Shown here one piece after another: positions 1 through 36,551 of a stretch of DNA of 36,551 bases. Both the position numbers and the translations under genes were made by a program. The stretch is from a virus. The first letter of the stretch is position 1; the number at the start of each line of letters is the position of its first letter. The notes under the pieces were generated by a model. That model was not told the DNA's origin. It did no database searches and worked only from the letters and a program-made list of their open reading frames with translations. The stretch is from positions 1-36,551 of the IMG/VR virus record IMGVR_UViG_3300025410_000049; one strand, written 5' to 3'.

Positions 1-1
1 G

Positions 2-130
2 TGTGTGGTTGTGTTAACCGATGGTTACTTAGGTGGGACATGGGGTGTGTGGAACGTGCCAGTATTGTGGTGCATCATTGACAACCCAAGGACAACTGCA
101 AGTGTTGGAACAACGATACATCTGGACTAA
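2..130 (+). CDS. VWA-like domain protein (DUF2201-type), C-terminal end only
   Basis: The frame is open from the window edge to a TAA at 128-130 and encodes about 42 residues. They begin with a strand ending in VVVLTDGYLGG, followed by WGVWNVPVLWCIIDN and a short end, TTIHLD. This pattern (hydrophobic strand, TDG, then PVLWxI, then a final strand) matches the last part of the VWA-like domain in phage and bacterial DUF2201 putative metallopeptidases, in which D of TDG belongs to a metal-adhesion-type site. The N-terminal peptidase-like part would lie to the left, outside the window. In such phages a MoxR-like AAA ATPase often neighbours this gene, but that cannot be seen here. The family call comes from a short piece only. 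Confidence 0.6.
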   Translation, partial: CVVVLTDGYLGGTWGVWNVPVLWCIIDNPRTTASVGTTIHLD

Positions 131-148
131 TGTAGTCGACCGACTACA
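131..148. promoter_or_regulatory. Inverted repeat after a stop codon, copy 1
   Basis: TGTAGTCGACCGACTACA starts directly after the TAA of the preceding gene. It can pair as a 7-bp stem (TGTAGTC/GACTACA) with a GACC loop, or act as a near-palindromic DNA site. Together with the preceding TAA it is identical over 21 bases to the site at 3236-3256. No U-run follows, so it is not a standard intrinsic terminator. It could be an operator or an RNA processing or stability hairpin. The next gene's AACAGGAG ribosome site lies about 15 bases downstream. Confidence 0.6.
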
Positions 149-175
149 CATCAATAATTTAACAGGAGAATAACA

Positions 176-1072
176 ATGGGATACTATGGACTAAATACAT
201 TTGACGAAGTGGCTAAACGCTACATGGATACTAAGCCCTTGCGTGGTAAACGTGCAAGTGAAGATATTAGACCTTTGGGCACTGGCTTCGAACGCCGTTA
301 CACTTGGAAACGTATTATTCGTATCAACGAAAACAAATATGTTCTGAATGATGGTAACAACATCTTTTGGGCGCACAACACATTGCAGTATGAAGATACC
401 GCACCAATCGTATGGGAACGCAAAGATGGGCGTGACTACATCACAATACGAAACAACTGGAACAATGGCAGTGCCGTATCTCGCTATAAGTTCTTACAGC
501 AATGGTTACCAAAAGGTATGAATTTTACATTCAACCAACAAGGCAAACATTATGTAGTTTACAAAGGCGAACTAAACTTCTTGCCAAAACCCATACTCAA
601 TGTAGACTGGGGGAAGAAGATATATACGGTAGAGCGTGATAGCAAGATCGTGTACGAGGAACGCTATGGTGAATTCATCAGAGCTAATGAGTTGCAACCC
701 TTTGTCACAAGACGTAAAGACAAAGCATTGGTAGCCGAGTATGAACCCAAGATAGAAGAATTTTGGATATGGATGCAGATTATGTTGCCAATACTGGGGG
801 ACATGGACTACGACAAGAAAGCCACATATGCAAGTAAGCTTTGCACAAGCGGGATATGGTATTGGAAAAAATATACACCACAAGAAAAAGTGCGTGAAGC
901 ACTTAACAACCCCGAGTCTGAGTATCGGGTGGCGTTAGCAGTATGTTGTGCAGATGAGATAGGTGCGTATAAAAGTGGCACAACGGGGTTCACACCAAAA
1001 CCAGATTCGCTTCAAAAGTTAAAGGAGTTGATGCGTAAGATAGCGGGTTTGTATGCAGTGGAATTGAAATAA
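176..1072 (+). CDS. Conserved-looking phage protein of unknown function (298 aa)
   Basis: This is a full-length rightward gene with a good ribosome site (AACAGGAGA, 8 bases before the ATG). I do not recognise a family. The protein is soluble, with no signal peptide or membrane segment, and is rich in Trp and Tyr (for example TWKR, IVWER, EEFWIWMQIM, GIWYWKKY). It ends in a short Lys-rich helix, LKELMRKIAG. The residues around 90-140 look like alternating beta strands. The gene lies between the VWA-like protein end and another unknown gene of similar size, all with the same ribosome-site context, so it is probably co-expressed with the early block. Unknown function is the honest call; coding status is very likely. 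Confidence 0.8.
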   Translation: MGYYGLNTFDEVAKRYMDTKPLRGKRASEDIRPLGTGFERRYTWKRIIRINENKYVLNDGNNIFWAHNTLQYEDTAPIVWERKDGRDYITIRNNWNNGSAVSRYKFLQQWLPKGMNFTFNQQGKHYVVYKGELNFLPKPILNVDWGKKIYTVERDSKIVYEERYGEFIRANELQPFVTRRKDKALVAEYEPKIEEFWIWMQIMLPILGDMDYDKKATYASKLCTSGIWYWKKYTPQEKVREALNNPESEYRVALAVCCADEIGAYKSGTTGFTPKPDSLQKLKELMRKIAGLYAVELK

Positions 1073-1093
1073 CAACTTAACAGGAGAGTAAAC

Positions 1094-2050
1094 ATGAGTA
1101 TCCGATACATAAAAATATCTGAATTATTAACAGATGAAGCTAAGTTTCAAACAGATATATACAAGGTACACGAGAGCGTAACGCCAGTAATAGATAAACT
1201 CTTTAATGGTTGGCACGTCAGCGAGGAAATGTATAACTATATGACTGCGGTAAGTAAAGCAATGCCGAAAGCAAAGTTTGCCCCACATAGCGTGGAGTGG
1301 GTATCTATGCCCGGGGAGTCATACAGACACGTTAACAAGTTTGCTGTATACATGGATGAGTTTCCCTATGCTTTAGGATTCATAGGTTATGGTGACTTTA
1401 GTGTTAATGGTAATAGCCGAGCGTACATGGTAGAGAGTCGCAAGATTAAGAACACTAAGTACTCATCACGTCGTGATCAGTATTATATGCAGATAACTAC
1501 CGACTTGAAGAAGGCAACCAAGAACGCATCCACATACCTTACGCCTTATTCTATTAAGGAGTTAGCACAAGTTACTTATCGGTCGTTTTCTCGCAATGTC
1601 GAGAGGGTCAAAGAGGAAGTAGACGGACTACCCCATAAGATCACAAGACCTATTCGTGACAAGACAAGCGCAATCATTGCAGAGATGAGGAATCTTATGG
1701 CACAGAACGTGACGTTCGTAACCGAGGAGTTCAAGACCCTTGCCGAAGTATTGGTAGATACCCTTACCGAGCAGGAAGAAGAACGTAAGCGCCATGTGTT
1801 CGGTATGTATGTACGCATTAAGAACATAGGCACAGATACTTATGCAGAGGTATACAAAGTGCATGATGTTAAGAATAACGCATTCAGCATTAAAGATGAT
1901 GGTAGTCCACCGACTACAGTATTACTTTCAGATTTTGACGGCGACTTGGCAGGTAACATAGCTGTCCTTAATATGTTAAAAGATGAACAGTATGTACCAC
2001 GAGTAGGTTACAAAGTAGATAGCAACACTTATTGGTTGGAGCGTGTATGA
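1094..2050 (+). CDS. Phage protein of unknown function (318 aa)
   Basis: The gene starts at an ATG preceded by AACAGGAGAG, 21 bases after the previous stop, and overlaps the next gene by 4 bases (ATGA). The first 150 residues look like a mixed alpha/beta fold. The middle (about residues 175-245) is a long charged helix with coiled-coil character (EEVDGL, EMRNLMAQ, TEQEEERKRH). The last 80 residues are beta-rich (MYVRIKNIG, AEVYKVHDV, VGYKVDSNTYW). I see no catalytic motif. Codons 1902-1917 contain one of the GTAGTC-N4-GACTAC hairpins, encoding SPPTT. Function unknown. Confidence 0.8.
   Translation: MSIRYIKISELLTDEAKFQTDIYKVHESVTPVIDKLFNGWHVSEEMYNYMTAVSKAMPKAKFAPHSVEWVSMPGESYRHVNKFAVYMDEFPYALGFIGYGDFSVNGNSRAYMVESRKIKNTKYSSRRDQYYMQITTDLKKATKNASTYLTPYSIKELAQVTYRSFSRNVERVKEEVDGLPHKITRPIRDKTSAIIAEMRNLMAQNVTFVTEEFKTLAEVLVDTLTEQEEERKRHVFGMYVRIKNIGTDTYAEVYKVHDVKNNAFSIKDDGSPPTTVLLSDFDGDLAGNIAVLNMLKDEQYVPRVGYKVDSNTYWLERV
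1902..1917. repeat. GTAGTC-N4-GACTAC hairpin inside a gene
   Basis: GTAGTCCACCGACTAC has the same 6-base arms as the two intergenic copies (131-148 and 3239-3256) but a CACC loop. It lies in the 3' third of the 318-residue gene. A fourth member is at 14522-14537. Confidence 0.5.
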
Positions 2051-2502
2051 GCATGATATATAAAGCAAAGGATAGGTACAGCATGGGTTGGACTGACCCA
2101 TTGGGTACTTACGGCAGTCTCGACAATTTCACGGAAAGGAATTGGGAAAAACTTAGTTTGCTTGAGAAGATCACATACGATATAGAGCGATGTGCGCCGG
2201 CTACGATAGGCAATACGTTCCTTAACATACGAAAACAAGTTGTTAGTATGATTGCGGAGAAACCTATTTACAGAATTTTAATTAGAGGAGATAATTCTAT
2301 TGAAACAGATTGCTATGATATGATAGACTTATTCAAACCTGAATTAGAAAAGGCATATTCTAGTATTGACGATTTACCTGAATGGGTGAAGGAACGACTA
2401 GCAGTCTTATCTATATTAAACCCCGACCAACGCAACGAAGAAGTAGAGGGTGTAGGTAGACGAATAGCGAAGAACATCTATTGGGTGTACAAAGGAGAAT
2501 AA
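2047..2502 (+). CDS. Phage protein of unknown function (151 aa)
   Basis: The chosen ATG overlaps the previous stop as ATGA and has GGAG 8 bases upstream. A TTG 15 bases earlier is in frame but less likely. The product is a small, charged, mainly helical protein beginning MSMIYKAKDRYSMGWTDP. A helical stretch KLSLLEKITYDIERCAP suggests a helical fold, and the end is IAKNIYWVYKGE. The last codons, AAA GGA GAA TAA, carry the ribosome site of the next gene (VRR-NUC nuclease), so the two are probably translationally coupled. No family recognised. Confidence 0.75.
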   Translation: MSMIYKAKDRYSMGWTDPLGTYGSLDNFTERNWEKLSLLEKITYDIERCAPATIGNTFLNIRKQVVSMIAEKPIYRILIRGDNSIETDCYDMIDLFKPELEKAYSSIDDLPEWVKERLAVLSILNPDQRNEEVEGVGRRIAKNIYWVYKGE

Positions 2503-2505
2503 TAA

Positions 2506-2820
2506 GTGGCATCAACGCCCGAAGCAAAAGTTAAGAAGTCTGTGCGCCAAGTCTTAGATAGGCTTGGTGCGTATTATGTGATGCCAGTGACAGGCGGTTA
2601 CGGTAATCAGGGTGCGCCCGACTTCCTTATTTGCTTGAACGGACTTTTTTACGGCGTGGAATGCAAAGCCGGAAAAGGAAAGCCAACTGAACTGCAACTT
2701 CTCAACATGAGAAAGATAATAAAAGCAGGGGGTGTGGCATTAGTGGTGTATGAGAATGACATCTCATACTTAGAGTCTTTATTAACAACAGGAGTTAACA
2801 ATGAGAAAACAAACATCTAA
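2506..2820 (+). CDS. VRR-NUC domain nuclease
   Basis: This is a 104-residue single-domain PD-(D/E)XK enzyme of the VRR-NUC type. That family cuts branched or structured DNA in phages, and occurs fused to helicases in bacteria and to FAN1 in eukaryotes. Visible catalytic signature: E7 in the first helix, G37-A-P-D39 after GGYGNQ, then E52-C-K54 and Q64 in TELQ. The start is GTG with AAAGGAGAAT upstream; there is no better ATG before the catalytic helix. It overlaps the next gene by 20 bases. Because the block also has a polymerase, Cas4-like nuclease and helicases, a role in recombination or resolving replication intermediates is likely, but the substrate is inferred. Confidence 0.88.
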   Translation: MASTPEAKVKKSVRQVLDRLGAYYVMPVTGGYGNQGAPDFLICLNGLFYGVECKAGKGKPTELQLLNMRKIIKAGGVALVVYENDISYLESLLTTGVNNEKTNI

Positions 2821-3238
2821 ACAAAAGATACTTAACGCTTTAGAAACTAAAAGCATGAAGCCAAAAGATGTGGCTATTGCAACGAAGTTAAATATTAAAA
2901 CGGTATACGCAATACTTTATAAATTGCATAGTGTAGGCGATATTATCAAAGGCGATGATGGTGCTTACGTCATTCAACGTGTACAACTTAAAGATAAGCA
3001 TATAGAAAAATTAACTTCTGAAACTATCAAGAAGTTTAAAGATACGATTGAAGAGCAACGAGCAGAGATTGCTAAATACCACGAGTGGTGCTTGGAGTGG
3101 AAGAAGATGGTCAGAAATGCGGAAGATAAAGCAGAGCAACTCGATGCTGTGTTAAATCGTTCATTCGCAGTTATACATTACCTTGAAGAACGTGTAGAAA
3201 AACTTACTATACGAGTCCACAACCTACCACAAGAGTAA
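2801..3238 (+). CDS. Winged-helix and coiled-coil protein
   Basis: This 145-residue protein has two parts. Residues 5-60 (KILNALETKSMKPKDVA, then TKLNIKTVYAILYKLHSVG and a wing GDDGAYVI) read as a winged helix-turn-helix of MarR/replication-terminator style. Residues 70-145 are a long charged helix with heptads (IKKFKDTIEEQRAEIAKY, LEERVEKL), so dimerisation is likely. DNA binding and a regulatory role are inferred from the fold. The AACAGGAG ribosome site lies inside the end of the upstream nuclease gene. The stop is followed at once by the 18-base inverted repeat at 3239, a possible binding site for this protein, though that link is speculative. Confidence 0.7.
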   Translation: MRKQTSKQKILNALETKSMKPKDVAIATKLNIKTVYAILYKLHSVGDIIKGDDGAYVIQRVQLKDKHIEKLTSETIKKFKDTIEEQRAEIAKYHEWCLEWKKMVRNAEDKAEQLDAVLNRSFAVIHYLEERVEKLTIRVHNLPQE

Positions 3239-3256
3239 TGTAGTCGACCGACTACA
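3239..3256. promoter_or_regulatory. Inverted repeat after a stop codon, copy 2
   Basis: This is a second perfect copy of TGTAGTCGACCGACTACA. It again begins on the base after a TAA stop and again sits just upstream of a ribosome site (AAGGAGAAAC) and an ATG. Identity extends over the TAA, giving 21 identical bases with 128-148. The repeated placement argues for function at RNA level (a stem-loop between cistrons) or as an operator. Confidence 0.6.
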
Positions 3257-3268
3257 TAAGGAGAAACT

Positions 3269-3466
3269 ATGTCAGAACAAGACAGGATATATCTACGACA
3301 TCTTTATGCGATGTTTGCAATGATGAAGATGACTTGGAGTAAGGGTGAGGAGAAAGAAGATGCCGAAGATTGCTTTGTCATTGCAGATGCTATGTTAGAA
3401 GCGAGTGAATCTAAGCCAGTCGAGGAAGGCATAGTTTCTATTAAGAAACGAAGGAGTAAACAATGA
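3269..3466 (+). CDS. Small phage protein of unknown function (65 aa)
   Basis: The first cistron after the second inverted repeat, with AAGGAGAAACT in front of its ATG. The product is acidic in the middle (GEEKEDAEDCF) and basic at the end (KKRRSKQ), helical, and without membrane segments. Its final codons, CGAAGGAGTAAACAATG, provide the ribosome site and overlapping start of the next small gene. It marks the beginning of the dense mini-gene array that runs to about 7.2 kb. No family recognised. Confidence 0.65.
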   Translation: MSEQDRIYLRHLYAMFAMMKMTWSKGEEKEDAEDCFVIADAMLEASESKPVEEGIVSIKKRRSKQ

Positions 3467-3579
3467 TAACAACTAGCACAGGAATTAAGATAGGTTGTAG
3501 GTACGACCCTTGGTATGTTTATCATAGTGAAGATCAGGACTGGATTAAATACTTAATAAATTGGGGGTGGTATGACTAA
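3463..3579 (+). CDS. Mini-gene of unknown function (38 aa)
   Basis: A very short reading frame supported by context: ATGA overlap with the upstream stop, AAGGAG seven bases before the ATG, and an 8-base overlap with the next gene. The product is rich in aromatic residues (CRYDPWYVYH, YLINWGWYD), a composition unlikely for random sequence but not tied to a known family. It is too short for an ordinary ORF cut-off and easily missed. Confidence 0.55.
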   Translation: MITTSTGIKIGCRYDPWYVYHSEDQDWIKYLINWGWYD

Positions 3580-3775
3580 AGAAGAAATGATTGAATTGGC
3601 TAAACAAGCAGGATGGGAATATGCACATGGTGATAGTGGATTCGAACCTTTGTGGACATTTGCCAAACTGATAGCAGTTAAAGAACGTGAGGAATGTGCA
3701 AAGATGTGTGATGAATCTGAATATCCTGATGGATCTGATTTGGCTCATTTAATTCGTGCAAGGGGACAAGAATGA
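3572..3775 (+). CDS. Small phage protein, EREECAK-type (67 aa)
   Basis: The protein starts MTKEEMIELAKQAGW and carries WTFAKLIAVKEREECAKMCDE followed by LIRARGQE, written here in pieces. This order (helix with AxxAG, then FAxL, EREECAKxC, then IRARG) is a recurrent module in phage accessory proteins, often found in the same genomes as EWVGLT proteins. Function unknown. The only possible ligands visible are the two Cys of CAKMC. Start: GGGGG then TGGTATG, overlapping the preceding mini-gene. The stop overlaps the next ATG as ATGA. Confidence 0.7.
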   Translation: MTKEEMIELAKQAGWEYAHGDSGFEPLWTFAKLIAVKEREECAKMCDESEYPDGSDLAHLIRARGQE

Positions 3776-4026
3776 AGTTTAGAAAAAAGCCTGTGGTGAT
3801 TGATGCCACACAATGGTTCAAGATGGGCGACCATCCTGCTGTTGAAGAATCTTTGGCAAATGCTCAGTTTGGGTGGATTGATACCTTAGAAGGTGGTCAT
3901 ATCGTCAGTTCAGGCGACTGGATCATCACTGGCGTGAAGGGTGAGCACTACCCATGCAAACCTGACATCTTTGAGGCAACTTACGAACCAGTTGAAGTTG
4001 TATTTGAATATAAAAGCTACCCATAA
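3772..4026 (+). CDS. Conserved small phage protein, PDIFEATYEPV type (84 aa)
   Basis: A compact beta-rich protein starting MKFRKKPVVIDATQW and including DTLEGGHIVSSGDWIITGV, then GEHYPCKPDIFEATYEPV. I recognise this as a widespread phage protein of unknown function, in which a short strand (KPVVIxAxQW) is followed by a GDWI(I/V)xGVKGExYPxKPxIFxxTYE barrel-like region. Family membership is clear; biochemical role is not known. It overlaps the upstream gene by ATGA, and AAGGGGACAAG supplies the ribosome site. The next cistron follows after 9 bases. Confidence 0.75.
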   Translation: MKFRKKPVVIDATQWFKMGDHPAVEESLANAQFGWIDTLEGGHIVSSGDWIITGVKGEHYPCKPDIFEATYEPVEVVFEYKSYP

Positions 4027-4035
4027 GGAACAAGA

Positions 4036-4200
4036 ATGAACGAAGAATATACTTTTTATTCACCGCCCAAGCCAAATATTATTTTTAGACTTGGTAAAGA
4101 TAGCAACATAATTTTTCACAGTCATATACCAAAACCGCCCAATGCTTTTCAAAGATGGATGTTAAGAACATTGCTAGGAATTTATATGGAGTTGATATGA
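4036..4200 (+). CDS. Small phage protein of unknown function (54 aa)
   Basis: The frame runs from an ATG at 4036 (AAGGAACAAGA upstream) to a TGA overlapping the next start as ATGA. The product begins MNEEYTFYSPPKPNIIFRLG and ends FQRWMLRTLLGIYMELI, a hydrophobic basic helix that might touch a membrane. It is missed if only the longer overlapping reading frame from 4155 is considered. That frame's true start is probably 4197. Confidence 0.55.
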   Translation: MNEEYTFYSPPKPNIIFRLGKDSNIIFHSHIPKPPNAFQRWMLRTLLGIYMELI

Positions 4201-4715
4201 CTAGACAGGAAGCTATAAATATACTTTTAGATCACTTTAGTGCAGGATTTGTCCGCACAATAGAGGATGCGCTAAACAAAGAATGGGTAGGGTTGACTAA
4301 TAACGAAGTTTTGTTGCAATACTCAAAAGAGGATGTTGAGTGGCAAAAGCAACAGATGGAACATGCACAACAATTAAACGCAGAAGCACTAAAGCAAGAG
4401 CAAGACGAGCCTGTTGCTTATTTTAGTCCGCAAAAAGGCGGTTTTTACTGGGCAAAGCCAACAACAGTTACCGCACCAGTAACAATTGACGTTGAGCCAT
4501 TGCCTTTTTACACCACACCACAAGGATGTGCTGAATGTGGAAATGGTGGTGGTTATGCGTTGTATTGCGTTGCCTGTGTTGAAAAGTTTTTTGGTAAAGG
4601 TAAAGAATGGGTAGGGTTGACTGATGAGGAAATAAAAGACATTGTTGATTGTGGTAGAACTGATTATGTAAATATTAAGAAAGCGGAACAAAAATTAAAG
4701 GATAAGAACACATGA
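4197..4715 (+). CDS. Composite EWVGLT protein with zinc-ribbon-like CxxC pairs (172 aa)
   Basis: This is the longest member of the mini-gene array and appears to be an assembly of modules. There is a helical start (MTRQEAINILLDHF), a first EWVGLT copy at about residue 29, and a DEPVAYF-KGGFYWAKPT-LPFYTTP segment. A metal-site candidate CAECG then YCVACVE (two CxxC pairs) follows, and then a second EWVGLT copy ending in KLKDKNT. The ATG at 4197 is preferred over 4155 because it overlaps the previous stop (ATGA) and has GGAG upstream. The last codons act as the next gene's ribosome site. Two EWVGLT domains in one frame suggest fusion of neighbours. Function unknown. Confidence 0.7.
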   Translation: MTRQEAINILLDHFSAGFVRTIEDALNKEWVGLTNNEVLLQYSKEDVEWQKQQMEHAQQLNAEALKQEQDEPVAYFSPQKGGFYWAKPTTVTAPVTIDVEPLPFYTTPQGCAECGNGGGYALYCVACVEKFFGKGKEWVGLTDEEIKDIVDCGRTDYVNIKKAEQKLKDKNT

Positions 4716-4921
4716 TTGAATACGACTTTGAGGGATATGCCAAGTCTAAAATTGATAAAGGATTAGGCTATTTGGAAGGTTTTAGTAAAGGCTATCACCA
4801 AGCTAAATCAGAATGGGTAGGTTTAACAAGGTCTGAAGTTTTGGACATAGTAGATAGCACTACCCATCCATTAGAGTTTTACCGAGCTATAGAAGCTAAA
4901 TTAAAGGATAAGAACATATGA
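4712..4921 (+). CDS. EWVGLT mini-gene (69 aa)
   Basis: The product has a unique N-terminal helix (DFEGYAKSKIDKGLGYLEGF), then EWVGLT followed by an RSEVLDIVDS helix and an AIEAKLKDKNI tail. It starts on the ATGA of the upstream gene and ends on that of the next. The EWVGLT part can be aligned with the C-terminal halves of the neighbours, whereas the N-terminus is unrelated, so the gene looks like a variable head on a common C-terminal domain. No enzyme motif. Function unknown. Confidence 0.7.
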   Translation: MIEYDFEGYAKSKIDKGLGYLEGFSKGYHQAKSEWVGLTRSEVLDIVDSTTHPLEFYRAIEAKLKDKNI

Positions 4922-5163
4922 ACGTAGAAATAGAATTTTTAGAATGGGTACACCCAAAAGCAGGAATTACTAAGGTACAGATGGAGGGTGGTAAGCCTTT
5001 AGTACTTAAAGCAAAGATTAAACATGAATGGGTAGGGTTGACGGGTGAGGAAATTAAAGCGTTTGATACTTGGCACGACAACAGGGAAGAAGAAGTTGGT
5101 TGGTGCAATCCATCGGAAATTGTGGCTTACATTGAATCCAAACTCAAGGATAAGAACACATGA
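4918..5163 (+). CDS. EWVGLT mini-gene (81 aa)
   Basis: The N-terminal half (MNVEIEFLEWVHPKAGITKV, then GGKPLVLKAKIK) looks like a small beta sheet. The C-terminal half is EWVGLTGEEIKAF followed by NPSEIVAYIESKLKDKNT. The gene is coupled at both ends by ATGA overlaps. Its N-terminal part differs from all other array members, again consistent with a swapped head and a shared C-terminal domain. Function unknown. Confidence 0.7.
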   Translation: MNVEIEFLEWVHPKAGITKVQMEGGKPLVLKAKIKHEWVGLTGEEIKAFDTWHDNREEEVGWCNPSEIVAYIESKLKDKNT

Positions 5164-5426
5164 AACACGAAAAAACATTTGAAGCAATCAACAAACTTAA
5201 AGATGTAGAGATTGAATTACATCGTTTAAAAAACTTGTTGGAGATAACAGGCAGAGCGTTGGATGCAAAGTCTGAATGGGTAGGGTTGACTGATGAGGAT
5301 TTAGAAAACATTAAACTATTGACATTTGAAAAAGAGATCAATTCCGATGGTGAAGAACAAGAAGCTGTTGATCTCGATCATTTGATGAGAGCCACAGAAC
5401 AATTATGTAAGGAGCGAAACACATGA
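5160..5426 (+). CDS. EWVGLT mini-gene with coiled-coil start (88 aa)
   Basis: Residues 1-38 form a helix with heptad spacing (FEAINKLKDVEIELHRLKNL). EWVGLTDEDLENIKLL follows, then an acidic stretch (NSDGEEQEAVDLDH) and the tail CKERNT. ATGA overlaps occur on both sides. Together with the next two genes it forms a segment that is echoed at 5751-6303 (EWVGLT gene, then an MR-SIKLFE gene, then another mini-gene), suggesting a three-gene duplication. Function unknown. Confidence 0.7.
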   Translation: MKHEKTFEAINKLKDVEIELHRLKNLLEITGRALDAKSEWVGLTDEDLENIKLLTFEKEINSDGEEQEAVDLDHLMRATEQLCKERNT

Positions 5427-5557
5427 GATTTAGTATCAAATTATTTGAATATCGTTATGTTTTAAAAATATTTTTTCCTACAGAGCGCCACATTAAATGG
5501 CTACCTGCGATTATGTGGGGAAAAGTAAAATGTTTAACTAAGGAGCGCAACACATGA
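5423..5557 (+). CDS. Mini-gene MRFSIKLFE, first paralogue (44 aa)
   Basis: A 44-residue basic protein starting MRFSIKLFEYRYVLKIFF and ending KERNT. It is a clear paralogue of the 46-residue product at 6053-6193: both have MR(F/L)SIKLFE-x-RYVLKIF and IKWLP(A/S)I-x-W, with divergence elsewhere. Conservation between the two copies at protein level, despite codon differences, is good evidence that this short frame is translated. Both ends carry ATGA overlaps. The amphipathic, aromatic composition might suit membrane contact, but no function can be assigned. Confidence 0.7.
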   Translation: MRFSIKLFEYRYVLKIFFPTERHIKWLPAIMWGKVKCLTKERNT

Positions 5558-5754
5558 ATAGAAGACTAACACCAACAACACAACTTAGGTGGGTAGACCG
5601 CCATATCACTTATTTGAGTGGTTATGAGTACATACACGCAGATATAGAAGTTCTTGAGCAGTGGCATCAAAACGAAGTGCTGACAGAGACACATGGCTGG
5701 CAACCAGTGGAGGGCGGGGAGTGGAAGGAAATAAAAAAGGAGAAGAACACATGA
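5554..5754 (+). CDS. Mini-gene of unknown function with KKEKNT tail (66 aa)
   Basis: The product starts MNRRLTPTTQLRWVDRHITY and ends GGEWKEIKKEKNT. It has no EWVGLT domain, but its C-terminus has been brought to the common KEKNT ending, which supplies AAAGGAGAAG to the next gene. Parts such as LRWV-x6-LQQW-like (LEQWHQNEV) resemble small phage proteins with a tryptophan-rich C-terminus. Coupled on both sides by ATGA. Confidence 0.65.
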   Translation: MNRRLTPTTQLRWVDRHITYLSGYEYIHADIEVLEQWHQNEVLTETHGWQPVEGGEWKEIKKEKNT

Positions 5755-6056
5755 ATGAAATAAAAAATATGCAAACACCTTGGGATTCAGACAAGATTCT
5801 GATGGTGGATATAGGATGCTATGAGCGTGGATGTGTATGCGTAGCAAACCAGTGGGATGCAAACTATAAAAGCGAGTGCGTACCAATGGTTGAGTATAAA
5901 GAATGGGTAGGGTTAACTAATGAGGAAGTCTATGAAATATACAAAGCTACTGAAAAGCTAGTTGGGGAGCATTGGGATAATGGTGGAACAATTCTGATGT
6001 TTCCTACAACTTTATACCAAGCGTTTGAAGCCAAGTTGAAGGAGCGCAACACATGA
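5751..6056 (+). CDS. EWVGLT mini-gene (101 aa)
   Basis: The start at 5751 is chosen over an in-frame ATG at 5661 because it overlaps the upstream stop (ATGA) and has AAGGAG at the right distance. The longer version would overlap the previous gene by 90 bases. The N-terminal half holds three cysteines (DIGCYERGCVCVANQW), and the C-terminal half is EWVGLTNEEVYEIYKATEKL, then GTILMFPTTLYQAFEAKLKERNT in pieces. That last piece (FPxxLYxAIEAKLKExNT) is the most typical version of the domain. Function unknown. Confidence 0.7.
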   Translation: MNEIKNMQTPWDSDKILMVDIGCYERGCVCVANQWDANYKSECVPMVEYKEWVGLTNEEVYEIYKATEKLVGEHWDNGGTILMFPTTLYQAFEAKLKERNT

Positions 6057-6193
6057 GACTTAGCATAAAACTTTTTGAAACTCGATATGTATTGAAAATT
6101 TTTTTACAAGACGGTAGAAAGATTAAATGGTTGCCATCAATTTGTTGGGCAAAAATTGGTCGTGCCGTAGCCCTAAAGGAGAAGAACACATGA
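6053..6193 (+). CDS. Mini-gene MRLSIKLFE, second paralogue (46 aa)
   Basis: The paralogue of the 44-residue gene at 5423-5557, starting MRLSIKLFETRYVLKIF and carrying RKIKWLPSICWAKIG. It has an insertion before the tail, which is KEKNT. Its position after an EWVGLT gene repeats the arrangement of the first copy. It is expressed through the same tail/ribosome-site/start junction. Function unknown, but the paralogue pair makes it a real gene with good probability. Confidence 0.7.
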   Translation: MRLSIKLFETRYVLKIFLQDGRKIKWLPSICWAKIGRAVALKEKNT

Positions 6194-6303
6194 ATGAAAT
6201 ATTAGATCTTATTTTATTAGTAGGTGTATTGAGCATAGGCGCAATATGGATTACTGCGGTGTTTTGTTTTATCGTGATGGTGATAGGAGGGTTTGATGAC
6301 TGA
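6190..6303 (+). CDS. Single-span membrane mini-protein (37 aa)
   Basis: The frame from the ATGA at 6190 encodes MNEILDLILLVGVLSIGAIW followed by ITAVFCFIVMVIGGFDD. Nearly all of it is hydrophobic, so a single inner-membrane helix (about residues 5-33) is expected. It ends the chain of KEKNT-coupled genes. Its last codons contain GATAGGAGGG, a strong ribosome site for the next gene, which it overlaps by 8 bases. The role is unknown; small phage membrane proteins of this kind can affect host membranes or superinfection. Confidence 0.6.
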   Translation: MNEILDLILLVGVLSIGAIWITAVFCFIVMVIGGFDD

Positions 6304-6604
6304 CGGCGGAAAAGGGTCTAAACAAAGACCAACAGATCATAATAAGTTTGCAAGTAATTTTGATTTAATTTTTAGGAGTAAACCAATGGACGAAGAAACA
6401 AGAGAGTTAGATTTACAACTTGGTGATGCACTAGCAGAACTAAACTTATACAAAGATGCAATTAACGAAGCTAATGTTATATGCCAAGATGTAGATCATG
6501 GGCGATACGGCGATGCGCTTGTGCACGTACAAAAATTTTATGCGAAGGTTGAAGCAATACGTCAATACAAAGCTAAGTACATTGACATGGATGGTAGATG
6601 CTAA
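6296..6604 (+). CDS. GSKQRP-type phage protein with possible internal start (102 aa)
   Basis: The start is the ATG at 6296, behind AGGAGGG. An in-frame TTG one codon earlier is unlikely. The first 30 residues, MTDGGKGSKQRPTD then NFDLIF, match a common stand-alone phage peptide pattern (GGKGSxxRPxDxxxFxxNxDxIF). The remaining 72 residues (MDEETRELDLQLGDALAEL onward) are a separate helical coiled-coil protein. Between them lies TTTAGGAGTAAACCAATGG, so a second ribosome site and ATG at 6386 could make the C-terminal part alone. It may be a fusion of two mini-genes or a gene with two products. Confidence 0.7.
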   Translation: MTDGGKGSKQRPTDHNKFASNFDLIFRSKPMDEETRELDLQLGDALAELNLYKDAINEANVICQDVDHGRYGDALVHVQKFYAKVEAIRQYKAKYIDMDGRC

Positions 6605-6777
6605 TGATAGAAAAGATTAACACGTTTGAGAGTAGGCGTGGCGAAGAGCGAGGTAAGATCCGAACAATACATAGAATAATCTATCGGTGTTCGGATTGTG
6701 GAAAGATGTTTAGCTCTAAAGAAGAAACGGAGACGCACGACCATAAGGACAAAGAAGATGCCAAGACCCAAAAGTGA
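6604..6777 (+). CDS. C2H2 zinc-finger-like mini-protein (57 aa)
   Basis: A short frame starting on the last base of the preceding stop (TAATG). Residues 27-47 read YRCSDCGKMFSSKEETETHDH: Cys29, Cys32, Phe36, then His45 and His47. This is a C-x2-C-x12-H-x-H arrangement close to a classical zinc finger, with a basic N-terminal arm (ESRRGEERGKIRTIHR). A DNA- or RNA-binding role is likely from this composition but not shown. The 3' end overlaps the next gene by 20 bases, and the overlap hides this gene from simple ORF calls. Confidence 0.65.
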   Translation: MIEKINTFESRRGEERGKIRTIHRIIYRCSDCGKMFSSKEETETHDHKDKEDAKTQK

Positions 6778-6952
6778 CATAACAGATGGTGTATATGTAG
6801 GTGTACGAATGACTAAAGAACAACGAGAAATGTTTCAAGACATAGGAGGTGCAGAATGGTTAAGAAATTACCTAAACAGACAGATAAGGTCAGAGGAGAT
6901 TCAACTTGGCCTTTCCCCACAAAACTCCTTACTCAAGAACCAAAAAAAGTAA
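6758..6952 (+). CDS. Small MPRPKSDITD-type phage protein, possible DNA-binding (64 aa)
   Basis: The ATG at 6758 is preferred over an upstream in-frame ATG at 6698 because the product then begins MPRPKSDITD, the usual start of a widespread family of short phage proteins (MPRPKS-x-IT, then a GVR(M/L)T strand and a GG-x-x-WLR helix pair). Those are often labelled transcriptional regulator or ribbon-helix-helix-like. Here GVRMTKEQREMFQDIGGAEW then LRNYLNRQI fits that layout. Binding activity is inferred. It overlaps both neighbours. Confidence 0.7.
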   Translation: MPRPKSDITDGVYVGVRMTKEQREMFQDIGGAEWLRNYLNRQIRSEEIQLGLSPQNSLLKNQKK

Positions 6953-6999
6953 AACGTAAGAAAGTAGATACAACACAATATGAAGGGGCGTTATTTTGA
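6856..6999 (+). CDS. Overlapping mini-gene with perfect ribosome site (47 aa)
   Basis: This frame lies mostly inside the preceding gene in another frame. It is supported by an exact AGGAGGT at 6844-6850, five bases before its ATG, and by a TTGA overlap with the next gene. The product is very basic (MVKKLPKQTDKVRGDSTWPF, then EPKKVKRKKVDTTQ), a likely nucleic-acid-binding peptide. The pattern KLPK-x-D-K-x-RGD-x-TWPFP also reads like a conserved phage peptide, but I cannot name the family. Confidence 0.6.
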   Translation: MVKKLPKQTDKVRGDSTWPFPTKLLTQEPKKVKRKKVDTTQYEGALF

Positions 7000-7226
7000 A
7001 TGCGGATGATAAACAAGTTGGTGGCAACCACTATAAAGAAATGCCAGTGCAACCTTGGACAGTAATGGAAGCAGTGCTTACCCCCGAAGAATTTAGAGGG
7101 TTTTTGAAAGGCAACATCATCAAGTACTCTATGCGTGCAGGGCGCAAAGGTGCAACAGACGAAGATATAAACAAAGCATTTCACTACATTGAGAAACTTA
7201 ATGAACTTAATAACACTAGACTTTGA
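6996..7226 (+). CDS. DUF3310 protein
   Basis: The product contains DKQVGGNHYKEMPVQPWTV and GNIIKYSMRAGRKG, followed by a paired helix DINKAFHYIEKL. This is the DUF3310 signature (VGGxHYK...QPW...F..GN.IKY..R...K) found in many phages and sometimes called a nucleotide-kinase-like protein. Its biochemistry is not established. The start is TTG at 6996, overlapping the previous stop as TTGA; no ATG precedes the conserved region. The 3' end overlaps the DNA polymerase start by 26 bases, so it is part of the replication operon. Confidence 0.87.
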   Translation: MNADDKQVGGNHYKEMPVQPWTVMEAVLTPEEFRGFLKGNIIKYSMRAGRKGATDEDINKAFHYIEKLNELNNTRL

Positions 7227-9033
7227 AACATATTATGAGAAGGCTACGTTTAGCTTAACCAAGCTGACGACCGAGGAGTATGTGCGTGACTCACGTTTTG
7301 AAGTAATTGGCGTAGCAGTCAAAGTAAACAACGAAGAAACTGAATGGGCATCTGGCCCGCGTGAGGAAATACAACAATGGTTAACATCTTTTCCATGGGA
7401 TGATTCAATCTTACTGGCCCATAACACAGCGTTTGATGGTTTTATACTAAGTGAGCGTTTTGGTATTGTGCCTAAAGTCTATGCTGATACGTTATCTATG
7501 GGTAGGGCATTGCATGGCGTTGAAGTAGGTGGCAGTCTAGGTGCGATGGCTGAACGCTATAAACTACAAGCCAAGGGTACAGAGGTTAATGAAGCCAACG
7601 GCAAGTACAGGCAAGACTTTACACCTGAACAACTTAGTAGGTACGGCGACTACTGTATCAATGACGTTGAGATTACCCATGCGCTATTTAGTCGTATGAT
7701 GCACAACGGCTTTCCAAAGAAAGAACTTAAACTTATTGATCTTACTCTACGGATGTTTATTACGCCGAAATTAGAGTTAGACTTGACTCTACTTGAACAG
7801 CACTACGATGAGGTGAGAGACAAGAAGGCTAAGTTGTTACTGGATGCTGACATAACAGACTCGACACAACTTGCGTCTAATCAACAGTTTGCGGATTTAC
7901 TTAGACTCTACGGCGTTAGTCCTCCGACTAAGATAAGCGTAACCACAGGTAAAGAAACTTTAGCATTAGCTAAGAACGATGAGGCGTTTAAAGCTTTAGC
8001 GGAGCATCCCGATATACGAGTGCAGACTTTAGTTGCGGCGAGGCTAGGTACAAAGAGTACACTAGAAGAAACTAGGACAGAACGCTTTATTGGAATTGCC
8101 AAGCGTGGTTTGATGCCAGTGCCCCTGAAATATTATGCGGCGCATACTGGACGTTGGGGTGGCGGTGACAACTTAAACCTACAAAACTTACCAAGCCGAG
8201 GCGAGAACGCAGGGAAGTTAAAGAAGGCTATAAAAGCACCCGAGGGCTATGTCATCATAGACTCTGACTCCTCACAAATTGAGGCGAGAACACTTGCGTG
8301 GCTTGCCGGACAGAACGATTTAGTTGAAGCATTTAGAAAGGGCGAAGATGTATACAAACTTATGGCATCGGCAATCTACGGTAAGAAAGCTGAAGAGATT
8401 ACAAAAGAGGAGCGGTTCGTGGGTAAGACGACTATCCTTGGAGCGGGCTACGGCATGGGGTCGGAGAAATTTAAGAACCAGCTTAAAACTTTTGGTGTTG
8501 AAGTTGAGGCTGAAGAAGCAAAGCGAATTGTGCATACGTACAGAAGTACTTACCCACAAATTGTTTCTATATGGAAACAAGCTCAAGTCGCCTTACAAGC
8601 GTTAGCTAATGGCTCTGTAATACGTTTAGGTAAAGAAGGCGTACTACAACTTGTACCGCTTGAAAAAGCTATACGACTACCAAGCGGACTCTTGATGCGC
8701 TATGACGACTTAAGAGCAACTAGGGATGAAAAAGGTGTTCAATATATGTACAAGACTCGTCGTGGATGGAATAAAATCTATGGCGGTAAAGTAATTGAGA
8801 ATGTCTGCCAAGCTATTGCACGGTGTATCATTGGCGAACAAATGATTCGTATCGCTAAGAAGTATGATGTTGTGCTAACAGTCCATGATGCGATTGCTTG
8901 TCTTGCGAAAGTTGAAGAAGCTGAAGAAGCTAGGAATTATGTCGAGGAGTGTATGCGTTGGACACCCGACTGGGCTGAAGGCTTACCAGTAAATTGTGAA
9001 TCCGGTTTCGGAGAATCTTATGGAGATTGTTAA
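7201..9033 (+). CDS. Family A DNA polymerase with 3'-5' exonuclease domain
   Basis: The phage replicative polymerase (610 aa). The exonuclease domain is intact: Exo I at D7-F-E9, Exo II D79 in LAHNTAFDGF, Exo III Y151-x3-D155. The polymerase domain is also complete: motif A D354 in IIDSDSSQIEARTL, motif B R405...K409...Y417-G418, motif C V561-H562-D563. Length is shorter than T7 gp5 (704 aa) but usual for this phage subgroup. The ATG at 7201 is preferred over an in-frame TTG at 7189 because MNLITLDFET places Exo I correctly near the N-terminus. No 5'-3' exonuclease domain is present. The gene is followed by a Cas4-like nuclease at a TAATG overlap. Confidence 0.97.
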   Translation: MNLITLDFETYYEKATFSLTKLTTEEYVRDSRFEVIGVAVKVNNEETEWASGPREEIQQWLTSFPWDDSILLAHNTAFDGFILSERFGIVPKVYADTLSMGRALHGVEVGGSLGAMAERYKLQAKGTEVNEANGKYRQDFTPEQLSRYGDYCINDVEITHALFSRMMHNGFPKKELKLIDLTLRMFITPKLELDLTLLEQHYDEVRDKKAKLLLDADITDSTQLASNQQFADLLRLYGVSPPTKISVTTGKETLALAKNDEAFKALAEHPDIRVQTLVAARLGTKSTLEETRTERFIGIAKRGLMPVPLKYYAAHTGRWGGGDNLNLQNLPSRGENAGKLKKAIKAPEGYVIIDSDSSQIEARTLAWLAGQNDLVEAFRKGEDVYKLMASAIYGKKAEEITKEERFVGKTTILGAGYGMGSEKFKNQLKTFGVEVEAEEAKRIVHTYRSTYPQIVSIWKQAQVALQALANGSVIRLGKEGVLQLVPLEKAIRLPSGLLMRYDDLRATRDEKGVQYMYKTRRGWNKIYGGKVIENVCQAIARCIIGEQMIRIAKKYDVVLTVHDAIACLAKVEEAEEARNYVEECMRWTPDWAEGLPVNCESGFGESYGDC

Positions 9034-9692
9034 TGATTACATGGTCGTACTCTAGCATCAAACTATTTGGGCAGTGCCCAAAGAAATATTATCACCTAAA
9101 GGTATTAAAGGATGTTGTTGAACCCCCTACACAGGCTACGGATTATGGACAGCAATTCCATGAAGCGGCTGAGTTCTATATCAAAAATGGTACTCCATTA
9201 CCGGAACCATTCAAATTCGCAAAGAATGCCTTGGATGGACTCAAATCCATGCCGGGTGAGAAGTTGTGCGAATTCGAGATGGCATTGACCGAAGGGCTAG
9301 AACCGTGCGATTTTAACGATCCCAAACGGTGGTGGCGTGGGATAGCTGATTTGGTTATCCTAAATGGCGAAGAAGCGAGGATTTTAGACTACAAAACAGG
9401 TCGATCTGCTAAGTATGCGGACACAGGTCAGTTAGAATTGATGGCACTAGCCGTGTTTAAGCACTTCCCCCAAATCAAAAGGGTTAGGGCTGGGTTGTTG
9501 TTTGTGATTGCTAACGCTTTCATAAAAGATAGCTACGACTCTAGCAATCAGGACAAGATGTGGCTCAAGTGGATGAAGGAGATTAGCCGTCTCAAATTTG
9601 CCCATGAGAGTAATGTATGGAATCCTAGACCGAGTGGCTTGTGCAAGAAACATTGTCTTGTGTTAGATTGTTCACATAATGGAAGGAACTGA
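9033..9692 (+). CDS. Cas4/RecB-like PD-(D/E)XK nuclease with Fe-S cysteines
   Basis: The 219-residue product has the full exonuclease set: WSYSSIKLF start, H43-E44 in QFHEAAEF, D106 in GIADLVI, D119-Y-K121 in ILDYKTGR, and Q133. Four cysteines flank the core, C15 in GQCPKKYY and C204, C208, C213 at the end. This is the layout of the 4Fe-4S cluster in Cas4 and AddB nucleases. Such phage proteins are ssDNA/dsDNA end-processing exonucleases working with recombination and replication; a CRISPR role is not implied, since no array or cas1/cas2 is seen. The ATG at 9033 overlaps the polymerase stop (TAATG) and fits the typical N-terminus. Confidence 0.92.
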   Translation: MITWSYSSIKLFGQCPKKYYHLKVLKDVVEPPTQATDYGQQFHEAAEFYIKNGTPLPEPFKFAKNALDGLKSMPGEKLCEFEMALTEGLEPCDFNDPKRWWRGIADLVILNGEEARILDYKTGRSAKYADTGQLELMALAVFKHFPQIKRVRAGLLFVIANAFIKDSYDSSNQDKMWLKWMKEISRLKFAHESNVWNPRPSGLCKKHCLVLDCSHNGRN

Positions 9693-9693
9693 T

Positions 9694-10035
9694 ATGCCAT
9701 ACGTTAATACACCACGCCCTTATAAGAAGGAATACCAAGAGCAAAAAGCAAGAGGTGAAGAAGAAAGACGCATGGAGCGTCAACGTGCAAGACGTGCGAT
9801 AGATAAAAAGTACCCCGACAAAAATAAGAATGGCGAGGCAGACATCAGAGAAGGTAAAGATGTAGCTCACGTCAAAGCCTTAGACAAAGGCGGTTCTAAT
9901 AAGAACGGTGTATTCATCGAATCCGCAAGTGGTAACAGATCATTTAAGCGAGATTCAAAAAGTAACTTAGTTTCAGAGACCACAAAAAAAGAAAAAGGCG
10001 AAAAGAAACTAAGCAAAGTAATCAAGCTCAAATAA
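9694..10035 (+). CDS. HNH-like phage protein (113 aa)
   Basis: The protein is strongly basic. The start is chosen at 9694 (MPYVNTPRPYKKEY) with GGAAGGAACT upstream; an ATG 15 bases earlier is in frame. A helical charged stretch comes first (residues 10-45). The C-terminal part DVAHVKALDKGGSNKNG then SGNRSFKRD resembles the core of small phage HNH proteins (xDHIxPLxKGGxN...NxxxxSxxxNRSFxR), with His kept and D replaced by A in DVAH. If it is an active nuclease the metal site would be unusual. DNA binding alone is an alternative. It lies between a nuclease and a helicase in the replication operon. Confidence 0.65.
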   Translation: MPYVNTPRPYKKEYQEQKARGEEERRMERQRARRAIDKKYPDKNKNGEADIREGKDVAHVKALDKGGSNKNGVFIESASGNRSFKRDSKSNLVSETTKKEKGEKKLSKVIKLK

Positions 10036-10058
10036 GAAAAGAGCAACAGGAGAAATAA

Positions 10059-11609
10059 TTGCAAGTTATAGACAATAAGCTATTGCTTTTGAATTTAAAG
10101 AACCCGGGTAAAGTAACGACAGTAATTCCAAAGAGTAAAGTAATTCGTACACACGACACACATTCAGAGGTTGCCGTTAACTGGGGCTTAGATGAAGCAC
10201 AGGTTTTAAAGAACCTACAAATAAAAAACATCCCATCACCTATCATGGGGCAGTACAACTGGCCTGGGTTGTATAAACCGTTTGATCACCAAAAAACAAC
10301 GGCATCATTCCTTACCCTAAATCCAAGAGCATTTTGTTTGAACGAACAAGGCACAGGCAAAACCGGATCGGTTATATGGGCTGCCGACTACTTGATGAAG
10401 GTAGGACGTATTAAGAGAGTATTGGTTATCTGCCCTTTGTCTATCATGGACTCGGCATGGAGGGCTGACTTATTTAAGTTTGCTATGCACAGGACGGTTG
10501 ACATTGCTTACGGTAACCGAGCCAAGAGAAAAGAAATTATCAATGGCGGTTCTGAATTTGTCATCATTAACTATGACGGTGTTGAGATCGTTGCAGAAGA
10601 TATTATTAACGGAGGCTTTGACCTAATCGTGATTGATGAGGCTAATGCCTATAAGAACGCCATGACGACTCGGTGGAAAACACTTAATCGACTTTTGAAA
10701 CCAGACACTTGGCTTTGGATGATGACTGGAACACCTGCCGCCCAAAGTCCGGTCGATGCGTATGGTTTGGCTAAACTTGTTAACCCAAAGAATGTTCCCA
10801 AATTCTATACCGCTTTTAAAGACATGGTAATGCACAAGGTAACGCAGTTTAAATGGGTTCCAAAAGCTAACGCCGACAAGGTTGTGTTTGAGGCGTTGCA
10901 ACCGGCTATCCGGTTTACCAAGGCAGAATGTTTAGATTTACCTGAGATGACTTACGTCACAAGGGAGATTGAACTTAGCACGCAACAAAAGAAATACTAC
11001 GAAATGCTCCGTAAACAACTTGTGGTGCAAGCATCAGGCGAACAAATTACGGCGGTCAACGCCGCTGTTGGGTTAAGTAAACTCCTGCAAATATCTTGTG
11101 GCGCAGTCTATTCCGATACAGGAGAAACCCTAACCTTTGATATCAAGAATCGGTATAAAGTACTGCAAGAGGTAATCGACGAGACCAAGCAAAAGGTTCT
11201 TATCTTTGTGCCGTTTAAGAATACGATCAAGGTACTATCCGAAAAGCTCCATGCGGACGGTTATACCACGGACATCATTAGTGGTGACGTATCAGCAGGT
11301 AAACGAGCAGAGATATTCCATAGTTTTCAGACTACCCCTAACCCAAGAATCCTAATCATCCAACCTCAAGCGGCGGCTCATGGTGTAACCCTAACTGCGG
11401 CTGATACCGTTGTGTGGTGGGGGCCAACTCCGTCCCTTGAGATATATGCACAGGCTAACGCTCGGGTGCATAGAGCCGGACAACGCCATCCGGTTACGAT
11501 TGTGAGGCTTCAAGGGTCTAATGCTGAAAGACATCTTTACAAACTATTAGATAATAGAATAGACGAAAACACAAAATTAGTTGAACTTTACAAAAATCTA
11601 CTTGAATAA
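10059..11609 (+). CDS. SNF2-type superfamily 2 DNA helicase/translocase
   Basis: This 516-residue protein has all core motifs. The Q-like DHQ (D77-H-Q) precedes Walker A G98-T-G-K-T in NEQGTGKTGS. Motif II is D193-E-A-N196, and motif III is T223-G-T-P. The C-terminal RecA fold carries HGVTLTAADTVVWW, then QANARVHRAGQ (motif VI arginines). The DEAN box, the VVWWGPT segment and the RxxRxGQ motif place it in the SNF2-like group found in many phages, thought to translocate on dsDNA and remodel forks or protein complexes. The start is TTG at 10059, eight bases after AACAGGAGA; there is no suitable ATG upstream of the helicase core. Confidence 0.93.
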   Translation: MQVIDNKLLLLNLKNPGKVTTVIPKSKVIRTHDTHSEVAVNWGLDEAQVLKNLQIKNIPSPIMGQYNWPGLYKPFDHQKTTASFLTLNPRAFCLNEQGTGKTGSVIWAADYLMKVGRIKRVLVICPLSIMDSAWRADLFKFAMHRTVDIAYGNRAKRKEIINGGSEFVIINYDGVEIVAEDIINGGFDLIVIDEANAYKNAMTTRWKTLNRLLKPDTWLWMMTGTPAAQSPVDAYGLAKLVNPKNVPKFYTAFKDMVMHKVTQFKWVPKANADKVVFEALQPAIRFTKAECLDLPEMTYVTREIELSTQQKKYYEMLRKQLVVQASGEQITAVNAAVGLSKLLQISCGAVYSDTGETLTFDIKNRYKVLQEVIDETKQKVLIFVPFKNTIKVLSEKLHADGYTTDIISGDVSAGKRAEIFHSFQTTPNPRILIIQPQAAAHGVTLTAADTVVWWGPTPSLEIYAQANARVHRAGQRHPVTIVRLQGSNAERHLYKLLDNRIDENTKLVELYKNLLE

Positions 11610-11629
11610 TGTAAAATTTGCTATATAAT
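11602..11629 (+). promoter_or_regulatory. Sigma-70-like promoter for the downstream replication genes
   Basis: TTGAAT (11602-11607) and a perfect TATAAT (11624-11629) are separated by 16 bases. The site straddles the end of the helicase gene and the 79-base gap before 11689, the longest gap between cistrons in the replication part. It would start a transcript covering the 131-residue protein, the HTH protein, the ssDNA-binding candidate and the primase-helicase, read by host RNA polymerase. Predicted from sequence only. Confidence 0.6.
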
Positions 11630-11688
11630 ACTAGTACGGTAGTGAGAACAAAACAAGACCATTACCTTTTTTTCAACAGGAGAACATA

Positions 11689-12084
11689 ATGACAGAAAGC
11701 GTTTCATTGGAGAAGCTGACTCAAGTTTATATTAAGATGCGAGATAAGAAAGCTGAACTTGCAAAAGAACTTGAGGAACAAATAGGTAGCATTGATGAGA
11801 AGATGAAGACCGTTAAGACGGCTATCTTAGATCAAATGAAAGACCTAGGCGTTGAGAGTATACGAACAGATTCCGGCACGGTGTACAGGACTACCAAGAC
11901 TTTATACACCACATCGGATTGGGAATCTATGCACAAGTTTGTTCTTGAGCATGGTGTACCTGAACTATTGGAGAAACGTTTGCAACAAACCAATACTAAG
12001 GTATTTTTAGAAGAGCATCCGGACTTACTACCGCCCGGACTTAATGCTACAACAGAGTATTCCGTAACCATAAGGAGAAAATAA
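11689..12084 (+). CDS. Conserved phage protein with coiled-coil start (131 aa)
   Basis: The N-terminal 55 residues form a charged helix (VYIKMRDKKAELAKELEEQI). A beta-rich domain with GVESIRTDSGTVYRTTKT and TTSDWESMHKFVLEHGV follows, then LPPGLNATTEYSVTIRRK. I recognise this pattern (GVESxRTxxGTxYRxxKxxxxxSDWxxMHxFVxEHxxPxxxEKRxxxTxVKxFLEEHPxxLPPG) as a protein that recurs next to replication genes in many phages. Its role is not known to me. Good AACAGGAGA site; the stop overlaps the next start by 1 base (TAATG). It is the first cistron behind the predicted promoter at 11602. Confidence 0.75.
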   Translation: MTESVSLEKLTQVYIKMRDKKAELAKELEEQIGSIDEKMKTVKTAILDQMKDLGVESIRTDSGTVYRTTKTLYTTSDWESMHKFVLEHGVPELLEKRLQQTNTKVFLEEHPDLLPPGLNATTEYSVTIRRK

Positions 12085-12347
12085 TGGACGAAAAATTTGT
12101 CCCGATAGAAGATATTGCGGAGCATTTCGCTGTATCTGTATCGACCGTCCGTGCATGGATTCGGCAAGACTTAATTCCGGCTTTGAAGATTGGCGGTGTA
12201 TACCGTTTTAAGATTTCAGATGTGGAGAGGACTTTGCGTGAACTCAATGGCGGTGATTTGCCAGTAGAAGAAAAGGATGGGAGCATTAGAGTGAAGGTTG
12301 ATCCTCACCAACTTGCCCTAGATTTTAGCCCCGAAGATGATGTTTAA
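12084..12347 (+). CDS. HTH_17/excisionase-family DNA-binding protein (87 aa)
   Basis: Residues 6-54 match the winged helix-turn-helix of the MerR/excisionase type: VPIEDIAEHFAVSVSTVRAW with IRQDLIPALKIGGVYRF as the wing, and KISDVERTLREL. The last 30 residues are acidic (LDFSPEDDV). There is no integrase in the window, so the family's excisionase function is not expected. It more likely regulates transcription or binds a specific phage DNA site. Translationally coupled to the preceding gene, and 12 bases before the ssDNA-binding candidate. Confidence 0.85.
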   Translation: MDEKFVPIEDIAEHFAVSVSTVRAWIRQDLIPALKIGGVYRFKISDVERTLRELNGGDLPVEEKDGSIRVKVDPHQLALDFSPEDDV

Positions 12348-12359
12348 CAGGAGAAAACA

Positions 12360-13238
12360 ATGAGCGAACTATCAATATTTAAAGGTGGACTGCCAGCCTA
12401 TTTAAAAAATGCAGTTGACGATACCACTAATGCGTTAGCCGGTGGTGAACTTGGAGCACGTCGTATCTCTATCAAGGGTGGTGTATTCCGTGAGTTTATC
12501 GGTGGTAAAGAGTACCGTGTGTCTGAAGAACGTGCCATGAATGTGGTCGTCATCAAAGCCGCACCGAAAGTTTCTCGTAAGTTTTATGCAGGATCTTATG
12601 TGGAAGGTGAAGTTGTTGCGCCCGCTTGCTGGTCAACCGATGGTATGCGCCCCGATGAAGGTGTGAAAGAAAAGCAGGCTTCTACCTGCATGAGCTGTCC
12701 ACAAAACATTAAGGGTTCAGGACAAGGCGATAGCCGTGCTTGCCGTTACGAGCAACGCCTTGCCGTTATTATTGATGGTGAGATTGACAAAGAAGAAGTT
12801 TATCAGTTGGTATTACCGCCTACTTCTGTGTTTGGTGATGGTGAGAAAAAGAAACTCCCACTACAAGCATACGCACGTCACTTAAAAAGCAATGGCTTGC
12901 CCATTACCGGTGTAGTTACTGAGATGCGTTTTGATACTGCAAGTCCTACACCTAAGTTAGTGTTTAGTCCTATCCGTGGTGTGACCGAGGAGGAGTACGA
13001 AGTTATTCAACGCCTAGGCAATTCCCAAGAAGCAACCTCTGCTATTACTATGACAGTAGCGCAGACCGATGGTGTGAAGAACAAACCCAAAGTATTTACA
13101 TCTCTTGACAAGCCTAAAGCTGTTGAAAAAGTAGAAGCCGAAGAAGTAGAAGAACCTAAGAAAGCAGTAACGAAAAAAGCTACTGCAACTGCTGAACCAA
13201 ACCTAGCCGATTTAGTTGGTGAGTGGGACGACGTTTAA
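12360..13238 (+). CDS. Putative single-stranded DNA-binding protein with zinc-site cysteines
   Basis: 292 residues. A beta-rich N-terminal half contains VFREFIGGKEYRV and the four cysteines C90, C110, C113 and C128 (STCMSCPQN then RACRYE), a likely zinc site. The middle continues the fold. The tail from about 245 is a Glu/Lys/Ala linker ending LADLVGEWDDV, an acidic tip like that of bacterial SSB, T7 gp2.5 and T4 gp32. Position between the HTH gene and the primase-helicase supports an SSB role. No OB-fold can be proven by eye, so the function is an inference. Expressed behind AACAGGAGA. Confidence 0.6.
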   Translation: MSELSIFKGGLPAYLKNAVDDTTNALAGGELGARRISIKGGVFREFIGGKEYRVSEERAMNVVVIKAAPKVSRKFYAGSYVEGEVVAPACWSTDGMRPDEGVKEKQASTCMSCPQNIKGSGQGDSRACRYEQRLAVIIDGEIDKEEVYQLVLPPTSVFGDGEKKKLPLQAYARHLKSNGLPITGVVTEMRFDTASPTPKLVFSPIRGVTEEEYEVIQRLGNSQEATSAITMTVAQTDGVKNKPKVFTSLDKPKAVEKVEAEEVEEPKKAVTKKATATAEPNLADLVGEWDDV

Positions 13239-13246
13239 GTTAGTTC

Positions 13247-13264
13247 AGGGGGGTAACTCCCCCT
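13247..13264 (+). terminator. GC-rich hairpin between SSB candidate and primase
   Basis: AGGGGGGTAACTCCCCCT can form a 7-bp G-C stem (one G-U) with a TAAC loop, 8 bases after the stop of the ssDNA-binding candidate. No uninterrupted T-run follows immediately (ATTCTTAGGGTTTTTATG), so it may be an attenuator, partial terminator or RNA stability hairpin. The primase start at 13280 has only a weak ribosome site (TTAGGG), so the hairpin may set its dose. Confidence 0.5.
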
Positions 13265-13279
13265 ATTCTTAGGGTTTTT

Positions 13280-16111
13280 ATGAATACGGATTTCCTACAA
13301 CAAGTCCTCGGGGACGGGGGATACTATTGTATTGTTGGTCTGAAAAAAGATTCGGACAAGCCTGTACAAAAGTTCTTCGAAAAGTTAGAAGATGCGGTAG
13401 CCGTAGCACACAACCTTAAAGACAATGGCTATGATGCGTATTACGCATTGGCTACGTTTAATGATGGCAAGTCTAGAAAAACAGCAAATGTCAAACAACT
13501 TAAGTCGTTGTTCATTGACCTTGATTGCGGCCCTGGCAAACCATACGAAACACAAGCCGAAGCTATACAGTCTTTAAAACAGTTTTGTAAAGCTACAAGA
13601 TTACCCAAGCCATCCCTTGTTAATTCGGGTGGTGGCATACACGCATACTGGGCGTTGACCGAAGCTATATCAAAAGATGAGTGGCTACCCTTGGCTGAGA
13701 AGCTAAAGAGCCTATGTGACGACAATGACCTCCATGCCGATCCAGTTGTAACCGCAGATTCGGTGCGGATTCTCCGCGTGCCGGATACGCTGAATTACAA
13801 GAATGATACGCCAAGACCTGTAACTTTACTGGGTTCGGCAGCGCCGCCCATTGAGTTAACCACAGTAAAAGATCTTATAGGAGAAGTAGTCCTATCTCGC
13901 AAGCCATATATCCCACGAGGAGAAATGGATGAGGTAACTAAAGCTATCCTAGGTAATTACACCAATAGATTTAAGACCATACTGATCAAAACTGTTAAGG
14001 GCGAAGGTTGTCAACAGTTAGCGCACATCATTAAGAATCAAGCCACAATGTCTGAGCCGATGTGGAGAGCCGGACTGTCTGTAGCTAAGTTCTGTATTGA
14101 TGCAGATAAAGCCATTGAGAAAATATCTAGTGGGCATCCTGATTATTCGCCTGAGATGGCGGATAGAAAAGTTAGAGGTATCAAGGGTGGGCCTTATACC
14201 TGTGCAAAGTTTGAAGAATTTAACCCCGGTGGTTGCGAAGGTTGTCATAACAGAGGGATCATCAAGTCCCCAATCGTGTTAGGTCGAGAAGTACAAGAAG
14301 CAAACGAAGAAGATAACATTGTCGAAGATATCCCTGCCGATGCGCCCCAAGGTCATACGCAGACTTACATAATTCCTAAGTACCCTGAACCGTACTTTAG
14401 AGGTAAGAATGGCGGTATCTTTAAACGAGTGATAAAAGAAGATGATGAGATAGATGTATTGATTTACCATAATGATTTATACGTTACAAGGAGATTAGTT
14501 GATTCGGACGTTGGAGAAGCGGTAGTCGTTCGACTACATTTGCCCCGAGATGGGGTTAGAGAATTTACAGTGCCTCTGTCAGCCGTGACATCAAAAGAGG
14601 AGATTAGAAAACATATGGCAATGCACGGAGTTGCCGTAATGAAGATGGACGAAATAATGTCATATATAACTACATGGGTTAATCATATGCAACACGATGC
14701 GGCGGCAGATGTTGCAAGAAGACAGTTCGGATGGACGGACAAGAAGCATGAGGCGTTTGTTGTTGGAGACAAAGAGATCAGGGCAGATAGAGTAGACCAT
14801 AACCCACCATCAAGTGCTACGGCACAACTGTTTGGTGCGTTTACAACTCAGGGTACGTTAGACGCTTGGAAAGAAGCGATGGAGTTTTACAACCGACCCG
14901 GCATGGAACTGCATCAGTTTGTAATAGGACTTAGCTTTGGTTCTATCTTTACCGATTTTACTTCAATCAACGGAGCGTTACTGCACATCTTTAGTCCGGA
15001 CTCAGGTATTGGTAAGACTACGGCTATGCTTGCAGGAGCTAGTATTTGGGGCAACCCAACCAAGTTAGTTCTCAAGGAAGCTGATACTGCGGCATCTAAG
15101 ATGAACCGAGCCGAGCGTTACAAAAATATTTGTTTATGGATGGACGAGGTAACTAACTCACCCGCTAAAGACTTAAGTGATTTCGTCTATCAATATACAT
15201 CAGGGTCACAACGTAACCGTATGTCAGGTAGCGCAAACGAAGAGCGCACAAGAGGTGAGATGTGGCAACAATGCGGTATCAGTACCGGCAACACAAGCAT
15301 CATGGAAAAGATCAGCGTCCTCAAGGCTATGCCTAAAGGTGAAGCTATGCGTATCTTAGAAATCCGTGCGTATCCTATGCTTGGTTTAGTAAAAACAGAT
15401 ACGGACGAACTTAGTGAAAAAATCTTAAGTAATTACGGTCACGCTTATCTGCCGTTCCTGCAATATGTAATGAACGATATTAAAGGCACGGAAGAAACAT
15501 ACAAGCAGACACAACTTAAGTTAGATAAGGCTTGTGGGTTTGGCCCGGCAGATCGGTTTCATTCTGTTATTGGCGCAGGGGGTATTAGTGGTTTACTCAT
15601 GGCTAAGAAGGCAGGACTTATAAACTATAACGTATCGGCAGTGGTGCAGTGGTTACTAAATGCTGTATCTAGTATCAAGGAGCAGGTAAGCGCAATGGAT
15701 GTCGATGCCGAGACCACACTTACAAACTTCTTAGCTGAAAACTACAACAACATTCTTCGTATTAAAAGCACGGATGATTCTAGGATTAACAACAACTCTG
15801 GCTTAGAGCATTTAATTATTCCCGATGCAACGCCGAGAGTAGCCATGATCGCAAGGTATGAATACGACGTTAAGATGTTATTCATTTATCCTAAGCCACT
15901 TAAAGAATGGTGTACCAAACAACAGATAAATTATCAAGGGTTTGTTGACGCACTTAAGCGGGGCCGCACTAAGGCTAAGATTGGTAAGAAGCGTATGTCC
16001 AAAGGCACACATATGAATCTACCTTCGGCGGATGTATTGCATATTAACTGTGAGGAGTTTTTAGATGACGTACCCGAAACAGTGGACAAAGGGGTGGCAA
16101 CTGAATCCTGA
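13280..16111 (+). CDS. PrimPol-DUF927 primase-helicase fusion
   Basis: A 943-residue protein in two enzymatic parts. The N-terminal archaeo-eukaryotic primase (RepB-like PrimPol) has the metal acidic pair D80-L-D82 in LFIDLDCG, the S116-GGG-I-H121 motif in VNSGGGIHAYW, and D160 with SVRILRVPDTLN. A cysteine cluster, PYTCAKF...GGCEGCHNRG (about 307-327), may bind zinc. The C-terminal DUF927-type helicase carries Walker A G576-I-G-K-T-T and Walker B L-W-M-D622-E623. It would synthesise primers and unwind DNA for the family A polymerase. Long beta-rich linker between them. The gene contains a GTAGTC-N4-GACTAC hairpin at 14522 and overlaps the next gene by 47 bases. Confidence 0.9.
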   Translation: MNTDFLQQVLGDGGYYCIVGLKKDSDKPVQKFFEKLEDAVAVAHNLKDNGYDAYYALATFNDGKSRKTANVKQLKSLFIDLDCGPGKPYETQAEAIQSLKQFCKATRLPKPSLVNSGGGIHAYWALTEAISKDEWLPLAEKLKSLCDDNDLHADPVVTADSVRILRVPDTLNYKNDTPRPVTLLGSAAPPIELTTVKDLIGEVVLSRKPYIPRGEMDEVTKAILGNYTNRFKTILIKTVKGEGCQQLAHIIKNQATMSEPMWRAGLSVAKFCIDADKAIEKISSGHPDYSPEMADRKVRGIKGGPYTCAKFEEFNPGGCEGCHNRGIIKSPIVLGREVQEANEEDNIVEDIPADAPQGHTQTYIIPKYPEPYFRGKNGGIFKRVIKEDDEIDVLIYHNDLYVTRRLVDSDVGEAVVVRLHLPRDGVREFTVPLSAVTSKEEIRKHMAMHGVAVMKMDEIMSYITTWVNHMQHDAAADVARRQFGWTDKKHEAFVVGDKEIRADRVDHNPPSSATAQLFGAFTTQGTLDAWKEAMEFYNRPGMELHQFVIGLSFGSIFTDFTSINGALLHIFSPDSGIGKTTAMLAGASIWGNPTKLVLKEADTAASKMNRAERYKNICLWMDEVTNSPAKDLSDFVYQYTSGSQRNRMSGSANEERTRGEMWQQCGISTGNTSIMEKISVLKAMPKGEAMRILEIRAYPMLGLVKTDTDELSEKILSNYGHAYLPFLQYVMNDIKGTEETYKQTQLKLDKACGFGPADRFHSVIGAGGISGLLMAKKAGLINYNVSAVVQWLLNAVSSIKEQVSAMDVDAETTLTNFLAENYNNILRIKSTDDSRINNNSGLEHLIIPDATPRVAMIARYEYDVKMLFIYPKPLKEWCTKQQINYQGFVDALKRGRTKAKIGKKRMSKGTHMNLPSADVLHINCEEFLDDVPETVDKGVATES
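14522..14537. repeat. GTAGTC-N4-GACTAC hairpin inside primase gene
   Basis: GTAGTCGTTCGACTAC has the same arms as the intergenic inverted repeats, with loop GTTC. It encodes VVVRL, between the primase and helicase parts. Confidence 0.5.
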
Positions 16112-16298
16112 TGGGGTTCCAATAAACGTAAACTGGGATGCCTTTGTTGTAGGGGCATCACTATTTATACCGGCAATTAATTTGTCAGCTTTGAATAAAC
16201 AAATGCAAATCGTTGCAAAAGATAACAACCTAAATCTTAAAGGGGCGCAACGAATTGAAGCTGGAAAACTAGGGATGCGCTTTTGGAGAATTTTGTGA
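16065..16298 (+). CDS. Conserved small phage protein after primase (77 aa)
   Basis: The gene starts inside the primase reading frame with GAGGAG seven bases upstream and ends 58 bases before the terminator stem. The sequence begins MTYPKQWTKGWQLNPDGVP, then VNWDAFVVGASLFIPAINL, and ends with a basic part that includes RIEAGKLGMRFWRIL. This pattern (a mixed beta start and a KxxGxRIEAGKxGMRxWRI end) resembles a common phage companion protein in replication modules that may bind DNA; no activity is known to me. It is the last rightward gene. Confidence 0.75.
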   Translation: MTYPKQWTKGWQLNPDGVPINVNWDAFVVGASLFIPAINLSALNKQMQIVAKDNNLNLKGAQRIEAGKLGMRFWRIL

Positions 16299-16355
16299 TA
16301 TTATTCACTTGCAACTCTCCTGTTGTCATTTCGTTGCCTCACTAATAGGCTTTAC

Positions 16356-16382
16356 CCCCCGACTATGTTCGGGGGTTTTTTT
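16356..16382 (+). terminator. Intrinsic terminator at the convergence point
   Basis: CCCCCGA (16356-16362) pairs with TCGGGGG (16369-16375) around loop CTATGT, followed by seven T residues (16376-16382). This is a standard rho-independent terminator for the rightward operon. On the minus strand the stem is followed by GTAAAGCC, without a T-run, so it should work mainly for rightward transcription. The T-run overlaps the stop codon of the converging 2,235-residue gene. The 58 bases before the stem (16299-16355) contain nothing else recognisable. Confidence 0.85.
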
Positions 16383-19300
16383 ATTCGCCGTCCATCTCTC
16401 TTTCGCTTTCTAAGATTTCTTTGCGCATTCTAGGACTAAACCTAACCCCATGCACCATCTCTTTAGTCGCACGATCTTGAGCCTTCTTAGACTTAGCCAA
16501 TATATCGCTGATAGTACCGCCGTTAATACCAAGTCCAGGGTGTTTCTCACCCAACTTAAGTAGCGCATCTCTATCTGCGTTTGCGCCTTCAGTATCACCT
16601 TTTCGCATAGCAAGATAATAACGAGCCTTAAGTTTTGAAGCCTTGGTAGATATAGCTTTATCTATACCTTTTTCTTTGGCATTGATTTCTAACTGTCTTG
16701 TGTAATCGGCAGGGGCAAAACCAAATGATTGAGCCAGTGCATTCCATGCGCTAATCTCTCCGGTAATTGGATCACCACGAAGTGTATTTGCACCTTCAAA
16801 GAAATACCGACCGCCTTTGAGTATGTTGCTTGGTAAAGAAGGTACTAAATCTTCTAAGCCACGTTCAACATTACCTTCCGATATTTTGCTCATACCTCGA
16901 CCGATACGCTCACCAATACTAAGCACAGGGCCGCCTATAGCTTCAAGAATTTGATCTTTAAATGTTGTGCCGGATCCCCCTGCTTTGTTATCTCTAACAA
17001 TAAGATCGCTTAAGCCAATACGACCGGCAATAGATAGGTTAGTAAAGTACTCTAGTGGACCTTTATATAAGAACTCACCCAAGTGCTTACGAGTAACTGT
17101 ATCCAAGTCATCGTCGTCATCATCACAGAATAATGAATAGACCATAGCCGCCGCACCAAACATTGGCAAGCCTTGAGCACCAGCCATTAAAGCAGTCATA
17201 CCCACAATACCGCCTAGCTGTCTCCATGCGGCTTTTTTCATTTCGGGGGTTTCGCCGTTGGTAGCTTCTCTAAAGGCTTTCATCAACATATAGTACTGAG
17301 TAACGCCGTAACTCTTGTACATAAACATTAATTTACCAAGACCACTTTGTGCAATCCTTGGCGCCGCAGCTGCAGACGTACTACCGTTAAGTAATTGTGC
17401 TGTGTATACGGCATGGTTAGCTGCCTGTTCTTCAGCGGCTTCACCTGTAATACCTTGTTTATTAAGTTTAGCTAACTCCAAGTTATATGTCGCAAGCATA
17501 GTTACTTCACGGTTCATACGTTCTGTCTGTGCAAACATCCAACCAGATGCGGCATTGAGTTTAGCAAGGAACCCTGTACGAGTATCCCCAGTCAACATTT
17601 CATGCAGTTGAGAACGACCGATCTGTCCACGCTCACCTAGTACTCTAATAAAGGTAGCATACTTTTTACCGATTTTAGAGTCAGGCGCATAGTTGGCGAT
17701 TGACCTTTGTACATCTAACTTAGTAGTCTTGCCTTCACCACCAAGCAGTTTAGTAGTTGCTTCTGAGCCGCTACCCATAAATAGTTTAGACGCTTCTCCA
17801 ATAGCCGCCGCAATATTAGCATCTTTGTAATGTGCTTTTAGGTACGGAGCTACTATCATCGGAACTTGAGCTAAGTTAACTAAAGCTGAAGATACGTTAA
17901 AACCTAATGTGTAGTTATACACTGCTGAAGACAGTATGTTTCCTACGGAACTTTTCTTGGGGTTAAGAATATAATCCAAACGCTTATGGAATTCGTCGTA
18001 ATATGCTTTCTCAAGTTGGTTATTTGTTGAACGTCCTTCAACTTTACCTCTACCTATGTCGTCCACAAAATCACGCATATTATCAACCACACCACTTATT
18101 TGTGGGTTGAACTTCATACTAGCTACCTGATGGATAGTACTGCGTATCTTATTCTCAAATACGCCAATAGAATCTTCTAAGAAACCAGCACGGTTGTTAC
18201 GTTTTTGAAATGACTTAGCAAATGCAGTTTCGGGTAGCGTACTAATAAATAGACGCATAATTTCGTCAGTGTTCTTGTCGTACAGCGCACTGTCTTCTGT
18301 ACTTAAATTCTTTGGTTTATTAGCTTCAAGACTTTGCAATACTTCATTAACAAACGAACCAGACGGCGCACGGCGGTAATCAACTTCCGCTAACTGCGAG
18401 TAAGGTCTTATATCTGTACCACCTAGTTTTTGCAGTTCCTCTATTCGAGCAGAGCGTTCGAGTTCAGTTTTAAACGCTTCATAGCCAGGTTGCGGTCTGT
18501 CATACTTATCTTTATATTGATATGCCAACCAGTAATCACCTTCACGACCAAGCGCAAAGTAAGGATCAATCACACCCTGCTTACGAAGTTTATCCATGAT
18601 CTCTGTTTTAAAAGAGAACTTATTTTCTTTGGATAGATTCATACTATCAATGCGTTCTTGGATGACATTGCCAATCTCTTCGTACATACCCTTGTACGCA
18701 TCACGCATTGTTTTATAAAGATTTTGCCAAACGGGATTTAGTTTTTTATATTCGGCATTGAGCTTATCCCAATCTTCTTCTAACCTGTTACCACTACTGT
18801 CTAATTTATCTGCGTATTCAGAACGAGGTTTTGTAGGATCAACCCCTGCAATAGTAGACTCATGTACAACAGTATTAAAACTATCTCTTTGCTCGGGTTT
18901 AGCTTTGATTGCTTTCTTAGCTTCCGCAACAACTGCATCAGCTTCGTTGTTTAATTTTTTCTTGTACCCATCTTTTTTATCTATCGTAGTGTTTAGCTTA
19001 CTACCAAGACCGTTTAAAAGAGGGTCGGCAATTTCGCCCATAGCGTGCATGGGTAAGAAAGCAAACGTGTTCGATCTAACTGTTGAGTTGCCATTTTTAA
19101 TTAATTGACTTAACGCAGCTTTTTGTTTCAAGTCTATATTAGGAACGCTAGTAATTACTTTATCTATACGGCTAATAAATTGGTTTGTTTGTTCCGGTGT
19201 TTTAATAGCGTATAAAGACCCGGCATCTCTGTATGTAGGCGCAGGAGAAATAATAGTATCAATCAGTCTATCAGCCTGGTCAAATGCAGATTCAAGTTTC

Positions 19301-22300
19301 TTAGGCTCCATACCAACCATACGGCGCAGGAAGTTACCAATGATACGCACGAACCGATCCCATGCAGAATGTTTTTGACCGTCTGGGTTAATAGACTTGA
19401 GCATTCCTCGGAATTCAGGATTTGCTTTAGCTTCGGCTACGAACTCTTGTAAGTTTGTAGATCCATATGCAGTTGGAATACTATCCTTTACTTTGTCGAA
19501 TAGTTGTTGTAGCTGACGTGTTACTGGATGATTTGGGTCATCCAATACATGAGATGTTGCAGCGTGTCCTGATTCATGTAAAAGTACATGAGAGTTTAAG
19601 CCGGTTACAGAGTCAAGCTTAATCGTATTCGTTTTAGGATCAAACAGTCCTGCAACGGGTTTACCAGATTCATCTTTTAAGTTATCAACAACTTGTAGTT
19701 TAGTATCCGCGTTTACTTGGGCAAGTTGTGTTGCTAACTTAGATGTAAAACCATCTGACTGCGAGGCTAACAAGTTAAGGGCTGTCGTAAGATCACCATT
19801 CTCTAACGCACTAATGATTACTGGATGCAGCATGTTGCTAAGCTTAGAAATAGCGTCTTGTCTTAAATTAAGACCTTCACGTTCGTCTTCCTGCCTTTGC
19901 AAGTAGTCATCTACGGTTTCATCAGCACCCATGCCAAAGTAAACTCGGCCTAGCGTATCTACAATGTCTTGACTGTTTTTATTTACTTTCTCAAAGTATT
20001 TAAGCATATGGTCAAACTCTTTTACAGAGTCTTCGCTTAAATTAGAACGAATCCAGTCAGATGCAAGTTTAGCGTTTGCACCATTCATACCCTTAAAGAA
20101 CTCGGCTTCAACAAGCGATTCGCCAGTAGATCTAAATTGCGGAGTATCATTAACTAGATCAAAAGAAATATTAAATAGTCCATCAATGATGCGTGGCATT
20201 TTCTTAAAGTAAGTTTGCGCCGCACGTTCTGCAGGGGACTGTTCTTTTTTATTAAGTATTACACCTGCAACAGCAATATGATCATCGTCGTTTTTAACAT
20301 CGTTTCTAAAGAAGTTTGTATACCCACGTTTAATAGTTTCGACTAAACCTTTGGGTGGTTTAGCATTTGGGTTAACGCTTTCTTTTTCTTCAATAGACTT
20401 TTCAATCTCATCAAACGCACTAGACTTTATATCTTTAACAGCTCCACGAGCAGCTTGTTTTTCAGTCTTTGGGGCAGGGGTAGTCGTAGCAGTAGGCTTA
20501 CTAGCTTTCTTTGCTGGTTTGGTTTTAGCTTCACCTTTAGGTTCCTCATCTAAATAAGCGTGTTCAGGAATCTCTGGTTCTTTAATTTCTGCAGGAGCTT
20601 CAGCTTTAACTTCTTTTTTCTCTAATGTACTTGACTCATTAGCTTTTCGCTTTGCAGGTTTATTAGCAGGTGGCTCACTAGATACCACTGTTCCTGGTTT
20701 AGATTTTTCAACTCCTCCGGCGGGTTTAGGTTCTGGCTTACTAGGTGTTGAAACGCTTGTTCCAGTTGCGGGAGTGACAGGTCTAGACCCAGTTCGTTTG
20801 GATGGTTCGGCACGTTCTGCTCCTTTTGCGATACCACCTTTAGGTCCAAAGAGTGGCTGTTGGGTTGCCAAGTTCCTAAACGCTTTCATTGCCACACCTT
20901 CAATTGCTTGCTTGGTGGACGCAGATAGGTTGGGGTTACTACGCACACTAACTAATACGTTTGCGACCTGTTGTTGGTGTTCAGGATTAGCTAAGTCTTT
21001 GTTAAGAAGTTGTTTGTAAAAACCAGATTGTTTAGTCAGGCCCGTACTATTTAAAGTATTGGCATCAAGCACAGTGCTTTCAGGTTGTGGTTCCGGCTCG
21101 GCTTCGGGTTCAACTTGTGCCGCACGCCGTTCTTGTTTGGTTGGATAGGGTACACCAGGCAGTTGTAGTTGTTTATATTCTCTCTGCCCTAATTTACCTG
21201 CCGGACCTTTTTCACCTTTTTCTTTGATGCCAGTGATTTCTGGTGTTAATTCGTTTTCAGGTGATGGAACTGTTTCAGGTGCTTCGTTCTTAGTTCTTTC
21301 TTCTTCCGCAAAAGCAGCTTTAACATCATTAGCGTGACCTATTAAACGTTTTTCAGTTTCAGTCAACTCTACATTAGCATAACCTGCATCACGCAACTTA
21401 TCTTGGAATAGTTCGGCGGTATTAAGTAAATTTACATTCTCAAGCAATGGGTGCAATAAATCAAGGCGAGCCGCTTGTCTACGATCAATTTCACCTTTGG
21501 CTACTCGTGCATCGGTTTCAGCAATAGCATCATTTAATTTAATTTGCGCTTCATCTTTTTTCTGTTGAATTGCATCTAATTGTGCTTGGTTTTCTGCAGC
21601 TACTTTTTGTTCTATAGCCACCTGCGGCCCAGTACGTGCGCCAGTTAAATCTAATTCTTGTTGTATAGGTTCAGCTTTGGGTTCTTCAAACGGCAACTCC
21701 ATTTGTTGAGGTTGCGGTTCTTGTGTTTGTTCTTCTTGTATTGGCGCAAGTTGTTGTTCGCCAAGTTTAAAGTCGGGACGATATGCGTCCATAGCCGCTT
21801 GTTTTTTGGCTTCGCTTGCGGCTTGTTCTTGTTCGGCTTGATATTTTTCAACCGGAAATAGATCGGGTTGATACCCTCCAGGTGGTGGGGTGTATCCTAA
21901 TTGGGGTGCACCGGGAGGTTGTAATGCTTGTCTAGCTTGTTGTTTTGCTAATGCTTCTTGATCTTTACGATCTTGGATTTTTTGTTTGGTATCTGCAATC
22001 TTACGACTAGCTTCTACTGCAGCACCGGGAGCACCAAAGAACGTACCACCTACTGCACCTTTAACGGCAGAGGTAATAATGCTATCAATATTTTTAGTAG
22101 AGAAAAAGTCTTGTTTATCTCCCGCAATTTGAGATGCAAGAATTTGTAAAGCCTGTTGCCCGCTTTCAGTAAGAGATTCGCCACCCATTGTTTTAAGTAG
22201 CTCAACACCAAAAGCTTTCTTAAATGTGGGGGGTACGACAGTAGACTTCTCAAGCATACCTGCAGCAATACGTTTCTTACCCGCTTCACCTAATTGACTT

Positions 22301-23088
22301 AACATCTTTTCGGGTAAATATGTATCTAGTGCTGCAACCAGCGGACCAATTGTTAAAGCAATACCGGGGTGAAGTTCGCCTGTATCTTCATAGATACTTT
22401 GAAATACGTCAGGAACGTTAGTAGCTAAAGATGCGCCCCAAAGTCCAGTCTTAGAACCAATCTCTGCACCTTTTTTAGTTGCTGCCTGTCCAGCAGCATC
22501 AGCTGTAGTTCGTGCTAATAACCTATCAGCATATTCTTTACCGGCTTCTTCAGTCAAACCTTTTTTAGCTATAGTTTTAGCGGCTTGTTCTTTAACCGCT
22601 TTTTCTACGCCTTTTCTAGCGAGATATTTACCACCAATCTCACCAACCCCTGCGCCGCCAATAAAAGCTCCAATATCGGGAGCAAGTTCGCCAAGTGTTT
22701 CTGCGCCATAACCTAATATGCTACCTGTTGGACCTGCTATATCTTTAACTGATTTATATGCAGTTGGGTTTTCTTCCTCTGCGGTTTGCATCCGTTGTTG
22801 GTATTCACCAAGCTTTTGCTTAGCGTATTCGTCTTTACCTAAGACAGATGCACCTAATGCCGGAAGCAATTCTGAAAATGTTCCTTTAGTACCTTCCCAT
22901 CCACGTTTAGCGCCACCGGCAATAAGTTGCCCTATACCAAGTTCACGAGGGTCAGGTTGCCAATCCGCTTCTTGTTGCTTAGTCATAGCCGCTTGTTGCA
23001 TAGCGGTAGCACGAGCCATAATTTCATCTCTTGGCATAGAGTCAGGCATCATTACATCGCCGACCCCCGGTATAGTTACCCGTGGCAT
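16381..23088 (-). CDS. Giant internal virion/ejection protein with HESGH metallopeptidase-like motif
   Basis: At 2,235 residues this is the largest gene. The N-terminus IPGVGDVMMPDSMPRDEI resembles the start of other phage ejection proteins. Residues about 110-200 are Gly/Ala-rich amphipathic helices. About 380-500 and 620-900 are Gln/Glu/Pro- and Ala/Lys-rich low complexity. H1171-E-S-G-H1175 (LLHESGHAATSH) is a zinc-peptidase-like site followed by long helices. The last 300 residues contain a hydrophobic stretch (MTALMAGAQGLPMFGAAAMV), an acidic CDDDDDDLD, then KGPLEYFTNLSIAGRIGLSD, resembling PLxRFG-type phage proteins. As last gene of the virion block it matches T7 gp16 by position, so DNA ejection into the periplasm/membrane is proposed. 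Protease activity untested. Confidence 0.75.
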   Translation of the reverse strand: MPRVTIPGVGDVMMPDSMPRDEIMARATAMQQAAMTKQQEADWQPDPRELGIGQLIAGGAKRGWEGTKGTFSELLPALGASVLGKDEYAKQKLGEYQQRMQTAEEENPTAYKSVKDIAGPTGSILGYGAETLGELAPDIGAFIGGAGVGEIGGKYLARKGVEKAVKEQAAKTIAKKGLTEEAGKEYADRLLARTTADAAGQAATKKGAEIGSKTGLWGASLATNVPDVFQSIYEDTGELHPGIALTIGPLVAALDTYLPEKMLSQLGEAGKKRIAAGMLEKSTVVPPTFKKAFGVELLKTMGGESLTESGQQALQILASQIAGDKQDFFSTKNIDSIITSAVKGAVGGTFFGAPGAAVEASRKIADTKQKIQDRKDQEALAKQQARQALQPPGAPQLGYTPPPGGYQPDLFPVEKYQAEQEQAASEAKKQAAMDAYRPDFKLGEQQLAPIQEEQTQEPQPQQMELPFEEPKAEPIQQELDLTGARTGPQVAIEQKVAAENQAQLDAIQQKKDEAQIKLNDAIAETDARVAKGEIDRRQAARLDLLHPLLENVNLLNTAELFQDKLRDAGYANVELTETEKRLIGHANDVKAAFAEEERTKNEAPETVPSPENELTPEITGIKEKGEKGPAGKLGQREYKQLQLPGVPYPTKQERRAAQVEPEAEPEPQPESTVLDANTLNSTGLTKQSGFYKQLLNKDLANPEHQQQVANVLVSVRSNPNLSASTKQAIEGVAMKAFRNLATQQPLFGPKGGIAKGAERAEPSKRTGSRPVTPATGTSVSTPSKPEPKPAGGVEKSKPGTVVSSEPPANKPAKRKANESSTLEKKEVKAEAPAEIKEPEIPEHAYLDEEPKGEAKTKPAKKASKPTATTTPAPKTEKQAARGAVKDIKSSAFDEIEKSIEEKESVNPNAKPPKGLVETIKRGYTNFFRNDVKNDDDHIAVAGVILNKKEQSPAERAAQTYFKKMPRIIDGLFNISFDLVNDTPQFRSTGESLVEAEFFKGMNGANAKLASDWIRSNLSEDSVKEFDHMLKYFEKVNKNSQDIVDTLGRVYFGMGADETVDDYLQRQEDEREGLNLRQDAISKLSNMLHPVIISALENGDLTTALNLLASQSDGFTSKLATQLAQVNADTKLQVVDNLKDESGKPVAGLFDPKTNTIKLDSVTGLNSHVLLHESGHAATSHVLDDPNHPVTRQLQQLFDKVKDSIPTAYGSTNLQEFVAEAKANPEFRGMLKSINPDGQKHSAWDRFVRIIGNFLRRMVGMEPKKLESAFDQADRLIDTIISPAPTYRDAGSLYAIKTPEQTNQFISRIDKVITSVPNIDLKQKAALSQLIKNGNSTVRSNTFAFLPMHAMGEIADPLLNGLGSKLNTTIDKKDGYKKKLNNEADAVVAEAKKAIKAKPEQRDSFNTVVHESTIAGVDPTKPRSEYADKLDSSGNRLEEDWDKLNAEYKKLNPVWQNLYKTMRDAYKGMYEEIGNVIQERIDSMNLSKENKFSFKTEIMDKLRKQGVIDPYFALGREGDYWLAYQYKDKYDRPQPGYEAFKTELERSARIEELQKLGGTDIRPYSQLAEVDYRRAPSGSFVNEVLQSLEANKPKNLSTEDSALYDKNTDEIMRLFISTLPETAFAKSFQKRNNRAGFLEDSIGVFENKIRSTIHQVASMKFNPQISGVVDNMRDFVDDIGRGKVEGRSTNNQLEKAYYDEFHKRLDYILNPKKSSVGNILSSAVYNYTLGFNVSSALVNLAQVPMIVAPYLKAHYKDANIAAAIGEASKLFMGSGSEATTKLLGGEGKTTKLDVQRSIANYAPDSKIGKKYATFIRVLGERGQIGRSQLHEMLTGDTRTGFLAKLNAASGWMFAQTERMNREVTMLATYNLELAKLNKQGITGEAAEEQAANHAVYTAQLLNGSTSAAAAPRIAQSGLGKLMFMYKSYGVTQYYMLMKAFREATNGETPEMKKAAWRQLGGIVGMTALMAGAQGLPMFGAAAMVYSLFCDDDDDDLDTVTRKHLGEFLYKGPLEYFTNLSIAGRIGLSDLIVRDNKAGGSGTTFKDQILEAIGGPVLSIGERIGRGMSKISEGNVERGLEDLVPSLPSNILKGGRYFFEGANTLRGDPITGEISAWNALAQSFGFAPADYTRQLEINAKEKGIDKAISTKASKLKARYYLAMRKGDTEGANADRDALLKLGEKHPGLGINGGTISDILAKSKKAQDRATKEMVHGVRFSPRMRKEILESEREMDGE

Positions 23089-23097
23089 AGTGCTTCC

Positions 23098-26000
23098 TTA
23101 TTCAAATGGGTTGGCTAATTCTGATGTTGGCGCAGCAGATTTTCTATTAACTGCTGACATTCTAACCATTTCATTTTCCATATATTTATCCGCAAAAGCA
23201 TCAAAATCTTCCCTAGCTTTTTTATATGTAGATGTTTTAGGTCCATAGTTAGTAAGACCATCTTGAATTTTTGCGGGTAACTTTGAAAAGAACGGCGCAG
23301 ATGATGGCATAGCTTTATATCCATCATATTTATCCTCAAGTTTCATATACGCTATGTTACCAATACCACCACCAAGTCCAGCCGCACTAGTACGAGGACG
23401 TTCTTTCATGTAGTTGCCAGTTTGCGTTGCTTGGTATGCCTGTGCCGCACGGAGATCATTAATGCCCGGCGTTTCAGAAATCTTATTGTTAACATCAGCA
23501 ATTTGTGCATTAGCTTGGGCAATACGAACTGGAAGTTCTGCTTTGGATATACCAAGTTTTTCAGCTTCCATTTTAAGTTGTTCACCAGTAAGACCAAGAG
23601 CCAATAGCTGTTTGACCTTATCATTTTTTGCCGTATTAATTTTGTCAATGTCAGACATATATCCCTGGAACGCAGGTTCTGCGCCTTCAGCCCAACTACT
23701 AAAAGCAGTTTGAACTTTACCAGGTTCGACTTTACCCGCTTTACCTGCTGCGCCCATAGCACCTTGAATAAGACGCATTAACATAGCGTTAGACCTTGCT
23801 TTCTCTGGATCTTCAGCATTGTCGTTAATCATCTTTTCGTACTTAGTTAATAATGAAGTAACGCCAGATGTATCCCCCCTAGGCGCATCTGCACTTAAAT
23901 AACTAAGGGGGCTGGCAGTAGTCGTGCTTGGCGTTGCGGGTGCTCCCTCTCTGGCTTTTACTGGGGTATCATGGATAACAATACCAGTATCTGTTGGTGT
24001 AGGGGTAGTAGTTGTATTTGTGGATGGTGTGTAACTTTTTTCACTAGGTGGGGCTGTTCTTTGTGCTTGTTCCGCAGCAATAATTGCTTTTGGATCAATT
24101 TTTGTACCTGCACCTAAATTAAATAACCTAGCCAAAATACCAGGGCTTGTATCTTGTTTTTCATTTTCATACATCCCAGTTTCTGGGTCTAAGTATGGGT
24201 TAGTACCACCAGCCAAACGCATAACCCCACCCTCTGCCGCCATTTGTGTTGGCAAGTTAGACGGTGCTTGGTCAATACCTTGAGGAGGTTGTTGTGGAGC
24301 AGGTTGTGGTGGCGCAGCTTGAGATATACCTTGTGGTTGCGCAGGGGATGCTGGATTCATACCGCCTGTAGGTGCAGGCGCACCGCCTTGTTGGGCAGAA
24401 AGTATTTGATCAAGTTTAGCCAAATCAGCCGCATACTTATGCGCTTCGTCATTGTGCCCTTCTTCAACCGCTTTTTCTAATTTAGCTTCGATAGTAGATT
24501 TTAACAATTCAATTTGTTTAGCTGAGTTAACTTGCGCAACTTTAGCTTTTAGGTCGTCTATTACAGTAGATTTAGGTGGTGGAGTTTTAGGAGCCGAATC
24601 CGCTTGTTCGCTAAGTTGAATCGCCTCGGCAATGCCCCCGGCAGGTTTAGATATTGTTCCGTCCTGCATACCCTTATCAATAGTTTGTTTAGAGTATTTA
24701 TCAGGAGCTAACATAACTTTGCGGTTAATAGCAGCAATACCGCCACTATCAAAACGCTTGGCTTTTAAAATACCACCTTCAGCTTTATTAGCTAAAGCCA
24801 CACCAGCCGCCGTTGCACCAGCAAGGGGAGCTATTTGACCAAACACGGTTGGAGCCGCAGCTTGTTGGGTAGTTGTTACATCTGTAATTGGTGTACCAGA
24901 AATTAAATTCTTAAGCTGACCAAGTTGCGTCATCGGATACTGCTGTGCAGTATTGTAATTTTGCATTCCTTGGTTAATGATATTTTGCTGTTGCTGTTGC
25001 TGTTGTCCGCCAACAGTACCTTGCATATTAAGAATGTTTTGCTGAGCACCCAACTGCTGTGTGCCAATATTTGCAAGGTTTTGTCCCTGTGTGCCCGCAA
25101 GACCATATCCAGATTGTTGAGCCCCAACTCCTGCAAGACCCGCATTGGCTCCTGCAATACCTAAATTACCAGCTTGTTGCGCACCAGACAAGCCCAATCC
25201 ATACCCTTGCAGTGCTTGAGACCCTGCTTGATTGGCACCTTGTAAACCTTGTGCATTACCTGTTAAAGCGTTTTGCAAACCCTGCATTTGGAACGTACCG
25301 GCTTGGTTGTATTGGTTTTGGGCTGCAGTGAAAGCATTGTTATATGCATTACCTACCAGTTGATTTTGCGCCAACATTTGATTTTGTTGGTTTAATCCTT
25401 GCATCAAAGCTTCTCTACTTCCGCCAAAAGCTCCAGCAGATGTGGCAGCACCTTGTTCAGCAGCTCCCTGCATTCCATATTGTTGGTTAAGCAATTGCAT
25501 TGATGGTGCAAGAGCTTGATTTATATATGGATTCATATATCCACCAACTTGATTTTGGAAATCTTGTGGTGTAGCACTAGCACCTAAAGCAGCCGCCTGT
25601 TGACCAATTTGGGAACCTTGTTGTCCATAGCCTAAAGATTGTCCCGCATATTGCTGTCCAGTATTAGCTCCCAATCCGCCATATATATTAGATAGTCCAG
25701 CATTTTGCTGAGCGGCCCTAGATCCTTGTTGACCATATTGGGCAGCGGTTTGTGTTGTGCCCAAAGCTCCCGCTCCGGCTTGATTAGTTAGATCCGTAGC
25801 TGTTCCGTATTGACCTGGTGTTTGTAAATTAGCTACAGACTGTTGTTGCTGTTGTTGTAGCGGAGTAAACCCAGCTACAGATGCATTGGCTGCGCTTTGA
25901 TCAGAAGCGCTCATCCCGTATTGACCGCCGGCAGGATTTATACTTCCATAGGCTTGGTAAGGGTTTACACCAGTAATCTGACCGGTATTGGGATCTGTAT

Positions 26001-26121
26001 TAAATACTTGTTGCTGAGCCGCACCAAGATATGACGAGACATATGGTTGCGCCCAAGGCGATAAACTTGTATATTGATTTTGTTGTTGCGTTTGTCCGCC
26101 GCCGCTTGATCCACCGCCCAT
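23098..26121 (-). CDS. Gln/Gly-rich large virion protein (1,007 aa)
   Basis: The N-terminal 440 residues are highly repetitive in Gln, Gly and Ala (poly-Q runs such as LQQQQQQSV). The start is MGGGSSGGGQTQQQNQYTSL. The centre contains AEGGILKAKRFDSGG and AAEGGVMRLAGGTNPYLD. A Pro/Gln hinge (PQGISQAAPPQPAPQQPP) separates a C-terminal helical domain (KMEAEKLGISKAELPVR, PINDLRA-like). Position between a 423-residue protein with the same EGGI motif and the giant protein suggests an internal virion/ejectosome role, by analogy with T7 gp15; this is inference. TAAGGAAGC at the end provides the ribosome site for the giant gene 9 bases away. Coding is certain; the role is probable. Confidence 0.65.
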   Translation of the reverse strand: MGGGSSGGGQTQQQNQYTSLSPWAQPYVSSYLGAAQQQVFNTDPNTGQITGVNPYQAYGSINPAGGQYGMSASDQSAANASVAGFTPLQQQQQQSVANLQTPGQYGTATDLTNQAGAGALGTTQTAAQYGQQGSRAAQQNAGLSNIYGGLGANTGQQYAGQSLGYGQQGSQIGQQAAALGASATPQDFQNQVGGYMNPYINQALAPSMQLLNQQYGMQGAAEQGAATSAGAFGGSREALMQGLNQQNQMLAQNQLVGNAYNNAFTAAQNQYNQAGTFQMQGLQNALTGNAQGLQGANQAGSQALQGYGLGLSGAQQAGNLGIAGANAGLAGVGAQQSGYGLAGTQGQNLANIGTQQLGAQQNILNMQGTVGGQQQQQQQNIINQGMQNYNTAQQYPMTQLGQLKNLISGTPITDVTTTQQAAAPTVFGQIAPLAGATAAGVALANKAEGGILKAKRFDSGGIAAINRKVMLAPDKYSKQTIDKGMQDGTISKPAGGIAEAIQLSEQADSAPKTPPPKSTVIDDLKAKVAQVNSAKQIELLKSTIEAKLEKAVEEGHNDEAHKYAADLAKLDQILSAQQGGAPAPTGGMNPASPAQPQGISQAAPPQPAPQQPPQGIDQAPSNLPTQMAAEGGVMRLAGGTNPYLDPETGMYENEKQDTSPGILARLFNLGAGTKIDPKAIIAAEQAQRTAPPSEKSYTPSTNTTTTPTPTDTGIVIHDTPVKAREGAPATPSTTTASPLSYLSADAPRGDTSGVTSLLTKYEKMINDNAEDPEKARSNAMLMRLIQGAMGAAGKAGKVEPGKVQTAFSSWAEGAEPAFQGYMSDIDKINTAKNDKVKQLLALGLTGEQLKMEAEKLGISKAELPVRIAQANAQIADVNNKISETPGINDLRAAQAYQATQTGNYMKERPRTSAAGLGGGIGNIAYMKLEDKYDGYKAMPSSAPFFSKLPAKIQDGLTNYGPKTSTYKKAREDFDAFADKYMENEMVRMSAVNRKSAAPTSELANPFE

Positions 26122-26130
26122 AATAGACTC

Positions 26131-26544
26131 CTAAATATCTGATTGCACTACTGTGTAGCGCTTTGCAAAACTATACCGTCTCAGTAATCTAGCCACAGAA
26201 TCTCTTACCGCACCCTGTATTCTAGTTGCTCCCATGTTTTTTACTATTTCTTTCATTTGATTAAAAGTATCGTGGTTCATAATTAACTTACCACCTATCG
26301 TTGTAAAAAACGCCACCCTGTGAGTCGGATAGTTTATAAATGAAACTGTTCCTGCCCCATGAATCACATTGTTTTCATCAACCGCAACCAATAAAACCCA
26401 AGTTCCAAGATTTACAAACATTTGGATTTGGTCCATACTATAATCACCGCCCCCATGCTTATGTGCTTCAGCAATAAAACTTTCAACTAAAGGCCAAGTT
26501 TGGGCGCAATAGTTTGTAGCGACGTGCTTTATAGTTAATGTCAT
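26131..26544 (-). CDS. GNAT-like N-acetyltransferase-fold protein (137 aa)
   Basis: The order of elements (strand TIKHVATNY, helix VESFIAEAHKHGGG, strands WVLLVAVDE-VIHGAGTVSFIN, then helix MKEIVKNMGATRIQG and a C-terminal RLLRRYSFAKRYTVVQ) matches a small GNAT fold of the kind often encoded among phage virion genes. The acetyl-CoA loop is not clearly canonical: it reads GAVRDSVARLLRR at about 109-121. ATGA overlap with the 423-residue gene upstream and AGGAG before the 1,007-residue gene show it sits inside the operon. Substrate unknown; it could modify a virion or host protein. Confidence 0.65.
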   Translation of the reverse strand: MTLTIKHVATNYCAQTWPLVESFIAEAHKHGGGDYSMDQIQMFVNLGTWVLLVAVDENNVIHGAGTVSFINYPTHRVAFFTTIGGKLIMNHDTFNQMKEIVKNMGATRIQGAVRDSVARLLRRYSFAKRYTVVQSDI

Positions 26545-27812
26545 GCAGGTATATATTTTTCGGGTTGAATTTGTTTACCTTGTTTTGTATTCCCTGTTCG
26601 GGCTTTACGAACTTTGTCCATCATACTGTAAAGATGCCTAGCACCAGCATCAGTAGACCCATTACCAAGATGAGACACAACATCAGCAGGAACAACAAAC
26701 TCTCCATCAGCCAATCTTGCGGGTTGTTTATCGGCAATACTAGCGGGTATATGATCTGACATACCGTCGCCCGGGCCTTTAAGTAGTCGTCCACCATCTG
26801 AATAGCCCCCTAGATTATAAGTTCCATCAGTATGTCCACCACTTGATAAAGCCATAATTCCACCTTCAGCCGCCATGGTAGTAGGTAAACTAACTCCATA
26901 TTGAGATGCCAAAGCAGCTAGTTGTGCGCCTGTACTATTATTAGAAGTATTTGGCGTGTAAATATTTAAACCGTTACCAGTAGATTCTCCCGCTGCAGTT
27001 ATACCCGTTGAACCACCACTTGCCATATTTTGTTCTAACGCACCAGATAATGGCGTGTTGCTAGGTTGATATCCTGCCATTTGCATAGCAGAAGTAGGCA
27101 TTTGAGTTGGTGTGTTATATCCGTTGTAATTGATTTGACTCATTGGATACTGCTGTCCAGGCATACCGCCAACTGCTAATGAAGTTATACCACCTTCTGC
27201 CATTGGACGGACGGGCTGATATTGTGGAGATAAAGTCCTACCTAAACCCACCTGTTGCGCAGTTTGAGGTTGGTATGGGGACATAAAGTTAGCTTTAAAT
27301 GCATTTGCTTTCATTAAAGCCGCCAAGCCAGCAATACCACCAACAGCAACTTTTTGTGCTGTGCTCATGCTGTTCCAGGTACTCATTAATTTACTGCCTA
27401 TACCTGATAATGGGTTTGCATCTGTACCAGCTTGACCAAGTTCCCCCGCTATAGTTCCAGCAGATATAGTAGAAGGAGGACCCATAAATTCAGAACCAGG
27501 CAGTCCAGCAGTGCTAGGGTTAAATTGACTTGCTTGGTTAGCAGCAGTAACTGCTTGTTCCGCCACTTTTGGCGCAATACCCTGCGGCGTTCCCGGCCCT
27601 TGCGGTATGTTAGATAAGTTTTGTGGTAAATTAGCAGACTCGGGAGACGCTAAATCCATAGGACTTACTCCGTAGCTAGATAGTGCTCCACCACCAATAG
27701 CATTTGCTCCGCCCATGCCGGCATCAGCGGCTAAGTCCATGCCACTAACAGCCCCTGCATCAGCGCCGGCTTCGCTTAATAAAGCTGCTTCTCCAATTCC
27801 ACCATCTGCCAT
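26541..27812 (-). CDS. Virion protein with EGGI repeats and GDGMSD/LADGEFVVPADVV domain (423 aa)
   Basis: A Gly/Ala/Ser/Pro-rich body with one hydrophobic segment at about 152-170 (STAQKVAVGGIAGLAALMK). There are two EGGI motifs, MAEGGITSLAVGG and AAEGGIMALSSGG. The C-terminal domain has LLKGPGDGMSDHIPASI, then QPARLADGEFVVPADVVSHL and GNGSTDAGARHLYSMMDKVR. That domain recurs in phage virion proteins, and I recognise it as such without a known activity. Gene order (nozzle candidate, small protein, this gene, GNAT, large, giant) resembles T7 12-14-15-16, so it may be the gp14-like ejection component. Confidence 0.65.
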   Translation of the reverse strand: MADGGIGEAALLSEAGADAGAVSGMDLAADAGMGGANAIGGGALSSYGVSPMDLASPESANLPQNLSNIPQGPGTPQGIAPKVAEQAVTAANQASQFNPSTAGLPGSEFMGPPSTISAGTIAGELGQAGTDANPLSGIGSKLMSTWNSMSTAQKVAVGGIAGLAALMKANAFKANFMSPYQPQTAQQVGLGRTLSPQYQPVRPMAEGGITSLAVGGMPGQQYPMSQINYNGYNTPTQMPTSAMQMAGYQPSNTPLSGALEQNMASGGSTGITAAGESTGNGLNIYTPNTSNNSTGAQLAALASQYGVSLPTTMAAEGGIMALSSGGHTDGTYNLGGYSDGGRLLKGPGDGMSDHIPASIADKQPARLADGEFVVPADVVSHLGNGSTDAGARHLYSMMDKVRKARTGNTKQGKQIQPEKYIPA

Positions 27813-27821
27813 AATTTTCCC

Positions 27822-28160
27822 CTAAGATGTTCTTACTTTTAGCACATTACCTGCGCTTGTGTCTACATAAATATCACCCACTCTAAGCAGTCCAGCTGAA
27901 TAATCAGCCTGTGTAGGTAAACTTAAAACTTGTCCAGTTCCACTTGTCCCGGGTTGACTGAAATTAACTGCTGAAATAACCTGAGATGTCGTTGTTGAAT
28001 TAGGAGCCGTTACCCTTTGGGTTGACATTGCACTTGGGCCTGGATTGTCTAATTGAGCAAAGTACAAACGCAAAACGTTTGCAAACTTATTCATATAGTC
28101 CTGGTCATACTCAACAGGAGCAATGGGTAAGTTAGGTGCTTTTGTAGTCCCAGTACTCAT
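27822..28160 (-). CDS. Small virion-associated protein (112 aa)
   Basis: The N-terminal half [20 protein letters not shown] then [12 protein letters not shown] is a helical adaptor-like element. The C-terminal half is beta-like ([19 protein letters not shown]). I know this combination as a conserved companion of the nozzle-like protein in related phages, without assigned function. It starts on the ATGA of the upstream gene, indicating stoichiometric coupling, and ends 9 bases before the next gene. Confidence 0.7.
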
Positions 28161-30616
28161 CGTCTACCGTCCGGTCTAATGTCAATCCTAGGAACACCAA
28201 GCTGCCAAGATGTTCCAATCGTATTGGACTCTATTCTAAAGCTCATCTGACGACCACGCAATCTGGTATAAACCTGACCTGTAAACTGCTGAATATCGTA
28301 TTCGCTTTGTGCAGCATAATTATTAGCGCTTATTACTTGTGGGTTGTCCGCCACACCATATGCTGATCCTGAGTTTTGTCTAGGCTTGACCGTCATTGTA
28401 ACCAATGGTTGGCTAATGTTAGATCCGTTGAAATTAACGTCAGGCAGTATTCTCCACACAAACCCAAAGTTATGCCCTTCACTAATTTCAAAGTCTGATG
28501 ATTGCACAAACGCATCAATAGGTAATGTTGCTGCAGTAGAGTTGTCGTCTGTTCCGTTTTCATGGTTTACAAGAACCCCATTGCCGCTAGTTGCAATAAT
28601 TGGCGTGGATGCAACAGTTTGATTAGGTGTAATTGTATAAGTGCCGATACCACCAGATCCGGTAATAATAGCTGTAATTGTAGTATTAGGAGCAATACCG
28701 GTTCCAGTAATAGTTTGACCCACCGCCAAAGCACCAACAGTAGGGACCGCACTAACCGTTAATGTTGACCCAGAAATAGAACCTGTGCAGACACAATTGG
28801 TATAGTAACAAGCCGCAATAGGGTATTGGTTAATACCAGTTTGGAACCAAGCCGTGCGGCTCATCTGCCCTATGCTCCAAGTTCTTTCTAAGTAGTTATA
28901 GATGACATAAGAATCAACTATTGTGTTTGGATTAGTTGTTGTACCAGTTCCGTTTGGTCCGGTAATAGAACAATAGAACCACCATACTTCATTAAACTGC
29001 TCATTAGCTCCGGCAAAGATTTGGTAGTTTTGATATTGATTTATATTTTGGAACACATATTGACGCACTGAGCAAGGTAGTGTTTGCACCGTACCTGTAT
29101 AAATATAAAATTTATTTTCACCCATCCAATACGTTACGTTATTAACTGTCACCATGCAGTTAGGCGATACGGTAGAGATGTTATCCATCAATAACTGGAA
29201 GCCCCAAACATAAGGAGCACCTACATACTGCATAGAGTAAAGCGCAGAATCAGTCCAGATTAATATCTCTTGACGGGTAGACCTTGCTCCAACAATGTAA
29301 GATCCATTGGTTAAGGTATAGTCACCAGACTGATTGGTAACGCTAGGAACCCACTGATAAGGGTTAGCCTGATCCGACCAACGCACACACATAGGATTAA
29401 AGTTTGACGCGCCGGTTAGCGGATAAGGTTGTGAGCCAAATGCAATAATAAATTGCTGTACGGCAGAAGTAATAACTTGAAATGTTGTTGTTGGAATAGC
29501 TGACCCGGTAAACCCAGCAGTATTAGCTAGATTAACCAAGGATTGCGCTCTAGTTCCTACGCCGTTTTGATCTTGCCAATAATAAATGCCCCCGCCTCTA
29601 GGAGCAATAACCAAATCCTGACCAAAGTTATCATTTGACCAAAGCCTGAGCTGGGTTCCGGTTGTAACTGTTCCAGTATAAGCAGTGCTCCATCCGCGAG
29701 ATCCTGACTGCACCAAAGCTAAAACGCTAATTCCACCACCAGAAGTTGTAGATGAAGCTAAAAGAATTGTCCCTGCATTACTATTGCTTGTGTTATTGCC
29801 AGGCGTTAGGATTGTATAAGTGTTTGTGCCAGTGACTGTAATCGGAAACGTATCATTAAGCACAGAGGCTGGAATGTTCCCGACTGCTGTAGCGCCTGTA
29901 AAAGATACGAAATTACCTGTAGAAAGTCCATGCGCTGTCTGTGTTACCGTTATTGTTCCACTACCACTTGTGATAGCAAAAGGATTTGTTCCAAGAGTTA
30001 CTGTTACCGGAGTAGCTACCCCACCGTAAGGACCGGTTCCATATCCGTTTCCAAATGTGTAAATATCTAAGCCTACCGGGTACTCATACTGAGCAGTAAC
30101 CGTGCCACCCCCTGTTGCACCAGAAGAAGCATTAGATGCTGCTGTAATCTGATATTGCGTAGCAGAAATAACATTGGTGATCTTATATTCACCGTTTAAA
30201 GTCAAACCACCTACCGCTGTTGCACCAGAAAAGATAACATAATCCCCAATATTGGGAGAGTAGTTTCCATCCGTTACCGTAACAACTGGGCTTGCATTTG
30301 TGGTTGTAAATGGGTTAGTTAATGTATCTGTTTGATATATCGGAGTAATATCGTAATACGTACCACCCTGGTATATATAATACTTAAGTTGAGTGCCTAG
30401 ACCAATAAAAATATTACCGGATATATCTGCCCAAGTCCATAAAGACCGGGCATGACCTAAGAATTGATTTGGACTAACCTGCGTCCATCCACCTATCTTT
30501 TCTGGAAATCCTGAACGAAATCTTATGTTGTTACAGTCGTACCACCCGCCCGTGTTTGCATAATCAGTGCCTTCACGATTAATACCTGCGCGAAATTGTA
30601 GTTTCTGTAAAGGCAT
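28157..30616 (-). CDS. Tail nozzle/phage stabilisation-like protein (819 aa)
   Basis: The N-terminus [20 protein letters not shown], then [20 protein letters not shown], is a strong signature of a virion protein common to many podoviruses, often annotated as tail or stabilisation protein. Its length (819) is close to the T7 nozzle gp12 (794). The body is beta-rich, with repeat modules: [14 protein letters not shown] and [14 protein letters not shown] (insert Ig-like segments about 130 and 230), and a [19 protein letters not shown] module near 660. It probably forms the tail tube end; homology is suggested by length and N-terminal signature, not proven. GAGGAACCT precedes the ATG. Confidence 0.75.
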
Positions 30617-30623
30617 AGGTTCC

Positions 30624-31229
30624 TCAAGCTAAAACAGACATGGCGTGTTCATACCGAGCCATACGATCTTCTAACCCAATTGTCCCACCATTTATGACTT
30701 TTGTCAGCCCTACAAAGTCATTATTATCTACATGGCGGTTAAGCTGATGTTTTTCCCAAAATATGGCTGCGGATAGGGCTGCTCCGTCCGGCGTAGCTAC
30801 GACATCTGGATTGCTCAGGAAATCAATCTGGGTAGCATCTGATAGCTCCTCATATCCTGCACGACCGGTAGTCTGTAACCATCCTCTGCCTCGGTAGTTC
30901 CATCCGTCCCCAGATTCCTCATCACCATTTTTCATACGATGAGCATAGGCGCGGTTAGCTATTTTCTCTGGGTTATGGGCGTATTCGGAGGCGTTTTCAG
31001 CGTTAAAGTGAGAGGGCCATGTCCTGCAAAGACTCTCAGCCTTGTAGTTTAGGTTTTCTTCCATGTACTTGAAGTTACCAGATTCATGTCCGCATTGGGC
31101 GATAAAAGCAGCTAACCTTGCTGGGGTGGATAAATCAGCCTTTTCAATAGCTACATTCATTGGCTCAATAAGAGCTTCTGCATGGATTAAATCTATTTTT
31201 GCTGCTTCAGCGAGTTGTTGGGCTTCCAT
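30624..31229 (-). CDS. GH19 chitinase-like endolysin
   Basis: A 201-residue lysozyme-type enzyme that cleaves peptidoglycan. The family signature is visible: [20 protein letters not shown] gives H48-E49 and acidic E57-E58 (catalytic pair), NYKAESL follows, then [20 protein letters not shown], the substrate-cleft segment, and [15 protein letters not shown] near the end. There is no signal peptide, so release depends on a holin. Its start (AAAGGAACTT upstream) overlaps the Rz gene end by 23 bases. Gram-negative lysis cassette order holin-Rz/Rz1-endolysin. Confidence 0.92.
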
Positions 31230-31680
31230 TTATAAGTTCCTTTACTTGGTTGTAGGTTGCGATACAGGCGTTGAGCTTTCTGATGGCGAGGTCGCCATCG
31301 TCTGTGACGGCGACAAGAGATTTAGCAAACGTTGGGTCAAGTTGGGCGTTTGTGGAGTCAGATCCGCTGGGAGTGGTGGCATCTTTGGAGGGGCATACGG
31401 GGGACTTAGTTTTGACGTAGAGCTGCAACTTACCAGTAGCAATGTCAGCATCACGTTGAGCAATCTGTTTCTTAGCATCATTTTGCACCTTTGAGAGTTG
31501 GGTTGATAGGTCTGATATCTTTCCGTTGAGTTCTTGCTCCGTCATCCGAGCCGCCGCGTTTGCCTCATCTATTGCGCCTTGAACATTTTGCCGCTCTTCT
31601 TCATAACCAGCGTGATGGCCATAAGTATAAGATCCAACAATAATCCCAATAGCAGCCAAGACTGCGTATAAATACATCAT
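31207..31680 (-). CDS. Rz-like inner-membrane spanin (157 aa)
   Basis: The N-terminal signal-anchor MMYLYAVLAAIGIIVGSYTY is followed by a periplasmic helix with heptads (EERQNVQGAIDEANAAARM, QELNGKISDLSTQLSKVQ) and a C-terminal LNACIATYNQVKELI. This is the i-spanin layout: one inner-membrane anchor and a coiled coil that reaches across the periplasm to the outer-membrane lipoprotein Rz1 for fusion of membranes at lysis. The stop of the upstream holin candidate overlaps its ATG (ATGA). An Rz1 frame is nested within (31242-31481), which strongly supports the call. Confidence 0.88.
   Translation of the reverse strand: MMYLYAVLAAIGIIVGSYTYGHHAGYEEERQNVQGAIDEANAAARMTEQELNGKISDLSTQLSKVQNDAKKQIAQRDADIATGKLQLYVKTKSPVCPSKDATTPSGSDSTNAQLDPTFAKSLVAVTDDGDLAIRKLNACIATYNQVKELINGSPTTR
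31242..31481 (-). CDS. Rz1-like outer-membrane spanin lipoprotein, nested in Rz
   Basis: A 79-residue frame entirely inside the Rz gene in another frame. It has a signal peptide MMLRNRLLNVMLTLLLVSC with lipobox L16-V-S-C19. The mature part is proline-rich (KLSPPYAPPKMPPLPADL), as expected for an o-spanin. The ATG is preceded by AAGGTG. Lipid-modified Cys19 should anchor it in the outer membrane, with the rest bridging to Rz. The embedded architecture is known from lambda-type Rz/Rz1 pairs; here the whole Rz1 gene lies within Rz. Confidence 0.9.
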   Translation of the reverse strand: MMLRNRLLNVMLTLLLVSCSSTSKLSPPYAPPKMPPLPADLTPQTPNLTQRLLNLLSPSQTMATSPSESSTPVSQPTTK

Positions 31681-32072
31681 AGTGGAGGCCTTTCGTTTGG
31701 GTTACCAAAACTGGATTTTGGCGTAAAAGTCTGCACAGATCCTACAGAACTTTGTACGGGAGCCGGGGGCGCAGGTAATAATGTGGTTGATTTAGAAATA
31801 TAGTTAGCCAAGATAGTTAATAACTGTCCGCCTATCAAAGTCAATACACCAAATATTTGCTTATCCGCCGGAGCTTCATTGAACAAAGGCTGCTCAGTAA
31901 ATACTATGCTATAGCCAAAAAGTACTACGATAAATACCAAAGCTATGCTGAACGACTTGATTACAAATCGTTTGGTGTCGGCATCTTTTTCTTCAGGGCT
32001 TTGCATTGGGTCTAAAGTATTCGGGGCAAGTTTGCGTAGCCACGCAAAGAGGCGGTTTGCAATCATCATCAC
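31677..32072 (-). CDS. Putative holin, two membrane helices (131 aa)
   Basis: Two hydrophobic segments are visible: residues about 36-58 (FVIKSFSIALVFIVVLFGYS) and about 74-94 (FGVLTLIGGQLLTILANYIS). The N-terminus is charged (DADTKR) and the C-terminal tail is Pro/Ser-rich. With Rz/Rz1 and endolysin immediately downstream and overlapping, this is the best holin candidate in the window; no family signature was recognised. The start is one of three successive ATGs (MMMIANRL). It begins inside the 3' end of the lipoprotein gene 31993-32157 in another frame. Confidence 0.65.
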   Translation of the reverse strand: MMMIANRLFAWLRKLAPNTLDPMQSPEEKDADTKRFVIKSFSIALVFIVVLFGYSIVFTEQPLFNEAPADKQIFGVLTLIGGQLLTILANYISKSTTLLPAPPAPVQSSVGSVQTFTPKSSFGNPNERPPL

Positions 32073-32157
32073 TCCAGTGTTTTGGGTTTTGGCAGTGATA
32101 GCGGTAGCGGTCTTCGCACCCTGCTAATAACATAATCAATAAAACGCATATTCTCAT
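31993..32157 (-). CDS. Small Cys-rich lipoprotein overlapping the holin candidate (54 aa)
   Basis: The frame starts on the ATGA of the upstream small membrane gene and encodes MRICVLLIMLLAGCEDRYRY followed by a short periplasmic part. The lipobox is L-A-G-C14, and four further cysteines (C22, C33, C38, C44) lie in HCQNPKHW...DDCKPPLCVATQTCPEY. Lipid anchoring by signal peptidase II is expected, with two disulfides possible. Similar short lipoproteins occur near lysis genes in related phages, in my recollection; function unknown. The 3' third overlaps the holin gene by 80 bases in another frame, which makes it easy to miss. Confidence 0.68.
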   Translation of the reverse strand: MRICVLLIMLLAGCEDRYRYHCQNPKHWSDDDCKPPLCVATQTCPEYFRPNAKP

Positions 32158-32345
32158 TTCTCTTTCTGAGCCTCAAGTTCTTTTTTAAGTTTCTCAATTC
32201 TCTTTAAATCGTGTGCAATCAATATCCGCTCTTGCTGAATATCCATGTACAAAAATCCCAAGACGGGAAGAATCAAAACAAATAACAACGCTAATATGAT
32301 TATCGTTATTACATACCCCCATGTGCCATCCGATTTATTGCCCAC
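32154..32345 (-). CDS. Small single-span membrane protein with coiled-coil tail (63 aa)
   Basis: From a GTG at 32345 (CAGGACTGAT upstream) the protein reads VGNKSDGTWGYVITIIILAL, continues the membrane span (FVLILPVLGFLY) and ends in a charged helix, LKRIEKLKKELEAQKEK. A TTG at 32408 gives a 21-residue longer version overlapping the upstream gene by 100 bases, which is less likely. The N-terminus should be periplasmic or short cytosolic, and the helix may pair with the coiled coil of the preceding gene. It ends with an ATGA overlap into the lipoprotein gene. Confidence 0.6.
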   Translation of the reverse strand: MGNKSDGTWGYVITIIILALLFVLILPVLGFLYMDIQQERILIAHDLKRIEKLKKELEAQKEK

Positions 32346-33013
32346 ATCAGTCCTGCCATATAAATTGCCACTATGATCACCGCCACTGTGCAAGCACTCA
32401 TAAACCAAGCCCTGTCAGCCATCTCCCTAGCATCTGCTTCTTTCTGTCTTTTCTTTCTAAGCTCGGCTTGTCTAGCCATTTCTTGTTTTGTCTTTACAGT
32501 CCCGATCATCTCATTGACCCGGCTATATAAATTCTTTAACTCCGGCGGAACATGGTAAATCATATACTCCGTCAGGTTAACACGCATTTCTTCTAATTGA
32601 GTTTTAGCCATTACCAATCGAATCGCTATCTCATACGTCTCACCGTCCGGGTCATAGATCTTCTCTATCCGCTCCTCCTCAGTTCTTATAGCATCTGCAC
32701 AAGCTTTGTAATTTCTAAAAAAAGCTACCAGCTTATCCCCAATCTCAGTGTAAATGGCTTGCTCATCAAACTTAACCTTCTCAGCCTTCTTCGGTCTTAT
32801 GTCTTGCAGAGTTTTCTGTTCTTTCTTTGGCTCTGCAAATAAGGATGTGATCCATCCCCATAAACCCGTTACCTCTTTACCTATCTGCTTGACTTCACCA
32901 ATTGTCTTTTGTACATCTTTTACAAGCGCCTTGCCTTCGTTGTACATACTGCACAACTCTTTGACCCCTGCAAAAGCAGCATTGGCAGCCTGGAAAAGAA
33001 GTAAGAATTCAAT
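32309..33013 (-). CDS. Coiled-coil membrane-anchored protein, possible ATT start (234 aa)
   Basis: A long helical protein with heptads (VKQIGKEVTGLWGW, EEERIEKIY, KTKQEMARQAELRKKRQKE) and a C-terminal membrane helix (about 20 residues, FMSACTVAVIIVAIYMAGLM). The frame remains open upstream of the TTG at 32956, giving KIEFLLLFQAANAAFAGVKE, yet no ATG, GTG or TTG precedes it. An ATT at 33013 lies one base after the upstream stop with GAGG 10 bases before it, making a rare ATT start plausible. The TTG at 32956 (215 aa) and the ATG at 32947 are alternatives. Function unknown; located between the oxygenase and the lysis genes. Confidence 0.6.
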   Translation of the reverse strand: MEFLLLFQAANAAFAGVKELCSMYNEGKALVKDVQKTIGEVKQIGKEVTGLWGWITSLFAEPKKEQKTLQDIRPKKAEKVKFDEQAIYTEIGDKLVAFFRNYKACADAIRTEEERIEKIYDPDGETYEIAIRLVMAKTQLEEMRVNLTEYMIYHVPPELKNLYSRVNEMIGTVKTKQEMARQAELRKKRQKEADAREMADRAWFMSACTVAVIIVAIYMAGLMWAINRMAHGGM

Positions 33014-33014
33014 T

Positions 33015-33560
33015 TTATCTAAACCTCGGTCCTGATAACCACATAGTTGAAGAATACCTTACACCTTTTGTGACTGGCGTAACTCTGTGTTCTAGCACAG
33101 AAGGAAATGCAATAAGCGAACCTTTTTTAAGTTCTGGTGTAAATTCACCATAAAGACGAATTTGTAATTCGCCCCCTTCAAACTCGCTAGGGTCATTCAT
33201 TAAACAAATAACCGTAATTTTTCGATCTGTAGGCGCACCCGACAAAGGGAAATTATCAACGTGCCAATTGTATTTTTGATTGATACCGTACTCTGCAAAT
33301 TGCACAGCTTCATGGTCATTAACTTCCCAACCCCAACTACAATCCACGTTTGCCAAAAGCGCATATTTATACATCATATGCCCAAACCAATTTTCTTTAT
33401 CAGAAAATCTAATAGTTGTATTGCGTTGAGAGTGGTCTACGTTATCTGACTTGATACCCATAGTAGCGTTTCTTGTTGGTAAAAGCATGTACTCTGCAAA
33501 TGCCTTATCGCAATCCTCAATAGATGCTTGACCTAAATACCAAATGGGTAAATGCGACAT
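33015..33560 (-). CDS. 2OG-Fe(II) dioxygenase, prolyl-4-hydroxylase-like
   Basis: A 181-residue enzyme with the whole facial triad: H100-x-D102 in NWHVDNF and distal H158 in VLEHRVTP. R168 in GVRYSSTMW binds 2-oxoglutarate. The surrounding SEFEGGELQI and KGSLIAFPS strands are typical of the phage/cyanophage PKHD group. The enzyme would hydroxylate a protein or small substrate with O2 and 2-oxoglutarate; targets could be the collagen-like tail fibre nearby (GPT repeats), but this is speculation. Short gap to the small tail gene upstream (33564) and 1 base before the next gene. Confidence 0.9.
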   Translation of the reverse strand: MSHLPIWYLGQASIEDCDKAFAEYMLLPTRNATMGIKSDNVDHSQRNTTIRFSDKENWFGHMMYKYALLANVDCSWGWEVNDHEAVQFAEYGINQKYNWHVDNFPLSGAPTDRKITVICLMNDPSEFEGGELQIRLYGEFTPELKKGSLIAFPSVLEHRVTPVTKGVRYSSTMWLSGPRFR

Positions 33561-33563
33561 AAT

Positions 33564-33782
33564 TTATTCTGGTAATTTAATGGCTTGTAAATCGCTAGTG
33601 CTTGTGGCATTAGAAATAGCAGTTCGGTCAGAATTCAATTGCGCTAAAAAAGTTGCATCATCTGGGGTGTTAGTAATACCTACCAAAGTATTCGCAGCTC
33701 TTTCTTTGGCAACTGAAACTGCAGCGGCGTTATAACGTTCCAAATGAATAGCTTTGGCTTTATTTAAATTAACGGTGATCAT
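33564..33782 (-). CDS. Small tail-associated protein (72 aa)
   Basis: The product begins MITVNLNKAKAIHLERYNAA and continues with DDATFLAQLNSDRTAISNAT and a DLQAIKLPE end. This order, strand VN(L/M)xKAKxIHLERxN then helical region and a LxAIxLPE finish, is a well-known small protein found beside phage tail fibre genes, possibly related to tail assembly chaperones or fibre-attachment proteins. The ATGA overlaps the upstream gene; 3 bases separate it from the oxygenase. Role inferred only from neighbours. Confidence 0.65.
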   Translation of the reverse strand: MITVNLNKAKAIHLERYNAAAVSVAKERAANTLVGITNTPDDATFLAQLNSDRTAISNATSTSDLQAIKLPE

Positions 33783-34090
33783 TGTATTTGCTCCTCTTTT
33801 CTAAGAATTGGCGTATTGTCAGAAGTCCAACCACTTATAGCGTAATATGAACCGTAGCCATAATTAGCACCTGCTCCGTGTGGTTGAGAAAAATCTGCCT
33901 CCCATGCCGCAAGATACATTGCATCTGCCCCCGTTGGTACATCTGCTTTATTCATAATAATATAAGGCACTGATGGCGGTACATCTTTTAAAGCAATTTG
34001 CTCTACGGTTAGTCCGCAATTCATATTTGGGTATATAACGACTATTTCACCTTCTAGCGTTTGATGTGGGTAAACAATTACTTGGTCCAT
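33779..34090 (-). CDS. Small tail-associated protein (103 aa)
   Basis: A beta-rich protein that starts MDQVIVYPHQTLEGEIVVIY, carries NCGLTVEQIALKDVPPSVPY (in pieces) and AWEADFSQPHG, and ends with Tyr/Gly-rich GAGANYGYGSYY. This CGLTxEEIAxKDVPxGxPY pattern, paired with the next KAKxIHLERxN protein, is a repeated two-gene arrangement after tail fibre genes in phages. It may be a tail-fibre-associated or assembly protein; no activity is assigned. The ribosome site AAAAGGATAC follows the fibre gene end. Confidence 0.65.
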   Translation of the reverse strand: MDQVIVYPHQTLEGEIVVIYPNMNCGLTVEQIALKDVPPSVPYIIMNKADVPTGADAMYLAAWEADFSQPHGAGANYGYGSYYAISGWTSDNTPILRKEEQIQ

Positions 34091-34105
34091 TTTGTATCCT
34101 TTTAA

Positions 34106-35260
34106 TTAAGCAAATGCTGCCATACTATACGCTGCTGGAACTTGTACGTATGCTCCAGTAACTCCCGCATTTCCAACTTGTACAGAACTTGTACTTGGGT
34201 TTTGAAACAAACCAATTGCAGGGGTATTATTAATACCATAACCTGATGCCACTACAGCAGGGGTACCAGATAAACTTGTTAAAAAAGTAACTGTATATGT
34301 AGCGCTAGAAACTGAAACGCTAGCCACATTAAGTGTATTTATGATAGTCCCTGAAGAATCAAAGTATGCCCATGCTCTTAGCGTATTATTTCCAGAAGGT
34401 CCAGTTGGCCCAGTTGGTCCAGTCGGCCCGGTAGGACCTGTTCCACCAGGAGAACCTGTAGGTCCAGTAGGTCCAGGAGAACCTGTTGGTCCAGTAGGTC
34501 CAGTAGGTCCAGTAGGTCCAGTAGGTCCAGTAGGGCCTGATATACCCACAGACCAAGTTCCATCACCTCTTAAGAAATTTCCACTAGACGGCGTACCCGT
34601 TACAACTGGAATAGCTGTTGAGCTGCTAACCAATGTTCCAGATATTGGTAATGTTACGTTTGTAGCCGCTGTTGCTGTTAATGTTGTGTTGTATGCACCA
34701 GAAGTGGTTAAGTTACCACCTAAAGTAATTGTTTTAGATCCATTGTTTACCCCTGTTCCGCCGTAAGTAGGGCCAATAATTCCAGCATTCCAAGTGCCTG
34801 TCGTGACCGTTCCAAGCGTTATGGTACCAGGTAAATAATTACTTAGAGTATAAAAACCTGCGCCATTTCCTGTAACGTTTGACGCGTCGCAAAAACATTG
34901 CGTTGTTGTATTAGCAACTACGTTAAAAGATTGTGAACCACCCGTTGCGGACATGGTTACTGTTTGTCCAGTTAAATTAACAACCGTATAAAGCTTATTT
35001 ACTAAAGGCGCAACGATTGTTACTGTAGAGCTAGGCGTACCTGTAAACACCAAAACAGCATTACGCTGATCGTCTAATGTGCCGTTAAAGTTAGTAAGTG
35101 TGTATGTGGTTAAACCAGTTAAACTAACCGCCCCCACGCCGGTAATAGCTTGCTCCAGTAAAGTACCTATGTTGGTATTTGTAGTTTGACCCCATGTACC
35201 GGACTGATCTCCCGTGCCCATTAAAGCTAGTTTTAGAGATGTTGAGTATGTAGTTGACAT
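34106..35260 (-). CDS. Tail fibre with collagen-like repeats (384 aa)
   Basis: The N-terminus [20 protein letters not shown], then [20 protein letters not shown], is a common anchor at the start of phage fibres. Beta-structured repeats follow ([26 protein letters not shown]), then a linker ([10 protein letters not shown]). A 49-residue collagen-like block of G-P-T triplets lies at about residues 242-290. The C-terminal head (residues 291-384) ends in [21 protein letters not shown] trimeric fibre in which the GPT segment is a triple helix and the C-terminal domain binds the receptor is likely. Host specificity probably lies in the last 100 residues. Confidence 0.85.
34391..34537. repeat. 9-base collagen-like repeat block (49 GPT-type residues)
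   Basis: 147 bases of tandem GGTCCAGTA-like units (plus strand), encoding GPT/GSP/GGT triplets on the minus strand. Some GTCCAGTAG copies are perfectly repeated, so slippage could change the length between isolates. The repeat also produces an antisense GPV-rich frame, which is not a gene. Confidence 0.85.
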
Positions 35261-35269
35261 GATAAGTCC

Positions 35270-36271
35270 TTACTGGGTATTATTTATTAAAGTCCAAGGG
35301 GTTGTTTCAGAGTCGTTTATATTGTTCCAAATAACAATAGGCGTTAATCCAAGTGGCGTGTTTATGGTTGTTGTAATGCTGATTGACCCAGCAAATGGAG
35401 CCATACCAAACATAAAGTCCCCAGGCATTGCGTAGCCTGTAACCGTAACAATTTTACCACCCCATATTGGGTCTTGTACATCTGAAATTGTTGACCATCC
35501 CCTGGTTTGGGTTGATTCCAGAATAGATAAAGCCTCAATAATGCTTGCCTGAAACGCAGAATTGACTGTATTGCTATCGGCTGAGCTTATAGATTCAGAT
35601 ACATTGAATGGGAATACAAACGGAGCGACATAAGAATCACCAGATGTAACCGCCTCTATTGTTGCAAAGAAATAAGCTGACCCAATTGTCTCTTGATCTG
35701 CACTTGTTACCGCCTCTACGATACCGAAATAGAAAACATCCTGCTCTGAGTCTGTATTGTTAGCTGTTAGTGCTTCTGTGATCGCCTCTTTAAACTGGGC
35801 AGCAAATAACTGTGTATCGGCGGGTGAGAGGTTTTCACTGATGGATTCTAAGAACGCACTGATCTGAGTGCTGGAGTCGGCGATTGTTGTGGCTTCGGTC
35901 CTAGTCAGGTTGAACTGGGCGGCTATAGACTCTGTCTCGGCACTTGTTAGGGCTTCGGTGAGCGATGTTAAGAACTGCGCTGTAATGGTCGGTGTGTCTG
36001 CAGAAGTCCAGGCTTCAGTGATTGAGTCTAGATATGCAGATGTTTGAGTGCTTGAGTCCGCCTGAGAGATACCCTCGACTATGCCCTCGTAGAAGACATC
36101 GACTTCGGAATCGGTATTGTTAGACGTTAAAACCTCCGTGATGGAGGTCAGGAAAGCTGCAGTATCGACGTAGTTGTCGCCTAGTCCCGAGTCTTCAGTA
36201 ATGGATAGGGGATAGTAATTCCCGCCAAGCGCAGCGAAGGGTGACTGAGCAAAAGCGGAAATTCCATACAT
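35270..36271 (-). CDS. Tail/virion protein with 20-residue repeats (333 aa)
   Basis: The start MYGISAFAQSPFAALGGNYY is a short conserved-looking anchor. About 12 tandem 20-residue units follow, such as SLTEALTSAETESIAAQFNL and SITEAWTSADTPTITAQFLT, with period 60 bases. A globular end follows with GWSTISDVQDPIWGGKIVTV. Units 2-3 and 8-9 share NNTDSE-x-DVFY-x-GIVE, so a larger duplication is visible. Acidic, Thr/Ser-rich, probably a structural spacer near the fibre; similar repeat proteins in related phages are called virion proteins. No homology to a named protein can be given. Confidence 0.7.
   Translation of the reverse strand: MYGISAFAQSPFAALGGNYYPLSITEDSGLGDNYVDTAAFLTSITEVLTSNNTDSEVDVFYEGIVEGISQADSSTQTSAYLDSITEAWTSADTPTITAQFLTSLTEALTSAETESIAAQFNLTRTEATTIADSSTQISAFLESISENLSPADTQLFAAQFKEAITEALTANNTDSEQDVFYFGIVEAVTSADQETIGSAYFFATIEAVTSGDSYVAPFVFPFNVSESISSADSNTVNSAFQASIIEALSILESTQTRGWSTISDVQDPIWGGKIVTVTGYAMPGDFMFGMAPFAGSISITTTINTPLGLTPIVIWNNINDSETTPWTLINNTQ
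35490..36205. repeat. 60-base tandem repeats (12 units, diverged)
   Basis: The coding repeat with period 60 described for the 333-residue protein. Units are diverged at DNA level but keep the S-x-T-E-A-x-T-x-A-D pattern. Units 2-3 and 8-9 are closest to one another. Confidence 0.7.
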
Positions 36272-36273
36272 GA

Positions 36274-36441
36274 TTAGCTTGCTGTGGTTTCAGCAGGTGG
36301 TGTGTTATTGGCGGCGGGCTGTTGTGCCTGCACTTCCTTATTGACCAACTCGACGATTTGGAATACCTCTTGGAACGGCTTTGTCCAAATGTAAGACATG
36401 ATTGCGTTAAGGGTTTGTACGGATAGTTTTATTTCTTGCAT
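36274..36441 (-). CDS. Small protein of unknown function (55 aa)
   Basis: From the ATG at 36441 (ACAGGGA seven bases upstream) the protein reads MQEIKLSVQTLNAIMSYIW, then TKPFQEVFQIVELVNKEV, with a Pro/Ala/Thr-rich end. The longer TTG start at 36471 is less likely because it overlaps the upstream gene and lacks a better ribosome site. The first part is helical; the tail AQQPAANNTPPAETTAS is disordered. It sits directly upstream of the repeat protein (2-base gap), so it is co-translated. Function unknown. Confidence 0.6.
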   Translation of the reverse strand: MQEIKLSVQTLNAIMSYIWTKPFQEVFQIVELVNKEVQAQQPAANNTPPAETTAS

Positions 36442-36442
36442 A

Positions 36443-36550
36443 TTAATTCCCTGTAGGTTGGTTAAGTTCAATGTATCGCAGTAATACCACGACCACGGAA
36501 ATTATAATGCCCACTAACATCTGGTGAACAGGAGTCAGCGGAAAGACAAA
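36443..36550 (-). CDS. Small membrane protein, partial at right edge
   Basis: A frame open to the window edge on the minus strand encodes FVFPLTPVHQ, then MLVGIIISVVVVLLRYIEL, ending NQPTGN at the stop 36443-36445. One membrane span is evident. An ATG at 36520 could start a 25-residue peptide, but the frame continues upstream, so a longer gene cut by the window edge is more likely. It runs 1 base short of the next start, like the operon neighbours. Confidence 0.4.
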   Translation of the reverse strand, partial: FVFPLTPVHQMLVGIIISVVVVLLRYIELNQPTGN

Positions 36551-36551
36551 T

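Follow-up and report, generated by a model that had tools for sequence, protein, structure and literature searches.

How phages gain and lose small accessory genes without breaking operon expression is a long-standing question, and it is raised by the DNA described here. The window, that is, the whole stretch that was analysed (36,551 nucleotides of a virus, IMG/VR record IMGVR_UViG_3300025410_000049), contains a chain of eight consecutive small genes in which, according to the first-pass annotation, one 18-base junction serves at once as protein end, ribosome site and next start codon. That annotation took the junction for a plug-and-play element through which new reading frames are inserted into the chain. 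The question is whether the junction itself enables insertion or is the end that one type of gene brings with it. The chain is composed as follows (window positions).

4155..4715, + strand: gene 1 (start at 4155 or 4197); EWVGLT at 4281 and 4605; tail KDKNT; from the ORF and motif scan
4698..4715, + strand: junction 1, AAGGATAAGAACACATGA, 0 mismatches
4712..4921, + strand: gene 2, 69 aa; EWVGLT at 4811; tail KDKNI; predicted C-terminal two-helix hairpin
4904..4921, + strand: junction 2, AAGGATAAGAACATATGA, 0 mismatches
4918..5163, + strand: gene 3, 81 aa; EWVGLT at 5026; tail KDKNT
5146..5163, + strand: junction 3, AAGGATAAGAACACATGA, 0 mismatches
5160..5426, + strand: gene 4, 88 aa; EWVGLT at 5274; tail KERNT
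5409..5426, + strand: junction 4, AAGGAGCGAAACACATGA, 0 mismatches
5423..5557, + strand: gene 5, 44 aa; without EWVGLT; tail KERNT; paralogue of gene 8
5540..5557, + strand: junction 5, AAGGAGCGCAACACATGA, 0 mismatches
5554..5754, + strand: gene 6, 66 aa; without EWVGLT; tail KEKNT
5737..5754, + strand: junction 6, AAGGAGAAGAACACATGA, 0 mismatches
5751..6056, + strand: gene 7, 101 aa; EWVGLT at 5901; tail KERNT
6039..6056, + strand: junction 7, AAGGAGCGCAACACATGA, 0 mismatches
6053..6193, + strand: gene 8, 46 aa; without EWVGLT; tail KEKNT; paralogue of gene 5
6176..6193, + strand: junction 8, AAGGAGAAGAACACATGA, 0 mismatches
6190..6303, + strand: post-chain gene, 37-aa hydrophobic protein; start in junction 8

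The shared 18-base tail at eight consecutive junctions was readily recovered. A scan of the window with AAGGANNNNAACAYATGA returned sites without mismatch at 4698, 4904, 5146, 5409, 5540, 5737, 6039 and 6176, and the remaining 8 of the 16 matches listed have three mismatches each, where chance would give 7.6 at up to three mismatches. The exact sequence AAGGANNNNAACACATGA occurs in the record seven times in the forward and 0 times in the reverse direction, and the reversed-pattern control gave 0. The consensus AAGGA-N4-AACA(C/T)ATGA fits all eight junctions (4698-6193); the spacing of five bases originally given was wrong, as it makes 19 bases and finds four of the eight sites, with two mismatches each. 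At 8/8 junctions the tail reads as K-(D/E)-(K/R)-N-(T/I) plus stop with a Shine-Dalgarno (SD) match inside, just as had been claimed, and the stop TGA and the next ATG have four nucleotides in common, ATGA. Twelve four-base overlaps are found between called + strand genes in the window, and exactly eight of these, all consecutive, are of the junction type. In loci chosen solely by their DNA polymerase, 17 of 209 SD-bearing ATGA overlaps are of this type (5 of the 17 from L261 and L262, close kin of the window); at that rate eight out of eight would have a probability of about 2e-9, a figure that assumes independent junctions, which is untrue given the paralogy. The window's eight form the longest junction run among the 276 sequences examined, followed by the five of L261, a fragment that is identical to the window over their overlap.

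Genes 5, 6 and 8 (starting at 5423, 5554 and 6053) do have the tail without EWVGLT, as stated at the outset; the companion statement that the N-termini are mostly unrelated needs correction for genes 5 and 8, which are paralogues with 82% DNA identity over 67 nt starting at the junction. Searches of PHROGs and Pfam placed none of the chain's eight genes in a family (E < 0.01). The post-chain gene has its own end, GGFDD, with a junction of another type, and a weak match to phrog_19354 (E 0.0012). No terminator-like site was found on the + strand in 3900-7250, and the predicted accessibility of the eight start sites (0.42-0.89, against 0.43-0.79 with shuffled flanks) is ordinary. Parts of the chain are matched elsewhere: L021 matches gene 3 over 4906-5021, from the junction to just short of EWVGLT; L093 matches gene 4 over 5274-5426, from EWVGLT through the junction; L008 matches 5540-5744, from junction 5 across gene 6 into junction 6; and L040 matches gene 5 from junction to junction (5408-5559), although the L040 copy is closed by a TAA overlapping the start of its junction.

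In most cases the junction forms the 3′ end of a small two-helix domain at the C-terminus, which runs from W-x-G-L-T to EAKLKEKNT. In the prediction for gene 2, the block mean pLDDT values are 98, 98 and 95 (residues 41-69), with helices at 40-49 and 53-67. Among the matches listed, which include loci chosen for the junction in the initial scan, K(D/E)(K/R)NT ends 106 of the 118 junction sites that have an upstream ORF. An exact W.GLT is present in 69 of these 106 genes and absent from 37, and a loose W-x-G-L-T is present in 84; in the other 22 not even the loose motif is seen. Of these 22, 17 have an ORF that is not cut by a contig end, and 14 are also without an EAKL-like stretch ahead of the tail. 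EAKL itself precedes the tail in only 48/106. A 112-row alignment was built from the query together with 111 of the 153 segments listed; since all of these had been required to show W-x-(G/D)-L-(T/S) and to end in (K/R)(D/E)xN, the conservation at its ends is in part a product of the selection. The KEKNT junction outnumbers every other tail type in our samples, some of whose loci were selected for it. It is widespread among contigs of uncultured phages and seldom met in bacteria: in 257 Gb of bacterial and archaeal genomes, the 18-mer AAGGAGAAGAACACATGA turned up in 59 stretches, and only two of these (L218, L244) have the KLKEKNT end. A fold search of the domain against the PDB gave no credible match (best E 4.7); against BFVD (best E 0.017), every hit from rank 1 to rank 45 is an uncharacterised protein from an uncultured Caudovirales phage. 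The 56-aa EWVGLT segment has six matches at E up to 10 among 50,697 named-phage records, none significant (best E 0.6); one of the six, Phage DSL-LC04 (Dishui Lake), has the exact junction before a gene shared with L037.

A search for EAKLKEKN in any codons found at least 138 sites in at least 118 contigs. Among the matches listed, the first K of KEK is AAG at 130 of 138 sites (background 40%), the E is GAG at 116 (background 39%) and the second K is AAG at 105 (background 40%). An ATG is at most a few bases away at 123 sites; duplicates and sites with fewer than 15 upstream codons were left out of this count (1 of 139 in a slightly wider set was so short). Upstream of the SD, synonymous positions are conserved as well, with GAA at 135 and GCC at 117 of the 138 sites listed. 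GCC, outside the SD, is conserved as strongly as the SD codons, and coupling gives no explanation for this. Because the codons are biased towards a strong SD while the residues are fixed as K-(D/E)-(K/R)-N-T, constraint seems to act at both levels; from its codons and residues, the tail looks constrained both as DNA and as protein. The first-pass annotation had held that selection or recombination acts on the junction and not on the protein tail. This is right in so far as unlike genes, including the 22 without the motif, carry the tail, but the contrast is too sharp, since the third tail codon (mostly AAG, also CGC) encodes K or R in 106/118 and the residues therefore seem to matter.

To which gene the start signal belongs can be seen where the downstream gene is held fixed. 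For a first downstream gene, 48 loci with 23 upstream clusters have a four-base overlap, with an SD-like four-base motif in the tail in 41/48; for a second, 35 overlaps come from nine upstream clusters, with such a motif in 35/35. These sets used 79/80 and 39/46 loci (one and two had fewer than 120 bases upstream, and the second set was taken without its last five partial matches), and 70 and 39 were kept for clustering after exclusion of rows without an upstream cluster. In pairs whose upstream genes differ and which have no junction, mean identity is 0.41 and 0.47 over the ten bases that precede the start, and 0.89 and 0.98 over the ten that begin with it. The junction type follows the upstream gene and not the gene placed after it; on these sequence comparisons, the tail is a property of the upstream gene.

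Different mini-genes should be found around the same junction in other phages if the junction joins interchangeable genes, and this is what we observed: of the 27 downstream families that stand behind the junction in two contigs or more, 20 follow two or more different upstream genes. Alignment of the breakpoints agrees with exchange at this place. Where the upstream gene is kept and the downstream gene changed, at 88% identity or more, 12 of 15 pairs end their similarity within -18 to +3 of the stop, that is, inside the junction or at most three bases off (at least one member of each pair has the junction, and the pairs are drawn from 22 contigs and hence are not independent). Where the downstream gene is kept and the upstream gene changed, two of six pairs break inside the 18 bases, three within 25 bases further and one beyond. 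L262 is 98.1% identical to the window from 5734 onward and unrelated over its 538 upstream bases (junction 6); the 3′ half of its junction differs too, so the crossover is not placeable inside the junction. In L014/L331, L187/L020 and L009/L187, for example, closely related upstream genes have different tails and successors, and the break lies within the junction. The claimed gain or loss of a cassette between junction copies is borne out by one clear filled/empty pair: in L109, two junction copies enclose a gene of 78 aa, hydrophobic at its N-terminus and ending in ESKLKEKNT, and L140 has one junction at that place, both flanks being homologous and 76-88% identical, as befits related contigs, not near-identical phages.

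The plug-and-play proposal thus stands as far as neighbours are exchanged at the seam, but the view that this element is what enables insertion is not supported: swapped and kept neighbours number 21 and 17 at the junction versus 76 and 54 at other ATGA overlaps (Fisher p = 0.85), and families with several upstream genes are 20/27 versus 88/138 (p = 0.38). The swap ratio at the junction does exceed that at other borders (p = 0.011), a class that takes in conserved structural and replication genes. Pairs whose downstream genes are 70-90% identical have kept the upstream gene in 1/28 cases when both have the junction, in 26/105 when both have another ATGA overlap and in 1048/2279 when both have other borders; the corresponding figures are 6/11, 29/62 and 258/311 at 90-99.9% identity, and 7/39, 55/167 and 1306/2590 over the range of 70-99.9% (junction versus other ATGA, p = 0.08). 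This later neighbour test used gene calls with the EWVGLT domain stripped. A raw-ORF test with downstream genes 90-99.5% identical found the same upstream gene in 10/13 junction pairs versus 21/45 others, the opposite of a hotspot, with a shared EWVGLT domain counted as the same upstream gene. Because pairs are not independent in the exchange tests, the p values are only a guide.

The best overall explanation is probably that a dual-use domain end supplies the next gene's ribosome site and that genes are exchanged at the ATGA seam. The junction would be the 3′ end of a recurring mini-domain (W-x-G-L-T, helix, loop and a helix ending in EAKLKEKNT) whose last codons are kept as SD plus four-base overlap, so that each gene's tail would hold the successor's ribosome site. 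Termination-reinitiation is known at ATGA overlaps, and by analogy ribosomes ending one gene may start again on the following gene or be recruited there. A frame starting at the seam would be translated immediately because its start signal sits in the preceding gene's tail and, if it ends in such a tail itself, would hand the signal on. Exchange of neighbours would take place at the seam: two genes with the junction tail would offer 18 to about 40 bases of common DNA to recombination, whereas other tails have hardly more than ATGA in common and yet appear to be exchanged. Since exchange also occurs between other tails, the rule would be that the upstream tail brings the start site and the seam is ATGA; the KEKNT junction would be the tail type most often met in these samples rather than a dedicated insertion element, and mini-genes are apparently exchangeable whole without breaking the chain. 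As for the recombination pathway that may be used, no annealing-type recombinase was recognised among the early ORFs searched, several of which match nothing, but only a PD-(D/E)XK exonuclease. It is possible, though doubtful, that modularity itself has been selected, the mobile C-terminal mini-domain being a connector that provides, in its coding end, both ribosome site and start for the gene behind it, so that any frame ending in it would join the coupled early operon; such a connector might spread between unrelated genes and phages since gene gain becomes immediately expressible.

Plain descent, in which one family is defined by the C-terminal domain, its tail was duplicated and inherited, domain-less genes are remnants and recombination is nothing special, would fit the frequency of the motif (69/106 exact, 84/106 loose, with EAKL kept in 48/106), the tandem paralogy of genes 5 and 8 and the synonymous conservation of GAA-GCC, which points to common DNA ancestry. 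It seems unlikely in view of the 22 genes without even the loose motif, 14 of them also without the EAKL-like stretch, of pairs such as L014/L331, in which closely related upstream genes have different tails and successors, and of untranslated junction copies that stand as plain leaders in L015, L027, L031 and L085. We regard as quite unlikely a convergence on a good start, in which AAGGAG, a short A-rich spacer and AACACATGA are favoured and K-E-x-N-T is their ATGA-frame reading: AACAC indeed stands just before the ATG in 42 of 766 non-junction SD-bearing ATGA overlaps versus 1.6 expected, and is found in other tails and untranslated leaders, but in two non-overlap classes it occurs at 14 and 15 starts and the junction core at 10 in each (partly from loci chosen for the junction), the free codon 3 is not random and GAAGCC falls outside any start site.

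Exchangeable genes flanked by identical or near-identical copies might also suggest that the 18-base junction is a dedicated insertion site, recognised by a phage recombinase, or a cassette-inserting hotspot, and ends of DNA similarity are indeed 12-fold enriched within 15 bases of it (33 versus 2.7 at random places). This reading is nevertheless highly improbable, as other SD-bearing ATGA overlaps show a near-equal excess (182 versus 22.1, 8-fold) and an equal swap ratio, and among 196 pairwise records of gene-sized indels only 2 fall on the junction. On the same comparison, the junction was rejected as a special recombination hotspot. With each gene's start signal in the tail of its neighbour, one tail type shared by many genes and recent exchanges readable base by base, the docking rule is directly testable, and the recurring tail offers a handle for spotting exchangeable accessory genes in uncultured phages.

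No description of a reused KEKNT/ATGA gene end was found in the literature covered, mostly outside subscription journals. Unlike an integron-like cassette system, the junction shows no concentration of exchange relative to other ATGA overlaps (p = 0.85), although it lies above other borders (p = 0.011). A chain of interlinked genes in the lambda nin region was reportedly described by Kroger and Hobom in 1982. The accessible text on this region describes tightly packed early genes with ATGA stop/start overlaps (PMC8022706), and the window likewise has consecutive small genes joined in this way; that text mentions ATGA motifs but no common 18-base end coding a shared protein tail, and the chain's genes, without a PHROGs or Pfam family, show no homology to lambdoid nin genes in these searches. 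Coupling at the same kind of overlap was strict in 13 of 14 tested pairs in H. volcanii and E. coli, with no claim, in the available part of that report, of one sequence reused over unrelated genes (PMC6728339).

The SAS of cluster K mycobacteriophages, a 13-bp sequence (GGGATAGGAGCCC) with an SD core and extension, is similarly a repeat: according to the accessible sections of its description, it stands, within one phage group, directly ahead of the start in genes from different families (PMC3203893). Most of these genes lie over 50 bp away from the gene upstream, a few copies include the upstream stop codon, and those sections do not describe it as a common protein tail (PMC3203893); GGGATAGGAGCCC is found in 0/8 junctions, all of which overlap by 4 nt. 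Lambdoid phages, as far as the available excerpts go, have short conserved boundary sequences where modules meet, which can serve homologous recombination (PMC3029335, PMC2327257), whereas the junction is a gene's coding end plus ribosome site, repeated within a single genome. In the accessible account of Island3 and Brujita (cluster I mycobacteriophages), presented as the first such mycobacteriophage case, some of a set of otherwise near-identical phages have, and others lack, a small homologue-less gene whose last 18 residues (about 60 bp of DNA) are shared with the preceding gene, and recombination at the shared 3′ ends was proposed (PMC3029335). The layout of L109/L140 is the same, an extra gene that repeats the preceding gene's 3′ end being present or absent; the junction differs in being one sequence over many genes and contigs that also holds the SD and the next start. 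We judge the chain to be a large-scale variant of these known phage linkers, the lambda nin chains and the shared 3′ ends of Island3 and Brujita.

The gene calls place twelve four-base gene overlaps on the + strand of the window, a virus record of 36,551 bases, and a pattern scan showed that eight consecutive ones fit AAGGA-N4-AACA(C/T)ATGA without a mismatch. This bears out the first-pass annotation, which had described eight consecutive genes sharing one tail that is at once a protein end, a Shine-Dalgarno (SD) site and the next start codon; the junction sequence stands, and its reported five-base spacing was a miscount for N4. The five-residue tails of these chain genes read K-(D/E)-(K/R)-N-(T/I) and, as had been claimed, they extend to members without the EWVGLT motif, namely three of the eight. 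Among the 276 sequences of the comparison set (120, 73 and 82 loci plus the window) there is no second run of eight junctions, and the next-longest run, of five, lies in a fragment of the same phage.

Junctions and EWVGLT codons in the window
4715, 4921, 5163, 5426, 5557, 5754, 6056 and 6193, + strand: junction ends, by pattern match
4281, 4605, 4811, 5026, 5274 and 5901: EWVGLT codons (GAATGGGTAGGGTTGAC), repeated nearly letter for letter

None of the eight chain genes matched a PHROGs or Pfam family with an E-value below 0.01. Residues 8-44 of the gene at 4155-4715 give a very weak match to Tad8, a Thoeris inhibitor (E 0.029; 14.6 bits vs a cut-off of 27), which is probably due to chance and, if true, would hint at an anti-defence role for chain genes. 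Elsewhere in the window, 33015-33560 (minus strand) matches a 2OG-Fe(II) oxygenase family (phrog_61, E 3e-32), and 7041-7226, directly upstream of the polymerase gene, encodes a DUF3310 protein (E 2e-13); DNA around 6997-7147 in this stretch recurs in many polymerase-selected relatives.

C-terminal segments were aligned in 112 rows, the query plus 111 out of 153 listed segments, each pre-selected to carry the motif and to end in K/R-D/E-x-N. The W, the L and the final N do not vary in it, and the G, the T and the E..LKEK positions are almost invariant. For gene 2 of the chain (69 aa) with this 112-row alignment, AlphaFold2 predicts a confident C-terminal helical hairpin (helices 40-49 and 53-67; block mean pLDDT 98, 98 and 95), residues 1-30 scoring low (53-57). 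The predicted fold has no credible match in the PDB, and the proteins that match it best among viral structures come from uncultured phages and are uncharacterised.

In IMG/VR, AAGGANNNNAACACATGA occurs in at least 120 stretches and at least 140 sites. Among the 140 sites listed, 74 have GAAG and 12 have GCGC as N4; an upstream ORF is present at 118 sites and absent at 22. The tail is K(D/E)(K/R)NT in 106 of these 118 ORFs, followed in 103 of the 106 by an ORF of 25 aa or more; W.GLT is found upstream exactly in 69, exactly or as a loose variant in 84, and in neither form in 22, of which 17 have an ORF uncut by a contig end. In bacterial and archaeal genomes totalling 257 Gb, the 18-mer AAGGAGAAGAACACATGA was found in 59 stretches; two (L218 and L244) have KLKEKNT ends, and of these L218 has the W-x-G-L-(T/S) motif. 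In 80 loci picked by DNA polymerase alone, 17 of 209 SD-bearing ATGA overlaps, spread over 13 loci, are of the junction type, and two loci closely related to the window account for five of the 17.

In a search for EAKLKEKN in any codons, 118 contigs supplied 138 usable sites among the matches listed. AAG, GAG and AAG, the codons that form the SD, stand at 130, 116 and 105 of these (background in the same frames upstream: 40, 39 and 40%), and an ATG lies within a few bases downstream at 123 of the 138, irrespective of the protein end (T* in 71, NG* in 11, A* in 6, HG* in 5, and others). Because these codons are biased and an ATG lies close by whatever the protein end, the tail DNA looks constrained as a start site. 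At 106 of the 118 junction sites listed, the free third tail codon encodes K or R, and on sequence grounds the tail residues seem to be constrained as well as the DNA. Separately, the Ala codon before the SD in EAKLKEKN is GCC at 117 of 138 sites (vs 24% background and 30% after GAA), a bias at a fourfold degenerate codon outside the SD for which we offer no explanation; the Leu codon two codons further on is spread over six codons (CTC in 54 of 138). AACAC directly 5' of the ATG is also strongly enriched where genes with other tails overlap their successors at ATGA (42 of 766 vs 1.6 expected, 276 sequences).

When one downstream gene was held fixed in loci not selected for the junction (best 80 of at least 600; 79 usable), eight loci had the junction; the 48 rows with a four-base overlap and an upstream cluster represented 23 clusters, and 41 rows had an SD-like four-base motif within the upstream tail. 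A second fixed gene (39 of 46 loci usable, six with the junction) gave 35 overlaps, nine upstream clusters and an SD-like motif in 35 of 35. In pairs from these two sets with different upstream genes and the junction in neither member, mean DNA identity was 0.24-0.47 per ten-base bin 5' of the start, single bases varying (two positions of the second set reach as high as 0.95), and 0.89 and 0.98 over the first ten bases from the start; where both members have the junction, similarity reaches some 20 to 40 bases upstream. Low identity upstream and high identity from the start argue that the start signal comes with the upstream gene, and that the universal seam is the four-base overlap. The junction is untranslated, or nearly so, in contig L085, after an EWQGLT gene ending EAKLREKNSL, and in L031, behind a tail of a different type (IKARGQA); in L015, L027 and L040 it stands as a plain leader. 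The KEKNT junction has a counterpart in a second tail that recurs, ...IRARGQE/RGQA/RGK (AGGGGACAAG[AC]ATGA and variants), which plays this part for a different C-terminal motif (EREECAK...AIRARG); the two stand in tandem in L031.

Sites of the second tail type (IRARGQE/RGQA/RGK)
3755-3775: in the window
1540 and 1707: in L008
At the junction: in L031
Before a fixed downstream gene: in L355 and L382

Different mini-genes do surround the same junction, as had been anticipated: at called gene boundaries, 20 of the 27 downstream families found behind it in two or more contigs have at least two upstream gene clusters (other ATGA overlaps, 88 of 138; other borders, 209 of 307). Breakpoints were located in pairs at ≥88% DNA identity with one neighbour kept. 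With the upstream gene kept and the next gene different, 12 of the 15 pairs in which one or both members have the junction (non-independent pairs covering 22 contigs) lose similarity between -18 and +3 of the stop, as do 21 of 32 pairs with another ATGA overlap and 15 of the remaining 41. With the downstream gene kept, the counts are 2 of 6, 32 of 44 and 43 of 74, the junction pairs tending to break further upstream (-34 to -44), past the shared EAKL codons. L262, a close relative with a 100% identical polymerase protein, is 98.1% identical to the window from 5734 onward and unrelated upstream of it. L008 shares gene 6 and L040 gene 5 with the window from junction to junction, among other pieces, and a 78-aa gene fills a site in L109 whose counterpart in L140 is empty. 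As the pieces shared by L093 (gene 4) and L021 (gene 3) are bounded by a junction on one edge and the EWVGLT codons on the other, these codons, where similarity ends 14 times vs 3.2 expected, may be a second exchange seam inside genes.

The junction had been proposed as a cassette element. Exchange there is supported, and a special role in it is counted against by swapped-to-kept ratios of 21/17 at junctions vs 76/54 at other ATGA overlaps (other borders, 115/231) and by the 2 of 196 pairwise gene-sized indel records that junctions hold. We favour tail-borne start sites combined with exchange at ATGA seams, in which the upstream tail would bring the start site, and neighbouring genes could be coupled by termination-reinitiation, as reported for such overlaps elsewhere (PMC6728339). 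RecET reportedly promotes recombination between sequences of 5-13 bp (PMC2327257), which would make the 18-base junction and shorter seams alike possible substrates. Genes for a PD-(D/E)XK exonuclease and for helicases are present in the window, and no annealing protein was recognised among the early ORFs searched. Selection acting alone, on random breaks that by chance preserve the reading frame and the start site, would look no different from targeted exchange in these data.

In the portions of the literature available to us, we found no description of one gene end serving many genes as protein tail, ribosome site, start codon and exchange seam. The component parts are already known, the nearest precedents in those portions being the shared 3' ends of Island3/Brujita (PMC3029335), the ATGA chains of the nin region (PMC8022706), SAS (PMC3203893) and the lambdoid boundary sequences (PMC3029335, PMC2327257).
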